Source: Treponema sp. (GTDB lineage Bacteria; Spirochaetota; Spirochaetia; Treponematales; Treponemataceae). From it: a stretch of 64,000 nucleotides of DNA. A model generated the notes under the pieces. The model searched no databases. It saw only the letters and a program-made list of their open reading frames with translations, and was not told the DNA's origin. How positions within the stretch are numbered: position 1 is the stretch's first letter; each line of letters opens with the position of its first letter. The DNA lies in the NCBI GenBank assembly GCA_016286365.1, contig JAEESN010000006.1, positions 62,001 through 126,000 on the forward strand, given 5' to 3'. Positions 1 through 64,000 of the stretch are shown here, in pieces. A program made the position numbers and the translations under genes.

Positions 1-3000
1 GGATAGTGACCCTTTGCACTTCTTGCGTAAACAGAAGGGTTATTTGACTTAAGGCTCTTAAGATTTGTGATTACCTTTGTAATATAAGGAACAATATCTA
101 CCCTGTAGCAGCCTGTAAGAGCTCCGGTCTTTGTGCTTGTACTTCCAGGAGTAGATGGTCTTGCATTTGTATAAGAAACTCTCTTATTAGTTCCATCATT
201 ATCTGGATCGGTATTATCATCAACTAAAATTGGAGATCCCTTATCCATTGCAGTAAACTGGATGGAAACATTTAACGCAGCCTTTGTAGAAATCTGTTCT
301 GTGTCAAAGTGGAATCTGAAGGTTACAATATTCTTACCGTCTGCATCATATTCATCGCTTATAAGCTGGAATACCCAAGGCTTAGCACTAGCTCCTGTGA
401 GGAGAGAATCACCACCTGTTACAGGGTTACCTTCTTCATCCTCGTAGTACATATTTGTAGAAGTCCAGCCCGCAGTTGTTGTAGCGCTTGAATCTCTCTG
501 TGCTATAACAAATTCGTTTCCGCTGTTATAACCAGGGATCTTAGCCTTAATCTTTTCTACAATTACGTTATCTGTAGCAACTCCATCAAAACTGATTTTT
601 CCTGAAACTTTAGCATCACGGTCGCCAGCTCCGGAACCGTTAGTCGTAAATGATGAAGGAAGCTCATTTTCGAGTTCTATGTGTCCGTTCTTCGGATTAT
701 TCTGATAAATCGAGTTATCATCAGCATTCTTCCAGTAGAATGGAGAAACAACAGCTGTTGGAGCCGCACTGTCTGCAATAATGATGTTTACAGGAAGTGT
801 GATTTCTGCCTTTGCGCTGCCGGAAGTTTCATCACCTAAAGTTGAACCATCGGTCTTATCCCAGATTGTAAACTTAAGGTTCTGATTTCCTTCACCAATA
901 TTGATTGCAAGGAAATTCTTAAGAGAAATATTTATAGAAAGATCCGAAGTTCGTACAGAGCCGTCGTTAGAATGTCCTACTCCCGCATAAGTTGTTACTG
1001 CCGTAGACTGAGTAGCCCCTGTCTTTGTCTTATAAGTATACTGCCAGCCGAGCGCTGTATTACCACCGACAATCATCGGCTTAAGTTTTACTGCACCCTT
1101 AACGGTGATAGATTCCGGAATTGTGTATTCTGTAATCCATTCGCCGTCTGTATTCTGACCGTTATAGTATAAACCATCCTTTACGTTGACTACGTTTGTA
1201 AAGGCAGCAGAGTATGTTTCTGTCATTTCGTTTACGGCAATAGAACCGTCGAGGTCTATATCTGTACCAAAGCTTACACCCGCAATTCTTGGAGCGTTGT
1301 TAGAAATCTTTTGTGCAATTGAACATTCTGTATAGTTTCCGGCAGCATCGTAACCCACAAAGCTCATAGTTACGTTACCATCGAGCATATTAGAAGAGTC
1401 GATAGAAGCGTTCCAGCTGTATTCACCGCCAGAGAACTGAACACCTTCAATCATACAGTCACCGTCTCCGTTAGTGATTACATCTGTGTTAGAGTAAACA
1501 ACAGTCTTACCACTTTCCTGAGAGAGGTTATCGATTATCTGTGCATAAGCAAAGTAAACAGGTTTTGCAGTGCCAAAGTCCGGAATAGTTCCATCGAGGA
1601 TAACATTATTACCTGAGATACGTGTAATGCGGTACATTACGTTATCAATCATACATAAGCCGCCTGCACGGATAGTCTTATTTGTGATGTAAGTATTATC
1701 TGTAAGAGTAAGCTCGTTAGAGTTTTCAAGTGTTCCGTTTACCATACGCCAGTATAAGCCGTTTGCCTTACTTACATTTGTTTCGTATGTAATAGCACCT
1801 CCGTTACCAATGCTTCCAAGCTTGATAAAGTTAGAAGTTCCGTCGGCACCTGAGTCAATCATTGAATCTATGAGGTAAAGTCCTTTTACACCGCTTACAG
1901 TTCTTTCGCGTGTATAGAACATTGCAATTCGCTTGAATCCGCTCTGGTTATTTGTACCATTACTTGCTTCTGCGAATGTACCCTGTACAGTGTATGCACC
2001 GTTAGACTGATAGATTCTTCCACCTGCTACAAGGTCTTTACCGTTACCCTTCTTTACTTCGAATTCCGGAGCCTTGTTATCGTAGTAGATTGTAAACTTT
2101 CGCATGTTTCCTGCCTGAGAATCAGAACCATCAGTTACAGAAATTTCGTAATCTATCTTTCCAAAGCTGTCTGCAGTTGTATTTCCTACAGGAATTCTAA
2201 GCATATAGTTTTTAAATTTAGAACCTGTGCTAGGACTAGAGTTTTGTTTTATAGCACGGCCAGTTCCGTCATCGTGTACTACTTCTGAATCGCCTGTACC
2301 TGTTGTCCATACGATGTTGTGATCATCCAGAGTAATCTGACGGATACCACTGTCATCTTCTACAGAACCAACAACATACCACTGCCCTGTTAAGTAAACT
2401 CCGTCTTCGAATGCACGGCTTGCTGATTCTGTAGAGTAGGTATTGTCTGTGTACTGAACGAATCGCCATTGTTCTTCCTGACCGAATGTTGGTGCATCAG
2501 GGTCGATTTCACAGACACAAACTTCAGATTTAGAAACCTTACCTGTAGAGCTTACAGCAAATACCCTGATACCAAGCTTACGGTTAGTTCCGCCAACTTT
2601 TTCGTTGAGTTCCTTGTTACCGTTTATGATGAGGTACCAGTTTAATTTAGAGTTTCCAAGAGATGGAATACCCTTTCCTATTTCTGTTCCAAGGTTAGTT
2701 GTAGTTCCTTCTACGATTACACCTGTAAGATCTTTAATTTCATAAGAAGTAACACCCTTGGCATTCATCAAAGTCTGTAATTCACTTGCCCATCCAGATT
2801 CATTAAAGCCAGTAGCAGGGTCATAAGAAGGGTCAATCTGGAGGTAAACATCTTTTACGCTTGCAGAAACGTCCTGAATATCTGTTGTACCTGTAATACG
2901 GATTGTACCACCGACGCTTGCATTGTTAGATGGATAAGTGATATCGATAGCAGGTTTATCTCCGTTTGGAATTACATCAAAGTAGAAGAGATCCGACATT

Positions 3001-6000
3001 GTTCCGCAGTTTCCAAGTTCATCTGTAGCACGGAGCCATACATAAACCTTTTCTGTCTGATCGTATCCTGCCTGGTCACCTTCGTCTACTTCGTAGAGAG
3101 TGAATAATGATTTTCTTAAAAGCTCTGCGTGATAGCTTGATGAGTCCGGAGTTGTAGTCTTATCGTCATATACAATCTGCCATCCAAGCTTACTTGTATA
3201 GGTTACGTTTGATTCATCTGTAATATCGCGCCAGCCGCCCGAAGGTCCATGAGGAGCATCGGAAGCATCCCTTGTAAGCGCATATTCAACCTTAGAAATC
3301 TTATTGCTGTCCGAAGTAGCACCACGGAGAGTTACGGCAGATGAACCGTAAACCTGTGAACCGCTTGTGTGGTTAGAGATGATGATATCCGGAGCTGTGT
3401 TATCTACGATTACTTCATAAACCTTATTTATACCTGTAGAGCCACTGCTTGCTGCAGCATTATCCTTGATGTTGAACTGGATTTTTGTATTTCCTGATTC
3501 AACTGAGTGGATGTCGAAGGCAGAGATGCTCTCTAAATAACGGGTATCTGAATTACTGATTCCGTAAGTATGAGTTGGTGTCTCGCTTCCAAATGTAGGT
3601 GTTACAAAAGCAACTCCGTTTGTATCGAATGCCTTGTACTTAAAGTAAACGTAACGGTTAGTACCACCAAATTTGTCGGTGATGAGGTTTGATTCAACCT
3701 GCTTCCATGAACCAGAGCTGATTGCCAGAATCTGTGTTTCTGAAAGCTGTTCGGCCGATGTATAGTAATATAATTTTTCAAGGTCCGGAGCGATTGTATC
3801 TACCTTAAGGTAAACAATATCATCTACAGTGCTGCCTGCATCTGAATAACCGAATTTAACAAGATTAACATCTGTAATTTTTGGACCATAAGTATTGAAG
3901 GTTGTACTGTTCACATTCGAAGTAAAGATTTTACCTGTTCTTCCGTCCTTATCTGCTTCTTTTACGCGGAAATATACCTTTTTAGGACCATCACTACTGA
4001 ATGAGAATGACCAGATTCCATTTGCATATTTATTCGGAGCAGAAGACCACTGGCTTTCTGTCGGAACAGAATTGTCTGTAATATCTTTTGCAATAACCTT
4101 AAGGTATTCGATAGCACCATCGTCGTCAGTTACTGTACCTGTAAGATCACTTCTGTTTAACCATACCGGTGTGGCAAGTGCCATTTTCTGTGTCTGACTG
4201 TGTTCATCAACATAAGTCAAAGCAAGGTTAGAGAAGTTGATTACAGGACGATCTGTATCCTGATTTATGATTAAAGGTTTTGCAGCAGAATAACCGATGT
4301 TACCGGCCTTATCCTTTACACCGACTGTAAAGCATACCTTTGTACCATCAGCGATTATATCTGTACCGTTGAGTTTTTGTGTATTTATATTCTTAAACTT
4401 CCAGTTAGTTGTACCGCTCTGTGTAGCACTTACCTTATACCATCCGTTTAATCCAGAGTCTGGAATTACTGTGTTTGCGGCAGGTACGGCAGGGAGTGCA
4501 CTTGTTGTATAAACCTTGTAGTAAAGACCTGTAACAGAATCAATTCCATTTTCATCATCAGATGTTCCCGAGAGTGTTATGATTCCGTTTACCTGAATTC
4601 CGTCTACAGAAGAATCTGCATCTGAAGGGATTTCTGAATCCATTTCTACAACTGGAGCCTGGCGGTCTACTGTAATTGTTGCAACTACGCTTGGAGTTGT
4701 ATTACCGGTTCCTGCAGCATCCTTTGCAGTTGCAGAAAGAGAAATTGTCTTACTTTCCGAAGGAAGAAGGCTTGTTACATCTGCTTCCCAGATTCTTAAA
4801 GTTTCATCCAGAGCGGCAAGAGCCCTTACGTCCGCAGGATCGCTTGATGTTACCTCGCGCAGATTTGCATAGATTACTGTATCCACTCCGTCGCGTGTAA
4901 GGGTGAATGTATCTATTCCGGCAGCAGCGGCATCTGTAGATTTATCCGATACAGTACCCCAGAGAAGAGGCATGTCGTCACCGTTTGTATAGATAATACC
5001 TGTTGAAGTTCTGTTTATGATATCAGAAGGTGGAGTAACGTCAATGTTGATTGAGTAATTTACAAACGGCTGAACAAGTCCTTCAAATTCTACATCACTT
5101 ACAACAACCTCTGCATTTCCAACATTATCTTCTACAACAAGAACAAGGTAGTTATTTCCTTCTTTAAGACCTGTAATTGTGTCCTTAAATGTTGATGTAA
5201 CTGTTTTATAGTATTTATAGTAACCTTTTGAATTAGGTGTACTTGTAAACTTAGTACTATCAGGGAAAATGTGTTCATCATTAGGAACAGAAGGGATTAC
5301 ATAATTTCCATTAATATCTTTCTTTCGTTCTACATTATAGAATACACGCTTATCTTCCTTTTCGGCCAGAGGTGTTATAATTCCTGTAGGTTCTGACATA
5401 ACCTGATTCTTTAAATTTTCATAGAACGCAGTTCTTTCTGATTCATTTGAAGGAACAAGATGTTCATCAGGATAAACCTTGTAATAAATCTTTGCTAAGC
5501 CTGAACCTATTTTCATTTCATCTTCATCATCATTTTCAAAATCTTCAATGTCACCACGGATCTGAATTGTTGTTGTATTACCAAAAGTACCAAATCCGTA
5601 TTTACCACCAACATCGCGGTCTAAATCATTACTCCAAAGAGGATCAGAAGGTGTAATATCATCGTTATTAGCAGAACCTATTCTTATCCTTAAATTCTTT
5701 GCACTGGCATCTATTTCGTCGTTTGATTTAGGAGCCACTTTATCCGAAACGATAATCATAGTGCTCTGGATTTTGTTTCCGGCATAGTCTGTTGCAGTAA
5801 TTGTTACAGTTACTTCTCCGCTGATACCACTTAAATTAAGATCCGAGAACTTAAAGCGACTATCATTTTCAAAAACGACAGGCGATAATCCTGGAATATC
5901 AAGAACTACGCTTTCTATACCGGTATCATCAGTTGCAATACCACTTATTTCGTATCTGACATCGCTGGTATTTCTGATGTAATACTTGTTATTCAAGTAA

Positions 6001-7847
6001 ACATCCTTCAATACAACTTCCGAATTTATAATTTCTTTTCGCTTAAAGAGAATATTCGAAATGCTTGGTTTATCTGAGTCATATTTAAGATTAATTTTTG
6101 CGGTTGTAGAAACAATATCTCCGCTCTTCTTCATTCTGTAAGAAATTGAATCAGGGAATCCAAGTGAGCTTAATTTAGAATAAGTAAATTCTTCTGTTGC
6201 TACCCAGCTTCCTGCAGTCTGTGTGTTTACAGTTATTGGAGTTGTTTCACTGTCTCTGTAAATATAATAAGGAGGCTCTCCGCCATTCCATACTAATTCT
6301 GCATTAAATTTGGCGTGAGTTCCCTGCCATGCTTCTGAATCCTGAGAAATATATTCAGGAACACCCTGTCCGGAAAGTTCAATTTTTTCGTTAGTTGCAA
6401 TGAGTTTAAAAGAATAGTTACCGGCTTCTTCGATTGAGTTTCCAGTTGTATCTCTTCCGTCTACAACAACTCTGTAATAACGGCCTGTATTTAAATCTGT
6501 ATAATTGTTCTTACCAACCTGTTTTGCAGTTTTAAATTTATATGAAGTACCAGTTTTAGTTATCTTTACATCAGGATAACTTCCGGCTTCTTCATGACCT
6601 TCGCTTATAAGATAGATAACAGGAGAACCTGCAATGAATTCACCTACAGAGTTACATTCTCTTAATCCTACAGCAACAGTGCTTACCTTAATCGGCTTTT
6701 TATCAAGACCAGGGCTAACTTCTACTTCAAGATAGCTGTTTCCGTTAGTAACCTGGAAATCAGGATCATCAAGACTTGTATAAGGTGAAGCAAAAGCATT
6801 TCTTGAGTTTACAATGAATGTTGGATTATTCTTTGGGTTTACAGAGAATTTTCCTGTTTCTTCTTTATTTTCAAGTCCATCCAGAATTACAGGATCAGAT
6901 GTTTCCAGCGTACCATTTTGAATATGATAAAGATTTGTAATTTTCTTTGCGGCAACTAAAGCTTCTGCAATTCCATCATCAGTATAATAATAATCAGCAC
7001 AGTTACCCTTATCATCATCTTCTAAAGCATCGCTGTCGTTAACAGGGAATCTTTCTGCACCATCATAAACTTTAATTTTAAAATAGCGGTTAGCTGTACC
7101 ATTGGCATCTTTTTCTGCTAAATCAGCCTGAACATATACTTTATCATACTGATTGACTCCTTCGCTATCGACTACACCATATTCAGCAGCATCAGTTTCT
7201 ACTGTTAATGGAACATTTTTAAGAGTGTATGTATGGAGGAAATCTTCATCGTTACATTCCGGTGTTTTATAAACACTTAATTCAATAAGACCTACGTCGT
7301 TATCATCTGTAGCCTTACCTTCAAGAGTGATTTTTCTTCCGTAAGAATCAAAATCAGTTGAATTGATTGTTGTTCCCGGTCTTGAAAGAATAAGGATTGG
7401 AGGAGTATTATCTATTGTAAATGATGTACTCTGTGTGATTTTGTGGCCGTTGTTATCTTTAATATGAACAATAGCCTGGTAAGGACCATCAACAAGGCCT
7501 TTTGCAACAGGATCTATGATTGCTCTCCAGTCACCATTCTGAATATCATTCTCGTCATAATCCCAGGTAACATCCGAGCCCGAAATTTCCCATGAGCCGG
7601 AAACTCCATCAGTTCTTTTGAGGGTTACCCAGATAGAAGCGATAGAACCATCATCACCCCATCGACCTTTGAGGGCAAATTTATCTCGTATAATAGAAGC
7701 AACTCCAGGGCTTTCTATTGTAATATTCGGTGCTTCGGTATCGACTGTCGATCCAAGTCCTACTTCACAGGAAAAGATAAAAAATATAAATAATAAAAAC
7801 CATGAAAGTTTAACTGTGGCTGCGCGTTTTGTATGCATCCGTTTCAT
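1..7847 (-). CDS. Giant Ig-like repeat lipoprotein (5' part, runs off window)
   Basis: The frame is open from an ATG at 7847 to the window edge, at least 2,615 codons, so the C-terminus is missing. The start follows an AGGAG site. The N-terminus is basic, then hydrophobic, and reaches a Cys in FIFSC, a spirochaetal-type lipobox, so the protein is probably lipidated and surface or periplasmic. The rest is a chain of beta-rich modules whose boundaries carry D-x-x-x-P motifs (DTEAP, DNTPP, DRQAP, DNTAP, DNKAP, DSAAP), typical of bacterial Ig-like domains. Acidic loops such as DDDGAIEY and the phrase YYKVY recur. No enzyme domain is visible. Adhesin or structural surface protein is an inference. 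Confidence 0.85.
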   Translation of the reverse strand, partial: MKRMHTKRAATVKLSWFLLFIFFIFSCEVGLGSTVDTEAPNITIESPGVASIIRDKFALKGRWGDDGSIASIWVTLKRTDGVSGSWEISGSDVTWDYDENDIQNGDWRAIIDPVAKGLVDGPYQAIVHIKDNNGHKITQSTSFTIDNTPPILILSRPGTTINSTDFDSYGRKITLEGKATDDNDVGLIELSVYKTPECNDEDFLHTYTLKNVPLTVETDAAEYGVVDSEGVNQYDKVYVQADLAEKDANGTANRYFKIKVYDGAERFPVNDSDALEDDDKGNCADYYYTDDGIAEALVAAKKITNLYHIQNGTLETSDPVILDGLENKEETGKFSVNPKNNPTFIVNSRNAFASPYTSLDDPDFQVTNGNSYLEVEVSPGLDKKPIKVSTVAVGLRECNSVGEFIAGSPVIYLISEGHEEAGSYPDVKITKTGTSYKFKTAKQVGKNNYTDLNTGRYYRVVVDGRDTTGNSIEEAGNYSFKLIATNEKIELSGQGVPEYISQDSEAWQGTHAKFNAELVWNGGEPPYYIYRDSETTPITVNTQTAGSWVATEEFTYSKLSSLGFPDSISYRMKKSGDIVSTTAKINLKYDSDKPSISNILFKRKEIINSEVVLKDVYLNNKYYIRNTSDVRYEISGIATDDTGIESVVLDIPGLSPVVFENDSRFKFSDLNLSGISGEVTVTITATDYAGNKIQSTMIIVSDKVAPKSNDEIDASAKNLRIRIGSANNDDITPSDPLWSNDLDRDVGGKYGFGTFGNTTTIQIRGDIEDFENDDEDEMKIGSGLAKIYYKVYPDEHLVPSNESERTAFYENLKNQVMSEPTGIITPLAEKEDKRVFYNVERKKDINGNYVIPSVPNDEHIFPDSTKFTSTPNSKGYYKYYKTVTSTFKDTITGLKEGNNYLVLVVEDNVGNAEVVVSDVEFEGLVQPFVNYSINIDVTPPSDIINRTSTGIIYTNGDDMPLLWGTVSDKSTDAAAAGIDTFTLTRDGVDTVIYANLREVTSSDPADVRALAALDETLRIWEADVTSLLPSESKTISLSATAKDAAGTGNTTPSVVATITVDRQAPVVEMDSEIPSDADSSVDGIQVNGIITLSGTSDDENGIDSVTGLYYKVYTTSALPAVPAANTVIPDSGLNGWYKVSATQSGTTNWKFKNINTQKLNGTDIIADGTKVCFTVGVKDKAGNIGYSAAKPLIINQDTDRPVINFSNLALTYVDEHSQTQKMALATPVWLNRSDLTGTVTDDDGAIEYLKVIAKDITDNSVPTESQWSSAPNKYANGIWSFSFSSDGPKKVYFRVKEADKDGRTGKIFTSNVNSTTFNTYGPKITDVNLVKFGYSDAGSTVDDIVYLKVDTIAPDLEKLYYYTSAEQLSETQILAISSGSWKQVESNLITDKFGGTNRYVYFKYKAFDTNGVAFVTPTFGSETPTHTYGISNSDTRYLESISAFDIHSVESGNTKIQFNIKDNAAASSGSTGINKVYEVIVDNTAPDIIISNHTSGSQVYGSSAVTLRGATSDSNKISKVEYALTRDASDAPHGPSGGWRDITDESNVTYTSKLGWQIVYDDKTTTPDSSSYHAELLRKSLFTLYEVDEGDQAGYDQTEKVYVWLRATDELGNCGTMSDLFYFDVIPNGDKPAIDITYPSNNASVGGTIRITGTTDIQDVSASVKDVYLQIDPSYDPATGFNESGWASELQTLMNAKGVTSYEIKDLTGVIVEGTTTNLGTEIGKGIPSLGNSKLNWYLIINGNKELNEKVGGTNRKLGIRVFAVSSTGKVSKSEVCVCEIDPDAPTFGQEEQWRFVQYTDNTYSTESASRAFEDGVYLTGQWYVVGSVEDDSGIRQITLDDHNIVWTTGTGDSEVVHDDGTGRAIKQNSSPSTGSKFKNYMLRIPVGNTTADSFGKIDYEISVTDGSDSQAGNMRKFTIYYDNKAPEFEVKKGNGKDLVAGGRIYQSNGAYTVQGTFAEASNGTNNQSGFKRIAMFYTRERTVSGVKGLYLIDSMIDSGADGTSNFIKLGSIGNGGAITYETNVSKANGLYWRMVNGTLENSNELTLTDNTYITNKTIRAGGLCMIDNVMYRITRISGNNVILDGTIPDFGTAKPVYFAYAQIIDNLSQESGKTVVYSNTDVITNGDGDCMIEGVQFSGGEYSWNASIDSSNMLDGNVTMSFVGYDAAGNYTECSIAQKISNNAPRIAGVSFGTDIDLDGSIAVNEMTETYSAAFTNVVNVKDGLYYNGQNTDGEWITEYTIPESITVKGAVKLKPMIVGGNTALGWQYTYKTKTGATQSTAVTTYAGVGHSNDGSVRTSDLSINISLKNFLAINIGEGNQNLKFTIWDKTDGSTLGDETSGSAKAEITLPVNIIIADSAAPTAVVSPFYWKNADDNSIYQNNPKNGHIELENELPSSFTTNGSGAGDRDAKVSGKISFDGVATDNVIVEKIKAKIPGYNSGNEFVIAQRDSSATTTAGWTSTNMYYEDEEGNPVTGGDSLLTGASAKPWVFQLISDEYDADGKNIVTFRFHFDTEQISTKAALNVSIQFTAMDKGSPILVDDNTDPDNDGTNKRVSYTNARPSTPGSTSTKTGALTGCYRVDIVPYITKVITNLKSLKSNNPSVYARSAKGHY

Positions 7848-8158
7848 AATAATCTCCTGTCCCCTGAATACCCACCATCAAAACCTTTCCAACGTTAAAC
7901 TTATTTAAATAATTTAAACTACCTCAACTCATTTTATCGGCATAAAAGGCCTATTTCTTTACTATAAGACAATTTACAAAATTTAAAGGGATGACTTTTT
8001 AATGAAACTTTGAACGAAATGTATATTTTTAAATGAAAAACAGGCAATAAAGCGTTGGTTACACAATAAGGGCAATCCTACACTCTAAACCCATACAAAT
8101 TTATATCGAGTTTAAAGAAAAATCAAGAAAATTCATGAAAAATTCATATAAATTCATG
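7848..8158. other. Intergenic region upstream of the Ig-like lipoprotein gene
   Basis: AT-rich spacer of about 310 bases between two minus-strand genes. It should hold the promoter of the giant lipoprotein gene and the end of the upstream transcript. I see no tRNA, repeat or clear terminator. Confidence 0.5.
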
Positions 8159-9370
8159 TTATCTTTGTAAAAAATCGCGAATTTTTGCAGTAAATTCGGC
8201 AAATTCTTCTGGTTTTGTCTGAAAAGCGGCGTTATAGAGGTCCGGGAGTGCCCCTGATTTAGTTCCGGCAGCCCAATATCGCACATCATCGGCCTGTTTG
8301 TCAAAAGAACGGGCTCTTGAATTGGCCGGAGCAAGCTGAGTATTATCGGAAAGTGTTTCCTGTGCCTGTTTTGAAAGAAGTGTTTCCAGATAACGGGAAG
8401 CATTACTGTTTTTAGAAAAGAGCATTGCACAGACAGAAGGACAGATTAATCCTGTTTCCACGGTACTAACAAAAGGCGGAATAAGGTATGATTCATAATC
8501 ATCCATAACCTTCCACGGATAAGTTCTATGCACGCTCAAAAATGTAAAAGCAACGGCAGTCTGTTTTTCTTCTATAAAATAAGACATATCGGCAGCAGAA
8601 AGATTGTACCAGCCTTTAAAAAGAAGTCCGGTTTTAGTCCAGTCTTTTAAAAGCTCTAAAGTTGATTTTAATGTCACGTTATTTCCAAGGGGAGTTCCTA
8701 AAAGACTTTCAAAATCAGTTCCCTTTCGTAATTCTGCAATAAGCTTTTTGTATGCCTCTGAGCCACCTGTTTTTTCTACAAGGTTTCCGACAAAAGCAGT
8801 AAGGATTCTGTCGTCTCCGCCATTTAAAACCATCGGTGTAACAAGCTCGCCTTTAGAAGATTCAAGATACTGTACAAAGCCGTTAAAATCTGAAGGAAGC
8901 TCTCCACCCTGTTTAATTGCAGATTTTTTATTATACAAAAGCTCACAGGAATCGAGGAGAAGAGGAAGGCATTTTTTATTCTGAAGAGTTTCGGGAACAA
9001 GAGAAACAGCTTTATAAGAAATTAAGGTTGCAGAAACTTCCAGGGCATCTGTTACTTCGCCTTTCCAGCTAAAAAGAAGATCATATTTTTTTGAAATTGA
9101 TTTTACATTAACATCATCTTTAAGGCTTACAAACTCAAGGTTTACATTTTCTTGGGCAGGGATTAATTCTTTAATATAATTTTCGTACTGCTCGGTAAGA
9201 CCGTAAAAAGCAATGCGTACGTTTTTGTCGGAATGCTTTTTTACAAAGAAAACCGCCGGCAAAAGCAGCAGTAAAAACAAAATGCCACCGCCAATTCCAG
9301 CCAGAATTTTTGGATTAATCTTTGATGTATTTAGTCTGTCTGTTTTTTTCTGCTGCTCTTTTGATTTCAT
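8159..9370 (-). CDS. Membrane-anchored extracellular solute-binding protein
   Basis: 403 residues. A short charged N-terminus is followed by one hydrophobic segment at about residues 24-43, with no lipobox Cys, so the protein is probably tethered to the inner membrane and faces the periplasm. The remainder has the periplasmic sugar-binding (family 1 type) pattern: NVRIAFYGL strand, Y-D-L-L-F-S-W in the first lobe, and a C-terminal region with ANSRARS and an aromatic-rich tail. No permease or ATPase gene is adjacent, so its transporter, if any, is elsewhere and the ligand is unknown. It lies 3 bases from the end of the upstream rpn gene and is probably cotranscribed with it. Confidence 0.65.
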   Translation of the reverse strand: MKSKEQQKKTDRLNTSKINPKILAGIGGGILFLLLLLPAVFFVKKHSDKNVRIAFYGLTEQYENYIKELIPAQENVNLEFVSLKDDVNVKSISKKYDLLFSWKGEVTDALEVSATLISYKAVSLVPETLQNKKCLPLLLDSCELLYNKKSAIKQGGELPSDFNGFVQYLESSKGELVTPMVLNGGDDRILTAFVGNLVEKTGGSEAYKKLIAELRKGTDFESLLGTPLGNNVTLKSTLELLKDWTKTGLLFKGWYNLSAADMSYFIEEKQTAVAFTFLSVHRTYPWKVMDDYESYLIPPFVSTVETGLICPSVCAMLFSKNSNASRYLETLLSKQAQETLSDNTQLAPANSRARSFDKQADDVRYWAAGTKSGALPDLYNAAFQTKPEEFAEFTAKIRDFLQR

Positions 9371-9373
9371 AAC

Positions 9374-10375
9374 CTATTCCTTTTCTGCCGAAAGCTCCTG
9401 AATCTGAGATAGAGTAAGCCCTGTAGCTTGAGCAATCTGCTCTTTACTACAAAAATTCATCTTAAGAAGATTTTTAGCAGTTTCAATCTGGTTTTCTCTT
9501 TTACCTTTTTCAATTCCTTTTTCAAGTCCCTTTTCAATACCTTTTTCAATTCCTTTTTCAAGTCCCTCTGCAATGCCCTGTTCAAAACCTTCTTTTCGTC
9601 CTAATTCCAATCCTACTTTTTTCCCTTCCCTTATGGCGGCATTTTTCATAGTTAATTCATCTGAAACATGCATCCAATAACGAGATTCATGGTACCAGTT
9701 AAGTTCATCCTGACTTATGTTTTTTAATACAGTGAATGCCATTTTAATGCCTCCATTAATTTTGATTAATTCCTGAATAAATTCTTTTTTTTCCGGGACA
9801 GATGCATATAAAAAGAATTTACCCCACATTTGTGCTTTCGTCAACTTTTGAACATTATCTTCCAGGGTTGCAATTTTGGGAAGTTCCATGAATATGACAT
9901 TCAGAGATTTAGAAATTGTTTTTCCCTCATCATTTTTTAAAACATAATGACTGATGCTTTTTTTTGTTGCTTTGTCAAAAACAAAGTTCATAACCGAAAT
10001 TTGAAAAACATCTGGGATTTTATCCCAATCAGTTCCTTTTGGAGTATAATGATTCAAAAGGTGCGCAACATGGTATTCTGCCCGCTTCCCATAATCATTA
10101 CAATGATTTTCACCCTGCATCTCTATATTTGCAATTTTCCCATCAATTTTGCAGTTAATATCAAATTCTGACTGCTTGTCTGTGATGCATTCTCCAGAAA
10201 GCTCATTAGGCTGCAAAACGACATCTGTTACATTACGCTCAAGAATATCACACAAAAAACAAGTTAACGCTTCATGAGCTTGCCTTGATTCATCTGTAAA
10301 CAGAATTTTGAAAATCGGATCTGCACATGGATTTAATAATGCTTTAGAATTTGGCCGGAAATTTGTTTGTACCAT
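9374..10375 (-). CDS. Rpn family recombination-promoting nuclease / putative transposase
   Basis: 333 residues from the ATG at 10375, chosen because AAAGGAAG lies 7 bases upstream; the frame stays open to 10480 but lacks such a site. The N-terminal part is the PD-(D/E)XK nuclease domain of the Rpn family: FKILFTDES, then FDINCKID and IEMQGE carrying the acidic D...E-x-Q catalytic residues. The C-terminal third has a run of degenerate G-(I/L)-E-K-G repeats (about residues 265-300), as is usual in this family, and ends in a small helix-turn-helix-like tail with EQIAQATGLTLSQIQ. Family members are DNases that stimulate RecA-independent recombination. No terminal repeats are visible, so it is not flagged as an active element. 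Confidence 0.85.
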   Translation of the reverse strand: MVQTNFRPNSKALLNPCADPIFKILFTDESRQAHEALTCFLCDILERNVTDVVLQPNELSGECITDKQSEFDINCKIDGKIANIEMQGENHCNDYGKRAEYHVAHLLNHYTPKGTDWDKIPDVFQISVMNFVFDKATKKSISHYVLKNDEGKTISKSLNVIFMELPKIATLEDNVQKLTKAQMWGKFFLYASVPEKKEFIQELIKINGGIKMAFTVLKNISQDELNWYHESRYWMHVSDELTMKNAAIREGKKVGLELGRKEGFEQGIAEGLEKGIEKGIEKGLEKGIEKGKRENQIETAKNLLKMNFCSKEQIAQATGLTLSQIQELSAEKE

Positions 10376-10636
10376 AAAATACTTCCTTTTAGTTTGGATA
10401 AAGACACAATATAGTGCCTTAGTCCAACTGCCAGTTTCAGAAGACTTATGGTAAATAACGTGCAGCCCGAAAAAAAACAAAAACTAAAATAACTGGGCTA
10501 ATAACAAGGACTGCAACCTTTACAAGAAAAAACTAGTGAAAAATTGAAAAAAAATCAAGTCAAACTTGCTTTTTTATAAGCAGGTGATTAAGATTTAAAA
10601 AAAGCTGGGAAAATAAAAAGGAACTCTTTTACATAA

Positions 10637-11362
10637 ATGCTGATTCGGGAAACATTAAAAAACGGATATACAATCTTTCAGGATAAAAAGACTTTCTGCT
10701 TTGGGGTGGATGCTGTGCTCCTTGCTGATTTTGCATGCAAAAACATCCGCCTCTCAAAAAGTCTTTCTGTAATGGACCTCTGCACAGGAACCGGAATCAT
10801 TCCGCTTTTAATGACCTCGGAAATAAAAAACGCAAAGTTTTCTGCCCTGGAGATTCAGGAAAAATCCTGCGATATGGCACAAAAAAGTGTAAACGAAAAC
10901 GGACTTGAGGAAAGGATTAAAATCTTCCAAGGAGATCTTAAAAATGTGGGAAACCTTTTTACAAAGGCATCTTTTAATGCGGTAACCTGTAATCCACCCT
11001 ACATGCCTTTTTCTCACGGAAAATCAAGCCCTACTGATGCAAAAGCGATTGCACGCCACGAAGTTTTATGCAATATAAATGATGTAATTTCTTCTATAGA
11101 TTATCTTTTACACACGCACGGCCAGTTTTTTATGATTCATAAACCGGAACGACTTCAGGAAATTTTTACTGTTATGAGCGAACATCATCTTGAAGCAAAA
11201 AGAATCAGATTCATTCATCCATTTGCAGACGAAGCGCCGAATCTTGTTTTAATCGAAGGGAGAAAAAATGCAGAAAAAGAATTTGTGATTGAACCGCCTC
11301 TTGTTATCCGCGAAAAGAATCTTGAGTATACGGATGAGGTCAAATCAATTTACGAAAATTAA
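10637..11362 (+). CDS. trmN6: tRNA1(Val) (adenine-N6)-methyltransferase-like protein
   Basis: 241 residues with a Rossmann methyltransferase fold. The SAM-binding motif I is DLCTGTGIIPLL (about residues 47-58), an acidic residue at the end of strand 2 follows in LEIQEKS, and the amino-methyltransferase motif IV is NPPYMP (about residues 119-124). This combination and length match the TrmN6/YfiC family, which methylates A37 of tRNA-Val. Assignment beyond an N6-adenine methyltransferase rests on similarity by eye. It is a single plus-strand gene, divergent from the Rpn gene. Confidence 0.75.
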   Translation: MLIRETLKNGYTIFQDKKTFCFGVDAVLLADFACKNIRLSKSLSVMDLCTGTGIIPLLMTSEIKNAKFSALEIQEKSCDMAQKSVNENGLEERIKIFQGDLKNVGNLFTKASFNAVTCNPPYMPFSHGKSSPTDAKAIARHEVLCNINDVISSIDYLLHTHGQFFMIHKPERLQEIFTVMSEHHLEAKRIRFIHPFADEAPNLVLIEGRKNAEKEFVIEPPLVIREKNLEYTDEVKSIYEN

Positions 11363-11455
11363 AAATAGAACAAATCTATCACCCAAATAATAGTCAACGA
11401 ATTCCCCAAAACTTAAATCTATTCATGACGCACAAAAAGCATTATAATAGAAGAT

Positions 11456-12124
11456 ATGATTACAATTTTTGATTCGACAGATAAATATCCTTTACAGAAA
11501 ATCGGAAAAATGGCAGGTGTTTGCTGGAACAGTCCTGTTGATGATGCAGAAAAAAATATCAAGCGCGCAAAAGAATGTATTTTGAGCGGTCATGGCAGAG
11601 TTTTGGAATATGTTGATATTGAACTTTGCATAGAAAAATATTCTGCACGTGCCATCCGCGAATACTACACACACATTGCAGGCGGACCAACAAGACTTCA
11701 GGAAAGTACACGCTATGTAAACTGCGAAAATTTTGATTACTATCTTCCTGTAACTGTAAAAAAATCAGAAGAATCAGAAAAAATTTATAATCAGACAATG
11801 GAATTCATTCGCGAACAATACGGAAAACTGATGGACGCCGGTGTTTCAAAGGAAGACGCTGCAAATATTCTTCCGCTTGGTATGATGACTAAAATCGTAG
11901 ACAAGAGAAATCTCCGCAACATGATAAGCCTTATGAATCAGAGACTTTGTACAAGGGCTTATGTAGAAATCAGAAATATGGCAAACGAAATTAAGACTGC
12001 ACTCTGTGAATACTCAGAAGAATGGAAATGGATTAGCGACAATCTTTTTGTTCCTAAGTGTGATGTTTCTGGCTTTTGTATAGAAAAAAAATGCTGCGGA
12101 AGACGTCCTCAAAAACAGAACTAA
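11456..12124 (+). CDS. thyX: FAD-dependent thymidylate synthase
   Basis: 222 residues, normal for ThyX, which makes dTMP from dUMP using methylene-THF and FAD. Visible family features are GHGRVLEYVDIEL near residue 42, a variant ThyX signature REYYTHIAGGPTRLQESTR (about residues 67-85) in place of the classical RHRxxSxxxxSxR, and the C-terminal block RNLRNMISLMNQRLCTRAYVEIR that binds the nucleotide. The protein ends in a Cys-rich tail with CDVSGFC and KKCCG. No thyA gene is seen in the window. It ends about 45 bases from the convergent deacetylase gene. Confidence 0.88.
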   Translation: MITIFDSTDKYPLQKIGKMAGVCWNSPVDDAEKNIKRAKECILSGHGRVLEYVDIELCIEKYSARAIREYYTHIAGGPTRLQESTRYVNCENFDYYLPVTVKKSEESEKIYNQTMEFIREQYGKLMDAGVSKEDAANILPLGMMTKIVDKRNLRNMISLMNQRLCTRAYVEIRNMANEIKTALCEYSEEWKWISDNLFVPKCDVSGFCIEKKCCGRRPQKQN

Positions 12125-12170
12125 TCTCCTGCAGCATCCATATCTTATCAACTTCTTTATAAAACTATTT

Positions 12171-12830
12171 CTACCCTTCCTGTGGCCAGACATTTCCCTT
12201 TAACTGGTGATTAGCGATTGTCCACAACGAATTCGGAATATTTTTATCTACACCGCATTTTTCAAAAAGGTCCGGGAGATTTACAAAAGTATATCCCTGT
12301 CTCTGGAGCTCCGGAATAAGGCGGTCTGTTGCTTCGAGTGTCGGTTTATTTCCTTCGAGTACGTGCAGAAGATAGATCGTTCCGTTGTCTGCATCCTTTA
12401 TCATCTGATTGTAGCGGAAATCAGCATCTTTATCGGGTTCCCAGTCAGAGCAGCCGCGGCCGCAGATAAACGGAACAGGAATTACATCATACATCTCGGG
12501 CTTTACGTCGATATAAGGCGGACGGAAAAATTCTGCTTTCTTTCCGGTGATTGCAACAATCGCATCATCACATTTTTTGTATTCTTCCTTTATTTCTTCT
12601 ACAGAAAGCTTTGTCATAAAAGGATGTGTCCAGCTGTGATTTTGAATATCGCATCCAAGCTCTACGGCACGTTTGATAACCTTTGTGTTTTCCGGTGTGA
12701 TTTTATTTCCGATTAAAAAGAAAGATGCCGGCACCTTATATTTTTCGAGGATATCGAGCATATCGTTCATGGTTGTATCGCCTGGGGCAATATTTGGACC
12801 ATCATCAAAAGAAAGACAAACATATTTCAT
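12171..12830 (-). CDS. Polysaccharide deacetylase (NodB fold)
   Basis: 219 residues. It carries the NodB metal site and catalytic motifs in order: LSFDDGPN (motif 1, residues 6-13), NHSWTHPFM (motif 2, the two metal-binding His) and FFRPPY (motif 3). No signal peptide is visible, so the protein appears cytoplasmic, or the export route is not obvious. Family members remove N- or O-acetyl groups from chitin-, peptidoglycan- or xylan-type glycans; the substrate cannot be read from the sequence. It lies downstream of galK in the same orientation with a 43-base gap, so a carbohydrate-related operon is plausible. Confidence 0.88.
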   Translation of the reverse strand: MKYVCLSFDDGPNIAPGDTTMNDMLDILEKYKVPASFFLIGNKITPENTKVIKRAVELGCDIQNHSWTHPFMTKLSVEEIKEEYKKCDDAIVAITGKKAEFFRPPYIDVKPEMYDVIPVPFICGRGCSDWEPDKDADFRYNQMIKDADNGTIYLLHVLEGNKPTLEATDRLIPELQRQGYTFVNLPDLFEKCGVDKNIPNSLWTIANHQLKGNVWPQEG

Positions 12831-12873
12831 AAAAACTCCTTTTCCCCCCGGATTTATGCGCCGGAAGCCGCCT

Positions 12874-14100
12874 TTATTCTGTAATTTCTATAACCCCGTC
12901 TCCGCTTTCGCATTCAAAGAAGGCGCCGTTATATCCAGTTACCCTTGTATAAAGAGCCTGGACATTCTGCATAAAACTTTCGGTTTTATCTTTGTGAACA
13001 AGTGCAATTGCACAGCCACCAAATCCAGCCCCTGTCATTCGAGCTCCGATACATCCATCCTGCTTTGAGGCTGCAAGAACAAGGGTGTCGAGTTCAATAC
13101 CTGTGCTTTCGTAATCGTCGCGAAGAGATGCGTGCGAAGCGTATAAAAGGTTTCCAAGCTCTGTAAGATTGTTCTGTTTAAGAGCCTCTACAGAGCGCAC
13201 TACCCTGTCCATCTCTGTAACACAATGGCGCACTCTTTTTAATATAACTTCATCTTTTATACGATGCTTACATTCTTCAAAAGCTTCGGGAGTGAGTGAG
13301 CAGAGGTTTTTAAGTTCACTTGTATTTTTGACAGCTCCGCCTGCTTTTAACGGGAGCTTTGCTGCCTGTAAGATTGCAAGACCTTTTTCGCATTCGCTTC
13401 GTCTTTCGTTATATTTTGATTCACTGAGCTTTCTCTGCTTTTTTGTGTTCATGACTACAAAACGATAATCGCCAAGCTGTAAAGGAATATATTCGTGTTC
13501 AACAAGGGCACAGTCTAAAAGCTCGGCTGTATCTTTTTTTGCAGTGGCAATTATATACTGATCCATAATTCCGCAGTTTACATTCATAAACTCGTGTTCG
13601 GACTGCTGGCCCATAAGAGCAATTTCTTTTCGGGAAAGATTAAAGCCAAAGGTTTCGTTTATAGCCCACGCAAAGCCACATTCAAGTGCAGACGAAGAAC
13701 TGATTCCACCGGCACTCGGAACATTGCTTGCGATTAAAACTTCAAAACCGCACGGAAATTTTAATCCCTTTTTCTTCATGCAGGAAAGAATACCGTTCAG
13801 ATAGTTTGCGTAATCATTTTCTTTTTTGAATACAAAATCATCTTCTGTAGAAAATTCAAAGGTGCCTGGGAAAAATAAATCGTTATAGATGATTTTTTTA
13901 TCATCACGCTTACGAACGGCGCAGTAAAGATATTTATCTATGGCAGCAGGAAAAACCTTACCGCCATTGTAATCAATGTGCTCGCCTATTATATTGATTC
14001 TTGCAGGAGATTTAAAAAGACGAACATCCTTTGAGCTTTCGCCATAAACCTTATAAAAATTTTCTTTGAGCAAAGCCGGTGTTACTGTAAATTTTTCCAT
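12874..14100 (-). CDS. galK: Galactokinase
   Basis: 408 residues from the ATG at 14100, which has GAGGTG eight bases upstream; an in-frame TTG two codons earlier is too close to that site. GHMP-kinase features are in order: SPARINIIGEHIDYNGG near the N-terminus (galactokinase signature with the sugar-binding GEHxDY), the P-loop-like VPSAGGISSSSALECG, and ARMTGAGFGGCAIALV near the C-terminus. The product phosphorylates galactose to galactose-1-phosphate, the first step of the Leloir pathway. No galT or galE is adjacent. It is transcribed with the PHP gene upstream and the deacetylase downstream. Confidence 0.93.
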   Translation of the reverse strand: MEKFTVTPALLKENFYKVYGESSKDVRLFKSPARINIIGEHIDYNGGKVFPAAIDKYLYCAVRKRDDKKIIYNDLFFPGTFEFSTEDDFVFKKENDYANYLNGILSCMKKKGLKFPCGFEVLIASNVPSAGGISSSSALECGFAWAINETFGFNLSRKEIALMGQQSEHEFMNVNCGIMDQYIIATAKKDTAELLDCALVEHEYIPLQLGDYRFVVMNTKKQRKLSESKYNERRSECEKGLAILQAAKLPLKAGGAVKNTSELKNLCSLTPEAFEECKHRIKDEVILKRVRHCVTEMDRVVRSVEALKQNNLTELGNLLYASHASLRDDYESTGIELDTLVLAASKQDGCIGARMTGAGFGGCAIALVHKDKTESFMQNVQALYTRVTGYNGAFFECESGDGVIEITE

Positions 14101-14154
14101 AAGCAACTCACCTCTTCTATAAATTAACTGATAATCAACCTGTTGATTTTGTAC

Positions 14155-14880
14155 CTATCTTATAAGTTCGCCTTCTTTACGCTTAATGCGCTCGGCATAA
14201 TCAAAAACATCCTTGAGCGGAGTTTCGAATGCCATTCCGCCTAGAGGAAGTTTTCCCGGAGCATCAGGGATAAAGTTTACAGAATGAATGTCCGAACCGC
14301 TTGTTACAGGAAAATCATATTTTTGTGCATAAAGTTCTGCAAGCTCATTTTCCGAAGGCTTATTTCCTCCGTTGTAGATTTCTACTCCATGAACCTCGCG
14401 CGGATGAAGGTGAATTGACTGAATGTAATCGCGGAGGCGGAAAGGATGTGCCTGAATCATAAGGCCGCCAACTTTATTCACCTCGGAGAAAACTTCCTTG
14501 TGCCTCATGATTTCTATCTCGGGATGTTCCAAAAGCCATTTTTTATCAAACCCGTAGATAAGATAATCATCACCTTTAAATGTCTGTTCAATTCCAAAGA
14601 ATACCCTGAACTCTTTTTCGGTGCCAAGAAGACCATTTTCTTTATTAAACTTCTGGGCTTCGGCAAAAGCATCCTCATATCCGCTGCAGTAAACATTTAC
14701 CTTTGTTTCCCAGTCAGCTTCGCGGGGAGCGGCAGTATTTCCTCCAAAAAAATGATCAGTTACAAATATTCCTGAATATCCTATATCGTAAAAAGCTTTT
14801 ATATAATCTTTTCCGGCCGTAGATGCGCAGGCGCTGGCCTGTGATGTGTGCAAGTGAGTCTCATATTTAAACAAATTCAT
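14155..14880 (-). CDS. PHP domain metal-dependent phosphoesterase
   Basis: 241 residues. The PHP signature is at the N-terminus: ETHLHTSQASAC (metal-binding H-x-H), then FVTDHFF (D-H) and later QAHPFRLRD and SGSDIHS near the C-terminus, completing the histidine/aspartate set of a trinuclear metal site. PHP proteins hydrolyse phosphate esters such as histidinol phosphate or 3',5'-bisphosphates. The substrate here is unknown, and the histidine genes of this window lie 39 kb away. It is on the minus strand, 54 bases upstream of galK. Confidence 0.85.
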   Translation of the reverse strand: MNLFKYETHLHTSQASACASTAGKDYIKAFYDIGYSGIFVTDHFFGGNTAAPREADWETKVNVYCSGYEDAFAEAQKFNKENGLLGTEKEFRVFFGIEQTFKGDDYLIYGFDKKWLLEHPEIEIMRHKEVFSEVNKVGGLMIQAHPFRLRDYIQSIHLHPREVHGVEIYNGGNKPSENELAELYAQKYDFPVTSGSDIHSVNFIPDAPGKLPLGGMAFETPLKDVFDYAERIKRKEGELIR

Positions 14881-15025
14881 AATAAGTTATTATATACCAC
14901 TAACACACAATTTACAATTTGAAGTTGATTAAATATCTTAGATCCATAATCGGAATTTAAAAAATAATCAGCCTTAAAACACGGGCTTTCTTCCCACTAA
15001 TCAAAAATAACTGTATTATAAGGAT

Positions 15026-16681
15026 ATGGAAAAGACAGTATATATTATTGGACATAAAAATCCTGACACAGATGCCGTAGTTTCTGCAGTCGGATACGCA
15101 AGACTTAAAAACCTCCTTGGATTTGATGAATATAAGGCGGCAAGAGCGGGACATTTGAATCCTCAGACAAGATATATTTTTGAAAAATTCGGAATCGCGA
15201 AACCTGAATACATCCCTGACCTTCTGCCAAAAGTAAAATATTTTATGCAGGATAATATTGAAACAGTAGAAGAAAATGTTTCTGTATGGGAAGCAATCGG
15301 CAGGATGGAAAAAACAGAAAACCGAGTTATGCCTGTTGTCGACAAAGACGGAAAATATCTTTCGCTCCTTCATTATTCAGGATTTGCAAAGGGTGTACTT
15401 TCCATACTCAATCCGGAAAAAAAGCATAAATTTACTACAAGCATAAAGCTCATACAAAAGACTTTGAACGCTCAGCCGATTATCGTACACGAGGATGAAG
15501 ACAAAATCTTTAAAGCTTCGATTCATGTTGGTTCTTCTTCGGATGCAACTTTTATAAAAAGGCTCGAAGCACATGCAAGCGAAGACATTGTAGTAATCGC
15601 TTCTGACCGCGAAGACATCCATAAAATCTGTATTGAACATAAGGTAAAACTTTTAATCACTACAAGTGGATGTGTAATCAATAAGGAACTTCGTGAGCTT
15701 GCAGAAAAAAACGGCGTGAGTGTAATCGTAAGCCCATATTCAACTTCTCCTACTTCCATGCTCATCGCTTATTCCATGCCGGTTAGCGCTATGGGAGACA
15801 CAGAAATTCACACTGTTCACATAAACGATACTGTTGCAAAAATCAAGGACATTCTTAAGGATGCTCACTGTAAATATCTTCCTGTTATAGACGAAGAAAA
15901 CAAGGTTATAGGAATGATTTCGGAACATGACCTTTTAAAAGAGCCGAACATCGAAGTTATCCTTGTAGACCACAATGAACTTTCGCAGGCTGTGGAAGGA
16001 ATTGAACATTACACCATCCGCGAAGTAATCGATCATCACAGAATCGGAGCAATACCTACTAAAAATCCGATTACATTTATTAACCGCCCGGTTGGTTCAA
16101 CCTCTACTCAAATTGCAGTTTTATATAAAGAATATAAAATCCCTATTCCAAAGGATATTGCTTCGCTTCTTTTGTGCGGAATCCTTTCTGATACACTTAT
16201 TCTTCAGTCGGGAACTACTACAGATGTAGACCGCGAAATTGCAGAATATCTTTCGGACATAACTGATTTAGACATCAAGGAACTTGGAAACGAGATTTTA
16301 CTTGCCGGAAGCAACATCAGCGGAAGAAACGCCGGAGAATTAATCCGCCAGGATATGAAGGAATATACCGAAGGAAAGATTTCTTACACCGCAAGCCAGA
16401 TCGAAGTTGGTAACCCTAAAGAAATCCTTGAACGCAAAGCTGATTTTATGGCAGAACTCGAAATCGAAAGACGAAGCCACAAAGCACTATTTTCTTGCCT
16501 TCTTGTTACGGACATCACAAAGCTTTCGAGCGTTTTACTCATGGACTGCGATCCAAAATTTACGGAATTCATTACATTCCCAAAACAGGAAGAAAACGTT
16601 TATTACCTGCAGGGCGTTGTTTCAAGAAAGAAGCAGCTTATCCCGCTTTTGACAGAACAGGTTTTGAGTTATAACAAATAA
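15026..16681 (+). CDS. ppaC: CBS/DRTGG-containing manganese-dependent inorganic pyrophosphatase
   Basis: 551 residues, much longer than the ~310 of simple family II enzymes because a regulatory insert is present. The DHH domain begins with GHKNPDTDAVVSAVGYARL (residues 8-26). A CBS pair flanks a DRTGG-like segment at about residues 70-310, the second CBS carrying VIDEENKVIGMISEHDLL. The catalytic domain then resumes with LVDHNE and VIDHHRIG, the DHH motif itself, and RPVGSTSTQIA. The DHHA2 domain closes the protein. It hydrolyses cytosolic pyrophosphate and is probably regulated by adenine nucleotides through the CBS domains, as in clostridial relatives. Confidence 0.93.
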   Translation: MEKTVYIIGHKNPDTDAVVSAVGYARLKNLLGFDEYKAARAGHLNPQTRYIFEKFGIAKPEYIPDLLPKVKYFMQDNIETVEENVSVWEAIGRMEKTENRVMPVVDKDGKYLSLLHYSGFAKGVLSILNPEKKHKFTTSIKLIQKTLNAQPIIVHEDEDKIFKASIHVGSSSDATFIKRLEAHASEDIVVIASDREDIHKICIEHKVKLLITTSGCVINKELRELAEKNGVSVIVSPYSTSPTSMLIAYSMPVSAMGDTEIHTVHINDTVAKIKDILKDAHCKYLPVIDEENKVIGMISEHDLLKEPNIEVILVDHNELSQAVEGIEHYTIREVIDHHRIGAIPTKNPITFINRPVGSTSTQIAVLYKEYKIPIPKDIASLLLCGILSDTLILQSGTTTDVDREIAEYLSDITDLDIKELGNEILLAGSNISGRNAGELIRQDMKEYTEGKISYTASQIEVGNPKEILERKADFMAELEIERRSHKALFSCLLVTDITKLSSVLLMDCDPKFTEFITFPKQEENVYYLQGVVSRKKQLIPLLTEQVLSYNK

Positions 16682-16685
16682 AACT

Positions 16686-16724
16686 TTTCGCGCAATGTCC
16701 GACCGTTCACGTGGTGTTACGCTA
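16686..16724. repeat. Short GC-rich intergenic element between ppaC and guaA
   Basis: On the minus strand this reads GCGTAACACCACGTG followed by AACGGTCGGACATTGCGCG. It resembles the spacer at about 38034-38073 (GGCGTATCCGC, hairpin, CGGTCGGGCGTTACA). It lies between two convergent genes, where a shared terminator would be expected. Confidence 0.4.
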
Positions 16725-16735
16725 AAACCCTGGGG

Positions 16736-18652
16736 CTACTCCCAGCCGAATGTTGCAGGCGGTTTGTTTGTTGCATCAAAATAGAGGGCGTCTACAAAAG
16801 GAAGCACAGAAATTTTCTGAACGATTTCTCCAAGCACTTCTTTAGGAAGCATTGCAAAACGCGCAGTCATTACGTCTTCCGAGCATACCGGACGAAGAAC
16901 AAAACCCGCAGTTTCTTTAGAAGCAGCAAATGGAAGATCGATTGTTAAGTGCTGGAAGATTTTTGAATACCATCCTGTTTTGTGGAGCTCTTTTAAAACG
17001 ATGTCATCAACTTCGCGAAGCTGATCAAGACGGCGGCGGTCACAGTAACCTTCCTGGATTTTTAAATCTCCATCTTTAAAACCAGGCTTCTGGTAAAGCT
17101 TGATTAAAGTTCTGTTTATATACTTTGCGGCATTTGTGATTGTAGAAGAAGCTTCTTCGATTTTTTCACGCTTGCCGGGGAAATGACACATTCCGTTTGT
17201 AAGTGCAGCTTTTCCGCATGGCCATTCATCTTCGTGTGCAGGACCAAAATCAAGAACGGCAGGGAATCTGTAAGTTCTGAAATCCCCCTGAACACCAACC
17301 GAGCGAACAGGCAAAACATTTCTTGTAAGATTTGCAGTACAATTCTGGCAGAACATGTTGAGTTCAATTTCGTTTAATTCTTTTTTTGCACCTTCAAATT
17401 CTTTTGTATCTTTTTCTGTCCACGATTTTCCATCATTACATAAAACGTTGATTGAAAGACCAGGACCCGGGAACGGATGGCGCATGACAAGTTCATCGGA
17501 AAGACCAAGCTTTTTACCGATTGTGCGAACTTCGTCCTTATACAGATCTTTTACAGGTTCAATAATCAGACCTTTTGCAATTAAATCCTGGATTCCCTGT
17601 ACGCGGTTATGATGAGTTTTTATAGTATTCGAATTTTTTGTTCCACCCGACTCGATGATATCAGGATAAAGAGTTCCCTGTGCGAGCATCCATTTATCTT
17701 CATCAAGATGCTGCTTTGCAACAACCTCGTTTCGCACGGTAATAAAATTTTCACCTACGGCCATACGTTTTTTCTGAGGATCTGTGAGCCCTTTGATTGC
17801 TCCAAGGAAGCTCTCCGAAGCATCTTCTACGATAAAATTATTAAAGCCGAATTTGTGGTAGGCATCGCTAACATTTTTAGATTCATTTTTTCTCATAAAA
17901 CCGTTATCGATGTGAAGACCTAAAACCCTTTCCTGTCCCAAAGCCTTATTCAAAAGCGCAAAAGTAATTGTAGAATCTACACCGCCGCTTAAAAAGAGAA
18001 GAACATTTTTTCCTTCCGCTTCTTTTTTAATATTTTCGATGATTAAGTTTAATACAGTATCCTGATCCCAGTTTTTTTCCATTCCGCAGTAACGTGCAAA
18101 ATTTTCAAAAATCTGATTACCGCATGGAGTATCTTTTACTTCGCAGTGGCACTGAAGGCTGAATCTCTTTTTAGAAAGATTCTGTGTTGCAGCATAAGGA
18201 CAATCCTTTGTAGAACCGACAACTTCAAATCCATCACCCATCTGTAACACTCCATCCTGATGGCTCATCCATACCTGCTGAACAGGTTCAATTCCTTCGA
18301 AAAGTGGAGACTTTACATCCGGGTTAAGATTAAGAGTAGCAAAGCCGAATTCACCAACAGGAGCCTTATCAACCTTGCCGTTATATCCAAGCTGAACAAT
18401 GTAGTGGCCGTAGCAGAGACCTAAAATCGGGATATCAAGATTTAGAATTTCAGAATTAAATTCGGGAACCTTTTCGTCATAAACAGAAGAAGGACCCCCC
18501 GAAAAAACAATTCCCTTACAGTCTTCAAAAGAAGATAAATCTGCAGAAGGGAGTGCAATTTCTGAATAATATCCGAGCATACGGAAACGTTTTGCAATCA
18601 GATGTGCATACTGACTTCCAAAATCCAATACTACAATTTTTGTTCGTGCCAT
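16736..18652 (-). CDS. guaA: GMP synthase (glutamine-hydrolysing), long eukaryote-like form
   Basis: 638 residues, against about 515 for most bacterial GuaA. The N-terminal class I glutaminase has FSGGPSSVYDE and the nucleophile Cys80 in GLCYGHY, with HCEV as the His/Glu pair. The ATP-pyrophosphatase domain has the PP-loop LSGGVDS (221-227) and RHPFPGPGL. The C-terminal dimerisation region is extended by roughly 120 residues and contains LPVRSVGVQGDFRTY, a pattern close to that of the long eukaryotic enzyme, before the usual C-terminal KPPAT-x-x-W-E. It converts XMP to GMP. It starts 9 bases after the end of the brkB/cNMP gene, with AAGGA upstream. Confidence 0.93.
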   Translation of the reverse strand: MARTKIVVLDFGSQYAHLIAKRFRMLGYYSEIALPSADLSSFEDCKGIVFSGGPSSVYDEKVPEFNSEILNLDIPILGLCYGHYIVQLGYNGKVDKAPVGEFGFATLNLNPDVKSPLFEGIEPVQQVWMSHQDGVLQMGDGFEVVGSTKDCPYAATQNLSKKRFSLQCHCEVKDTPCGNQIFENFARYCGMEKNWDQDTVLNLIIENIKKEAEGKNVLLFLSGGVDSTITFALLNKALGQERVLGLHIDNGFMRKNESKNVSDAYHKFGFNNFIVEDASESFLGAIKGLTDPQKKRMAVGENFITVRNEVVAKQHLDEDKWMLAQGTLYPDIIESGGTKNSNTIKTHHNRVQGIQDLIAKGLIIEPVKDLYKDEVRTIGKKLGLSDELVMRHPFPGPGLSINVLCNDGKSWTEKDTKEFEGAKKELNEIELNMFCQNCTANLTRNVLPVRSVGVQGDFRTYRFPAVLDFGPAHEDEWPCGKAALTNGMCHFPGKREKIEEASSTITNAAKYINRTLIKLYQKPGFKDGDLKIQEGYCDRRRLDQLREVDDIVLKELHKTGWYSKIFQHLTIDLPFAASKETAGFVLRPVCSEDVMTARFAMLPKEVLGEIVQKISVLPFVDALYFDATNKPPATFGWE

Positions 18653-18661
18653 CTTTTTTCC

Positions 18662-20062
18662 TTATTTATTTTCTTTTTTTGTAAACATATCAAGTGAAAA
18701 TTTATCGAGCAAGTGAACCTTTCGTTTTTCCTGCTCAACGTGATAAAGCTCTTCGGTGTATAAAGAAACTTTAGAAATAGCCTTTGAAGAAGCCTTAGGA
18801 TTTTTCTGTAAAAGCTCAAGGAACTCTCTCGAAGCAATGATTGTAATCTCGCAGTTAGTCTGAGCTATTGTTGTATTTGTTCTGTTCTGATTTAAGATAC
18901 AGTGCATTTCACCAAAGAACGAACCTTCCTTTAAAAGAGTAACAGAATCATTGTCGGACATACGGCATACAGAACCGTGGCAGATATAATAAACGCAGTC
19001 GGCCGCATCACCTTTTGAATAAATTTTCTCTCCCGCTTTAAATTTTCTAATAGGATATTTTGTCTGAATTACAGCCGGCTTTCTGAATAAGTTTCGTTTG
19101 ATTGTTGCCCACTTTGATGAATCGTCTACATCGGGGAGCATGTACAAAAGTGCGAACGAAAGCATATCAAGATATTCGGTGGCAAAAAGCATCTGCGCAA
19201 AAAATAAAAAGATATTAAAGAAGAACCAGACCTGCATCATCAAAATCAAAAGGGAACTGATGGCCCCGTAAATCAGGTTGTAGTTAGAAGGATTAAAGAA
19301 AAGATGAATCAGTTTTGCAGTTTCGTAGAATACAAAGGTTGAACAGAGTGCATAGAAAAAGCATAAGCCCCATCTTGGTTTTACCGCAGAACCGATTCTG
19401 TAAAGAACAACGGTAAAAAGATAGATGATAAAATACATGATGATGGAAGCATTGGAACTGAGCTGACCAAGAATGTCTACCGGTAAATCGTCCATTGCAT
19501 CGCGGAGGGCCGGAAGTTCTACGATTCTGTTTAAAACAAAGATGAAAAGCATGGCTGCGGCAATCAAAACTACAAGAAGAAATTCTACAAGAAAACTGAA
19601 AAGCTGATTTATGAGGGTTTTTCTTCTTGCGATGTTTTTGAATATTTTATTTACGGAACCCAGAACCGAAGAAAATAATTTTCTTGCCATCCAGATTACC
19701 CAGAATGCAAGTACAACTTCTAAAAACGAAACCGATTTAATTCCCAAAACCTGATTCACGATTGAGCTTATATCTACAACACTGCTTATGCGGTCGATAT
19801 ATCCCATAATGAAATTTGAAACTCCAGGGCTTGATCTTAAGAGACCTACAAGGAGAGTCAGGATGATTAAGGTTAATGGGATAAAAGAAAAGATAAATCC
19901 GAAGGCACAGGAATTGGCACTTTCGAAAAGATTGTTCTCAAAAAAATTTACGCCTGTTAAATAAACAAGCTGTCCGATTTTTCGGATGCGAATCTTAAAC
20001 CATTTTTTTAAACTGATAAAAGATGTGGCAATTCTGCCACATCTTTTTTTATTATTTTCCAT
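18662..20062 (-). CDS. YihY/BrkB family membrane protein fused to a cyclic-nucleotide-binding domain
   Basis: 466 residues. Residues about 30-310 form a six-helix YihY/BrkB (UPF0761) membrane domain, with NSCAFGFIFSFIPL at the start and many hydrophobic spans. From about residue 340 a cNMP-binding beta-roll follows: AGEKIYSKGDAADCVYYI, then GSFFGEMHCIL and NRTNTTIAQTNCEI, close to the PBC motif but with NRT in place of RxA. The C-terminal helix would be cytoplasmic. Most YihY proteins lack this domain, so the fusion suggests ligand-gated behaviour. It sits between asnS (8-base gap) and guaA in one minus-strand operon. Confidence 0.82.
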   Translation of the reverse strand: MENNKKRCGRIATSFISLKKWFKIRIRKIGQLVYLTGVNFFENNLFESANSCAFGFIFSFIPLTLIILTLLVGLLRSSPGVSNFIMGYIDRISSVVDISSIVNQVLGIKSVSFLEVVLAFWVIWMARKLFSSVLGSVNKIFKNIARRKTLINQLFSFLVEFLLVVLIAAAMLFIFVLNRIVELPALRDAMDDLPVDILGQLSSNASIIMYFIIYLFTVVLYRIGSAVKPRWGLCFFYALCSTFVFYETAKLIHLFFNPSNYNLIYGAISSLLILMMQVWFFFNIFLFFAQMLFATEYLDMLSFALLYMLPDVDDSSKWATIKRNLFRKPAVIQTKYPIRKFKAGEKIYSKGDAADCVYYICHGSVCRMSDNDSVTLLKEGSFFGEMHCILNQNRTNTTIAQTNCEITIIASREFLELLQKNPKASSKAISKVSLYTEELYHVEQEKRKVHLLDKFSLDMFTKKENK

Positions 20063-20070
20063 TTTTTTTA

Positions 20071-21531
20071 TTAGAAATCTGCCAGTTTTGGAGCTCTTGG
20101 ATATGGAATTACATCGCGGATATTTTCCATACCTGTTATGTAGCGCATAAGACGTTCAAAACCAAGTCCGAATCCTGAGTGAGGAACAGTACCAAAGCGG
20201 CGGAGATCCAGATACCACTCATAATTCTTCATATCCATATTGCGTTCTTTACATGCTGCTAAAAGCTTATCGTAGTTTTCTTCACGTTCAGAACCACCAA
20301 TCAATTCACCAATGCCAGGAACAAGAACATCAACAGCCTTTACTGTTTTTCCGTCCTCGTTGAGCTTCATGTAGAATGATTTTATCTCTTTAGGATAATT
20401 ATAAACCATTACAGGGCATCCGTAAATTTTTTCTGTAAGATAGCGTTCGTGTTCAGTTGCAATGTCGCATCCCCAGTAAGGTTTGAATTCGAATTTAGCA
20501 CCGTTATTCATAGCTTCTTCAAGTTTTGCAATTGCATCTGTATAACTTACTCGTACGAATTTAGCATTTGCTACTTTTGTAAGACTTTCGATAAGGCCTG
20601 GCTGAATGCGCTTGTCGAAGAATTCGAGGTCTTCGCGGCACTTTGTTAAAGCCCAGTTCAAAAGATATTTTACGAATTCTTCCTGAATATCCATGTCGTC
20701 TTCGAGGTCGTAAAAAGCCATTTCCGGTTCACACATCCAGAATTCTGCAAGATGACGAGGTGTGTTTGAGTTTTCTGCGCGGAATGTTGGTCCGAATGTA
20801 TATACGCGTGAAAGACATGTTGCCAAAGTTTCTGCTTCGAGCTGACCCGATACAGTAAGGTTTGCCTTTTTACCGAAGAAGTCCTTTGAATAATCTACGA
20901 TTTTGTGAGCATCTTCGATTTTCATTCCACCGATTCCGGCTTTTACACCAAGCTCTGCAATCTTTTCCATGCTGAGTGTTGTTACCTGGAACATTTCTCC
21001 AGCGCCTTCACAGTCAGAACATGTGATTTCCGGAGCGTTGATATACTGGAAACCTCTTTCCTGGAAGAATGAGTGGATTGCATAAGCCATCTGGTTACGA
21101 ACACGGTAAACTGCACCAAAGGTGTTTGTACGTCCGCGAAGATGTGCAACATCACGAAGATATTCCATAGACATCTTGTTTTTCTGAAGAGGATATTCGT
21201 CCGGATTACAAAGACCAAGACATTCGAGGTCTTCGAGGATAACTTCTACAGCCTGACCACTTGCAGGAGATTCAGTTAATTTTCCTGTAGCACGAACAGA
21301 TGCACCTGTGTTGAGTTTTTTGAGTTCTTCTTCTATCTGATTTACATTTGCATTATTAGAAGGATTAGAGCGGTCAAAAGTGAGCTGGATATTTGCAAAG
21401 CAGCTTCCATCATTAACCTGAATAAAAACAAGACCCTTTGAGTCACGAACAGAACGAACCCAGCCGCATACCTTTACCTCACGGCCGTCCGGTTTTGATG
21501 ATAATAATTCTTTGATTAAAACTGGTACCAT
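20071..21531 (-). CDS. asnS: Asparagine--tRNA ligase
   Basis: 486 residues, usual for AsnRS. The N-terminal OB fold (KVCGWVRSVRDSKGLVFIQVNDGS, split here only by position) binds the anticodon. The class II catalytic core shows motif 2, FRAENSNTPRHLAEFWMCEPEM, and motif 3 near the C-terminus, GLGFERLMRYITGM followed by IPYPRAP. The enzyme charges tRNA-Asn. It is the first gene of an asnS-brkB/cNMP-guaA operon. The region directly upstream contains a large palindromic element rather than a recognisable T-box. Confidence 0.95.
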   Translation of the reverse strand: MVPVLIKELLSSKPDGREVKVCGWVRSVRDSKGLVFIQVNDGSCFANIQLTFDRSNPSNNANVNQIEEELKKLNTGASVRATGKLTESPASGQAVEVILEDLECLGLCNPDEYPLQKNKMSMEYLRDVAHLRGRTNTFGAVYRVRNQMAYAIHSFFQERGFQYINAPEITCSDCEGAGEMFQVTTLSMEKIAELGVKAGIGGMKIEDAHKIVDYSKDFFGKKANLTVSGQLEAETLATCLSRVYTFGPTFRAENSNTPRHLAEFWMCEPEMAFYDLEDDMDIQEEFVKYLLNWALTKCREDLEFFDKRIQPGLIESLTKVANAKFVRVSYTDAIAKLEEAMNNGAKFEFKPYWGCDIATEHERYLTEKIYGCPVMVYNYPKEIKSFYMKLNEDGKTVKAVDVLVPGIGELIGGSEREENYDKLLAACKERNMDMKNYEWYLDLRRFGTVPHSGFGLGFERLMRYITGMENIRDVIPYPRAPKLADF

Positions 21532-21574
21532 AGTACCCTCCTTAAATAATGCAATGTTGAGTCAGTTTACAACT

Positions 21575-21756
21575 TTTTTAAGAATTATAAAAGTATATCC
21601 CCAAAATAAAACTGGTGTACGCTCCTAAATCTGTCAAAGTCAAGAGGGCTAAGGGTAGCGCCGCTTGAAGCGTAAGCTCGCCCAAACCTTAGATTGACTT
21701 TGCCATCTTTATCCGCTACCACCAGTTTTATTTTGGGATATTTTATATTCTTAAAA
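21575..21756. repeat. 182-bp palindromic (MITE-like) element
   Basis: The ends are inverted repeats. CCCAAAATAAAACTGGTG at 21600-21617 is matched exactly by its reverse complement at 21720-21737, and outside these TTTTTAAGAA matches again. The interior is partly self-complementary around CAAAGTCAA and TTGACTTTG. No transposase is encoded. It lies directly upstream of asnS, so it could also form a long hairpin in RNA. Confidence 0.6.
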
Positions 21757-21932
21757 ACTGAGGACGAATAAGAAGTATTAAAAATGCTCCCACAAAGAAC
21801 AGGGTTTTTAATCATCACTTTTATATTATCTTACTATTTTTTTTATAAGACAATTTGTATGAGGAAATCAATTTTTATTTATAGAGATGATGTAAAAATC
21901 GCGGAAGGCGCCTTGTGGATTTCAAAAACACT

Positions 21933-22003
21933 CTACAGTGCTGCCGCTCTGGCGGCAAAGTGTATAATTACACCGCACTGTAGCGTGTAGCGCACTAGTG
22001 CGC
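21933..22003. repeat. Cluster of nested inverted repeats
   Basis: CTACAGTGC at 21933-21941 pairs with GCACTGTAG at 21975-21983. Between them TGCCGC/GCGGCA (21942-21957) forms a second hairpin with loop TCTG. Immediately after, GCGCACTAGTGCGC at 21990-22003 is a perfect 14-base palindrome. No T-run follows, so this is not a clear terminator. No convincing gene lies here. Confidence 0.5.
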
Positions 22004-22091
22004 GGTTTTGATAATTCATAAGGCAACTGGGAGCGATTTTTAATATTTTGTACTATTTATAAAAATTGATTTCCTTTTCAAACAGACTTTC

Positions 22092-22120
22092 TTGACAATT
22101 TTTTTTATATTCATTAATGT
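22092..22120 (+). promoter_or_regulatory. Promoter of the aroF-tyrA operon
   Basis: TTGACA (22092-22097) is followed by a 17-base spacer and TAATGT (22115-22120). This would start transcription only one to three bases before the leader-peptide ATG at 22129, so the leader may be translated from an almost leaderless RNA. TATATT at 22107-22112 is an alternative -10 but has no good -35. Confidence 0.6.
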
Positions 22121-22128
22121 GGGGATAT

Positions 22129-22200
22129 ATGAAACACAACTTCTACAATGCGTATTATTACTATTATTATTCTCACGCAAATTGCAGAGCGGCTGCCTAG
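22129..22200 (+). CDS. Tyrosine-rich leader peptide (attenuator)
   Basis: A 23-codon reading frame with ATG at 22129 and TAG at 22198-22200. It encodes MKHNFYNA, then six consecutive tyrosine codons (22153-22170), then SHANCRAAA. With Tyr6 that makes seven Tyr and one Phe in 23 residues. It lies directly in front of a rho-independent terminator and the genes for DAHP synthase and prephenate dehydrogenase, which make tyrosine. This is the layout of an amino-acid attenuator: ribosome stalling at the Tyr run would sense charged tRNA-Tyr. GGGG at 22121-22124 could act as ribosome binding site if the transcript starts upstream. Confidence 0.82.
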   Translation: MKHNFYNAYYYYYYSHANCRAAA

Positions 22201-22250
22201 GACGGGTGGTTGGTGTTTCGCTGAATCAGTGAATTATTGAGGCTCTGCAA
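22182..22250 (+). promoter_or_regulatory. Antiterminator helix of the tyrosine attenuator
   Basis: TTGCAGAGC at 22182-22190, inside the end of the leader-peptide frame, is the exact complement of GCTCTGCAA at 22242-22250. The second strand includes most of the 5' arm of the terminator (22241-22248), so the two structures exclude each other. A ribosome stalled on the Tyr codons at 22153-22170 would leave 22182-22190 free and permit antitermination. A ribosome that reaches the stop codon at 22198 would cover it and permit termination. Confidence 0.8.
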
Positions 22251-22270
22251 AAAATGCAGGGCCTTTTTTT
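22241..22270 (+). terminator. Rho-independent attenuator terminator
   Basis: GGCTCTGC (22241-22248), a 7-base loop and GCAGGGCC (22256-22263) form an 8-pair stem with one G-U pair, followed directly by seven T. It lies between the leader peptide and the DAHP synthase start at 22289. Confidence 0.88.
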
Positions 22271-22288
22271 ATTTCAAAGGGGTTTTTT

Positions 22289-23299
22289 ATGATTATTACT
22301 TTAAAGAAAAACATTTCGGAACAACAGATTAACGAATTCTGCGAAGACTGGAAACAGAAGGGATTCGGTATTCATCTTTCTAAAGGACAGAATCTTACTA
22401 TTCTTGGTCTTTTAGGTGATACAAGTACACTTTCTGCAGAACAGGTGAGCGCTAATCCGCTTGTAGATTCTGTTCAGCGCGTTTCGGCACCATATAAAAT
22501 GGCAAACCGTTCATTCCATCCGGAAAACACAATCATAAAGGTTGGAAAAACATCATTCGGTGGAGAACAGATCCCGGTAATTGCAGGACCTTGTTCGGTA
22601 GAAACAGAAGAACAGGTTATTTCAATTGCAAAAGATGTTCAGAAAGCAGGAGCAACCTTACTCAGAGGCGGTGCTTTTAAGCCAAGAACTTCTCCTTACA
22701 GCTTCCAGGGGCTTGGAAAACAGGGACTTGAATTCCTTAAAACTGCAAAAAAAGAAACAGGACTTCCAATCGTTACAGAATTGATGGATATCCGTCAGCT
22801 TAAATATTTTGATGATGTTGATGTGATTCAGATTGGAGCAAGAAACATGCAGAACTTTGACCTTCTTAAAGAAATGGGAAAAGTTCAAAAACCAATCCTT
22901 TTAAAAAGAGGTATGGCTGCAACCGTAAAAGAATTCCTTATGTCTGCCGAATACATCATGGCAAGCGGAAACGAAAATGTAATCCTTTGTGAACGCGGAG
23001 TGCGCACTTTCGATAACTACACAAGAAACTGTCTTGATGTAAGCATCATTCCATACCTGCATAAAGTTTCACACCTTCCAATCATCGTAGACCCAAGTCA
23101 TGCGTGTGGACAAAGATGGATGGTAAGTGATCTGGCAAAAGCGGCTGTTGCATGTAATACAGACGGACTTATAATCGAAGTTCACAACAATCCCGAAAAA
23201 GCATTGTGCGATGGTGAACAGAGTCTTCATCCGACGGAATTTGCAAGCCTCATGAAAACTCTTTCTAAGGTTGCTGTAATCAACGAAAGAAAAATTTAA
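22289..23299 (+). CDS. aroF: DAHP synthase (3-deoxy-7-phosphoheptulonate synthase), Thermotoga-like type I-beta
   Basis: 336 residues, close to the ~338 of the Thermotoga enzyme. Residues 1-70 form a ferredoxin-like regulatory domain (MIITLKKNISEQQINEFCED onward), which in relatives binds tyrosine or phenylalanine. The catalytic barrel begins near residue 92 with PVIAGPCSVETEEQ and includes LLRGGAFKPRTSPYSFQG, IQIGARNMQN and VDPSHACGQR. The enzyme condenses PEP and erythrose-4-phosphate at the start of the shikimate pathway. The start has AAAGGGG seven bases upstream. It is preceded by a tyrosine attenuator and followed by tyrA. Confidence 0.94.
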   Translation: MIITLKKNISEQQINEFCEDWKQKGFGIHLSKGQNLTILGLLGDTSTLSAEQVSANPLVDSVQRVSAPYKMANRSFHPENTIIKVGKTSFGGEQIPVIAGPCSVETEEQVISIAKDVQKAGATLLRGGAFKPRTSPYSFQGLGKQGLEFLKTAKKETGLPIVTELMDIRQLKYFDDVDVIQIGARNMQNFDLLKEMGKVQKPILLKRGMAATVKEFLMSAEYIMASGNENVILCERGVRTFDNYTRNCLDVSIIPYLHKVSHLPIIVDPSHACGQRWMVSDLAKAAVACNTDGLIIEVHNNPEKALCDGEQSLHPTEFASLMKTLSKVAVINERKI

Positions 23300-23326
23300 A
23301 TCATAAAATAATCATAAGGGAAAAAG

Positions 23327-24214
23327 ATGAGTTTTACATACGGAATCACAGGACTTGGAATAATGGGTGGCTCGATTGCAAAAGCCCTTAAAAAAAATGT
23401 CGTAAAAAATGATGAAAAAATTTTTGCACTCGATAAAAACCCGGACTCGCTCAAGGCTGCCCTTGATCAAAAAATAATCGACAGGGCATTTAATCCTGAA
23501 GAAACTAAAGAATTTCTTTCATCCTGTGATTTTTTATTCATCTGCCTTTATCCGCATACGACAGTTGAATTTCTTAAAGAACACAAAAATGATTTTAAAA
23601 CCTCTTCAATCATCACAGATATAAGCGGTGTAAAAAGCATCTACCTTAATGATTATGATTCGCTCTGCCCGTGTGGTGCCGATTTTATTCTTGGTCACCC
23701 CATGGCCGGAGGCGAAAAAGAAGGCTACACAAACTCAAACGGAGATTATTTTAAAAATCACAATTACATCATCATAGAAGATAAAAACATAAAACTTCCC
23801 CGGGGCATTACGGAAGAAGAACACAAAAAGAACATCAGCTTTTTCCAAGACCTTATTACAAAAATGGGCTTTAATAAAATCACGATTACAGACTGCAGCA
23901 CACACGACAATAAAATCGGATTTACTTCACAGCTCTGCCACGTTGTTGCTTCTGCAATGGTAGAAAGCGCCGAAGACAGGGAAATCACTTCTTTTGGTGG
24001 TGGAAGCTTTGAAGACCTTACACGAATCGCAATGATTAATTCACCGCTTTGGACAGAACTTTTTTTGAGCAATAAGGAAAAGCTTCTTTCGCACATAGAA
24101 AATTTTAAAAATCAGATTACAAAAATCGAAGAGCTTATAAAAGAAGAAAAAAGCGCAGAGCTTGAAGACTTACTGAACGACGTCCGAAAAAAGAGAATCG
24201 ATATGCAAAAATAA
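23327..24214 (+). CDS. tyrA: Prephenate dehydrogenase
   Basis: 295 residues. The N-terminal Rossmann fold has GITGLGIMGGSIAKAL (NAD(P)-binding GxGxxG, residues 5-20). The prephenate dehydrogenase domain shows ITDISGVKS, the strongly conserved GHPMAGGEKEGY, and the later SQLCHVVASAM and SFGGGSFEDLTRIA segments. It oxidatively decarboxylates prephenate to 4-hydroxyphenylpyruvate, the committed step to tyrosine. It lies 27 bases after aroF and shares its tyrosine-responsive leader. No ACT domain is visible at the C-terminus. Confidence 0.92.
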   Translation: MSFTYGITGLGIMGGSIAKALKKNVVKNDEKIFALDKNPDSLKAALDQKIIDRAFNPEETKEFLSSCDFLFICLYPHTTVEFLKEHKNDFKTSSIITDISGVKSIYLNDYDSLCPCGADFILGHPMAGGEKEGYTNSNGDYFKNHNYIIIEDKNIKLPRGITEEEHKKNISFFQDLITKMGFNKITITDCSTHDNKIGFTSQLCHVVASAMVESAEDREITSFGGGSFEDLTRIAMINSPLWTELFLSNKEKLLSHIENFKNQITKIEELIKEEKSAELEDLLNDVRKKRIDMQK

Positions 24215-24224
24215 GGTTTAAAGC

Positions 24225-24962
24225 CTAAAAGACGAATTTAATTCCAAGAGAAATAATCATACCGTTCAAACTGAATTTAGTAAAAAGCGGTCCAAGCGGA
24301 ATGAATAAAGAAAACTCCGGTCCAACCTGAATATCATCTGTAATCTGGAAAAGCCAGTCGGCACCGAGTGTAAGATAGATGAATCTTCCGCCACCCCAGA
24401 ACCATTTGTTTATTTCGCCAAGGTCCCCGCCGGCAGTTCCTGTATCACCATAATCAGAATCATTTACATCAGGGGCAAGTCCTGCAAAACGGAATAAAAA
24501 GCCGAGTCCCGCAGAAAGACTTAAATCAGATACATTCAGAATGTTCATCTTAAACGAAACGGGAATATTAAAGAAAAATGAATATGCAAGGGCCGTTCTG
24601 TTTTCTATCTCGGCAGGATAGACGTGTCCATCCTTTATATAAAAATATCCTGTAAAAAATCTGAGCGAAGGCTGAATCGAAAAATAATAATCCTTTGGCC
24701 ACAAAAATCCAAAATAGACGGGGTATATTACCGGAGAAACTGCACTGTCTGTCTGAGCTCCCGTACTTATATAAACCGCAGGCCCTACCCCACAAAAGAA
24801 ATCTGTGTTCTGCCAGAAAGGTTCATCAAAAGGATTTTTAGAAGAAGCTGATTCTGCATTTGCATCGTTTGCAGCAGGCTGTTCAGCAGATGCAGTCTGG
24901 GCATACATATTAATAGAAAGAAAGAGTAAAAAAACTGCCGTAAAAATTTTTATGAGTTTCAT
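24225..24962 (-). CDS. Secreted outer-membrane beta-barrel-like protein
   Basis: 245 residues with a cleavable signal peptide (MKLIKIFTAVFLLFLSINMYAQ). An acidic linker follows (about residues 22-50), and then many short amphipathic strands rich in aromatic and Gly residues ending in the hydrophobic IISLGIKFVF. A final Phe is usual for outer-membrane barrel proteins. The family is not one I can name. Its ATG overlaps the stop of the upstream lipoprotein gene by 4 bases (ATGA), which indicates translational coupling in a three-gene envelope operon. Confidence 0.65.
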   Translation of the reverse strand: MKLIKIFTAVFLLFLSINMYAQTASAEQPAANDANAESASSKNPFDEPFWQNTDFFCGVGPAVYISTGAQTDSAVSPVIYPVYFGFLWPKDYYFSIQPSLRFFTGYFYIKDGHVYPAEIENRTALAYSFFFNIPVSFKMNILNVSDLSLSAGLGFLFRFAGLAPDVNDSDYGDTGTAGGDLGEINKWFWGGGRFIYLTLGADWLFQITDDIQVGPEFSLFIPLGPLFTKFSLNGMIISLGIKFVF

Positions 24963-26170
24963 TTTTTCTTTCCCCTGTTATTAACTTTTTCGTTTTCTTC
25001 AAACTGACCATAAAGTGTATTTTCTAAATCGATTGCAAGAAATCCGCTTTTTGTTGTTTCGTAAAATGATGTTTCTTCCCACGATGCATATAAAGTCGGA
25101 CCAGAGATTACAAAATCCTGGTAGCAGTAACCAGAAGGAAGTTTTGGAAGCCTTAAAGCAATACAGTTACCATCGTTTAAGACACGCTTTGAATCCATTG
25201 CTCCCTTAAAATAGAAAGTTCCATCGCGGAATAAAACGGCACACCAGTTTTCGCAGATTGTTGCTTTTCCCTTAAGTTCATTCTTTGCCTGATTTATATT
25301 ATTCGAATAAACCTCGGGGCTTGGACCGCCTGCTTCTTTTACTTCGACTGTAACGGCATTCTTTCCTGTAAAGCCTCCAAGAAGCTGCTGAATTTCTAAA
25401 GGTGCATCATCAAAATTCTTAAGGGCTTCGGTCTGGCGAAATTCATCCTGACTGATTGAAGTTGTAACAATTTTCTTTCCTGCATTCGAAGGTGTAATCG
25501 AAAGAACTGATGCTGTAGGACGGATTGTAAGATACTGATACAGGAATTTCCCCCTCTCCATATTTTTAAGACAGCAGTTCCAGAGCTCGCCATTCCAGTT
25601 AAAATCAACTACTTCTACTTCAAGATCTTCTGTAAGATTATTGCAGTTCAAAAGAGGATATGTGATTTTTGCCCTCTCATCAAACTGAAGCAGAAAGAGG
25701 TGATCATCCATCTTCTTTTTATATTCATCATTATTTATAGAATCATTAAAAAATGCACTTTTATAAACTGAAAAAACCGGAACACCTTCTACAAAAACAA
25801 GATTATCGGCGGTGCGAAGCGGAAAGAGTTTGACATCTTTTGCAAGAGAAACTTTTGAACCGTCAAAACACAATACACCAAGACGATTTACAAGGGCAAA
25901 AGCTTTTTTAGAATTTTTATATGATGCGTTATTTGCAGAAGAAATTCTTATAGCTTCGGTCCAAGGGGCTTTTGTATATCCTGGCGCATAATTCGGTCCC
26001 TGAACTGCGGTAAAACCATCTTCCGAAAAATAATACCATTGAATATTTGCACTATCTATTTTTGCAGAAACAGTATCTGATGCTTTAAAAACATAATCGT
26101 TATCATCTTTCGAACAGGAAATCAGAATCATTAAGACAAGCGGAAATAGAAGTTGCAAAAGTTTTTTCAT
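24959..26170 (-). CDS. Putative lipoprotein of unknown function
   Basis: About 403 residues from the ATG at 26170, which begins a clear lipoprotein signal: MKKLLQLLFPLVLMILISC, then SKDDND. The longer frame starting at 26206 would place a charged stretch before the signal and is less likely. The start lies 67 bases inside the upstream lipoprotein gene, so the two are probably coupled. The mature part is beta-rich and contains two segments resembling WD/quinoprotein-type strands (LGVLCFDGSKVSLA, WCAVLFRDGTFYFKG). I do not recognise the family. Confidence 0.65.
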   Translation of the reverse strand: MKKLLQLLFPLVLMILISCSKDDNDYVFKASDTVSAKIDSANIQWYYFSEDGFTAVQGPNYAPGYTKAPWTEAIRISSANNASYKNSKKAFALVNRLGVLCFDGSKVSLAKDVKLFPLRTADNLVFVEGVPVFSVYKSAFFNDSINNDEYKKKMDDHLFLLQFDERAKITYPLLNCNNLTEDLEVEVVDFNWNGELWNCCLKNMERGKFLYQYLTIRPTASVLSITPSNAGKKIVTTSISQDEFRQTEALKNFDDAPLEIQQLLGGFTGKNAVTVEVKEAGGPSPEVYSNNINQAKNELKGKATICENWCAVLFRDGTFYFKGAMDSKRVLNDGNCIALRLPKLPSGYCYQDFVISGPTLYASWEETSFYETTKSGFLAIDLENTLYGQFEENEKVNNRGKKK

Positions 26171-27059
26171 ACTCTTCAATGTATAACGGTAAAGAAATAT
26201 ACTCAATAGCTAATCCTTGAACCGAATCTCCTTTTATTATTATTCCATTTAAATTATAATCCGAAAATACATTTACTTCACTTTTTTTTATCAGAATTTC
26301 CGATTTTTTTTGAATATTTTTATTTTCCGGTACGTATGATGATAGAATTTCGTTATTTTCCCCTGCATCGATTGTAAATACGTTTTTCATATTAAGAAGA
26401 TTTGCCTTAAATGAACCAAAAGCTATCCCGTTGAGCACTTCTTTTACATCACAAAGCCAGGGATTATAAAAATTTTCCGTATCTGATTGTTTTTCTTCTA
26501 TATAATTGATTAGTTTATCCCAGTTAAAGCGCGAAATATAATCCCTTAGTTCAAACGAAGTATACGAAAGTTTTTTCCCGTTTCTGAAAAGCGACTGCAT
26601 CAGATAAGCCGTAAACCCATTTTCCCAGGTGAGCTCAAGATGATTATTTTTCCCATAAACAGCATTTTGATTATGATTTTCAAACTGATTATGGACGCTA
26701 AAAGGATAGACTGTTCCGGCGCATTTAAAAAACAAAACTTTTTTACCATCCGAATTAAAACAGACGGGCGTTGCCGTGACACAGAGAGGTTCATTTTTTA
26801 AAACTTCGAATATAAGACTTTCCGCCGAAGGACATTCATATTGCCCCGTAAATGACGGAGTATGAACTTCCACAATCCAGAAAGAAAGCTTTGGATATGC
26901 AGCCCCTATTCCTCCATCCACAGGCGGCCACGAAGGTAGCTTTACGCACACCGAAGTCTTATCTTCAAAAAAAAGAAAATCCGGAAATCCCGAATTTTCA
27001 CACGACATGAGTAAAAGACATAAAATACAGATTATCATCTGAAAACTTAAATATTTCAT
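26103..27059 (-). CDS. Putative lipoprotein of unknown function
   Basis: 318 residues. The signal peptide MKYLSFQMIICILCLLLMSC ends in a lipobox-like LLMSC, and the mature protein begins ENSGFPDF. The N-terminal third has strand-rich, Pro- and aromatic-rich sequence (LPSWPPVDGGIGAAYPKLSFW) and a Cys pair pattern (YECPS, CVTATPVCF). No known domain is recognised. It is the first gene of the envelope operon with 24959-26170 and 24225-24962, whose starts overlap the preceding stops. Confidence 0.7.
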   Translation of the reverse strand: MKYLSFQMIICILCLLLMSCENSGFPDFLFFEDKTSVCVKLPSWPPVDGGIGAAYPKLSFWIVEVHTPSFTGQYECPSAESLIFEVLKNEPLCVTATPVCFNSDGKKVLFFKCAGTVYPFSVHNQFENHNQNAVYGKNNHLELTWENGFTAYLMQSLFRNGKKLSYTSFELRDYISRFNWDKLINYIEEKQSDTENFYNPWLCDVKEVLNGIAFGSFKANLLNMKNVFTIDAGENNEILSSYVPENKNIQKKSEILIKKSEVNVFSDYNLNGIIIKGDSVQGLAIEYISLPLYIEEYEKTFATSISACLNDSDFLFER

Positions 27060-27121
27060 GCCTATATATACGAAATTACTTTAAAAAAAAGGAGCGAATT
27101 TAGAAAATTTTTTGATTTTTT

Positions 27122-27802
27122 TTATTCCAGCATATCCCACGAAGCTTTTGAATCCCCGGTTATAGGGATTTTTTCGCCAAGGTAAGTTGGTTTTGCATTA
27201 AACATCACAAGGAAAAAGCTTTTTACCCTTGCAAAATATTCACGGATATCCCAGCTTGTACGGGTTCTCTCTGCATATTTAACAAGTTCAGGCGCTTCGT
27301 AAGCTACAACATCAAGACCAAGCTTTCGGGCAATATAAACACATCTTACTGTATGAAACTTCTGCGTTACGACAATGGCATTATCAACACAAAAAATATC
27401 TCTGGCGCGGTACATCGTTTCGTAAGTAGAAAAACCGGCGTGATCCATAAAGACAATATCATCATCAACATTATAATATTTCTGGGCATAACGGCGGATC
27501 TGATTTACTTCATCATACTTTTTGCGACCGTGATCTCCCGAAATCAAAATTCTTTCTGCTTTCTTCTGAACAATGCAGTTCACAGCCCCATCGATTCTGT
27601 CGCGTACAACATGAGAAACGTTATTTTCGTAAACTCTGGCACCGGGAATAATCACTGTATACTTTTGCGGAAGCTCATCAAGATTTTTATAAATGAATTT
27701 TTTTGAATACATCGTCATGTAAAGATTTATAAAAACCGTCAAAAAAAAGAAGGCTAAAACGATGAGCCCCGGAATTATAAAAAACAATTTTGATTTTTTC
27801 AT
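27122..27802 (-). CDS. SanA/YdcF-like (DUF218) membrane protein
   Basis: 226 residues from the ATG at 27802, which has GGGAG six bases upstream; a TTG at 27814 overlaps that site. One N-terminal transmembrane segment (about residues 4-24) precedes a DUF218 domain: VIIPGARVYENNVSHVVRDRID, then ILISGDHGRKKYDE and the later VVTQKFHTVRCVYIARKLG. This order matches the SanA subgroup, associated with envelope integrity and vancomycin sensitivity in enterobacteria. The catalytic chemistry of the family is not settled. Confidence 0.8.
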   Translation of the reverse strand: MKKSKLFFIIPGLIVLAFFFLTVFINLYMTMYSKKFIYKNLDELPQKYTVIIPGARVYENNVSHVVRDRIDGAVNCIVQKKAERILISGDHGRKKYDEVNQIRRYAQKYYNVDDDIVFMDHAGFSTYETMYRARDIFCVDNAIVVTQKFHTVRCVYIARKLGLDVVAYEAPELVKYAERTRTSWDIREYFARVKSFFLVMFNAKPTYLGEKIPITGDSKASWDMLE

Positions 27803-27819
27803 TTTGACTCCCAAGTCTA

Positions 27820-28043
27820 TTATACACCAGAGGAGAAAATAATTGAATAAATAGTGATAAAATCATCTATATCAGTGTCAGTAAAAATTTTGTGATCTAA
27901 TTTTCTTTTTAATACAGCTTCATATTCCAAAATAAGTGGAACTGAAATAGCAACATCAAAAGATTATCACCAATTTTTGAAATCAACTCAAATGACTTTC
28001 CTTTATTGCTTTGAAAAGCTGAGAGAATAACATTTGTTGCAAA
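27820..28043 (-). pseudogene. Remnant of a PIN-domain toxin
   Basis: On the minus strand one frame reads FATNVILSAFQSNKGKSFEL, like the start of COG1569-type PIN toxins (usually V-x-D-TN-V-L-S). A second frame continues DVAISVPLILEYEAVLKRKL and ends at a stop at 27820. The join needs a frameshift near 27960. The start codon is gone and the first catalytic Asp (D-TN) is replaced by Ala. No antitoxin is adjacent. It fills most of the gap between the sanA-like and pfkB genes. Confidence 0.55.
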
Positions 28044-28054
28044 GTAAATAAATT

Positions 28055-28951
28055 TTATTTTAAAAGGGACTGGACTTCTTCAAGCTTTGGTGGATTTAAA
28101 GGAAGTGGAAATCTTGAAATAGCAATTGCCGAGCAGGCTGATGCAAAGCGGACAAGTTCATCATCACTCATGTTGTGTAAAAGTCCGTATACACAGCCAG
28201 CTTTAAAGGTGTCTCCCGCTCCAAGTGTACTTTTTACCTGGACAGAAAAAGGCTTCATCCGTTTTATCTCGCTGCCTTTTCGGGCATAAAGCATTTCTCC
28301 CCCACCCTGAGTTATGATTGTAAGACCGCCAGTTTCGTTCTGCATAAGGCGGAGGATTTCTTCTGCCTTCATACCTTTATAATACTGTCCGGTACATTCT
28401 TTTGAAACAACGTTTACTGTTGCCATCTTGTGTAATGGGGAGTCGTGCGGAGAATCGATTGTGACAAACGGGATTTTATTTTTCTGACAAAGCTCTGCAG
28501 CGCGCAAAGTTTCTTCGCCAAAAAACGGATCTATGACCGCAACCTTACAGTCTGCAATATCTTCTTCCTGCGGCACATTCCACCATCGCTTTCCGGAAGA
28601 AAAAAGCGTCTGAAAACGTCCCATAGGAGAGCGCACAAGTCCCGCAATCACAACGTAATCCATTACGCCTGGTTCTTCGGTATAATGAAGCAGCAACAAA
28701 TCCACGTTTTTATTTTTATAAAAATCTTTGAGCATTGGAGCAACTTCGGTTCCAATCCAGGTTCCGTCCATTTTTACACTAACGCCAAGGGAATCCAGGA
28801 CTGTTGCCGCTGTTCCAGTTTCGCCGCCTGGGAGAAAATACTGCTCTTTAATTTCTGAATACTCATCGGGCTGTAAAAATCCATCCTTAAGTAAAAATGA
28901 ATGAGTTCCAAGAATCTGTCCGAATAAATAAACTTCTGCGGGTTTGTTCAT
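28055..28951 (-). CDS. PfkB family carbohydrate or nucleoside kinase
   Basis: 298 residues with the ribokinase fold. The N-terminal substrate region has GGETGTAATVLDSLG. The C-terminal anion hole and catalytic base are in LGAGDTFKAGCVYGLL (PfkB signature 2, about residues 240-255). The substrate is unclear: relatives phosphorylate ribose, fructose, adenosine or tagatose-6-phosphate. It is the last gene of a long minus-strand run containing an adenosine deaminase and a nucleoside phosphorylase, which makes a sugar from nucleoside breakdown a reasonable guess. Confidence 0.85.
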   Translation of the reverse strand: MNKPAEVYLFGQILGTHSFLLKDGFLQPDEYSEIKEQYFLPGGETGTAATVLDSLGVSVKMDGTWIGTEVAPMLKDFYKNKNVDLLLLHYTEEPGVMDYVVIAGLVRSPMGRFQTLFSSGKRWWNVPQEEDIADCKVAVIDPFFGEETLRAAELCQKNKIPFVTIDSPHDSPLHKMATVNVVSKECTGQYYKGMKAEEILRLMQNETGGLTIITQGGGEMLYARKGSEIKRMKPFSVQVKSTLGAGDTFKAGCVYGLLHNMSDDELVRFASACSAIAISRFPLPLNPPKLEEVQSLLK

Positions 28952-29003
28952 ATTATTTCCTTCCTTCCTGCTTCTGATTTTTACAGGATTTAATTAAATC
29001 CTT

Positions 29004-29714
29004 TTATTTTTCGTGGCTTCGTAAAATTGTACAGACCTTTACGGCTTCAAAAAAATCTTCTTCGGAAATATCGAGGGCCTGTACATCCGGCCAGACTGCG
29101 GCTTTGTAAAATCCCACTGCGTCTTTTGCAAACTCATCAAAAATTACGTATGTGCGTGCGTAGTCAAAAACTGGTGGTGCAAGGCGGACGTTCATCCAGT
29201 CGATGATTGTGTAATTGATTTTATCTGCTACAAGCGGCGTGTCTGGCGGTAGCATGATGTTCAAAAAATGCATGTCCAGGTGGCAGATGCAGGATTTATA
29301 TTTTTGCGAAAGGCGTTCAATTATTGGAAGCACTTGAGTTTTTTCTTCTTCTGTAAGAGTAAGAGCTGCAGTTGCAAAAAGAGGCGGGATTGTTGTATTT
29401 CCTGCATCGGCATTGTGCACAAAACGGAAAGCCCTGGCAAGAAGTTTGAATCCCTCTTCCGGTGCGGCTGGAACTGATTTTTCAAGCTGGTCTCCTTCGA
29501 CTAAATCCATTTTGATTATGTGAGGGTCATCAATGTCGTAATATTTTACCGTGCAAAGACCGGCCTTATTTACAGCCTTCTGCTGCTCTTTTTCAAAAGA
29601 AATCCACTCCGCCGGGTAAGTCTGATTATAAACCTTATATGCAAACCCTTTGTAAAGATAAACCTTTGCCTGAGCACCAGTTCCGATTAATTTTTCTGTA
29701 CCGTCAAATGTCAT
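29004..29714 (-). CDS. Aminoglycoside phosphotransferase / choline kinase-like protein
   Basis: 236 residues from the ATG at 29714, chosen for AAAGGAG nine bases upstream; the frame also has a TTG at 29741. It has a protein-kinase-like fold: KLIGTGAQAKVYLYKGFAYKV (Gly-rich loop and ATP-binding Lys) and the catalytic loop CHLDMHFLNIML, with the metal-binding Asp in YTIIDWMNVRLAPP. Members phosphorylate aminoglycosides, choline, methylthioribose or fructosamines. The substrate is not deducible. A second, fused member of the same superfamily is encoded immediately upstream. Confidence 0.82.
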   Translation of the reverse strand: MTFDGTEKLIGTGAQAKVYLYKGFAYKVYNQTYPAEWISFEKEQQKAVNKAGLCTVKYYDIDDPHIIKMDLVEGDQLEKSVPAAPEEGFKLLARAFRFVHNADAGNTTIPPLFATAALTLTEEEKTQVLPIIERLSQKYKSCICHLDMHFLNIMLPPDTPLVADKINYTIIDWMNVRLAPPVFDYARTYVIFDEFAKDAVGFYKAAVWPDVQALDISEEDFFEAVKVCTILRSHEK

Positions 29715-29724
29715 GATTTTCTCC

Positions 29725-29749
29725 TTTACACTACCTGACAATTCAAAAA
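29725..29749. repeat. 25-bp direct repeat, copy 1
   Basis: This stretch, TTTACACTACCTGACAATTC plus five A, is identical to 32016-32040. Here it covers the stop codon of the APH-GNAT gene and the start region of the next gene. The second copy covers the last codons and stop of the histidine phosphatase gene. Both are at gene boundaries. Confidence 0.85.
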
Positions 29750-31290
29750 CGAAAATCTATTCCAGTTAAAAGTCCGGCCATCTTCCAGCCAAAGCGCTGT
29801 TTGTTAAAGCTTTCTTCTGCCGGCTGGAATCCAAGCTCATTATAGATTTTACAGGCAAGCCAGGTATTTGTCTGCGTATGGATTTTAATCTTACCATATC
29901 CCAGTGCTTTCATTTTTTCCAGAGTATGCGTAATGAGAGGCTTTGACAAGCCTTTTCCCTGAGCTTCTTTTTTAATTGCAACCCAATGCAGCTGTCCGTT
30001 GTCAGGTGAATCGCCGGTATGAATATCATAAAAAGCGGTGGCTGTTGCAATTTTGTTGCCGGATTTGTCTTCTATAAAAAACATGCGATCGGGCAACTCT
30101 ACTTCTTTGCTGCCATAATAACGATTCCAGCATTCCTGACCATGTTCCAGGCTCAAGACTTCTCCTGCAGAAAGCTCAATGTCAATCCAGTTTGCTTTAT
30201 CGCCAGGCTTATAATTTACAAAGCTAAAGCCTTCGGGAAGCTCATAATGAGGGATGACGTCCAGGCCGCCTTCAAAGGTCAAATCAATATAACACAAAGA
30301 ATCATCATGGGTTTTATAGTTTTTTGCTTCTGGTGGTGGAAGAGCCTCGAGCACGCTTCGGACTTCGTCCTCTATTGAACGAAGATATTTAATTCTGTTG
30401 ATTGTATTGATGGCTTCGGTCCGGCCAAGCTGGATTTCTTCCTCTGTCATGCCTTCTAAGCCTTGCGCGCGCTTTAGATTATATTCAAGCCATTCAAGCC
30501 AGGTATAGGCAATCCCGAATAATTCATCGTAGGAACGGAAGCCGTTATCATAGGCGGACAAATAGCCATTAAAAAAAGCGGTAAGATTCTCTTTGTTGAA
30601 TTTCTGGTTTACAGTGCCCGACCACTGTAGTGCGAGATTTAGACAGGATTCAATCGGATTACTGTAGTCGAGGCACTCCAGGTCAATTACATGCGGTTCC
30701 CCGTTTTGCCACATTATATTCTTTGGATCCATATCATCATTGCTGATTGCTTTCATAGGTGGAAGCATTTTTCGGGCCTGGTTAAGTTTTATTTGGGCGT
30801 ATTCAAGAAGTTCAAGATTTTCGTCGCCGGGACTCAGATAATCGCTGAAATTTATGTTTGAAACTTCTGGCTCAGCGGCATCAACATTCTGCGACTTCAA
30901 AGCGTGAATCCGTCCGAGAATTTCACCCGCCTTAAAACATTGTTCCTTTGAAATATTTTCCGGATCTGTTATGTGACCCTCCTGCCAGGCAAAAATGTAA
31001 AAATACCTGCCGTCTGATTCCAGCATTTTTTTTCCGTCAAAGGCCAGCGCGGGAACTATGGGTAGCCCGTTTTCTTCGAGGATTTTTTCCAAAGCTTCGG
31101 CGCGCGCATAGTTTTCAAAAACATCAGGCCGCTTCATAATCTGAGGATTAAGACATTTTACTGCGTAGCTTCCACGTGCCGTCTGCACCTTATACATTTT
31201 GTGCATCAAGCCACCGGAAACAGGAATAATATCACTTGAAAGCTCTCCAAGATGACATTGCTTAAATAAATTATAAATGATATTTGTCAT
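29743..31290 (-). CDS. Phosphotransferase (APH-like) fused to a GNAT acetyltransferase
   Basis: 515 residues. Residues about 20-300 are an APH/homoserine-kinase-II-like domain: GGLMHKMYKVQTARGSYAVK, then the catalytic ISNDDMDPKNIMW (with D for the usual H-x-D variant) and HVIDLECLDYSNP. From about residue 345 a GNAT domain follows, with WVAIKKEAQGKGLSKPLI (acetyl-CoA pyrophosphate loop Q-x-x-G-x-x) and ACKIYNELGFQP. The gene lies 6 bases from the HAD gene. Its stop codon lies in a 25-base sequence repeated exactly at 32016-32040, over the end of the histidine phosphatase gene. The fusion resembles bifunctional resistance enzymes in architecture only. Confidence 0.78.
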   Translation of the reverse strand: MTNIIYNLFKQCHLGELSSDIIPVSGGLMHKMYKVQTARGSYAVKCLNPQIMKRPDVFENYARAEALEKILEENGLPIVPALAFDGKKMLESDGRYFYIFAWQEGHITDPENISKEQCFKAGEILGRIHALKSQNVDAAEPEVSNINFSDYLSPGDENLELLEYAQIKLNQARKMLPPMKAISNDDMDPKNIMWQNGEPHVIDLECLDYSNPIESCLNLALQWSGTVNQKFNKENLTAFFNGYLSAYDNGFRSYDELFGIAYTWLEWLEYNLKRAQGLEGMTEEEIQLGRTEAINTINRIKYLRSIEDEVRSVLEALPPPEAKNYKTHDDSLCYIDLTFEGGLDVIPHYELPEGFSFVNYKPGDKANWIDIELSAGEVLSLEHGQECWNRYYGSKEVELPDRMFFIEDKSGNKIATATAFYDIHTGDSPDNGQLHWVAIKKEAQGKGLSKPLITHTLEKMKALGYGKIKIHTQTNTWLACKIYNELGFQPAEESFNKQRFGWKMAGLLTGIDFRF

Positions 31291-31296
31291 TCAACT

Positions 31297-32016
31297 TTAC
31301 CTTATAAGCTCTAATATTTCCTGTGTATTTGTGATTGTAAAATCCTGACCTAGTTCCTGAGCCTGGTTTTGCTCTGACCTGCATTTACGTTTAATCAGAA
31401 TTGAACGACAGCCGATATTTTTAGCCGCATTTACATCACGCGAAGTGTCGCCAATCATAACCATATTTTCCGGCGCAATTCCAAGCTGCTCAGATATTTC
31501 GCGCAGACCTTTTGGATTCGGTTTTTTATATCCGCAGGAAAGGGACGAAACATATAAATCAAAATAAGGAAGAAGAGGTTTTACATAATTTTTGTGCATG
31601 AGGTCAGGCATCCCGGTTGCAACATCGGTCATTGCAGCAATTTTATATCCTGCTTTTTTAAGGCGCTCAAGTGTTGGAATTGAATCATCATAAATTACAG
31701 GCTCAAGCTTAAGCGATTCAAAAAACACATCGATGATTTTCGTAACAGGAATCGTAGTATTCCAACCTTTTATGACATCCCCAAAAATGATTTCTGGCTC
31801 AATCTCCTTTTCACGCGTTTTCACCGCCGGATTATAATTACAAAAAATCTTTACAGAGTCATCAATCTGCTGGTCGGAAAGTTCAAGCTCCAGCTGAGTG
31901 TTTACATACTCAAAGGCACTCTTGTAATAACCAGTCCAGCTCAGGTGCATACCCTTATATTCCATAAGAGTTCCGCCGAGATCAAACACAAACAACTTTA
32001 TATTATCTAACTTCAT
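31297..32016 (-). CDS. HAD superfamily hydrolase
   Basis: 239 residues. HAD motif I is FVFDLGGTLMEY (residues 9-20) with Gly in place of the second Asp, motif II is a Thr in AAMTDVAT, the conserved Lys is in CGYKKPNPKG, and motif IV is MVMIGDTSRDVNAAKNIG. The missing second Asp of DxD is found in some phosphonatase- or dehalogenase-like members and may alter the reaction. The C-terminal cap-proximal sequence resembles nucleotidase/phosphoglycolate phosphatase-like proteins. Its ATG directly follows the stop of the histidine phosphatase gene (TAAATG). Confidence 0.85.
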   Translation of the reverse strand: MKLDNIKLFVFDLGGTLMEYKGMHLSWTGYYKSAFEYVNTQLELELSDQQIDDSVKIFCNYNPAVKTREKEIEPEIIFGDVIKGWNTTIPVTKIIDVFFESLKLEPVIYDDSIPTLERLKKAGYKIAAMTDVATGMPDLMHKNYVKPLLPYFDLYVSSLSCGYKKPNPKGLREISEQLGIAPENMVMIGDTSRDVNAAKNIGCRSILIKRKCRSEQNQAQELGQDFTITNTQEILELIR

Positions 32017-32040
32017 TTACACTACCTGACAATTCAAAAA
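32016..32040. repeat. 25-bp direct repeat, copy 2
   Basis: Identical to 29725-29749. It encodes the final LNCQVV of the histidine phosphatase and its stop, so this copy is probably the original, and copy 1 may come from recombination. Confidence 0.85.
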
Positions 32041-32637
32041 AGAGATTTCCACCGAATCATCCGGCTTAATTACAAAGCGGCTTACGCTACCAGAACGGCC
32101 GAATACATTGCGCTTTCGTCTGTCTTCGAAAGTATCACCCATAATCATCGAAATCAAAAATGACAGAGCGCCACCGTGTGACACTATAATGGTTTTCTCG
32201 TCATTGCTGGTAATCATCTGCTCGTAAAACTTGTAAAGACGATTCCATAAATCTCTGTCACTTTCGGCGTCTGGGAAAGAACGAAAGTCTGGATTATAAA
32301 CCTCTGGCGCTTTTGCAACATGTTCATTGTACCAGTCACGTGGTTTGCCGTTTCCTTCTCCAAGATTGATTTCCCGAAGCAGTTCTGTCTTTATCATTGA
32401 TGAGTCCGGTGTTTTAAGGACCTTTTGAATTTCATCTGCAGTTTGTGATGCTCGGTTTAAATCGGAAACGTACATTTTAAATGTGCCGTCGCAACCTTCG
32501 TGACTGGATAGCCATTCCCCTATTTTGTGGGCCTGCTCTTTTCCAAGATCTGTCAGATTCCAGTTTCCCCAGGCACCAACATAACCGTTCACATGATGCT
32601 CAGATTGAGTGTGCTGAACTGTGTAAATTATTTTCAT
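32017..32637 (-). CDS. Histidine phosphatase family protein
   Basis: 206 residues with the phosphoglycerate-mutase-like fold. The catalytic RHG motif is replaced by VQHTQSEHH near residue 9: the nucleophilic His remains but the preceding Arg is Gln. The second conserved histidine is in IIVSHGGALSF, and SDLNRASQTADEI supplies the usual second Arg. The QH(T/C)QSEHH variant occurs in a subgroup of Firmicute and spirochaete proteins, from memory. The substrate is unknown. The ATG overlaps the end of the nucleoside phosphorylase gene by 4 bases. Confidence 0.83.
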   Translation of the reverse strand: MKIIYTVQHTQSEHHVNGYVGAWGNWNLTDLGKEQAHKIGEWLSSHEGCDGTFKMYVSDLNRASQTADEIQKVLKTPDSSMIKTELLREINLGEGNGKPRDWYNEHVAKAPEVYNPDFRSFPDAESDRDLWNRLYKFYEQMITSNDEKTIIVSHGGALSFLISMIMGDTFEDRRKRNVFGRSGSVSRFVIKPDDSVEISFLNCQVV

Positions 32638-33434
32638 AGAGCCCCTTCTTTTGCAATCCTAAAAATCATATCCGGAATTATGATGCTACGGGTATAATGA
32701 TACTTATCCTGCGCTTCTCCAACACGTCCTAATAATGGAACTCCTGTTGCAGAATTATCAGAAACTGCAAGCAAAGCAATATAAGGGACTTCGAATAATG
32801 GAGCAAGAGTGTGAAAAGTTCCAGTCTCCATTTCTATCAGTTCTGCACCGGTTTCTTTTATCTGATTTAGATGTGAATATTCCATTGCTATTGAATCTGT
32901 ACAAAAGACCTTTACAGCCTTTAAGTTATATCCATTGTTTTTTGCAAGTTCAATTACGTTTTTTGAGAATTCAAGATTAGGATAGATTTTTTCAAAAGGA
33001 CGAAAATCAGAAAGCCTTTCCTGCAGATACTGATTCGCATAAACTGCCGATATATTTACTTCAGGAGTACAAAAGTCTCCAATTTCAAAATCTTTGGAAA
33101 GTCCACCCACTGCTCCTGCAAAAATCAAATTGCGGAACTTCATCTCTGCACAGATAATCATATTATCAATCAAGTTTCCGCCGCCAGAAGCAACCTGAGC
33201 CCAGGCAACTTTGAGACCATCTTTTTCAACAAGATAACCTGACTGATAAGAATGAACGGCAAGCTCTGTCACTTTATATGCTGGATTTCGTAAGATTTTT
33301 GTAGGTTTCCAGCCTGGGGCAATCACAAGCGCATCATATCCTGTTTCCGGATCAAATCCAAAAACCTCCTGGAACATAATTCCAGCGTTGTATTTTTTCA
33401 TATTGGAAAGAATCTTTTTTAACTTTTCGTTCAT
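32634..33434 (-). CDS. Nucleoside phosphorylase (PNP/UDP family)
   Basis: 266 residues. The phosphorylase superfamily fold is seen from LIFAGAVGGLSKDFEIGDFC (central GxxG-x-L segment) and LIEMETGTFHTLA, the E-M-E ribose-binding motif. The protein would release a purine or pyrimidine base from a nucleoside and give (deoxy)ribose-1-phosphate. The base preference cannot be read. Its neighbours include an adenosine deaminase-like protein and a PfkB kinase, consistent with nucleoside salvage. It is translationally coupled to the histidine phosphatase. Confidence 0.84.
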   Translation of the reverse strand: MNEKLKKILSNMKKYNAGIMFQEVFGFDPETGYDALVIAPGWKPTKILRNPAYKVTELAVHSYQSGYLVEKDGLKVAWAQVASGGGNLIDNMIICAEMKFRNLIFAGAVGGLSKDFEIGDFCTPEVNISAVYANQYLQERLSDFRPFEKIYPNLEFSKNVIELAKNNGYNLKAVKVFCTDSIAMEYSHLNQIKETGAELIEMETGTFHTLAPLFEVPYIALLAVSDNSATGVPLLGRVGEAQDKYHYTRSIIIPDMIFRIAKEGAL

Positions 33435-33451
33435 AGATTTTTTAATTTTCC

Positions 33452-33655
33452 TTAGATATTTTTTGCAAACAACTGATCTGTTGTTCCATAAATTGTAGCA
33501 TAGTCTCCTAATTTCTCAAAACCATATTTTTCGTAAAGGCCGACTTCTCCACTCATGATATACACGTTAGAGAAACCCTGCTCTTTTGCTATGCCACAGG
33601 CAGCATTAATCAGTTTGCCCGACAAGCGGTGGCCATATTTCATTATTTCTATCAT
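33452..33655 (-). pseudogene. C-terminal fragment of a GNAT acetyltransferase
   Basis: 67 residues covering only the second half of a GNAT fold: GHRLSGKLINAACGIAKEQGF (end of motif A) and LYEKYGFEKLGDY (motif B). The N-terminal strands and most of the acetyl-CoA site are missing. It has its own ATG, with AGGA upstream, 3 bases after the complete GNAT gene. It may be a decayed gene or a small stand-alone protein; the former is more likely. Confidence 0.6.
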
Positions 33656-33658
33656 TCT

Positions 33659-34111
33659 TTATTTCCTGATTAATTTCACCAAAAATTCACTAGTTCCCTC
33701 TTCTGGAATCTTCTCATTAGTACATATAAAACCATGGCGTTTATAGAACTCAATGGCCCTGGTATTTTTTTCTAATGCCCATAAATGATCAACTTCAAAT
33801 GTTTCTATAGCAAATTCTAACAGAGATGTTCCTATACCAGATGAAGTCAATAATGGCTCTACATATAAGGTTTTAATTTCTTTTCCTTCAATTTCAATAA
33901 GCCCCTTTACAAATTCATCATCATACACCCAGGTGTGAGATAATTTTTCCAAATCCTCCTCATATTCTTTCATTACATTCACAACCTGTAATTCCCCAAA
34001 AGAATATTCATCATTATGGAAGATAGGACGGTAATTTAGGCGCTTAGAAAATACTAATATTTCAGCTATGCGGCATAGATCTTTTGCTTCTACTTTTCTT
34101 ATAATTTCCAT
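33659..34111 (-). CDS. GNAT family N-acetyltransferase
   Basis: 150 residues, full length for a minimal GNAT. The acetyl-CoA binding motif A is IKTLYVEPLLTSSGIGTSLLEFAI, a strand followed by the (Q/R)xxGxG loop, here SSGIG. Motif B is RAIEFYKRHGFI. The acceptor is unknown. It begins 14 bases after the end of the P-loop gene and is one of four acetyltransferase domains in this run. Confidence 0.87.
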   Translation of the reverse strand: MEIIRKVEAKDLCRIAEILVFSKRLNYRPIFHNDEYSFGELQVVNVMKEYEEDLEKLSHTWVYDDEFVKGLIEIEGKEIKTLYVEPLLTSSGIGTSLLEFAIETFEVDHLWALEKNTRAIEFYKRHGFICTNEKIPEEGTSEFLVKLIRK

Positions 34112-34124
34112 TGTACTTTCACCT

Positions 34125-34766
34125 TTATAAATTAAACATCTTTTCTACAAGTTTAAGTGTACCTTGTATCCCAAGTTTTTCATCTCTATGATTTACAGGG
34201 AAGCCGCAATTCAAGAATGCGTTATAGTTTTCTTTTGAATTAATGCGTTCCAGACAGTGGCGAAAATTTTCAAGGGCTGTCTCTGAATCTTTTTCTTCGA
34301 GCATCAGCTTATACAAAAACTGTTTTTCTTTATCTGGCCTTTCAAAGAAACGATTCACAGAAATCTGCGTATCAGCAAGCATGATCATAACATGGTGCTC
34401 ATCAGAAATCTTATGAAGAGTCTCTGGACAGATATTAGTATCAACAAAGATTTTCTTTTCTGGAGATTTTTTGATTAAATCATCAAGGATTCGAAGTTCA
34501 AGAATTTCACATTCTTTAGTTACTCCATTTATCCATCGCTCATATTCATCTGGACTTCTGCGAATAAAATCATGCCAGTCTTCCAGATCACGCGTATAAG
34601 TGAGACAAGGAAACTCCGCCTTATCCAGCTCGGGCAGTAGTGTATCATGATAGTTTTCTTCACAGGCAATGCCATCGTATTTTTGTGCCAGCAACTTTAC
34701 CATTGTTGATTTACCGGCATAAGCAGTGCCATTGAAAAAGTATACGTTTTTAAATTTTGGATCCAT
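34125..34766 (-). CDS. P-loop NTPase, kinase-like
   Basis: 213 residues from the ATG at 34766, which has GGAGG eight bases upstream; the longer frame from 34847 would overlap the preceding gene. The Walker A motif is FNGTAYAGKSTM (residues 10-21) and a Walker-B-like strand is KKIFVDTNIC. The length and layout fit a small nucleoside, shikimate or antibiotic kinase (zeta-toxin/AAA_33-like). No lid signature identifies the substrate. It sits among modification enzymes in the cassette. Confidence 0.72.
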   Translation of the reverse strand: MDPKFKNVYFFNGTAYAGKSTMVKLLAQKYDGIACEENYHDTLLPELDKAEFPCLTYTRDLEDWHDFIRRSPDEYERWINGVTKECEILELRILDDLIKKSPEKKIFVDTNICPETLHKISDEHHVMIMLADTQISVNRFFERPDKEKQFLYKLMLEEKDSETALENFRHCLERINSKENYNAFLNCGFPVNHRDEKLGIQGTLKLVEKMFNL

Positions 34767-34837
34767 TTTTATTTCCTCCATGCTTCTGCAATTATCATAA
34801 CAACTTTTACCGTAAATCTTTCCGGCTGCACATAATC

Positions 34838-35104
34838 TCACATCCACGCACTGATAAACTTTTTTGTAATCATCATCTTGCCGGATTCGGTGGTTATCGG
34901 GTAGGCGTCGCCGAAGTCCAGGGATTTTCCGGTGTTGTCAAAAACCTTGCGGTCTTTTACGATCAAAGGCTTTTTGCTCAAGCTGCCGTTATCATCGATT
35001 TCCATAATCAAAAAAGAAGTACCTTCCGGACCTGGCTTTTCTAAGAGCCGAACTTTAAGACCATTTTTCATATCTATCCAGATGTTCAAGATTATATTTT
35101 CCAT
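34838..35104 (-). CDS. Small protein of unknown function
   Basis: 88 residues, probably all beta, with the repeated-strand look of a small immunity- or ruler-like domain: GLKVRLLEKPGPEGTSFLIM, then DRKVFDNTGKSLDFGD. The ATG shares its A with the TAA stop of the upstream GNAT gene (TAATG), so it is translationally coupled. It is not recognised as a known family. Confidence 0.6.
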   Translation of the reverse strand: MENIILNIWIDMKNGLKVRLLEKPGPEGTSFLIMEIDDNGSLSKKPLIVKDRKVFDNTGKSLDFGDAYPITTESGKMMITKKFISAWM

Positions 35105-35925
35105 TATTTAGCGAAATCCTTTTTCTCATCTGGCTGAGATTCTGCTTCTACCCACAAAGGCCTGAATCCACATTCTAAAGCTGTTTTCCAGGATGCAAGG
35201 TTTGAAAGGCTTGTACCATAATAAGGAATTGCACCACGGCGGAAGGTTTCGTTTTTCAAAAGAGTCACAAGAGTTTTTGCAACGCCACGGCCTCGATATT
35301 CAGGAAGAACATCAATTCCAATCTGCCATAACTGGGGAGTATCTGCTGAGCAGCCGGCCATTCCCATAATTTTATCTCCGTCCATGGCAACTACGCAAAG
35401 CACATCAGGACGTTCGGGTTTGAACTTGTCGCAGATTGCATTCGGGAAATTCTCGTTTCCGTAAAATGGAGCAATATCTTTTTGTTCAAGCCATTTAATA
35501 TTATAACCCGATTCTACAAAAGACATTGCTTGCTTCTCCACATCTGATCTTGCCTCTACACAAGAGATTGGCACCGGCATGAACATATGATGAGTCAGTG
35601 CCATTTTATAACCGTGCTTTCTAAGCTCACATTCAAGCTCAAAATAGTTGTGCTGTTCAAAAAGCCACATTCCCTGTTTACCCTTTACCCATTCAGTAAG
35701 CCAGGGGTGAATTGATTCATCTGCAGAAATAACAGTGCCCTTTCCAAAGGTAGCCATCTGCAAGAAAAAGGACTTATCAGAAAACTTTCTACGCTTCTCG
35801 TTCAGGCAGGCAGCGGTTATCACATTTTCAGTTTTGTCAAAATCTTCCGGCGAACAGTTAAACTCAAGTGCAATCTGCGCTTTTATTTTATCTTCAATTT
35901 CTTTTTTACTTAGATTTAAAATCAC
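35104..35925 (-). CDS. GNAT family N-acetyltransferase (GNAT at C-terminus)
   Basis: 273 residues from a GTG at 35925, which has GGAGG about six bases upstream and overlaps the stop of the adenosine deaminase-like gene by 4 bases (GTGA). The frame could start at a TTG at 35949, but without a site. Residues 1-130 are an N-terminal extension ending in TATA-like LTHHMFMP. The C-terminal GNAT has WQIGIDVLPEYRGRGVAKTLV (motif A with RGRGVA) and ASWKTALECGFRP. This architecture occurs in uncharacterised clostridial proteins. The substrate is unknown. Confidence 0.82.
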   Translation of the reverse strand: MILNLSKKEIEDKIKAQIALEFNCSPEDFDKTENVITAACLNEKRRKFSDKSFFLQMATFGKGTVISADESIHPWLTEWVKGKQGMWLFEQHNYFELECELRKHGYKMALTHHMFMPVPISCVEARSDVEKQAMSFVESGYNIKWLEQKDIAPFYGNENFPNAICDKFKPERPDVLCVVAMDGDKIMGMAGCSADTPQLWQIGIDVLPEYRGRGVAKTLVTLLKNETFRRGAIPYYGTSLSNLASWKTALECGFRPLWVEAESQPDEKKDFAK

Positions 35926-36878
35926 TTTCTTCCTCCGTTGATTCCCCAAAGGCGGATTTCGTCAAGCTGTTTGACAGTCAAGGTTCCCGCTTCATACAGG
36001 CGAAGATATTCCTGCTCTATCGTGCTGTTAAAAATCAGAAGGTCATCAGTATTGATTGTAACAGGCACTTCGTTTTCTACAAGAATTTTTATTGGATAAT
36101 CCTCGTAAGTGTTAGCGTAATCTAACATAATGTTGCTTGTAGGACAGAGGTTCAAAGTGATTTTCCTTTCGGCAAGAAACTTCATAACAGCTGGTGAAGT
36201 TGCAGCATGTATTCCGTGATGAACTTCATCAAGACCAAGAATTTCAACAGCTGCCTGAACATCTTCTGCCGTACCTGATTCCCCAACATGCATTCTCTTT
36301 AGCACATGATTTTTTTCTGCAATTTTATAAAGCGGGATGTAGGCTTCGAACGGCTGGTAGCCTTCACCACAGCACACATCAATCGAATGAAAAAATCCGG
36401 ATGCAAAATATTCTTCTGCCATAGGGATTTCCGCCTGAACATCGCCATAAGACGGGAACGCAAGCTCAGGTTCAAAAAGAGCCTTGGGACAATATTTTTG
36501 ATGCATGGCATTCCAGTAATTCATAAACTCTTTCATACCGCCACACTCATCAATATCTTCGACTGCAAAACCAGGCGCAAATCTTACAAGATGATTACGC
36601 CTGGCTTCGACAAAACATCCTTCACGACGTAAACCAGTAGCATCATGGTCACGGCAGTAATCACGGATTTCGTTTACATACCAGTTCTGCATCCCCATAA
36701 GCCCGTCAAATTTTGCAGGTGGGTCAGAAAACTTATGATTTAATTTCTCAGAAAGCCAAGCTTTACGACAGCCCCTCCCAATGTGATTATGTAAATCACT
36801 CTTTGGAATAGAAAGAAGAGTCTCGCTATCATGATTTTCCAGAGCCTTTATAAACTGTTCGCTGAATTCATCTGCCAT
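35922..36878 (-). CDS. Adenosine deaminase family protein
   Basis: 318 residues. The metal-dependent deaminase motifs are in order: PKSDLHNHIGRG (H-x-H of strand 1; adenosine deaminases show DLHxHL), HVGESGTAED (the H-x-GE motif with the catalytic Glu), HHGIHAA (the next His), and the terminal INTDDLLIF, containing the D-D pair. It probably deaminates adenosine or a related purine nucleoside. Length is slightly below the ~340 of typical Add. It starts a tight gene run with nucleoside phosphorylase downstream. Confidence 0.87.
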   Translation of the reverse strand: MADEFSEQFIKALENHDSETLLSIPKSDLHNHIGRGCRKAWLSEKLNHKFSDPPAKFDGLMGMQNWYVNEIRDYCRDHDATGLRREGCFVEARRNHLVRFAPGFAVEDIDECGGMKEFMNYWNAMHQKYCPKALFEPELAFPSYGDVQAEIPMAEEYFASGFFHSIDVCCGEGYQPFEAYIPLYKIAEKNHVLKRMHVGESGTAEDVQAAVEILGLDEVHHGIHAATSPAVMKFLAERKITLNLCPTSNIMLDYANTYEDYPIKILVENEVPVTINTDDLLIFNSTIEQEYLRLYEAGTLTVKQLDEIRLWGINGGRK

Positions 36879-36930
36879 AAATAAATTATATCAATTATTG
36901 CCGTAAGTGTCGTCGCTTGATTACGGAGTT

Positions 36931-37932
36931 TTATAAACCTTTTTTGCTGAGAGTCTCTGTAAAAGGCTCAATATACTTCTGGATAAAATCAACCCTGTCA
37001 AAAACTGTTGGCTTAAAATACGAAGCTACCGCAACAACAAGCTGCTTCTGCGGATTAATGTAAATCACGTTTCCGCTGTTACCGATGGCGGCGTAGATGT
37101 TTTTCTTGCGGGAAATAATCCACCAGAGATATCCGTACTCCATTCCCCGAAAATGATTTCCTTCAACGGCGCGTGGCACTGTCATCTCGCGAATCCAGGA
37201 AGCCGAAACAATCTGCTTGCCGTCAAACTCCCCTTTGTTCAGACACAACTGTCCTATCTTCGCCATATCGCTCGCAGTCATGCAAAGACCGTATCCCGGA
37301 GTTCCAAGGTCCTGAGGGTCACTAAACCACACAGCCTTTTTAGGAAGCTTACTTATTGTAAACTCCTTGTGCTCTTGGGCAGACTTTGCATAATAGTTTT
37401 TATGTGTCGGGATTCCAAGCGGTTCAAACAGATACTTATTCGCATAGTCTACAGTAATCATGCCTGTAGCTTTATACAAAATTCCCGTCAGAATATGAAG
37501 GCATACCGATGAATACTTAAACTCATCAGTGAGTCCCTTGCGCCCGCCAAGAAAATCAAGCGAAGTGTAAGTCCAGTTTTCGCTTGAACAAACTTTACTC
37601 CACGGGTCGCCCTTAGTTTTATAAGGAGCCCGCATCGTAAGCAGGTGCTTAATCGTCACATCATAAATCGTCTTCTCACCACGCTTTACCTTATACTCAG
37701 GAAAATAATCCAGAACCTTGTCATTCACACTTTTAATCTGCCCCTTATCTATGGCAATCCCTACCAAGAGAGCCATAATACTCTTTGTTACAGACATAAC
37801 GTGAACGCAGTCATCGCTCTTATAATTATTCCAGGTGTCGCTGTAAACAGTCTGCCCGCCCTTAATCACCTCTAGCTGGCAGATATTCGACTGTTCCTGC
37901 TCAATCAATTTGTACAGTTCTTCTTTAGTCAT
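36931..37932 (-). CDS. Serine hydrolase of the beta-lactamase / class C family
   Basis: 333 residues without a signal peptide. The nucleophile motif S-x-x-K is in MSVTKSIMALLVG (SVTK, about residue 48), the second motif is YSSVCLH in place of the usual Y-x-N, and a GNSGN-like segment near residue 285 takes the place of K-T-G. Such proteins hydrolyse D-amino acid peptides or esters; activity on beta-lactams is not implied. It is probably the first gene of the cassette. Confidence 0.83.
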   Translation of the reverse strand: MTKEELYKLIEQEQSNICQLEVIKGGQTVYSDTWNNYKSDDCVHVMSVTKSIMALLVGIAIDKGQIKSVNDKVLDYFPEYKVKRGEKTIYDVTIKHLLTMRAPYKTKGDPWSKVCSSENWTYTSLDFLGGRKGLTDEFKYSSVCLHILTGILYKATGMITVDYANKYLFEPLGIPTHKNYYAKSAQEHKEFTISKLPKKAVWFSDPQDLGTPGYGLCMTASDMAKIGQLCLNKGEFDGKQIVSASWIREMTVPRAVEGNHFRGMEYGYLWWIISRKKNIYAAIGNSGNVIYINPQKQLVVAVASYFKPTVFDRVDFIQKYIEPFTETLSKKGL

Positions 37933-38168
37933 AAAAACCTCTTTCTTATGTAAGTTTCACGCGCCTATAAGAAAGATTAAGGTGATTAAAAATGTTTTTC
38001 AAGAAAAATCTTAAAATTTTTTTTGATTAATTTGGGCGTATCCGCTTGCCTTTGGCAATCGGTCGGGCGTTACACATGGCGGAGATTTCAAGCCTGACTT
38101 TAAATCTCCGCCATGTCAATAAAACCTAACATATCCTTTTCAAAATTGCTGCCTGCACCTTTAACTTT
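37933..38168. other. Hairpin-rich spacer between the beta-lactamase and DUF2828 genes
   Basis: It contains TTGCC-TTT-GGCAA, CGGTCGGGCG and a perfect 15-pair hairpin: ACATGGCGGAGATTT at 38074-38088 pairs with AAATCTCCGCCATGT at 38102-38116, with a 13-base loop. This may end the DUF2828 transcript. No gene is seen. Confidence 0.5.
38074..38116. terminator. Perfect 15-bp hairpin
   Basis: Arms at 38074-38088 and 38102-38116 are exact reverse complements. No T-run follows on either strand, so terminator function is only a suggestion based on the position after the DUF2828 gene. Confidence 0.45.
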
Positions 38169-39773
38169 TTATGCTACTAATTTATCAAACTCTGCATATG
38201 GTTCAAGTATCTGAAGCATGAACTCATATGGAGTTACGACTTTCAAATCGCCTGAAACAACGCTTGCAAAGATGTTTGCAGAAGCACCACTTACAAGCTT
38301 TACTCCTTTCTCGTTCTGAGTTACCGGTAGATGAGTATCACGTGACTCAACGTTCCAGAATATGATTTCAGGAAGTTCATAGCCAGCCTCTTCAAACTCC
38401 TCTTTATAGAAGTCAAAGGATGAAATACCTTCTGCGCAGTAATCAAATTCCATATCAGAAATAATTAAAATTCGTTCAATCATTTCCTCTTTTGGAACAT
38501 TACTGTTCTTTGCCACACCAAGGATAAGTTCGTATACCTTTCCAATATCTGTATTTGCCACATCATTAAACTTATGAATATAATTCAGTTTCTTTTTAAG
38601 AGTGTCACAGTTTTCAGGAATCTGAATAAGTTGTGGATTCTCACTAAAAGTGATGAAACTATTCTTATATGGTCCAGTAAGCTGCTCAGCAAAAAATAAA
38701 GCCAATGATGTTGCAATACTGATTGGTGCCGATTCACCGTCTCCTCGATACATAGAACCTGAGCCATCACGAACAACAATTGTCTGTGAATCAAAACTTC
38801 CTCGGTCTAATGCCTTCCAACTTGCTTCAAGTGATAACACCTGACTTTCATCCATTTGATTGCTTCCATATTTCATAAAAGGACCAACAATCTGATAAGG
38901 ATAAAGTGTCTTAGTATTAAGCTTTACCTTTTCCTCTTCAGGAATCTCTTCACCACGAGCAAGTTTTTCGGCCTGTTCTACAACTTTATTCAGAAAAGAC
39001 TTATAGCGTTCCTCATCGTTACGTATAAAGGCCTTCTTGTAACGAAGCATTGCCTGGCTAGGCTGCTTTGAATAATCAAAGGTATAATCCTTACGACGAA
39101 GGTTATCTTCAAGGATCTTGATTTCCTTACGAAGCGCAGAACACAACTTGCGGTACTCCACAGCCTTCATGCCAAGAGCTGCCATTACAATCTTTGCTCT
39201 GGCAACACTTTCTTTTGAAGAAGTGTTGATAGAAGGAAGCCACTTACCAAGAAGACTTACTTCTTCACCCTTCTCCATTGCTTTCTTATCCTTTTCAATC
39301 TGATTCTTAATCAAAGCGATAGCATCATCCTTTACTGGTGTATCAAGCAGAACAAGAAGATCATCCCAGCGGCCATATTCAGGAACTGCGTAGACAATCT
39401 GTTTTGCCATTTCTGGATAGAACTGTGCCAATTCTTTCAAGAGCACGCGGAAACTATTGCGTTCACCAAGACCTCCGCGAATATTTCGCATGTAGAAGAG
39501 AATCTTAATTGCAACTACAGGATTCTCTGCATAAGCCTTTGCAAAAATGCGTCTAATCTGCTGAGCATTGCTCAGTTTCCTATTAGGAGGGAGCAATGGG
39601 GACTCCGCTTGAGCCCCAATTATGAAATTTTTATAATCTTCTGAAGAAACTCTCATACCGCCGCACAAAGAAAAGAAATCCAGACAAGCAGAACCTGTAG
39701 ACTTATAAGCCAAATCACCATTCTCAGTGCGAGCCACGTTTAACTGCATTTTCATTGCCTGTAATGCGTTCAT
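38169..39773 (-). CDS. DUF2828 (Ro60/TROVE-like) protein with vWA domain
   Basis: 534 residues from the ATG at 39773, with AAGGAG six bases upstream; the frame extends to 39815 through the hairpin leader. The N-terminal part has the DUF2828/TROVE-like pattern AVAIKILFYMRNIRGGLGERNSF-like helices followed by VPEYGRWDDLLVLL. The C-terminal half is a vWA domain with the MIDAS motif VRDGSGSMY (D-x-S-x-S). Such proteins resemble Ro60, the ring protein that binds misfolded RNAs and Y RNAs. Its gene follows an array of Y-RNA-like small RNAs and belongs to the same regulon as rtcB, which supports a role in RNA surveillance or repair. Confidence 0.82.
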   Translation of the reverse strand: MNALQAMKMQLNVARTENGDLAYKSTGSACLDFFSLCGGMRVSSEDYKNFIIGAQAESPLLPPNRKLSNAQQIRRIFAKAYAENPVVAIKILFYMRNIRGGLGERNSFRVLLKELAQFYPEMAKQIVYAVPEYGRWDDLLVLLDTPVKDDAIALIKNQIEKDKKAMEKGEEVSLLGKWLPSINTSSKESVARAKIVMAALGMKAVEYRKLCSALRKEIKILEDNLRRKDYTFDYSKQPSQAMLRYKKAFIRNDEERYKSFLNKVVEQAEKLARGEEIPEEEKVKLNTKTLYPYQIVGPFMKYGSNQMDESQVLSLEASWKALDRGSFDSQTIVVRDGSGSMYRGDGESAPISIATSLALFFAEQLTGPYKNSFITFSENPQLIQIPENCDTLKKKLNYIHKFNDVANTDIGKVYELILGVAKNSNVPKEEMIERILIISDMEFDYCAEGISSFDFYKEEFEEAGYELPEIIFWNVESRDTHLPVTQNEKGVKLVSGASANIFASVVSGDLKVVTPYEFMLQILEPYAEFDKLVA

Positions 39774-39787
39774 GTTTATCTCCTTGA

Positions 39788-39944
39788 GGGGAGAGGTCTC
39801 TCCCCTACGCCGCACTTCGTTGCGTCGTACCCCTCACAGCGGGGACACCCCGCAACGCCCCGCTGTACGTATCCGGAAAAATCACAGATTTTTCCGAGAC
39901 TCACTAAAAACAGTCCACTGGACTGTTTTTGCCCTGCTACGCAG
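39788..39944. repeat. Hairpin-rich 5' leader of the DUF2828 gene
   Basis: Five strong hairpins follow one another: GGGGAGAG/CTCTCCCC (39788-39805), CAGCGGGG/CCCCGCTG (39837-39865) with GGGG-ACA-CCCC inside, GGAAAAATC-ACA-GATTTTTCC (39875-39895), AAAAACAGTCC-ACT-GGACTG and five T (39906-39930), and CTGC-TAC-GCAG (39934-39944). Three-base loops are a common feature. The last two and the flanking bases reappear in altered form before rtcB. Confidence 0.75.
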
Positions 39945-39962
39945 TGCCGTTCCCTATCTGCC

Positions 39963-40054
39963 AAAACAAGATGTGTGTTCTTTCGAACATAACTAGACCA
40001 CGGCTCTTCAATTTGAACTACGGTCACCATGTAAAACATGCAGTACACATCTTT
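39963..40054 (-). ncRNA. Y-like small RNA 3
   Basis: About 92 nt. AAGATGTGT (5' end, 40053-40045) pairs perfectly with ACACATCTT (39976-39968), followed by the tail GTTTT. It starts AAAGATGTGTACTGCA, matching the start of its sister RNAs, and has GACC/GGTC inside. It begins one to two bases after tRNA-Asp, so its 5' end could be made by tRNA 3' processing. Ends are estimated. Confidence 0.65.
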
Positions 40055-40056
40055 TA

Positions 40057-40128
40057 CGGAGTTACCGAGAATTGAACTCGGACCTTCAGCGTGACAGGCT
40101 AACGTGATAACCATTTCACTATAACTCC
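40057..40128 (-). tRNA. tRNA-Asp (GTC) inside the RNA-repair locus
   Basis: A complete 72-nt cloverleaf on the minus strand: acceptor GGAGTTA/TAACTCC (7 pairs), D-stem GTGA/TCAC with GG in the loop, anticodon stem TTAGC/GCTGA with loop CTGTCAC, T-stem CCGAG/CTCGG with loop TTCAATT, discriminator G. CCA is not encoded. It lies between small RNAs 2 and 3 with almost no spacers, so RNase P and 3' processing of the tRNA would also trim its neighbours. Stems are AU-rich for an Asp tRNA. Confidence 0.85.
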
Positions 40129-40133
40129 AAACT

Positions 40134-40244
40134 AAAACAAGACATGCATATGTTTTTGAAACAGCCTGAGCCTAAACATACAAAACGAACTCAGACCAAT
40201 AGGAGCGGATAAGCTTCCGCAAACATGTTGCTGTACATGTCTTT
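40134..40244 (-). ncRNA. Y-like small RNA 2
   Basis: About 111 nt. The ends pair as AAGACATG/CATGTCTT and are followed by GTTTT. The 5' part reads AAAGACATGTACAGCAA, sharing ACAGCA with RNAs 1 and 4. Internal hairpins include GCGGA-AGCTTA-TCCGC (40220-40205) and GGTCTGAG with CTCAGGCT. It directly abuts RNA 1. Ends are inferred from the helix and the common tail. Confidence 0.68.
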
Positions 40245-40367
40245 AACAACAAGGCACCTTCACACCCTTTCAGGCCATTGCTCTACCAATTGAGCTACTC
40301 CCGCACGAAGAGCGGGAGATGGGAATCGAACCCACGACAGATGTAGTCTTTTGCTGTGCGTGCCTCT
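40245..40367 (-). ncRNA. Y RNA (YrlA-like) with a circularly permuted tRNA domain
   Basis: About 123 nt on the minus strand. The ends pair as AGGCAC/GTGCCT, with CACA/TGTG inside. The central module reads in the order T-arm, GTGGG-TTCGATT-CCCAT (40335-40319); acceptor 3' strand, CTCCCGC (40318-40312); loop TCTTCGT; acceptor 5' strand, GCGGGAG (40304-40298); TA; D-arm, GCTC-AATTGGTA-GAGC (40295-40280 region). A tRNA has these parts in the reverse order, so the acceptor is closed by a loop and the anticodon arm is replaced by the terminal helix. Bacterial Y RNAs of the YrlA type are known to mimic tRNA in this way and to bind Ro60-like proteins. The DUF2828 gene lies downstream. Confidence 0.83.
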
Positions 40368-40375
40368 ATGTTTTT

Positions 40376-40424
40376 AATTTACCATACTCATTTCGCACAA
40401 TCACGGAAAATTTAGTGCGAAAAA
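40376..40424 (-). promoter_or_regulatory. RNA-repair regulon promoter, copy A (small RNAs, tRNA-Asp, DUF2828)
   Basis: On the minus strand TTTTTCGCACTAAATTTTCC is followed by GTGATT, then 17 bases and TAAATT (40381-40376) as -10, placing the start at about 40367, the 5' end of RNA 1. The -35 (GTGATT) is poor, and the conserved upstream block suggests an activator site. Uniquely, in this copy TTTCGCAC and GTGCGAAA (40391-40398 and 40415-40422) form an inverted repeat. Confidence 0.72.
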
Positions 40425-40429
40425 ATATT

Positions 40430-41650
40430 TTACTCCGCTGCTTTGAAGTTATAAATTGGTTTTATAACATTCACGATATCAGCAGTTGGACCAATATTTG
40501 CAACAATATCATCCATGGTTTTATAGGCCATTGGAGCTTCATCAAGAGTTTCTTTCGTAACAGTAGTAGAATAGATTCCAGACATTTCTGCCTTGAATTC
40601 TTCCATACTCAACTCTTTCTTAGCTTTATTTCGACTCATAACGCGACCTGCCCCATGTGGAGCAGAACAGTTCCAGTCTTCATTGCCCTTTCCAATGCAA
40701 ATAAGAGAACCATCTCTCATATTGATAGGAATCAGAAGTTTTTCACCTTTCTGTGCACTTACTGCACCCTTACGAAGAATCATATTCTCAGTATCGATGT
40801 AGTTATGAATTGTAGTAAACTGCTCAATAATATCTGCTTCCTTGATATGAAGACCAATGGAAATTGACTGAATCATTGCCTTTCGGTTCAACATCGCAAA
40901 GTGCTGCATGATTCTCATATCATTGATATAGTCGTCAAACAGTTGGCCACTTACATAGGCCAAATCTTTTGGAATACTTGTAGACACCTGAGCTTTTAAT
41001 TCAGTAAGTTTGTCCTGAATCTCATTCTCTCTGCCTTCAGATTTCAACTGGTCAATCAGACGTCTATAGTCTGCATCACAGTTTCCGTTTATCTGTCTCC
41101 ATGCCTGTTCCTGATAGTAATCAGCTATTTCAAGTCCTGCATGGCGGCTGCCAGAATGAACAACAATATACAAATTACCTTCATCATCACGGTCAGCTTC
41201 AATAAAATGGTTTCCACCCCCAAGAGTTCCAAGACTTAACCAGGCTCTCTTTTTGTTGTAATTACCTTTGATATTGTCCCATTCAACCTGTTCAACAAAA
41301 GCATGTGGAAACTTTCGGATGCTGAATCCTGAAGGAATATTCTTTCGAATAATCTTATCCAGTTCTGCACCATTGAAAATCTGACTCACTTCAGAATCAG
41401 CTTTGATACACAAGGTTTCCATTCCACAGCCGATATCTACACCAACAAGGTTTGGAACAATCTTATCTTTGATAGTCATTGTGGTTCCGATCGTACAACC
41501 AGCTCCAGCATGAACATCAGGCATCAAACGGACCTTTGCTCCAGAAGTAAATTCCTGATCACAGAGAGTCTTAATCTGCTGAAGTGATTTTTCATCGACT
41601 ACATCAGTGTAGACTTTTGCTGTGTTATGTTTTCCTTCGACCAACTGCAT
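40430..41650 (-). CDS. rtcB: RNA-splicing ligase RtcB
   Basis: 406 residues, a short RtcB form. Mn-binding and active-site motifs are present: MPDVHAGAGCTIGTTM, VGVDIGCGME (metal-binding D-x-x-C), GNHFIE, HSGSRHAG, and SAPHGAGRVMSR, whose H is the usual guanylylated residue. RtcB joins 2',3'-cyclic phosphate or 3'-phosphate ends to 5'-OH ends, as left by toxin cleavage of tRNA. AGGAGG lies before the ATG. The gene has its own small RNA and promoter upstream and is followed by the Y-RNA array. Confidence 0.94.
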   Translation of the reverse strand: MQLVEGKHNTAKVYTDVVDEKSLQQIKTLCDQEFTSGAKVRLMPDVHAGAGCTIGTTMTIKDKIVPNLVGVDIGCGMETLCIKADSEVSQIFNGAELDKIIRKNIPSGFSIRKFPHAFVEQVEWDNIKGNYNKKRAWLSLGTLGGGNHFIEADRDDEGNLYIVVHSGSRHAGLEIADYYQEQAWRQINGNCDADYRRLIDQLKSEGRENEIQDKLTELKAQVSTSIPKDLAYVSGQLFDDYINDMRIMQHFAMLNRKAMIQSISIGLHIKEADIIEQFTTIHNYIDTENMILRKGAVSAQKGEKLLIPINMRDGSLICIGKGNEDWNCSAPHGAGRVMSRNKAKKELSMEEFKAEMSGIYSTTVTKETLDEAPMAYKTMDDIVANIGPTADIVNVIKPIYNFKAAE

Positions 41651-41674
41651 AATTTACCTCCTGCATAACGGCTC

Positions 41675-41708
41675 AAAACTCTCCTCGAGAGTTTTGCCGG
41701 CTACGCCG
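41675..41708. repeat. Hairpin leader of rtcB
   Basis: AAAACTCTC-CTC-GAGAGTTTT (41675-41695) is followed by CGGC-TAC-GCCG (41698-41708). The layout copies the end of the DUF2828 leader (39906-39944), where the second stem is CTGC-TAC-GCAG. The paired changes keep the stem and show that it matters. Confidence 0.7.
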
Positions 41709-41725
41709 TCGCTCCCTACCTCCAT

Positions 41726-41808
41726 AAAACAAGGTTCGATTTACCAACACCTTTCGGCACGATAAAAGTTATCGTTACTTCTATAATTAAATTGCTGTAT
41801 GAACCTTT
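41726..41808 (-). ncRNA. Y-like small RNA 4 (in the rtcB leader)
   Basis: About 83 nt. AAGGTTC (41807-41801) pairs with GAACCTT (41737-41731), then GTTTT follows. The start AAAGGTTCATACAGCAA matches its sisters. Internal hairpins are ACGATAA-CTT-TTATCGT and GCC-GAAA-GGT. Its 5' end lies 8 bases after the -10 of promoter copy B, so it is the first part of the rtcB transcript. Confidence 0.68.
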
Positions 41809-41816
41809 ATGGCTTT

Positions 41817-41864
41817 ACTATAGCAGAGTCAAATTCAATTATCACGGAAAATTTAGTGCGAAAA
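41817..41864 (-). promoter_or_regulatory. RNA-repair regulon promoter, copy B (small RNA 4, rtcB)
   Basis: The minus strand carries the block TTTTCGCACTAAATTTTCC, then GTGATA, 17 bases and TATAGT (41822-41817). Spacing is the same as in copies A and C. The expected start at about 41808 coincides with the 5' end of small RNA 4. Confidence 0.75.
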
Positions 41865-41876
41865 GTATAAAGATAC

Positions 41877-42821
41877 TTATTTTCTTTTCATTAATTCGAT
41901 TTGATTTGAGATACGTTCCTGTATAAGATTTCTAAATCCTTCCGGTTCCAGAACCTTTACCATAGGACCAAAACTTAAAACGCGGACAACAAGTTCTGTT
42001 TCATCGAAGCTGTCATAATTTAGAGTTAGCTGATAAACATCATCACTTATCTGAACAGCACTTTTTTCAAAATGAGCAAATGCAAGCATTACACGTTCCA
42101 TCGCTTTTCGCTCATCATAGATTTCCAAAGTTACGCTGGTACGTCTGTTATCTGGTAAATCTTCTTCAGAAAGGTCATCAGTCTTTGAAGTTTCTGTCAG
42201 TTCACAGGAATCGATTCTTGCAACATTCAATATTGAGTGACGATTTTTCACTTTTGAGATAATGCGAAATTTATCATCTTTTTCAGAGTATTCAATTTTA
42301 TAAGGTTCACAAACGAATCTTTTTTGCTGTCCAAAACGACCGGTATATTCCAAACTGATTTTCTTATTTTGATGAATAGCTTTTATAACAGTCCTGAAGT
42401 TTTTAATGTATTCAGCATCTTCATATGGATCCCCATCGGAATATTTATCATAAAGATAATAATCATTTTCAGTAAAAAGCGGTTCTACATCTTTAAGATG
42501 ACTTTTAAGTTTTGCGAGTACTTCATCATCAACAAACAAACGAATCCTTTTATCATTACAAAGCGCTTTTAGCCATCTCTTCTGCAACATTGAAAGAGGC
42601 ATTGTCGGGATATTCTTTATGTTTGTACTATAATCCTTTTTAATAAGAGGCCATTTCCCGCTTTCTAATGCACTTCCAATCGTCATAAAGCTTTCGGGAA
42701 AAGCAGATTTTTTTACAATTTCATAGAGAATATCTGAATCCAGTTTTCCTTTCTGACTGCAAGAAATAATAGAGGCAACGGTATTATAGTAGGCGCTGTA
42801 GATTTCACTGAATAACATCAT
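41877..42821 (-). CDS. WYL domain protein (regulator 2)
   Basis: 314 residues. The N-terminal 130 residues are helical and lack a clear DNA-binding helix-turn-helix. The WYL domain starts near residue 140: IKAIHQNKKISLEYTGRFG, then CEPYKIEYSEKDDKFRIIS and the C-terminal extension LVVRVLSFGPMVKVLEPEGF typical of the WCX region. WYL domains sense ligands, often nucleic acids or nucleotides. Its start overlaps the end of the other WYL gene by 17 bases and has GAGGAGG upstream, so the pair is coupled and may form a heteromer. Confidence 0.82.
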   Translation of the reverse strand: MMLFSEIYSAYYNTVASIISCSQKGKLDSDILYEIVKKSAFPESFMTIGSALESGKWPLIKKDYSTNIKNIPTMPLSMLQKRWLKALCNDKRIRLFVDDEVLAKLKSHLKDVEPLFTENDYYLYDKYSDGDPYEDAEYIKNFRTVIKAIHQNKKISLEYTGRFGQQKRFVCEPYKIEYSEKDDKFRIISKVKNRHSILNVARIDSCELTETSKTDDLSEEDLPDNRRTSVTLEIYDERKAMERVMLAFAHFEKSAVQISDDVYQLTLNYDSFDETELVVRVLSFGPMVKVLEPEGFRNLIQERISNQIELMKRK

Positions 42822-44097
42822 CGTCAGCCTCCTCTTCAGTCTTTTCTTCTACCAGATACATACGGTTCATTTTACGGATATCACCATAGAAACGGCGGGC
42901 AATGTATTTATCTGAACAATCAAAAAAAGTAATACGGCAGATAAAAGTTCTGGCCCAGGGAATGATTTCCTGAGGATCAAATACATCAGCATCAAACTGA
43001 GCATTGTTATCATCCAACAGTGTTACTGTACCGCAGCGTTTTTCTCTCAAAAGACGCTGATAAATGAATTTCTCTTCTTCAGAAAAAGTAATTCTAAAAG
43101 TTACATGAACTGTTGATGTATCATTATGTTTTTTGTTCTGCTTTAATGCGACACCCCAGATATGATTTCGTAATTCCTCAAACTCTGCCCTCTTTTGTTC
43201 AAATCCGGCATACTCATCACCTATCGTCATACCAATTATATAATCAAATCTAAGAGCCAGAAAATATTTGCCTCGCGGACGATAGGCCATAAGATACATA
43301 CGTCCGCCCTGAGTGCTCTGGTAAATCATGAGGGGTATAACCTCATTTGGAAAAGTTTGGATATCTTCTGCCCGCTTCTGTTCAATCGTCAGAAAACGAT
43401 GCTCACGGATAGCTTCAAAAGTCCGCTCAACAAAATCGGATTCAATCGAAGAGGTAATATAATGATGTTTGAATTGGAATACTTCACTTTCCCTTTGAAG
43501 ATCAGAAGGAAGCTTGTCGAATAAAAAACTACCTGTTACTCCACATGGAGCAATCTCCGAGAAAAAAGATAAAGCATCTCCCAGTCCCTCTAAATCAGAC
43601 ATCGGATTGCGGAAATAAAGCATTGTCTTTCCATCTTTTTCTGATGAGATTAAACCTAATTCTTCGTATTCTTTCAGTTTCTTTCTGAGACTGGATTCTT
43701 CTGGCAATATTTCAGACGAGAAATCTTTAAGATAGATATCGTTTATCTCATCAAGCAGCTGATTTAAAGTTTTCTTTGAACCGTCTGCTAGAATATCCAT
43801 CAGCATAAAGTGAAGGGAAATATCCATTGCTGTAAAGGACTTAGCTTTGAAGATTTTATACAAAGGATTATGTATAGTATGGCGGCTATCGATCGAAAGA
43901 AAAGTTACTTTACCGTTTTCATCCGGGCGGAAGGCCATGTAGCCATCAAGATAGTTTTCAAGCCGACGTTTTTCATCATCGTAAGTACGCATACTTTTGC
44001 CAAAAAACTTATCCCGGGTTTTAAATCCATAAATATAAAACGAACGGATATAAGTTCTGAGAGTATCTAGATTTTTAATCAGCTCCGAGTATGCCAT
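42805..44097 (-). CDS. WYL domain transcriptional regulator (regulator 1)
   Basis: 430 residues. The N-terminal part contains a winged helix (SFTAMDISLHFMLMDILAD and LRKKLKEYEELGLISSEKDG, which reads as a wing). The WYL domain lies at about residues 225-320, with TFEAIREHRFLTIEQKRAE, VIPLMIYQSTQGGRMYLMAY and LRFDYI. The C-terminal WCX extension follows. It is the likely DNA-binding member of the pair that controls the three conserved promoters. It is 20 bases downstream of the primase-like gene. Confidence 0.84.
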   Translation of the reverse strand: MAYSELIKNLDTLRTYIRSFYIYGFKTRDKFFGKSMRTYDDEKRRLENYLDGYMAFRPDENGKVTFLSIDSRHTIHNPLYKIFKAKSFTAMDISLHFMLMDILADGSKKTLNQLLDEINDIYLKDFSSEILPEESSLRKKLKEYEELGLISSEKDGKTMLYFRNPMSDLEGLGDALSFFSEIAPCGVTGSFLFDKLPSDLQRESEVFQFKHHYITSSIESDFVERTFEAIREHRFLTIEQKRAEDIQTFPNEVIPLMIYQSTQGGRMYLMAYRPRGKYFLALRFDYIIGMTIGDEYAGFEQKRAEFEELRNHIWGVALKQNKKHNDTSTVHVTFRITFSEEEKFIYQRLLREKRCGTVTLLDDNNAQFDADVFDPQEIIPWARTFICRITFFDCSDKYIARRFYGDIRKMNRMYLVEEKTEEEADDDVIQ

Positions 44098-44117
44098 ACT
44101 TTATTATACCACCAAAA

Positions 44118-45023
44118 TCACTCAAAATCCCCTTTATTCACAACAACCGGATAACTGTCATACTGACGACATCCTGGGGTTGGAAGCAAAGCTGACCGTT
44201 TTACAATGTTATTACCGTTATAAGTTTTGTGGCTTGAATCATTTGCAACAAACTCATCAACGTATTCAGCGAGTAAAAATCCTTTGGCTTCTGCTTCATC
44301 GGTCACTGCCTTCAAAAAAGTGTTAGGATTAAAAGTAAGACACTCCTTTCTGACTAAAGTATGAAAACCACCGCTGGTTTTGATAATTGCAAAGTTTCCA
44401 AGTCCAAAAAGATTCTCACCTGCACTATGTAATACAAAATACGCCTCTTCAAATACCTTTGAACTCCGGCTCTCTTTCTTGATATCCATATCAAAATCCA
44501 GCCAGATGCGGCGACTTGTGTGAGATGCATGGCAGCTTTTCATATGCTCAAATACCTTTGGCATCTTTACCAGATGATCCTGAATACCAGGCTGAGAACC
44601 ACGCAAGATTGCTGAAGTCAGATTCTTTCGTTCATTATTATAATGCTCAAAGGTATCTTCGATGCAGTCAATTTCGTTTGTCGGATTTACAACAGAATAA
44701 ACCACCATTGCATGCTCAGGATAAGGCACACCCGTAGTAGTCAAAAGTGAACGCTTGTCGCAGTTATAAGTATAGAAAGCCTGCCTATATATATCAAAGT
44801 TCCATTCCTGCTTAAGCCCACCCTTACAACGAATCAGTTCTTCCCTCATCATTTCACCACGGGCACCAACCTTTGTATATTCTCGTTCTTCATCAGTCAG
44901 CTTCTTACCGCGGCAAGCCAGCATAATCATATAAGACTCATAAGCAAGAGGTTTCTCAATGATATGATTAAAGAACCACCGAAGCTCATCTTCATCTAGT
45001 ATCATATTGTAATATTCAGCCAT
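44118..45023 (-). CDS. Primase-like (AEP-like) protein
   Basis: 301 residues from the ATG at 45023, with GGAGG five bases upstream; it overlaps the preceding gene by 8 bases. The C-terminal half shows RRIWLDFDMDIK (hhhDhD metal site) and FAIIKTSGGFHTLVRK (S-G-G-x-H), the first two motifs of archaeo-eukaryotic primases, and later SALLPTPGCRQYDSYP. The N-terminal 130 residues are unassigned. I infer a nucleotide-polymerising or related enzyme. Its place between an RlaP-type transferase and WYL regulators suggests RNA end processing. A divergent fold with similar motifs remains possible. Confidence 0.55.
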   Translation of the reverse strand: MAEYYNMILDEDELRWFFNHIIEKPLAYESYMIMLACRGKKLTDEEREYTKVGARGEMMREELIRCKGGLKQEWNFDIYRQAFYTYNCDKRSLLTTTGVPYPEHAMVVYSVVNPTNEIDCIEDTFEHYNNERKNLTSAILRGSQPGIQDHLVKMPKVFEHMKSCHASHTSRRIWLDFDMDIKKESRSSKVFEEAYFVLHSAGENLFGLGNFAIIKTSGGFHTLVRKECLTFNPNTFLKAVTDEAEAKGFLLAEYVDEFVANDSSHKTYNGNNIVKRSALLPTPGCRQYDSYPVVVNKGDFE

Positions 45024-45831
45024 TATTTCCTCCCGCAATTTCTAGAAATAATTGATCCAATTCTTCATAATCCGATTGATTATCTTTCCAATCAGCAATT
45101 CCATCTCTTATAATTGCAATGCGGTTAGCAAAGAAGATTTCATGAGCCATAATTCTTTTACCCTTTGTACGTTCATTCTGAGTTCTTTTCTTTTCGCATA
45201 TATCATTTTCTATCTCTGACTGACACATATCATCATTAATCTCTTCAAAGAATTCTTCATCCTCAGGATTTATTTCCGCAGCAGCAAGCTTTGAATATTC
45301 AGTTGGAGCTGGGCTTTTCTGATAGAAAACATATGAGGCAGCAAGAACAGCCCGGTAAACATAGGTATATTTTTTATAAACAATCTCAGTACCAACAAAA
45401 TCCCGTTTTATTATGCTTTCAGCCAATCCAATATAATGATGAATCATGGCTTTAAGCTTTACATAATCATTCATCACTGCCCTAACCTTTTCCCAATCCT
45501 CTGAAGTCCTGTAAACTATCGGGGAATCAGCCCATTCAAAAATCACTGGATTCGATTTATAAAGCTGCTTACAAAACTTCTTCAAATCCCAGCCGTTGAT
45601 GTCGTATATTTCATTAAGTTCAGCATCTATAAAGTCTGGAAGTTCTTTAACGCGTAAATAATCCTGTACCGGACGAACAAAAATAAAACGTACATCATAA
45701 TCAGAATCAGGACTCTCAAAGCCCCATGCCCGGCTTCCACTTTCGCAGGCATAAATAATGCGGATATTCTCGCGTGCTTCAATTTGAGAAAGTTTTTCTT
45801 TTATAGATTGAGTGATTTCCTTTTCGTCCAT
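45016..45831 (-). CDS. RlaP/YcgL-type nucleotidyltransferase (DNA polymerase beta superfamily)
   Basis: 271 residues from the ATG at 45831, with AGG five bases upstream. The nucleotidyltransferase motif is YACESGSRAWGFESPDSDYDVRF, that is G-S-R-A-x-G followed by D-x-D (about residues 26-44). The third acidic residue is in the IDAELNEIYDINGWDLKKF region. The C-terminal part is helical. RNA-ligase-associated polymerase-beta proteins (RlaP) are known neighbours of RtcB and are thought to add nucleotides to, or modify, RNA ends. It is the first gene of the unit driven by promoter copy C. Confidence 0.83.
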   Translation of the reverse strand: MDEKEITQSIKEKLSQIEARENIRIIYACESGSRAWGFESPDSDYDVRFIFVRPVQDYLRVKELPDFIDAELNEIYDINGWDLKKFCKQLYKSNPVIFEWADSPIVYRTSEDWEKVRAVMNDYVKLKAMIHHYIGLAESIIKRDFVGTEIVYKKYTYVYRAVLAASYVFYQKSPAPTEYSKLAAAEINPEDEEFFEEINDDMCQSEIENDICEKKRTQNERTKGKRIMAHEIFFANRIAIIRDGIADWKDNQSDYEELDQLFLEIAGGNNG

Positions 45832-45889
45832 TTTCACCTCACATCAACTATAGCTTCAGTCATTCAAAAAAGCATTAAAGTTATACTTG

Positions 45890-45936
45890 AATTTATCAGC
45901 AGAACAATGAGGAATCACGGAAAATTTAGTGCGAAA
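45890..45936 (-). promoter_or_regulatory. RNA-repair regulon promoter, copy C (RlaP, primase-like, WYL genes)
   Basis: The minus strand has TTTTCGCACTAAATTTTCC, GTGATT, 17 bases and TAAATT (45895-45890), identical in spacing to copies A and B. The start would be near 45881, about 50 bases before the RlaP ATG. The tRNA-Glu gene ends about 50 bases upstream. Confidence 0.75.
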
Positions 45937-45988
45937 AATAATAAGAATGAATATTGCCGACTACCAGTTATCACAGGTTTCCATAAAA

Positions 45989-46060
45989 AGGTCCGTAGGA
46001 GAGTCGAACTCCTGTTGGCTGGATGAAAACCAGCTGTCCTAACCGTTAGACGAACGGACC
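45989..46060 (-). tRNA. tRNA-Glu (TTC)
   Basis: Minus-strand cloverleaf. Acceptor GGTCCGT/ACGGACC, anticodon stem GCTGG/CCAGC with loop TTTTCAT, T-stem AGGAG/CTCCT with loop TTCGACT. CCA is not encoded. It is the last of five clustered tRNA genes, and T residues follow. Confidence 0.93.
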
Positions 46061-46066
46061 ATATAG

Positions 46067-46153
46067 CGGAGAGAGAGGGATTTGAACCCCCGATAGCGTT
46101 ACCGCTATAACAGCTTAGCATGCTGCCGCATTCGGCCTCTCTGCCATCTCTCC
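46067..46153 (-). tRNA. tRNA-Ser (GCT)
   Basis: 87 nt with a long variable arm (TAGCG-GTAA-CGCTA). Acceptor GGAGAGA/TCTCTCC, anticodon stem GCAGC/GCTGT with loop ATGCTAA, discriminator G, T-loop TTCAAAT. It is second from last in the tRNA cluster. Confidence 0.92.
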
Positions 46154-46159
46154 ATAAAG

Positions 46160-46234
46160 GTGGGCGTACCAGATTCGAACTGGTGAACTCTTGATCCACA
46201 ATCAAGCGCGTTAGACCTCTCCGCCAACGTCCAC
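46160..46234 (-). tRNA. tRNA-His (GTG)
   Basis: Anticodon stem CTTGA/TCAAG with loop TTGTGGA. The 5' strand GTGGACGT faces ACGCCCAC, which gives the extra G-1:C73 pair of tRNA-His; one A-C mismatch is seen within the acceptor stem. T-stem ACCAG/CTGGT. Ends are placed from the G-1 pair. Confidence 0.88.
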
Positions 46235-46243
46235 ATGTATAAG

Positions 46244-46317
46244 AGAACTGGATGGGATTCGAACCCACGACTAGTAGTTTTGCAGACTACCCCCTTTGGC
46301 CTCTTGGGTACCAGTTC
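46244..46317 (-). tRNA. tRNA-Cys (GCA)
   Basis: Acceptor GAACTGG/CCAGTTC with T73, as usual for Cys. Anticodon stem GTAGT/ACTAC with loop CTGCAAA, D-stem CCC/GGG, T-stem GTGGG/CCCAT with loop TTCGAAT. Confidence 0.92.
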
Positions 46318-46320
46318 TAT

Positions 46321-46393
46321 CACGCGCATTAGGCTTCGAACCTAAAACCTTCGGTTTTGGAGACCGATGCTCTACCAACTGAGCTATACGCGT
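46321..46393 (-). tRNA. tRNA-Trp (CCA)
   Basis: Acceptor ACGCGTA/TGCGCGT with one G-U pair, D-stem GCTC/GAGC, anticodon stem TCGGT/ACCGA with loop CTCCAAA, T-stem TTAGG/CCTAA with loop TTCGAAG, discriminator G. It is the first of five tRNA genes, 7 bases after the end of the XRE gene. Confidence 0.93.
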
Positions 46394-46400
46394 ATTAGTT

Positions 46401-46688
46401 TCATGCGCTAAGTACTTCCACACCCTCCGAATCATCAATCTCTACAGACACCATATGGGTTACGACAATATCATCCATTGTGACGCCAAGCACTTGAGCA
46501 AGCACAACAAGGTTATCGAGCGTAGGCATGTTTTTCGCCGCAAACCAGTTGTATATTGTCTGCACATACGGAAAATCGAGAAGAATCTGCAGCTGACGAG
46601 GCGTAATACCCCGCTGCTTCATAAGTGTTTTGATTTTTGCACCTGTTGCCTCTAAATCGAGCACAGGTTTAAGATATGTTGTTTTCAC
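46401..46688 (-). CDS. XRE-type helix-turn-helix regulator
   Basis: 95 residues from a GTG at 46688 with AAAGGGG about ten bases upstream. A Cro/C1-type fold is visible: GAKIKTLMKQRGITPRQLQILL (helices 1-2), FPYVQTIYNWFAAKNMPTLDNLVVLAQVLGV (recognition helix and helices 4-5, shown here by their order), then an acidic tail of 20 residues. No effector domain is present. It lies upstream of the five tRNA genes in the same orientation. A tiny frame with a strong ribosome site precedes it. Confidence 0.78.
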   Translation of the reverse strand: MKTTYLKPVLDLEATGAKIKTLMKQRGITPRQLQILLDFPYVQTIYNWFAAKNMPTLDNLVVLAQVLGVTMDDIVVTHMVSVEIDDSEGVEVLSA

Positions 46689-46751
46689 GTTGAATAACCC
46701 CTTTATTTCGAAGTCTCAACGCCTTAAGGATGGATTACGCCAAAACTCCGC

Positions 46752-46802
46752 TTACAAAAATTGACTTGCAGTTCGACGAACTGTTTTCACACCAGCGTTC
46801 AT
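46752..46802 (-). CDS. Possible 16-residue leader peptide upstream of the XRE gene
   Basis: ATG at 46802 follows AAGGAGG by 7 bases, a stronger site than that of the XRE gene. It encodes MNAGVKTVRRTASQFL and stops at 46752. It contains the hairpin CAGTTC-GTC-GAACTG. Flanking sequences TTGACTTG/CAAGTCAA and CTTACA/TGTAAG interleave and could form a pseudoknot. Function is unknown. Confidence 0.35.
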   Translation of the reverse strand: MNAGVKTVRRTASQFL

Positions 46803-46991
46803 CTCTGAACCTCCTTTAAGTGTAAGCCGACTCAAGTCAACTTTTACGTTGTTCCAACGCTTTGTGATTTTAATATATCATCTGAAAAAACTTTTGTCAT
46901 TAAAGATGTTCTATAATTTTAAACAATTCTTCCTCTTCTTTTAATTGAAGAGTTGCCTGGATGATGATATATTCAATTTAAAGGAGTTCTT

Positions 46992-47549
46992 ATGATTATT
47001 TTATTAGGCGGGTCGAGTCATGTGGGGAAGACTTTGATTGCGCAGAAGCTGATGGAAAAAACTATGATTCCTTACGTGAGCCTTGATCACCTTAAGATGG
47101 CATTTATCAGAACCGGGCAGACAGATTTGACTACTGAAGATGATTATAAAATGCGATACTTTCTCTGGCCGTTTGCAGCCGAAATGATAAAAACTGCGAT
47201 CGAAAATAATCAGAATATGATAGTTGAAGGATGCTATATCCCAGGCGAATGGAAGGATTCCTTTACTGATGATTATCTTTCAAAAATTTACTGCACCTTC
47301 ATCACCATGAGCGAAGAATACCTCCGGAAAAATATAAGTGCAGTAATTGAAAAAGCCTGTGTGATTGAAAACCGAATTGATGACGAAGTTGATTTAGAAA
47401 GGCTTATTATGTGCAGTAAAGAATTCAAAGCTGACTGCCAGAAATACGATATTCCGAATCTTGAAATTACCCTGGAGACAAAATACGATGCCGACCGCTT
47501 TGCTGATCAGATTTTATCGGAGGCCAGAGCTGGCATTCAAACTTGTTAA
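46992..47549 (+). CDS. P-loop kinase-like protein
   Basis: 185 residues. The Walker A motif is at the N-terminus: IILLGGSSHVGKTLIAQKL (GxxxxGKT). The region PYVSLDHLKMAF resembles the substrate-binding part of zeta-toxin or 2-phosphoglycerate-kinase-like proteins, and NMIVEGCYIP is the Walker-B-like strand. It probably phosphorylates a small metabolite. The gene is preceded by AAAGGAG and stands alone on the plus strand. Confidence 0.75.
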   Translation: MIILLGGSSHVGKTLIAQKLMEKTMIPYVSLDHLKMAFIRTGQTDLTTEDDYKMRYFLWPFAAEMIKTAIENNQNMIVEGCYIPGEWKDSFTDDYLSKIYCTFITMSEEYLRKNISAVIEKACVIENRIDDEVDLERLIMCSKEFKADCQKYDIPNLEITLETKYDADRFADQILSEARAGIQTC

Positions 47550-47640
47550 TGCTGTGTATTCACAAAAGTACATATTTTGTAAAAAACCGTTTAAGATGTA
47601 TAATCATATATGAACACAAAACCAAGAGAGGTCCAGAGTC

Positions 47641-48033
47641 ATGAAGAAAAAAATCTTTTTAATCATTTTGTTTATAAGTTTTATTTCGATTTTAGGAGCT
47701 GATACTTCGGAAAAACTTGACTGGTATAAAAATCTTGGAACTTTCCAGATTTTTACTAATGATGAAAAACCTGCTACGGTTAGAGTGGAAATCTATCTTG
47801 GCTACAAAAAAGGTGATAAAGACTGCCTGACAGAAATTACAAACAGACAGGTAGAAATAAAACAATTTATACGCATGTATTTTAGAAAGAAAACTGCGGC
47901 AGAGCTCAAAAACCCCGCCAATCACGGACTATTTATCCTCGAAATTAAAGAAGCAATCAATCAAAATATTTTGACCAATTCATTTATCAGATCTGTAAAA
48001 TTTAATCAGTTTGATGTCGTCGAGCAAAAATAA
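47641..48033 (+). CDS. Secreted FliL-like protein
   Basis: 130 residues with a signal peptide (MKKKIFLIILFISFISILG, cleaved near A-D). The mature part matches the periplasmic domain of FliL: VRVEIYLGYKKGDK, then EITNRQVEIKQFIRMYFRKKTAAEL (the R-x-x-I-R-x-x-(L/F) segment) and a final V-x-F-x-x-F strand. FliL surrounds the flagellar stator. This gene is far from any motility operon and has a cleavable rather than a long anchor helix, so it is probably a paralogue. Confidence 0.6.
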   Translation: MKKKIFLIILFISFISILGADTSEKLDWYKNLGTFQIFTNDEKPATVRVEIYLGYKKGDKDCLTEITNRQVEIKQFIRMYFRKKTAAELKNPANHGLFILEIKEAINQNILTNSFIRSVKFNQFDVVEQK

Positions 48034-48187
48034 ATTTCTTTATCATTAATCTGCACATCTCTAAATCTCATACACTGATAAAATCATTCATCCTCTAGAT
48101 TCCAACCAACGTAAATCTGACTTTCATAATCATTCTCTAATCTAAAAGCCACTAAATCTGGCCAGCCTCATAATCATTCTCAAATTT
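48034..48187. repeat. Short imperfect repeats in a spacer
   Basis: Phrases such as AATCTGACT, TCATAATCATTCTC and CTAAATC recur two or three times across about 150 bases between the convergent FliL-like and CPBP genes. No gene is seen. Confidence 0.4.
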
Positions 48188-48991
48188 CTAAATCCCCAGT
48201 AGTGTAAATCTGACTGCGTCGACAATTCCGTGGCTTATCATGGCGGAGGTGATGTCGCGCTTTGTTTGAAGGAGGGCGAATGGGAGACCAAAAAGAACAC
48301 AGAGCATGAGGGTCGGAGTAAGATCATAGCCGTGGATAACAGTGTGCGGAACAATCATCATAAAATACATGGTGATGATGTCGAAGAGGTTCATCTTTTT
48401 TGAATCACCGGTGGCTGCATCCGCGTTGTTATTCTGAGGCTTGCTTTCCACACTCACACAATAAACACAGAAGGCCATGAAAATTGCACGGCAGGCCATC
48501 TCTTCGTATATGGCGGGATTAAAGCAGATCAAAAGCTTTAGAAGGCTGAATTGAAAGTTCACCTGCTGACGGGAAATCAGTATGTTTATGACAGAAAGGA
48601 TTGCGCCGGACAAAATTGCAATCAGAATGCTGATTAAAGGTGACATCCTTGTCTGGCGCGAAAGAAGTTTATAATCCTTGTGTTTTTGCATGACAGAGAA
48701 AACTGCAAAAGATGAAAGAAGTGTCGGGATCCCGGCTCTGAGCCCGTAAATCAGGATGAAAGGATTTTGCTGATAGCCGAAGTATGCGACCATCGAAAGG
48801 ACTGCAAAAATCACAGAGATGATTACGTATTTTCTGGACGGAAGCCCATTTTTAATAAGCAGAAAAATTGAGAGAGCCAAAGTGATGAGCGCAAGGCCGA
48901 GCCAGTAAGGAGAATTGTCACCTTTTACCACAAGCCTGAATGCCAGAAGGATAATAAAGCAGATCCATAAAACGATGTTGTGTTTTTTCAT
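48188..48991 (-). CDS. CPBP family intramembrane metalloprotease
   Basis: 267 residues with about eight hydrophobic segments. The protease motifs are IYEEMACRAIFMAF (E-E-x-x-x-R, about residue 163), VPHTVIHGY, and SAMISHGIVDAV (final His). Family members cleave prenylated or leaderless peptides and include bacteriocin self-immunity proteins. The loop near residue 190 is hydrophilic and Asn/Asp-rich. No cognate peptide gene is adjacent. Confidence 0.84.
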   Translation of the reverse strand: MKKHNIVLWICFIILLAFRLVVKGDNSPYWLGLALITLALSIFLLIKNGLPSRKYVIISVIFAVLSMVAYFGYQQNPFILIYGLRAGIPTLLSSFAVFSVMQKHKDYKLLSRQTRMSPLISILIAILSGAILSVINILISRQQVNFQFSLLKLLICFNPAIYEEMACRAIFMAFCVYCVSVESKPQNNNADAATGDSKKMNLFDIITMYFMMIVPHTVIHGYDLTPTLMLCVLFGLPFALLQTKRDITSAMISHGIVDAVRFTLLGI

Positions 48992-49080
48992 TTTCGTACC
49001 TCTTGAAGTAATTGTAACATAGAAATGCAGATGTGTGGGAGATAATAGATGGATTTACGGTGTTTTACATGTTATCTGGG

Positions 49081-49386
49081 GGGATTTTACATAAATTCCT
49101 GGCGCCGGAAGGGCAAAATTTATGTAATTCTACAGAAATCCGGCGCAAAAATGGCTGCAAATTGTTCGATTTACATAAATTCTTCGCGCCGAGAGGGAGA
49201 AATTTATGTAATTCTGCGGGGATTAAGCCGGCGCGATGGCAGGATGAATGGGGATTTTACATAAATTCCCGGCGCCGGAGGGGTGAAATTTATGTAATTC
49301 TGCGGGGATTAGCCGGCGCAATGGCAGGACGAAGTGGGATTTTACATAAATTCTACGCGCCTTGAGGGAGGAATTTATGTAATCCT
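49081..49386. repeat. Four tandem ~85-bp repeats, each with an inverted repeat
   Basis: Units begin near 49085, 49169, 49255 and 49340. Each contains TTTACATAAATTC, a GC-rich core with GGCGCCGG or GCGCC, then AATTTATGTAATTC, so each can form a hairpin with a GCGCC loop. Between the hairpins GCGGGGATTAGCCGGCGC is also repeated in the middle units. A weaker trace lies at about 49050. The 474 bases from 48992 to 49465 hold no convincing gene. Confidence 0.8.
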
Positions 49387-49465
49387 AGTCTACCACACCC
49401 GTGCGATTGCTCTTACAAAAGAATAGTCCATCTGAGGCGTGGTATCCGGAATTCCTGTCATATAA

Positions 49466-50038
49466 TCAAAGGAAAATCTCTTGGTCCATAAAGTCATCAA
49501 GCTTAGTACCTTCCCAGCGTTTTGAATCTTTATTCGCTTCTTTGAGTTTTCCGATCAAAGCACGAGATATATCATCTTTAAGAAGTTCACCTGAATGACC
49601 ACCGTGCCATTTGATAAAGATATCCTTTTCAAAATTTTCTGCGCGCATATTTTTTTCTTTAGAAAGATCATAGGCGTCGAAAATCATCATGTCTGCATAA
49701 TGATATTTTTTCCCATCTTTGCGCCAGCTTTCATCTTCATATGCTTCGGAAATAAATTTACCGACCATGGCAACGCCGTCATTATCAGTTCCTACCTGAA
49801 GGAGGATGAACATGTCGTTTGGCTTGAGCTCTTCCCATTCATAAACTGACCAGTCAAAGTTGCTAGGATACTGCTCTTTCTTTACATGTTTTACAATGTC
49901 GAGATGTTCCTTCATCTTATAAGATGATATTGCCGGATTCCAGCGTAAGATATAAACATTCATTTTTTCACCTCCTTCTAAAATCTTTTTCATGCTGTCG
50001 GTAAAATATTCTGCGGGTTCAACATAATCCAATCCCAT
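49466..50038 (-). CDS. PUA/EVE-like domain protein
   Basis: 190 residues from 50038, or 165 from an ATG at 49963. Both have good sites: GGAGG before 50038 and AAGGAGG before 49963; the conserved-looking part begins at 49963 (MNVYILRWNPAISSYKM). The pattern WEELKPNDMFILLQVGTDN followed by VAMVGKFISEAYEDESW resembles the PUA-like EVE fold, which often binds modified bases. The start at 50038 lies 3 bases from the stop of the HIRAN-like gene, so the two form an operon. Confidence 0.55.
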   Translation of the reverse strand: MGLDYVEPAEYFTDSMKKILEGGEKMNVYILRWNPAISSYKMKEHLDIVKHVKKEQYPSNFDWSVYEWEELKPNDMFILLQVGTDNDGVAMVGKFISEAYEDESWRKDGKKYHYADMMIFDAYDLSKEKNMRAENFEKDIFIKWHGGHSGELLKDDISRALIGKLKEANKDSKRWEGTKLDDFMDQEIFL

Positions 50039-50041
50039 CAG

Positions 50042-50977
50042 CTATACCTCCAGTTCGACAACAATCTGATTGTCGCAAAGGCTGATTAATTTTCCGCCGA
50101 AGTTCATCTTCTTGGGTTTTGCTTCGCGAATGATGGCTGCAGCAAGGGCCCTAAGGTGACCGGCTTTTTCAAGACCTGGATTTCCGGAAATTTTCGACAT
50201 AGGATTTTCGATGCACACAATAATGGAATTCTTATCGTACTGATTATACGGCTCGGCCTGTACAACAGTTTTAAGACTTTCGTAAAAATCCTGTCTTACT
50301 TTGCGGATTTTTTCTATGCCGTCCAGAAAATCTTCTGCTTTAATTCTATCACAGAGTTTTCTGAAAGTCGAAGGAGAAGAAAAAGCTTCCCAGCTGTAAA
50401 AATTTGTTCCCACAAGAGGGAGCGTAATCTTTACAGAATTCTTTTTAAGCCAGCGTGTGAATGCCTGCTCAATAGTCTCTTTTGATGAATCAAAATCAAG
50501 CTTTTCCACAACACTTTCGTAAACATAATCAAGCTCCCATGGCTCACACACATCCATGCGACCGTAACAGAGAGAAAAAACTATTTCTACACAAAGAGGT
50601 TCAAGAATAAACTGACTAAGCTGCGCATATTTGTCAAAAACTATCCTTCGTCGTAAAAAAAGTTCTCCTGCAAGAAGACTGTTTTTTGTTTCCATTGCAG
50701 CCAGAATCGGACCGATGTGAACAAGGTAATCAAAAGTATCTTTGTCTGAAACATCAACATCAGGGGCAACGTAAACAACCGGATTAAAATTCAGCTTTGA
50801 ATCGATAAAAACATAATAGCTTGGGGTAAAATATGTGCTCGAAGTAAACACCTGTGCATCCTTAATATCCGGGAGTGCATTCTTGTCCCATTTTCCGGCA
50901 AAATCAAGCTGACCCGTCTTACTCTTTGTAAATTCATACCAGTCATTGGCAGTTTTGATTAAAATCTGTGAATTCAT
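50042..50977 (-). CDS. Protein with a C-terminal HIRAN-like domain
   Basis: 311 residues. The N-terminal 220 residues are not recognised; they are mixed alpha/beta with many aromatic residues. The C-terminus has VVQAEPYNQYDKNSIIVCIEN and later AGHLRALAAAI, which match the HIRAN pattern (E-P-x-N-x-Y-D-x-N-A-I-x-V, then G-x-L-x-x-x-x-A). HIRAN domains bind 3' single-stranded DNA ends. Together with the PUA/EVE-like partner and a divergent WYL regulator, it looks like an accessory nucleic-acid-related unit. Confidence 0.6.
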   Translation of the reverse strand: MNSQILIKTANDWYEFTKSKTGQLDFAGKWDKNALPDIKDAQVFTSSTYFTPSYYVFIDSKLNFNPVVYVAPDVDVSDKDTFDYLVHIGPILAAMETKNSLLAGELFLRRRIVFDKYAQLSQFILEPLCVEIVFSLCYGRMDVCEPWELDYVYESVVEKLDFDSSKETIEQAFTRWLKKNSVKITLPLVGTNFYSWEAFSSPSTFRKLCDRIKAEDFLDGIEKIRKVRQDFYESLKTVVQAEPYNQYDKNSIIVCIENPMSKISGNPGLEKAGHLRALAAAIIREAKPKKMNFGGKLISLCDNQIVVELEV

Positions 50978-51164
50978 ATATACCTCCTTATGGTAAAGCT
51001 AAAAATTACATTCGCAATTTTTTAACGCTTTGCTATACAACACCGGCCGCCAGCGGCCTTACACACCTCATCATCAACTTAATTATAAATCAAGGGGTGT
51101 TTCAAGAAGTGCGACAGGGTAAAAAAAATGTGATATAATTTTAAATAATTTTTGGAGGTGAAAA

Positions 51165-52169
51165 ATGCCGGAAAAACCACAAAAAGAGCCTCAGAGAAAT
51201 CCAACCCACATCCTCGGTTACCTGATGAAAATCGATCAGTCAATAAGAAACGGCGAATATCCAAACGTAAACAAGCTGAATAAAAAATATGGATGGAAAT
51301 TCAGCAGAAGCACAATCTGGCGTTACATAGAAATCCTTAGAAGTGATTATTCAGCACCGATTGAATTCGACTATCAGAAAAACGGCTACTACTACACTGA
51401 CCCGACTTTTTACCTCCAGAGAGTCATGCTGAACGAAGGCGAACTTTTGACACTTTCTACAATCCTTCCGCTTCTGGAACAGTACAAAAATACACCGCTC
51501 GAAAAAACTTACCGCGACCTGATTAATAAACTTGTAAAAATGCTCCCCGAAAACATCACCGTAGATTCTGCCTTAATCAATAACGAAGTTCATTTTATCT
51601 CTGACCCTATTACAAAGCTTGAACCGGGCGTTTTCGAAAATATACTCAAAGCAACAAAGCTTCATCAGACATTAAAGCTGGAATACAAAACCGCACAGAA
51701 CACCGATTACGAAGAACGCCTTTTTGACCCCTACCACATGATCTGTCAGAAAGGAAGCTGGTACGTCTTAGGATTTTCTCATTCGTCAAAAGCCATCCGT
51801 TTATGGGCAATGCCGCGAATCAAAAACTGCAACATGATTGAAACCCGATTTACAATTCCAGATGATTTTCGACTGGAAGACCACATCGACATCCAGATGG
51901 GGGCCTGGGGCAATGACGGAGAAAAACACAAGGTCGAAATTGAATTTGTAAAGGGATTAAAAACTTATGTGATGGAAAGAACCTGGCATTCAGGTCAGAC
52001 ACTCAAGGAAAATAAAGACGGCTCTGTTTATCTTTCGTTCGAGACAAATCAACTTAGTCAGACGGCGGCGTGGGTGATGTCGTTTACGGGAGGCGCAAAA
52101 GTTTTAAATCCGCCGGAATTAAGGAATATGGTAAAAGACGCAGCGCGCGAGATTTTAGGAAAGTGCTGA
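51165..52169 (+). CDS. WYL domain transcriptional regulator
   Basis: 334 residues. The N-terminal winged helix has YGWKFSRSTIWRYIEILRSDYSAPIEFDYQKNGYYY (HTH then wing, in that order). The WYL domain spans about residues 160-240 with TLKLEYKTAQNTDYEERLFDP, then YHMICQKGSWYVLGFSH and LWAMPRIKN, and the WCX tail follows. It is divergent from the HIRAN-like operon (187-base gap), the usual place for a local regulator. AGGAGGT lies just upstream of the ATG region (TGGAGGTG). Confidence 0.87.
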   Translation: MPEKPQKEPQRNPTHILGYLMKIDQSIRNGEYPNVNKLNKKYGWKFSRSTIWRYIEILRSDYSAPIEFDYQKNGYYYTDPTFYLQRVMLNEGELLTLSTILPLLEQYKNTPLEKTYRDLINKLVKMLPENITVDSALINNEVHFISDPITKLEPGVFENILKATKLHQTLKLEYKTAQNTDYEERLFDPYHMICQKGSWYVLGFSHSSKAIRLWAMPRIKNCNMIETRFTIPDDFRLEDHIDIQMGAWGNDGEKHKVEIEFVKGLKTYVMERTWHSGQTLKENKDGSVYLSFETNQLSQTAAWVMSFTGGAKVLNPPELRNMVKDAAREILGKC

Positions 52170-52195
52170 TTTTTTTTTGGAGCGACGAAAGAGCA

Positions 52196-52813
52196 TTAAT
52201 TATTCCCCGCCAGAGTCCTAATCCTTTCGTCAATCATTTTCCAGTCAAAACAGCGGTGATAATTCGGGCCGGGGAATTCGCAATTCTTATTCCAGGGGCG
52301 GTCAAAAACCATCACTTTTAAATCCGGAAGGTGATTAAAAAATTTGAATGCCGAAGGGGAATCTTCAACTGCAAAATCAAAATGCATTTTGTAATAATCT
52401 TCGAGCTCAAGGCTGAATGTACTTCCTTTTATAAAACTGTCGCGACCATATTTATCAAGACAGTACAGGCTGGCACGCTCAAGACCATGTTCATTAAGCC
52501 ACCTGCGTGAAGGTTCAAAAGCACTGAACGGACGCCCTGTGATAATTTTTACATCGTGACCACTGTCGATCCAGCTGTTTACGGTTTTTACAGCACCCGG
52601 AGTTTCGTCGTAAGACAAAAGTACTTCACTCTTATGCCCCTGAATCATCATCTGTTCGTACTGGGCGTCTGTGAGCGAAAAAGATTTCTGTAAATCAAAA
52701 AACTTAATTTTTTCGTATGGAATCTTAAGCCCGAACATGTCCGACGCAAGAGTAGAAAAATAACGCGCAGTTTCGCAGAGACAGTCATCAAAATCAACGT
52801 AAATATTCATCAT
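52196..52813 (-). CDS. 5'(3')-deoxyribonucleotidase-like HAD protein
   Basis: 205 residues. HAD motif I is YVDFDDCLCETA (residues 5-16), close to the D-x-D-D of the NT5C type. Motif II is VKIITGRPF with Thr, and motif IV is FAVEDSPSAFKFF. The NT5C family removes phosphate from deoxynucleoside monophosphates. The ATG overlaps the rnhA stop by 4 bases, so it is coupled to rnhA. Confidence 0.8.
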   Translation of the reverse strand: MMNIYVDFDDCLCETARYFSTLASDMFGLKIPYEKIKFFDLQKSFSLTDAQYEQMMIQGHKSEVLLSYDETPGAVKTVNSWIDSGHDVKIITGRPFSAFEPSRRWLNEHGLERASLYCLDKYGRDSFIKGSTFSLELEDYYKMHFDFAVEDSPSAFKFFNHLPDLKVMVFDRPWNKNCEFPGPNYHRCFDWKMIDERIRTLAGNN

Positions 52814-53259
52814 TCAAATTTTGCAATTTCTTTCTGGCAGAGGGAGTCGCAGATTTCGTTGTATTCTACGCCGGAGTGACCTTTTACCCAGTTCCAGCTT
52901 ACGTCCAGGGCGGAGTTTAATGAATCAAGCTGCATCCAGAGTTCCTGATTTTTTACGGGTTTTTTGTCTGCGGTTTTCCAGCCTTTTGCTTTCCAGCTGT
53001 GAATCCACTGGGTGATTCCGTTTTTTACATACTGACTGTCGATGTTTACCTGAATGTGGCGGCCTGCAAAGATAGGAGTATTTTTTACAACAGATAGGGC
53101 GGCGATTGCTGCAGAAAGTTCCATGCGATTGTTTGTTGTAAGCTTTTCGCCACCGCTGAGCTGTTTTGCTTTTCCGTCGGCTATAACGACAATTCCCCAT
53201 CCACCGGGACCGGGATTACCGTGGCAGCCTCCATCTGTATAGATTATGATATCTTCCAT
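52810..53259 (-). CDS. rnhA: Ribonuclease HI
   Basis: 149 residues, normal for RNase HI, which cuts the RNA strand of RNA-DNA hybrids. It starts with IIIYTDGGCHGNPGPGGWGIV (catalytic Asp in Y-T-D-G), followed by TNNRMELSAAI (Glu), VNIDSQYVKNGI (Asp) and the C-terminal VKGHSGVEYNEICD (His loop and Asp). All catalytic residues are present. It is coupled to the nucleotidase downstream. Confidence 0.95.
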   Translation of the reverse strand: MEDIIIYTDGGCHGNPGPGGWGIVVIADGKAKQLSGGEKLTTNNRMELSAAIAALSVVKNTPIFAGRHIQVNIDSQYVKNGITQWIHSWKAKGWKTADKKPVKNQELWMQLDSLNSALDVSWNWVKGHSGVEYNEICDSLCQKEIAKFE

Positions 53260-53324
53260 AAGCTGATTACCTCCTGGTTTGAATATGCCGCCGGCAAAAG
53301 TATTTGCGCGCGCGGGTTTGCAGG

Positions 53325-53942
53325 TTATACCAGCACGCCTTTTGTAGAAGGGATTGTGCCTTTTCTTCTTTCGTCGATTTCTACTGCAGCTCTGATTGCG
53401 CGGCTTACTGCCTTAAAAGATGCTTCAATTTTATGATGATCGCTTCTTCCGCGGATTACATCGATGTGGAGATTACAGCCTGCTGCATTTACAAATCCCT
53501 GCCAGAAATCTTCAAAGCAGTCTGTCTGGAAAGACCCCTCTTCTCCGTCTTCACCGATTGAAACAAGAGGATTTCCTGTGAGTTCTGCGTTATTTACAAG
53601 GTATGGTCTTCCGCCAAAATCAACTGCGGCCTGAACCAGGGATTCGTCCATAGGATAGATAAAAAAGCCGCTTCTGTAGATTCCTGCTAAATCGCCGAGC
53701 GCTTTTTTAAAGCATTCGCCAAGAACAATTCCTGTATCTTCGATTGTGTGATGCTGGTCAACTTCCAGGTCTCCCTTGATTGTACCAGTCAGATCAAAAA
53801 GGCCGTGTTTGCAGAAAGATTTGAGCATGTGGTCAAAGAATCCGATTGGATTTTTTACATCGCACTTTCCGCTTCCATCAAGATTGAGTGTTAATTCAAT
53901 CTGTGTCTCGCCGGTTGTTCTTTTTACAGTAGCTGTTCTCAT
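53325..53942 (-). CDS. hisB: Imidazoleglycerol-phosphate dehydratase
   Basis: 205 residues, the monofunctional form of HisB without the phosphatase half. Mn-binding histidine motifs are FFDHMLKSFCKHG, DQHHTIEDTGI, and later SDHHKIEASFKA. It removes water from imidazoleglycerol phosphate in histidine synthesis. It lies on the minus strand after hisG, with a 190-base hairpin-rich spacer, which is unusually long for adjacent pathway genes. GGAG precedes the ATG. Confidence 0.95.
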   Translation of the reverse strand: MRTATVKRTTGETQIELTLNLDGSGKCDVKNPIGFFDHMLKSFCKHGLFDLTGTIKGDLEVDQHHTIEDTGIVLGECFKKALGDLAGIYRSGFFIYPMDESLVQAAVDFGGRPYLVNNAELTGNPLVSIGEDGEEGSFQTDCFEDFWQGFVNAAGCNLHIDVIRGRSDHHKIEASFKAVSRAIRAAVEIDERRKGTIPSTKGVLV

Positions 53943-53954
53943 AAAAATCTCCTT

Positions 53955-54125
53955 TTATATGGTCCCGGGGTCTTAGGGGTGGAACCCCTAGGCGAAGGGG
54001 TAGGTCGCAACGCGCTCGATAAATCTCGCGAGCCTTTCTTTCGATGAGCCTAAAAAATGCAATGCATTTTTTATAACGGCTCTTCGATTTTAGGCAAGTG
54101 CGGCCGAGGGGAAGGCTTTCCCCAC
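53955..54125. repeat. Hairpin-rich spacer between hisG and hisB
   Basis: A series of short hairpins with three-base loops: AGGGGT-GGA-ACCCCT, AAAAAATGC-AAT-GCATTTTTT and GGGGAA-GGCT-TTCCCC. GGGGTAGGTCGCAACG recalls GGGGTACGACGCAACG in the DUF2828 leader. Probably a species-specific repeat family. Confidence 0.6.
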
Positions 54126-54129
54126 CCTG

Positions 54130-55002
54130 TTATAACATCACCTTTCTAAGTTCATATTCTACAATGTCGCTGGCTCCAAGGCTCTGAAGTTTTGGAAGAA
54201 GGGTTGGAACCTCCGATTTTTTAACTGCAATTTTTACTGCAAATCCGTCGTCGTTGAAAAGCGGAGAAACTGTAGGGCTCTTCATTGCAGGAATACCCTT
54301 CATAAGCTTATCAAAATCTGCTTTGGAAACATTCATTTCGAGCATAACACGGTTGCGTGCATTCAAAACTGTTTCAAAAAGCATCTTTAATTCCATGATT
54401 TTCTGCTTTTTAACAGGATCCTTCATTGCTTCTTTAGAAGCATACATGCGTGTTGAGCTTTCCATCAAAGTGTCTACAATCTTTAAGCGGTTTGCACGGA
54501 GGGAAGAACCTGTTGATGTATTGTCGATTAAAATCTGTGCGATTGAATCTTCTGTGTCCTGAACAAAGCCTTCGCTGGTTCCCCAGGTTCTGAAGATTGT
54601 TCCGTCAAGTTTTTTAGCTTCTACCCATTTTTTACTCAAAGTCTGATACTCTGTTGCAATGGTAACTTTTCCTTTGATGATTTTTTCAAAATCGCGTGCT
54701 TCTGGAATTGCGGCTACAATGCGTACAGGGTCAAATCCAAGGTCCATGATTTCTTCAACCTTGTCCTGCACACCGTTTTCGTAAACCCAGTCTTTTCCGC
54801 TAAAGCCCAAATCAGCCTTGTTGTTTGCAAGAAGAAGACTTGTAATCTGTGGCTTTACAACCTGAAAAGCAAGGTCTTCCTGATTTGTTGTAGGAAAATA
54901 AGTTCTGTCTGGAAGATGAATGGAAATACCTACGTCGCTTAAAAGCTCATAAACCGATTCGTAAATTCTTCCTTTTGCCAATAATATTTTTAATTTGTCC
55001 AT
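54130..55002 (-). CDS. hisG: ATP phosphoribosyltransferase, long form
   Basis: 290 residues, the long HisG type with its own C-terminal ACT-like regulatory domain, so HisZ is not needed. Visible parts are KILLAKGRIYESVYELL at the N-terminus, ADLGFSGKDWVYENG, and DNTSTGSSLRANRLKIVDTL (PRPP-binding signature). The last 75 residues (MLEMNVSKADFDKLM onward, VAVKK-type strands) form the regulatory domain. It starts histidine synthesis and is expected to be inhibited by histidine. It follows purE by 25 bases. Confidence 0.94.
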   Translation of the reverse strand: MDKLKILLAKGRIYESVYELLSDVGISIHLPDRTYFPTTNQEDLAFQVVKPQITSLLLANNKADLGFSGKDWVYENGVQDKVEEIMDLGFDPVRIVAAIPEARDFEKIIKGKVTIATEYQTLSKKWVEAKKLDGTIFRTWGTSEGFVQDTEDSIAQILIDNTSTGSSLRANRLKIVDTLMESSTRMYASKEAMKDPVKKQKIMELKMLFETVLNARNRVMLEMNVSKADFDKLMKGIPAMKSPTVSPLFNDDGFAVKIAVKKSEVPTLLPKLQSLGASDIVEYELRKVML

Positions 55003-55027
55003 TTAATTCTCCTGAATAAGGCCTGTT

Positions 55028-55522
55028 TTACAAAGCAACATCAAGTCCGTTTGCTTTTGCATCTTCTGCAAGTTTTGCACGGAAAGCCTTTAACTTTTCC
55101 TTTATTTCCGGATATTTGATTGCAAGAATCTGTGCTGCAAGATATCCTGCGTTCTTAGCGTTCCCGATTCCAACTGTAGCAACAGGAATCTGTGGAGGCA
55201 TCTGTACAATAGAAAGAAGTGCATCCATTCCGCCAAGTCCGTTAGATTTTTCGCTCACACATTCAAGCGGAACACCGATTACAGGAATTACTGTTTCTCC
55301 CGCAATAACACCCGGAAGTGCTGCAGCAAGACCTGCTCCCGCGATAATCACTTCGCAGCCGTCTTTTTCTACCTGTTCAACTGTTTCTTTTAATAAAGCC
55401 CCTGCACGATGGGCAGATAAGATATATGCTTTGTAATCAACGCCGAATTCTTTAAGAACATCGGCAGCCTTTTTCATTTTGTCTGTGTCGGATTTAGATC
55501 CAAAAAATATAGCAACTTTCAT
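55028..55522 (-). CDS. purE: N5-carboxyaminoimidazole ribonucleotide mutase
   Basis: 164 residues. The PurE fold is seen from AIFFGSKSDTDKMKKA (phosphate-binding GSxSD), LSAHRAGALL (catalytic His), AGAGLAAALPGVIAGET and MDALLSIVQMPP. The SAHR motif and length indicate class I (N5-CAIR mutase). The Treponema denticola PurE I recall is class II with a different SAHK pattern, so this is the more usual bacterial type. No purK is seen nearby. Confidence 0.9.
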   Translation of the reverse strand: MKVAIFFGSKSDTDKMKKAADVLKEFGVDYKAYILSAHRAGALLKETVEQVEKDGCEVIIAGAGLAAALPGVIAGETVIPVIGVPLECVSEKSNGLGGMDALLSIVQMPPQIPVATVGIGNAKNAGYLAAQILAIKYPEIKEKLKAFRAKLAEDAKANGLDVAL

Positions 55523-55591
55523 ATCTTTAATAATAACAAAAAAATCGGGAAATGTCTTGCGCTTACATACAAAAACTATATAATTGCGAGT

Positions 55592-56515
55592 ATGAGCGAA
55601 ATAAAACCAAACGAAAGCGGAATCTTAAAAACTGCCGTTGTTGCAATTGTCGGTCGTCCGAGTGCAGGAAAATCAACTTTTTTGAATACTGCATGCCAGG
55701 AACCAGTAAGTATTGTTTCTCCTATTCCCCAGACTACAAGAAATGCAATCAAAGGGATTGTAAACACCTCTTATGGCCAGCTTATTTTTATTGATACTCC
55801 GGGTTACCACGATTCAGATAAAAAATTGAACCTCCGTCTTAAGGAAGTAACAGAAAGTCAGCTTGATGGAATTGATGCAGTTTTATATGTGATTGATTCA
55901 ACAAGAAGCGCCGGCGAAGAAGAAGTTCATACCGCAGCACTTTTAAAAGAGATTCAGAAGCAGGTTGTTGTCGCCATAAATAAAATTGATTTACCACAGA
56001 GTAAACCCGAAGCCGTAAGAAAATTCATCAGCGAAAATCTTCCGGAAATCCCCGGAGAAAGAATCCTCGAAATCTCTGCAGAAAAAGACACGGGTATAAA
56101 CGAGGTTTTAAAAGCAATCTATGATATTTCGCCCGAAGGCCAGCCGATGTATAACGAAGAACTCTACACCGACCAGAACCTTACCTTCAGAATCTGCGAA
56201 GTAATCCGCGGAGAAGCAATCAACAGGCTGAGCGATGAAATCCCTCATGCAGTTTATGTTGATGTTGCCGATGTTGAACACCGAAACGAAGGGAAAAAAC
56301 TTTGGATCCGCGCCTTTTTGTGTGTAGAACGCGACAGCCAGAAGGGAATCGTAATCGGAAAAGGGGCTCAGAAAATTAAGGAAATAAGGCTTGCCGCAAC
56401 AAAGCAGCTTAATAAAATTTATCTTCAGAAAATCGACCTTGATTTACAGGTTAAAGTCGACAAAAACTGGAGACAGAAAGATCACACTTTGAATAAGCTC
56501 ATTCCTTCAAACTGA
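55592..56515 (+). CDS. era: GTPase Era
   Basis: 307 residues, normal for Era. G1 is GRPSAGKSTFLN, the switch region has PQTTRNAIKGI, G3 is DTPGYH, G4 is NKID. The C-terminal KH domain follows, with the RIREVI-type linker TFRICEVIRGEAINRLSDE and GKGAQKIKEIRLAATKQL. Era helps mature the 30S subunit by binding the 3' end of 16S rRNA. It is divergent from purE. Confidence 0.96.
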   Translation: MSEIKPNESGILKTAVVAIVGRPSAGKSTFLNTACQEPVSIVSPIPQTTRNAIKGIVNTSYGQLIFIDTPGYHDSDKKLNLRLKEVTESQLDGIDAVLYVIDSTRSAGEEEVHTAALLKEIQKQVVVAINKIDLPQSKPEAVRKFISENLPEIPGERILEISAEKDTGINEVLKAIYDISPEGQPMYNEELYTDQNLTFRICEVIRGEAINRLSDEIPHAVYVDVADVEHRNEGKKLWIRAFLCVERDSQKGIVIGKGAQKIKEIRLAATKQLNKIYLQKIDLDLQVKVDKNWRQKDHTLNKLIPSN

Positions 56516-56567
56516 TGAGACTTCCAAAACAAGTTATGATTTTATAAACATAAGCCGAAAAAAAAAT

Positions 56568-57944
56568 ATGGGTACAAAAAAGGATATTATAAAAAGTCCA
56601 AAAAACATCATCGCTCCCGGCTCTCTGATCCATCTTATAAGCCGCATGCTCTACAACATGAACAGCACAATCGTTACCCATAACATGCGCACAACTTTTA
56701 TAGCCTTAAATCTTGTTAAGCATTATAAACTTAATCCAAGATGTTCAATCCAGAATCTTTTTATCTTAAGTTATTTCCACACAATCGGATTTTTCCGCGA
56801 AGACATCGCTTTTAAATATTCACCCTATGAATCAGATATTTCGTTTTTTTCAAGCAATAAATCAATAGAAAGTAAATACATCTTCGGCTGCTATTATCTT
56901 GCCTACATGACTCCGCTCAAACAGGAAGCCTTAGCCTTAGAAAATTTTAACGAGCCTTTTAATAAGGATTTAAAACAGTTCATCTACCAGCAGGATTATA
57001 AATCAATCATATATTTTAGCGCGCGCCTTAGTGATTATCTTTACAGAAACCCCGAGCGCACAATCCCTGATGATTTAGATTCCATTGCACCGGGCATGTT
57101 CGACCCCGAAGTTGTAGAAGCTTTTAAACTTGCAAATAAAGACAATCAGATTATACGGCGCATAGTTGATTATGATTATGCCGATGAGTTAAACGATTTT
57201 CTAAACGGCATAAAGCTCACAGAAGAAGAACAGACAGAATATTTAAAGCTGATTATCTATCTTCTGGACTTTAAAAGTACATCCACTTTAAAACATTCTA
57301 TAAATACCTCCTGCTATGCTCTTGCCCTTGCCCAGAGGCTCGGACTTTCAGAGGATGATAAGGATAATCTTTTTACAAGCAGCTTCTTACACGATATCGG
57401 AAAAATCTGTACACCGCAGAGAATCTTAGAAGCACCGGGTAAACTCACTCCCGAAGACATGGGAATTATGAAGCACCACGTAAACCATTCAAAACGACTT
57501 TTAAAAGACCTTGTCCCGGATGATATTTTAGAGACGATTTACCGACATCACGAAAAATTAAACGGAACAGGTTATCCAAAAAAACTTGATGCAAATGACC
57601 TTACACAGATTCAGCGTATTTTAACCGTAGCAGACATCACAAGCGCATTGTTCGACAGCAGAAGCTACAAGGGACAATTCTCCAAAGAACAGACTTTAGG
57701 AATCATAAAAGAGATGACAGATAAGGGAGAGCTGGACCCGGAAATTACAGAAATCCTTTTTAGTGAGTTTGATTCTATTCAGAAAGAACTTCCGTCGTTA
57801 CAGTCAATACTCACTGTAGACTATTCAAGCGTAATCCGCGAATTCAATAATTATATCTTCAGCGACACAAGCTCCATTTTGAACACTTTAACCGGAGAAG
57901 ACATAGAAGAGATCGAAGAACTCGAAGAGCTCAAAGACGCATGA
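56568..57944 (+). CDS. HD-GYP domain phosphodiesterase
   Basis: 458 residues. Residues about 1-215 form an N-terminal HD-like but degenerate helical region. The active HD-GYP domain spans about 240-400: KHSINTSCYALALAQRLG, TSSFLHDIGKICTPQRIL (HD pair), MKHHVNHSKRLL and YRHHEKLNGTGYPKKL (H-H-E-x-x-N-G-x-G-Y-P, complete). HD-GYP proteins degrade cyclic di-GMP. No sensor or receiver domain is present, so the input is unclear. It lies 53 bases after era. Confidence 0.87.
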   Translation: MGTKKDIIKSPKNIIAPGSLIHLISRMLYNMNSTIVTHNMRTTFIALNLVKHYKLNPRCSIQNLFILSYFHTIGFFREDIAFKYSPYESDISFFSSNKSIESKYIFGCYYLAYMTPLKQEALALENFNEPFNKDLKQFIYQQDYKSIIYFSARLSDYLYRNPERTIPDDLDSIAPGMFDPEVVEAFKLANKDNQIIRRIVDYDYADELNDFLNGIKLTEEEQTEYLKLIIYLLDFKSTSTLKHSINTSCYALALAQRLGLSEDDKDNLFTSSFLHDIGKICTPQRILEAPGKLTPEDMGIMKHHVNHSKRLLKDLVPDDILETIYRHHEKLNGTGYPKKLDANDLTQIQRILTVADITSALFDSRSYKGQFSKEQTLGIIKEMTDKGELDPEITEILFSEFDSIQKELPSLQSILTVDYSSVIREFNNYIFSDTSSILNTLTGEDIEEIEELEELKDA

Positions 57945-57960
57945 TTTTTATTCTTTAAGT

Positions 57961-59121
57961 TTAATGTATAAAATCCAGTTTTCTTAAAACCATCTGCAGT
58001 ACGGTACTTTTGTCAGTAATAATTCTTGCCTCGGCTGTAATACCCGGTAGTAACCGTGCACATTGTCCTTGTTTTGTATACAAATATGGAGATTCGATTT
58101 CTGCTTCAACAATAAAAACAGTATCTCCGGTTTTTGTTAAAGTTACATCAGGTGGTACAAGAGAAACTTTTGTTTCTACCATTCCATATCGGCTCGGAGC
58201 AAGACCTGGAAATTTTATTCTTACACTGTCTCCTACTTTAACACGAGCTACGTATAAAGGATCTACATATATATCTGCCTTCAGACTTTCTTCATCAACA
58301 GGAACAATTTTTAATATCTCTTCTCCAGCCAACACATAATCCCCCAGGTTCAATTTACTGGTTTCACTGATGCGTCCAGACACAGGTGCATATATTTTAG
58401 AATTCTTTATTGTTCTTTCAATTTCACTGATTCTAGTTTGTATATTATTTTTTTCTGACTCCAAAGATGACAGCATATCTTTAGTTTGAATTATCTGATT
58501 ATTAAGCCAAGTTTCATATGAAAGTTTTGTCTGGATATATTGATTTTCCAAATCATTAATAGTTTGTTGAACCCTTAAGCCTTCGGGTGCATTCTTTTCT
58601 CTAATGTATCTTACCCTGGCATCTTCAAGTATTTTTTCATAACGGGATTTTTCTAAAAGATATGAATTAGACTTTAAATAAGCCTCTGAATTTTTTTCAA
58701 CATTTTCAATTTTACCTTTTTGTATTGTAGAAAAAAGAATCTGATAAATAAAATAATCATCAGTATTTTTTCCCTGTTTCAATTTATATGATTCCAGTTC
58801 TGTTTCTAATGCAGTCGTATCCAGCGAAAAAAGCAAATCACCTTGATTTACTTTATCATCATTTACATAATTTTTTATATATAATTCGCCGCTTGTTACA
58901 CACCTTATCGAAGAAACAGCAGAGCCTGGACGAAGCATTACGCCAGCCTTTACAACATCATCCATGGGTGCAAAAAACGCCCAGCACAGAATAACCAGGA
59001 GTAAAATACAGACAGTAACAATAAAATAATATACAGCATTCACAGGCTTAAGCATAAAAAATACTGAGGTTTTCTTCATGTCCTCAAAGGTTCGTAAATA
59101 CATTATATTTTTTTCTGACAT
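57961..59121 (-). CDS. HlyD family membrane-fusion adaptor
   Basis: 386 residues. One N-terminal transmembrane segment at about residues 28-52 (YYFIVTVCILLLVILCWAFF). A biotinyl-lipoyl-like half-motif (SGELYIKNYVNDDKVNQGDLLF) is followed by a coiled-coil hairpin (about 105-240) and the second lipoyl half with IYAPVSGRISETSKLNLGDYV. It joins the ABC exporter to the outer membrane. It overlaps the start of, and is coupled to, the exporter gene upstream by a single base. No TolC-like gene lies in the window. Confidence 0.9.
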   Translation of the reverse strand: MSEKNIMYLRTFEDMKKTSVFFMLKPVNAVYYFIVTVCILLLVILCWAFFAPMDDVVKAGVMLRPGSAVSSIRCVTSGELYIKNYVNDDKVNQGDLLFSLDTTALETELESYKLKQGKNTDDYFIYQILFSTIQKGKIENVEKNSEAYLKSNSYLLEKSRYEKILEDARVRYIREKNAPEGLRVQQTINDLENQYIQTKLSYETWLNNQIIQTKDMLSSLESEKNNIQTRISEIERTIKNSKIYAPVSGRISETSKLNLGDYVLAGEEILKIVPVDEESLKADIYVDPLYVARVKVGDSVRIKFPGLAPSRYGMVETKVSLVPPDVTLTKTGDTVFIVEAEIESPYLYTKQGQCARLLPGITAEARIITDKSTVLQMVLRKLDFIH

Positions 59122-61280
59122 TACATTACCTCACGCCACATCTGACTATAAAAACCTTTATTCTTCATTAAAGTCTTATGATTACCTTCTTCTATAATTT
59201 TCCCGTCTTTCATAACAAAAATTTTATCACAGGAAGTTACTGTCGTGAGACGGTGTGCTATTAGAATTACAGAAATGTTTTCTGTTTTAAGATTTTTTAA
59301 AACCTTATGAATTTCTGTTTCACTGACAGTATCAAGACTGCTGGTAGCTTCATCTAAAATCAATAATGAAGGATTTCCGAGAATTGCCCGTGCAAGAGCA
59401 AGACGTTGTTTTTCGCCTCCACTAAGCCCTCCCCCATGTTCACCCAAAACAGTTTCATAACGCTTAGGAAGTTTTTCGATAAACTCATGGGCCCCTGCTT
59501 TTTTTGCAGCTTCTATAATTTCTGAAAGACTTGCATCTGGATTATGTAAAGCTATATTTTCCCTTACAGTCCCGCTGAATAAAAATATTTCCTGAGGAAC
59601 ATATCCGATTTTAGTTCTCAAATAGGAAATATCTATATCCCGTATATCATTTCCATCAAGAAGTATACGCCCCTTATTTACCTCATAAAATTTTAATATA
59701 AGCTTTACAAAAGTTGATTTACCAGACCCGCTGGGACCTACAAATGCAATCCATTTTCCGCCTTGAATTTCAAGATTTAAATCTTCATAAATAGGCCGCC
59801 GGCTTCCATATGCAAATGTAACGTTTTCAAACTGAATATGCCCTTTAATTTCTTTTGGCTTCATATAAAAAACCTTCTCATCTTTTTCTTTCTCAAGTTC
59901 AAGAATTTCTCCAACGCGTTCTGCTGCAACTAAAGCTTCCTGTACCTGATTTTGAATATTAATCAGTCTAAAAAGTGGGCCCGTAAAATACCCCAGAAGA
60001 GCATTGAACGTAATAAGTGTTCCAAAACTCATCGTTCCGCTTATAATGGAAGAACAGCCAATCCAGTAAACAAGAATCCCGCTTATACCGTTTATAAGGC
60101 CGCTGAAAAACCCCTGGGAAATTCCATACCTGTTTACTTTCCACGCAGTATCTATTGACGTCATTTTCTTTTTTTCATATTCAAGATTTACAAGTTTTTC
60201 TGCATTCAAAGCTTTTACCGTGGAAACACCGTTTAATGATTCATAAAGATATGACTGTACCTCTGCATTCTGGCTCATCTGTTTTGCATAAAAACTCCTG
60301 TAAATTCGCGCATAGACCACAGAAATAATTGCACCAAGAATCACGGTTATAATTGAAATTCCAAAAAGAGTTTTATTTATTGATAATAAAATTGGAGCAC
60401 TAACAATAAGCATTACTGTATCCATAATTCCGCTTAATGCTGTTGAAGAAATTGTCTGTTTAATTTTATCAAGGTCCCCAAGACGGGAAAGAATTTCTCC
60501 TGACTTACGGCTTTCAAAAAAAGATACCGGCAGGTCAAAAATATGCTCCAGATATGAAAAATTTAACTGAAGGTCTGTCTTAAAGGAAAAGTGGGAAAGT
60601 AAAATGCTTCTAATCGTTCCAACTATTACCTGGATTATTGTAACAAGAAGAATTCCAAGAGTTAATGAATGAAGTGAAAAAATCGATTTTGAATATATTA
60701 CTTCATCAAAAATATATTTATAATAAAATGAAATGATTATACCAAAAATTAATAAAATAATTGATGATAAAAATGTATAAATTAAAGTCTTTATATGTGG
60801 TAAAAAAACAGGAATAAATTTTAATAATAGACTTTCTTTTTTAGTTTTTTTAAAAGTAATATCTGGTTCAAAAAAAACAGCATAACCTGTCCACATTTCA
60901 AGAAATTTTTTGATAGAAATCTTTTTTTTTCTTTCAAGAGGATTGGGATCCCATATTTGTATTCTTTTCTGTGAAATCTTACTAACAACAACATAATGAT
61001 CTATCCAATCTGTTTTATTAATCTTTTTATGTAAATGAACAATAAAAGGACATTCCAACTCTGAATTAATAGATTGAGGATTCCCTTTTACTGCAATTCC
61101 CTTTAAACCATATTTTTTGCCAGCAATTAAAAGTCCATTTAAATTCGTGCCTAGAACATCTGTTCCTGCCTTTTTTCTTATTTCGGCAATATTAAGAATT
61201 TTACCAAAATGAGAGGCAATTATTCCTATACAAGCTGCTCCACAATCAGTTTCATCTAACTGTTGAAAATAAGTCATCAA
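59121..61280 (-). CDS. Peptidase-containing ABC exporter (C39, PCAT type)
   Basis: 719 residues. The N-terminal C39 peptidase has QLDETDCGAACIGII (catalytic Cys13), DHYVVV (His) and WDPNP (Asp). Six membrane segments follow at about residues 160-440. The ATPase has GPSGSGKSTF (Walker A), the signature LSGGEKQRLALARAI and DEATSSLD. Such exporters cut double-glycine leaders and secrete the mature peptide. The only nearby precursor is the poly-serine protein at 63184-63552. The gene forms an operon with it and with hlyD. Confidence 0.94.
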   Translation of the reverse strand: MMTYFQQLDETDCGAACIGIIASHFGKILNIAEIRKKAGTDVLGTNLNGLLIAGKKYGLKGIAVKGNPQSINSELECPFIVHLHKKINKTDWIDHYVVVSKISQKRIQIWDPNPLERKKKISIKKFLEMWTGYAVFFEPDITFKKTKKESLLLKFIPVFLPHIKTLIYTFLSSIILLIFGIIISFYYKYIFDEVIYSKSIFSLHSLTLGILLVTIIQVIVGTIRSILLSHFSFKTDLQLNFSYLEHIFDLPVSFFESRKSGEILSRLGDLDKIKQTISSTALSGIMDTVMLIVSAPILLSINKTLFGISIITVILGAIISVVYARIYRSFYAKQMSQNAEVQSYLYESLNGVSTVKALNAEKLVNLEYEKKKMTSIDTAWKVNRYGISQGFFSGLINGISGILVYWIGCSSIISGTMSFGTLITFNALLGYFTGPLFRLINIQNQVQEALVAAERVGEILELEKEKDEKVFYMKPKEIKGHIQFENVTFAYGSRRPIYEDLNLEIQGGKWIAFVGPSGSGKSTFVKLILKFYEVNKGRILLDGNDIRDIDISYLRTKIGYVPQEIFLFSGTVRENIALHNPDASLSEIIEAAKKAGAHEFIEKLPKRYETVLGEHGGGLSGGEKQRLALARAILGNPSLLILDEATSSLDTVSETEIHKVLKNLKTENISVILIAHRLTTVTSCDKIFVMKDGKIIEEGNHKTLMKNKGFYSQMWREVM

Positions 61281-61323
61281 AGAACTCCATCTTTCTGTGT
61301 ATTATTAACTTGAAAAAATAAAA

Positions 61324-61848
61324 CTATTTATTTTTCCAATTAAAATAGTCCTCTTGCGTTAGTTCATATAAGTATACATCACTTATCTCGCCATCATACC
61401 CCATTTGTCCATAATGCTTTTTCCCTATTCTATGTCCACAATACTTTTTAATGAATTTTTCATATAACCGAAATGCATGTATATTTTTCTCTGCTACAAT
61501 CCAAAAAAATGATTTGGCCCCTCTTATTACAAATAAATAATCAAGATATTGAAAAAAAGCTTTTGTCGCATCTATTGTTTTAGATTTATCAAATAATATA
61601 AATCTAAAACCATTAATAGTTTTTAAGAATTTATTCCATGGTGCTTCAAAATAAGCGACAATATGACTATCACAAATAACAACAAAATTTTCACAGTTAG
61701 CAGTATTACCACATAAATCTAATTGTGTTTCAGAAGAAAATAATCCATCTGTAAAAAACCATTTATTTTCTGGTTCAGTACCGGCTTTTATAATTAACCT
61801 AGATAGTTCATTTTTTACAGTAAAAGCAGGTTCAATAGAATAACTCAT
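61324..61848 (-). CDS. GNAT-like acetyltransferase of the export operon
   Basis: 174 residues. The fold is suggested by FVVICDSHIVAYFEAPW (strand turn), the helix-strand segment NGFRFILFDKSKTI and SFFWIVAEKNIHAFRLYEKFIKKYCGH, which matches GNAT motif B (A-x-x-L-Y-x-K). The acetyl-CoA loop is weak, so activity is unproven. Position between the exporter and the aspartic protease suggests modification of the exported peptide or of a self-protection target. Confidence 0.6.
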   Translation of the reverse strand: MSYSIEPAFTVKNELSRLIIKAGTEPENKWFFTDGLFSSETQLDLCGNTANCENFVVICDSHIVAYFEAPWNKFLKTINGFRFILFDKSKTIDATKAFFQYLDYLFVIRGAKSFFWIVAEKNIHAFRLYEKFIKKYCGHRIGKKHYGQMGYDGEISDVYLYELTQEDYFNWKNK

Positions 61849-61865
61849 TTCTAACTCCTCAATTA

Positions 61866-63128
61866 TTATTTAAGTTTTACTTTCTTAACTCTTATTTCTT
61901 TGACCTTACCACTTCTTTTTTTATATTGAATTGTTATTTCATCGGGTAACTCAAACTCATTTACTTTCTCCACAGGAATTCCATTAATTGAAATTATCAT
62001 ATCTCCTGTCTCAAGTTCTTTAATCATTTCTTTTTCATTTAAAAAAGCTTTCTGATTTACTCGTCCATTCAATGCTGAGAACTTGAATCCATAAGTACTT
62101 GAATGAAAATAATAAGAGTTATCATTTTCTTCTCTAAAAGATTCATAGTCCTTTTCGTCTACTGGAGATAAATATATTTTTTGAACAACATTTGTTTTTT
62201 CTTTATCAAAATAAATATCAAAGGCTCCAAGTATCTGATTACCAAAGCTCTTTATTAACTCAGGAGTATAACCGGCACATACAGATAATTCACTAAATTG
62301 CTTTCCTAAGTAATCAGCATCTTTTATAAGACAAAAGCCTGTCTTTGTTTCAATTTCTGTTTTATAAAAAATCGCAGGATAATTATGTTTCTTTACCTGA
62401 TAGAATAAATCTAATAAACTTGTTGCAATGTAATAAGTCCCGGTATCTATGTAATATCTTGATTTTGAATTATCAGGTGAATTAAAAAATCCAAATACCG
62501 GTACATCATTTTCATCACTTTTAAAATAATCATCCTGAATATAAATAGTATATTGATAACAATCCAGGGTTCCACGCTTAGAATGAATTCTGTCTAATAA
62601 AGGAACAATTACTTTATCTTTATTTGAAAATTCAAATCCCTCAATCCATTTAAAATATCCTTTTGTAATCGAAAGGAAAAAAGATTTATTCATTAAAACA
62701 TCATTACCAAGAATTCCAAAAAACGGAGTATCCGAAAATATTTGTTTTAGTTCTTTTGCACTTGAAGTATTTTTATATAAATAAAGATTATTAACATGAA
62801 AGCTTTCAAATTCAACATTACACAGACAATAATCTATTCCATCTATCACATAATTAAAATAATCCTGATATTCCTGTGTTCCATCATAAATAAGAGAAGA
62901 AGTAGCACTTCCTGTATCAATTAAAAAAACAATTGGAATTGAAATATTTTTCTCAATTTTTATTTTCCCTTTAAGGAACAGCATCCCGTTTGCTTTAATA
63001 AATTTATGCTCCTGCCTGGCTTTCTTTTCAACAATAACCGGATTCGAAAGACTTTTTTCTATTGTCTTTTCTTTTGCAGTCAAAAATGAACATAAACAGA
63101 ATAGAAATATGAATAATACTTTTTTCAT
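61866..63128 (-). CDS. Secreted aspartic protease (two DTG motifs) with C-terminal PDZ
   Basis: 420 residues with a signal peptide (MKKVLFIFLFCLCSFLTA). Two lobes carry active-site triads: FLIDTGSATSSLI (Asp71) and YYIDTGTYYIATSLL (Asp228). Each lobe has a later hydrophobic-Gly strand (FFGILGNDVL, ILGAFDIYF). This is a pepsin-like double lobe rather than a single retropepsin unit. Residues about 340-415 form a PDZ domain with LETGDMIISINGIPVEKV. It probably acts in the periplasm or outside the cell. Its operon place suggests it processes or cuts the secreted poly-serine protein. Confidence 0.78.
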   Translation of the reverse strand: MKKVLFIFLFCLCSFLTAKEKTIEKSLSNPVIVEKKARQEHKFIKANGMLFLKGKIKIEKNISIPIVFLIDTGSATSSLIYDGTQEYQDYFNYVIDGIDYCLCNVEFESFHVNNLYLYKNTSSAKELKQIFSDTPFFGILGNDVLMNKSFFLSITKGYFKWIEGFEFSNKDKVIVPLLDRIHSKRGTLDCYQYTIYIQDDYFKSDENDVPVFGFFNSPDNSKSRYYIDTGTYYIATSLLDLFYQVKKHNYPAIFYKTEIETKTGFCLIKDADYLGKQFSELSVCAGYTPELIKSFGNQILGAFDIYFDKEKTNVVQKIYLSPVDEKDYESFREENDNSYYFHSSTYGFKFSALNGRVNQKAFLNEKEMIKELETGDMIISINGIPVEKVNEFELPDEITIQYKKRSGKVKEIRVKKVKLK

Positions 63129-63183
63129 TTTTAATCCTATGCATGAAGATTAAATAATTAATCTTCATGCGAATTGTTAAAAA

Positions 63184-63552
63184 TTAAGATTTTCCACCAG
63201 AACTAGATCCACTACTACCTCCGGACGGAGAAGATGTTGACGACGACGATGATGACGATGATGATGATGATGATGATGAATTATTTTCTATTTTTCCTGT
63301 TGAGGGATTATAATTCACTGTTTCTTTTTTTGCACCACTAACATCCATACAATAACCATCACTAAATTTTTTTTCGCTTCCATTTGCATAATAATGTTTT
63401 GTTTCAAAACTACCATTATTTGAAACAACCATATACGAACCATCATCGAACGTATATTTAGTGGCATTTCCAGATCCACCGTTAATTGTAAATAATTCTT
63501 CTGCTGTAATAACAGAAAATCCATTTTCATGTTTGCTATTTGTTAATAACAT
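63184..63552 (-). CDS. Double-glycine leader peptide with poly-serine tail (exporter substrate)
   Basis: 122 residues from the ATG at 63552, with GAGGTG upstream; the frame open to 63591 lacks a good site. The leader ends in SVITAEELFTINGG (G25-G26), the classic double-glycine motif (E-L-x-x-I-x-G-G) cut by C39 peptidases. The mature part (about 96 residues) has Tyr/Asn/Gly-rich repeats (KYTFDDGSYMV, FETKHYYANGSEKKF), one Cys, then a run of about 15 Ser encoded by a GAT/GAC-type triplet repeat on the plus strand, and a Gly/Ser tail. It is the first gene of the export operon. Bacteriocin, adhesin or signal are all possible. Confidence 0.85.
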   Translation of the reverse strand: MLLTNSKHENGFSVITAEELFTINGGSGNATKYTFDDGSYMVVSNNGSFETKHYYANGSEKKFSDGYCMDVSGAKKETVNYNPSTGKIENNSSSSSSSSSSSSSSTSSPSGGSSGSSSGGKS

Positions 63553-63607
63553 AACACACCTCACCTTTGTTTCTTTTATCAATAGAAACATTTTAATTTT
63601 TCTGATA

Positions 63608-63642
63608 GTATCTAAAAACAGATTCTAGTATCTTTTAGATAC
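63608..63642. promoter_or_regulatory. Inverted repeat upstream of the export operon
   Basis: GTATCTAAAA (63608-63617) and TTTTAGATAC (63633-63642) are perfect inverted copies, with another AGTATC inside. The site lies about 55-90 bases upstream of the poly-serine peptide start and could be an operator. Confidence 0.5.
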
Positions 63643-63651
63643 ATATCTATT

Positions 63652-63687
63652 GGGATTCAACTGGTAAGAGTTGAATCCCTTTTTTTC
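63652..63687 (+). terminator. Rho-independent terminator
   Basis: GGGATTCAACT (63652-63662) pairs with AGTTGAATCCC (63669-63679), followed by at least seven T on the plus strand. No plus-strand gene is seen just before it, so an undetected RNA could end here. Confidence 0.65.
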
Positions 63688-63748
63688 CTTCAACGAAAGA
63701 ATTATTTATATTACATATAACTTTTTTAAGAGTAAATCCTTTTAACAA

Positions 63749-63787
63749 AAAAAGAACCAAGGTTCTTGAAGAACCTTGGTTCTTTTT
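63749..63787. terminator. Perfect 17-bp hairpin, bidirectional terminator
   Basis: AAAAAGAACCAAGGTTC and GAACCTTGGTTCTTTTT are exact complements around a TTGAA loop. The A-run and T-run make it suitable for both directions. Confidence 0.75.
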
Positions 63788-63799
63788 AAAATTTATCTA

Positions 63800-63829
63800 T
63801 TGACAAATAAGGTTTTCTTAGTTCATATT
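63800..63829 (+). promoter_or_regulatory. Promoter of the last, truncated gene
   Basis: TTGACA at 63800-63805 is followed after 18 bases by CATATT. It points to the frame starting at 63879. Confidence 0.6.
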
Positions 63830-63878
63830 AGTCAGATAATAAGAATTGTTTATATTTTAAAGTATTAGGATTTAATAA

Positions 63879-64000
63879 ATGAAAAAATTTGATACTCTCT
63901 TCTGGCAAAGAGTCATTCCTTTTATTTGTTCTTTAATCTTTTTGTTCTTTTTCTTTATTTTTTTTAAAGATCTAAATTATAATTTTCTATCTATCCTCGT
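63879..64000 (+). CDS. Start of a membrane protein gene (cut by window end)
   Basis: An ATG at 63879, with AGGA about ten bases before it, opens a frame to the window edge (40 codons). It reads MKKFDTLFWQRVIPF and then a strongly hydrophobic segment rich in Phe and Leu, a signal anchor. Signalling proteins with an extracytoplasmic sensor often start like this, but no domain is visible. Confidence 0.6.
   Translation, partial: MKKFDTLFWQRVIPFICSLIFLFFFFIFFKDLNYNFLSIL

Follow-up and report, generated by a model that had tools for sequence, protein, structure and literature searches.

Phased arrays of bipartite palindromes in a Treponema genome and their link to a family of nuclease-like proteins

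Results

The window, by which we mean the whole 64,000-nucleotide stretch of Treponema sp. DNA analysed here, contains four 41-bp bipartite palindromes of the form TTACATAAATT-N19-AATTTATGTAA between positions 49087 and 49382. They occupy 49087..49127, 49171..49211, 49257..49297 and 49342..49382, with no assigned strand. The second lies 84 bp (8.0 turns) past the first, the third 86 bp past the second and the fourth 85 bp past the third, so the latter two centre-to-centre spacings deviate from 84 bp by 2.0 and 1.0 bp. Tandem Repeats Finder reports a period of 85, and the palindrome pattern, present four times in the window, was absent from all 100 dinucleotide shuffles. The four tandem repeats of about 85 bp described in an earlier note on this DNA are thus real, and its observation that the arms are more conserved than the cores also holds: the four units share identical 11-bp arms, while their 19-bp centres vary. 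Three spacers of 43, 45 and 44 bp fall within 49128..49341, a range that also holds palindromes 2 and 3, and spacer sequences are not alike from array to array. A 41-bp bipartite palindrome with a 43-45-bp spacer after it describes the unit better than an "85-bp hairpin repeat" does.

The array is upstream of a minus-strand gene (48188..48991) whose start codon, at 48991, is 96 bp from the array edge. A Pfam Rce1-like match to its product (E 6e-4, below cut-off) gives weak support to a CPBP/Rce1-like membrane protease, in line with the CPBP protease of the earlier note, and leaves that name provisional. On the other side, a minus-strand gene at 49466..50038 has its 3' end toward the array and matches nothing in Pfam, NCBIfam or PADLOC; Pfam lends no support to the "HIRAN-like" label that had been given to the other neighbours. 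Elsewhere in the window are a minus-strand cluster of five tRNA genes (45989-46393) and a tandem repeat of 12/36-bp units, CCTTTTTCAATT (9502-9585).

A search of the complete assembly of this organism (2.68 Mb, 35 contigs) with the core pattern TTACATA...TATGTAA recovers 30 palindromes, every one of them inside one of six arrays; the reversed-pattern control recovers none. The arrays lie on contig 5 (seven sites), contig 12 (six), contig 19, which is the window (four), and contig 29 (three arrays of five, four and four). TTACATA is invariant across the 60 half-sites, and no isolated copy with up to 3 mismatches is present in this genome. Start-to-start spacings are 84-86, 95 or 74 bp, save at two shortened end palindromes. 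The earlier note had taken identical arrays at many sites as the mark of a general repeat rather than a local system. The arms do recur, in six arrays, but the spacers mostly differ, and we therefore view the arrays as a multi-locus system and not a generic repeat.

Spacer length is kept even where spacer sequences are unrelated. All spacers on contig 12 are 54 bp long, and five of six pairs give no alignment signal. Two paralogous arrays on contig 29, C29b and C29c, are identical at 87/88 arm positions and at 154/206 of the remaining positions, with length unchanged. In the contig 12 array and in the C29b and C29c arrays, changes in one arm have no counterpart in the other. The conservation of arms and spacing, the divergence of spacers and the uncompensated arm changes together argue for selection on protein sites, not on hairpins. 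Two paralogous arrays (L013:5369-5662 and L013:8172-8465) lie in direct orientation 2.5 kb apart, both spaced 84, 95 and 74 bp.

The contig 5 array (L011:7382-7991) shares its arms with the window array. It adjoins a gene (contig 5, 62531-63346) that encodes a protein of 272 aa, with 35 bp between array and start codon. This protein matches no Pfam family at E 0.01 and no NCBIfam family at E 1. An AlphaFold2 model (pLDDT 89) predicts a long helix, a hairpin, a second long helix and a nuclease-like domain. Foldseek matches to the model are weak (best E 8e-3); many are of PD-(D/E)XK type, including Bax1, MunI, XisH, and cap-snatching and R2 endonucleases. In fold comparisons of the C-terminal part, the homing endonuclease I-Bth0305I scores Z 8.7 (VIA, 89 residues), Bax1 8.0, TnsA 7.8 and Vsr 6.9; the helical N-terminal part returns higher Z values that have little meaning. 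PADLOC matches the C-terminal domain to the end of the candidate defence protein PDC-S68 (E 6e-24, profile positions 1088-1218 of 1221). Judged by sequence and predicted fold, the contig 5 protein belongs to an uncharacterised family whose C-terminal domain is probably PD-(D/E)XK/Vsr-like. Residues R160-S-K-S-E164, P199-D200-F201 and E215-H216 (RSKSE ... PDF ... EH) are invariant in 52/52 proteins; catalysis therefore seems to matter, and a purely regulatory reading of the family may be wrong.

Homologues of the contig 5 gene are found in 28 of 98 genomes of the genus, in up to nine copies per genome. We examined 53 loci and dropped one (L146) as a duplicate of another (L039). An array adjoins the gene at 48 of the 52 distinct loci, upstream at 45 and downstream at three (L095, L110 and L120). 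Four loci show no array: L114, for which only 197 bp of upstream sequence is available, L121, L127 and L131. Shuffled upstream regions never reached the array threshold in three rounds. Arms differ among paralogues unless the proteins are closely related; the half-sites of 42 loci share a frame, approximately T-W-C-V-B-A-Y-A, with C4 in 38/41 and A7 in 38/42. The gene stands alone: no neighbouring gene family recurs in more than four of 39 loci. Type II restriction-modification was rejected as an explanation, as no linked methyltransferase was found and the recurrent neighbours, inspected by eye, are not methyltransferases. The stretch that separates array and start codon contains no excess of TATAAT-like hexamers.

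In a sample of 149 genomes from the phylum, full-length family members occur only in the genome of origin, and four other matches are C-terminal domains of frames longer than 1100 aa. Relatives were also found on eight viral contigs, all of them lacking an array; those whose frames were translated again proved to be the C-terminal parts of ATPases. One homologue of 267 aa stands alone on a human faecal contig with a phage label (L155, MT839528.1), and no array accompanies it. In some syntenic comparisons the gene and its array have changed more quickly than the DNA around them, for example with flanks at 91-92% identity, the gene at 69-74% and the array not alignable. Between L129 and L134, and between L042 and L138, both syntenic, the nuclease-like gene and array have diverged far beyond the flanking DNA; in the syntenic pairs L112/L119 and L135/L137, gene and array do not diverge faster than the flanks.

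The sites within arrays are spaced by whole turns of the helix. Across 45 upstream arrays, 132 centre-to-centre spacings cluster at 63, 74, 84, 95, 105 and 126 bp. Among periods of 7-16 bp, the best fit to these spacings is 10.50 bp (R 0.914, near-zero offset), and none of 2000 random spacing sets fits as well. Counting only the 88 spacings that are distinct within a locus gives R 0.889. This period places the sites on one face of B-form DNA.

Arm similarity climbs with protein identity, from a mean of 0.44 at 30-35% identity to 0.83 above 70%, a relationship that none of 300 permutations reproduced. Arm base 6 is predicted best by residue 43, which lies in a predicted strand (39-45) of the beta-hairpin. 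Base 6 is G at 10/10 loci with Ser or Thr at residue 43 and at 1/30 loci with other residues (Fisher 1.3e-8, with the Ser/Thr grouping chosen after the table had been viewed). Among 2398 residue-class tests this pairing ranks best, with a Jaccard index of 0.857; the next residue reaches 0.45. With the hairpin left out of tree building, residue 43 changes class on six of 78 branches, and base 6 changes on those six and on one other. Five loci with doubtful register (L041, L115, L118, L143 and L144) were left out of the arm-frame table, and two with a doubtful base (L124 and L125) were left out of the tree test. Nine loci outside the table (L118, L125, L041, L144, L143, L115, L110, L057 and L181) agree with the pairing by eye. 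This co-evolution points to the family protein as the reader of the arms, and it is a stronger tie between the two than adjacency.

Remote arrays are a general feature that extends beyond the window. The second paralogue in this genome, on contig 31, has arms TTACGGACG, of which there are 19 exact sites; these make up the gene's own upstream array and three remote arrays. In another genome (G131), 17 exact sites carry the arm TACGGCTAA; they lie next to the family gene and in at least two further places among those listed. Most remote arrays are upstream of at least one gene, and one (L175) lies between convergent gene ends. An AraC-type regulator, a conceivable alternative binder, adjoins one remote array. 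Genes for CPBP/PrsW-type proteases are found near remote arrays in three species (window:48188-48991, L177:3681-4526, L178:2154-2948 and L059:5076-5894), with names assigned by Pfam for the window and by eye for L177, L178 and L059. The arrays of the window, L177 and L059 are directly upstream of such a gene; the cases are few and the recurrence is odd.

The arms themselves are nearly private to the genome. The exact pattern occurs in one of 97 genomes, that of origin, and is absent from 96 relatives. A collection of 84,980 species genomes yields four single matches, and viral contigs yield none. Matches in relatives with up to 3 mismatches are single and at control level, except in G229 and G008. 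A looser core search of 200 genomes of the genus recovered TTACATAGAA arms at spacings of 146-157 bp in two species. Arrays of the same plan with wholly different arms, TTACGGCTAA and TTCCGACAA, emerged from loci already under study and 40 stretches of 20 kb chosen at set positions; the TTCCGACAA array is directly behind a gene homologous to the neighbour gene of the contig 5 array. An exact scan of the 40 sampled stretches found one array of the window kind, which adjoins a family gene, and one other repeat, in L100; shuffles gave none. Repeats of other sorts were also seen: a tandem repeat (L100:15910, period 166) that includes a short palindrome and differs in kind from the window arrays; a conserved, REP-like palindromic element (TTACATAAGAACCGGGC...) in three species (G178:C4:55876, G035:C102:6825 and G113:C8:87157); and dispersed, MITE-like 41-bp palindromes with a conserved core (G169:C50:281, C58:155 and C58:791).

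Discussion

The window array is probably a remote binding array of the nuclease-like protein encoded on contig 5. We make this assignment because the same arms flank the contig 5 gene and because the family is linked to private, phased, co-evolving arrays. No remnant of a nuclease-like gene was found near the window array, and for this reason we consider it a genuine remote array. Among the roles that the earlier note had offered for the repeats, that of protein-binding sites is strongly supported by whole-turn spacing and by residue-base co-evolution with a specific protein family. We infer strongly, from comparisons across the family, that a family protein binds the arms.

In the arrangement that we envision, a homodimer would read both arms with its coiled-coil/beta-hairpin N-terminal half, and two nuclease-fold domains would sit over the variable 19-20-bp centre. 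Neighbouring dimers on one helix face could then stack into a cooperative complex. At the parental array such a complex may autoregulate the nuclease-like gene; at remote arrays it may mark or regulate neighbouring loci, as with the CPBP gene by the window array. We advance this division of roles between parental and remote arrays tentatively, at somewhat short of even odds. A regulatory nucleoprotein complex is our first choice and programmed cleavage or homing our second. Three features count against simple operators: the three downstream parental arrays, the array between convergent gene ends (L175) and the lack of a promoter signal between array and gene.

The arrays could instead be targets of cleavage or recombination. 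The protein would then be a nuclease of homing-like or selfish character that cuts within the variable centres, and the remote arrays would act as targets or donors in its spread or in gene conversion. The nuclease-type residues conserved throughout the family, a homing endonuclease as the closest catalytic fold (with TnsA and Vsr also among the matches), the multicopy and patchy distribution, and the rapid divergence of gene and array in some syntenic pairs would all fit. We nevertheless consider this unlikely. A homing gene interrupts its site, whereas every parental array presents intact targets beside the gene, and homing has no need for whole-turn phasing of many sites. The spacers of remote arrays are also largely unrelated, so these arrays are not recent copies. 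A defence or toxin-like nuclease, sequestered by its own chromosomal arrays and freed under stress or infection, is less probable again. The private, diversifying specificities and the resemblance of the C-terminal domain to the end of PDC-S68 speak in its favour, but the gene stands alone and has no known defence partner.

Two readings assign the repeats no dedicated protein, and we regard both as very improbable. Repeats of MITE or REP type that are scattered through the genome and do nothing for the host would account for the several dispersed copies and for the paralogous C29b and C29c arrays; they sit poorly with arms and spacing conserved around unrelated spacers, with the absence from this genome of isolated copies at up to 3 mismatches and with tight linkage to one gene family. 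RNA or cruciform hairpins acting as small RNAs, terminators or mRNA stabilisers, a possibility also raised by the earlier note, seem less credible still. The arms can pair, and several single units fold better than shuffles, though only because the arms are complementary. Against a hairpin stand the uncompensated arm changes, a spacing that tracks the 10.5-bp DNA helix and the lack of any Rfam match at the arrays. A CRISPR array was rejected: the repeats are bipartite with variable centres, and no cas gene was seen by eye beside the arrays.

The arrays and their protein family have partial parallels in known systems. Arrays of the iteron and parS type place multiple sites in helical phase for cooperative assembly; the present system differs in its protein, in the spread of its sites across chromosomal intergenic regions and in the private arms of each paralogue. 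The EDxHD homing endonucleases, represented by I-Bth0305I, carry a C-terminal Vsr-type nuclease domain, to which the C-terminal domain of the present family may correspond by fold match, and I-Bth0305I is described as a dimer on a very long target of about 60 bp (PMC3943268). Unlike them, the present family has no intron, its N-terminal half is a predicted coiled coil with a hairpin, and its palindromes are uninterrupted, forming phased arrays both next to the gene and at remote places. The PDC-S68 candidate defence proteins of PADLOC have a homologous C-terminal domain; they are about 1200 aa long, and the present family has only their last ~130 aa. KfrA, an alpha-helical coiled-coil DNA-binding plasmid autoregulator that acts on a repetitive operator, is similar by description in its combination of coiled-coil protein and repetitive sites (PMC7783346). 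A nuclease domain, as predicted for the present family, is not mentioned for KfrA in the abstract of that account (PMC7783346).

More broadly, we lean towards the view that these loci form a chromosomal addressing system, in which multicopy nuclease-fold proteins with an evolvable beta-hairpin reading head recognise private phased arrays both near their genes and at a distance, and in which a change of specificity in the protein goes with one in the arms, much as in an arms race. A literature search, largely of openly available papers, found no description of such a system. If this view is correct, one genome would hold several mutually independent address systems, and otherwise mysterious intergenic arrays would be accounted for. 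It would connect a family of proteins that has no name yet with the DNA it targets across dozens of genomes and offer a testable residue-to-base rule, in which a Ser or Thr in position 43 specifies G as arm base 6. The family may thus be a naturally occurring library in which nuclease-like domains come with matched protein-DNA specificities, and it raises the question of why a bacterium would keep several private, fast-diversifying nuclease-like address systems.
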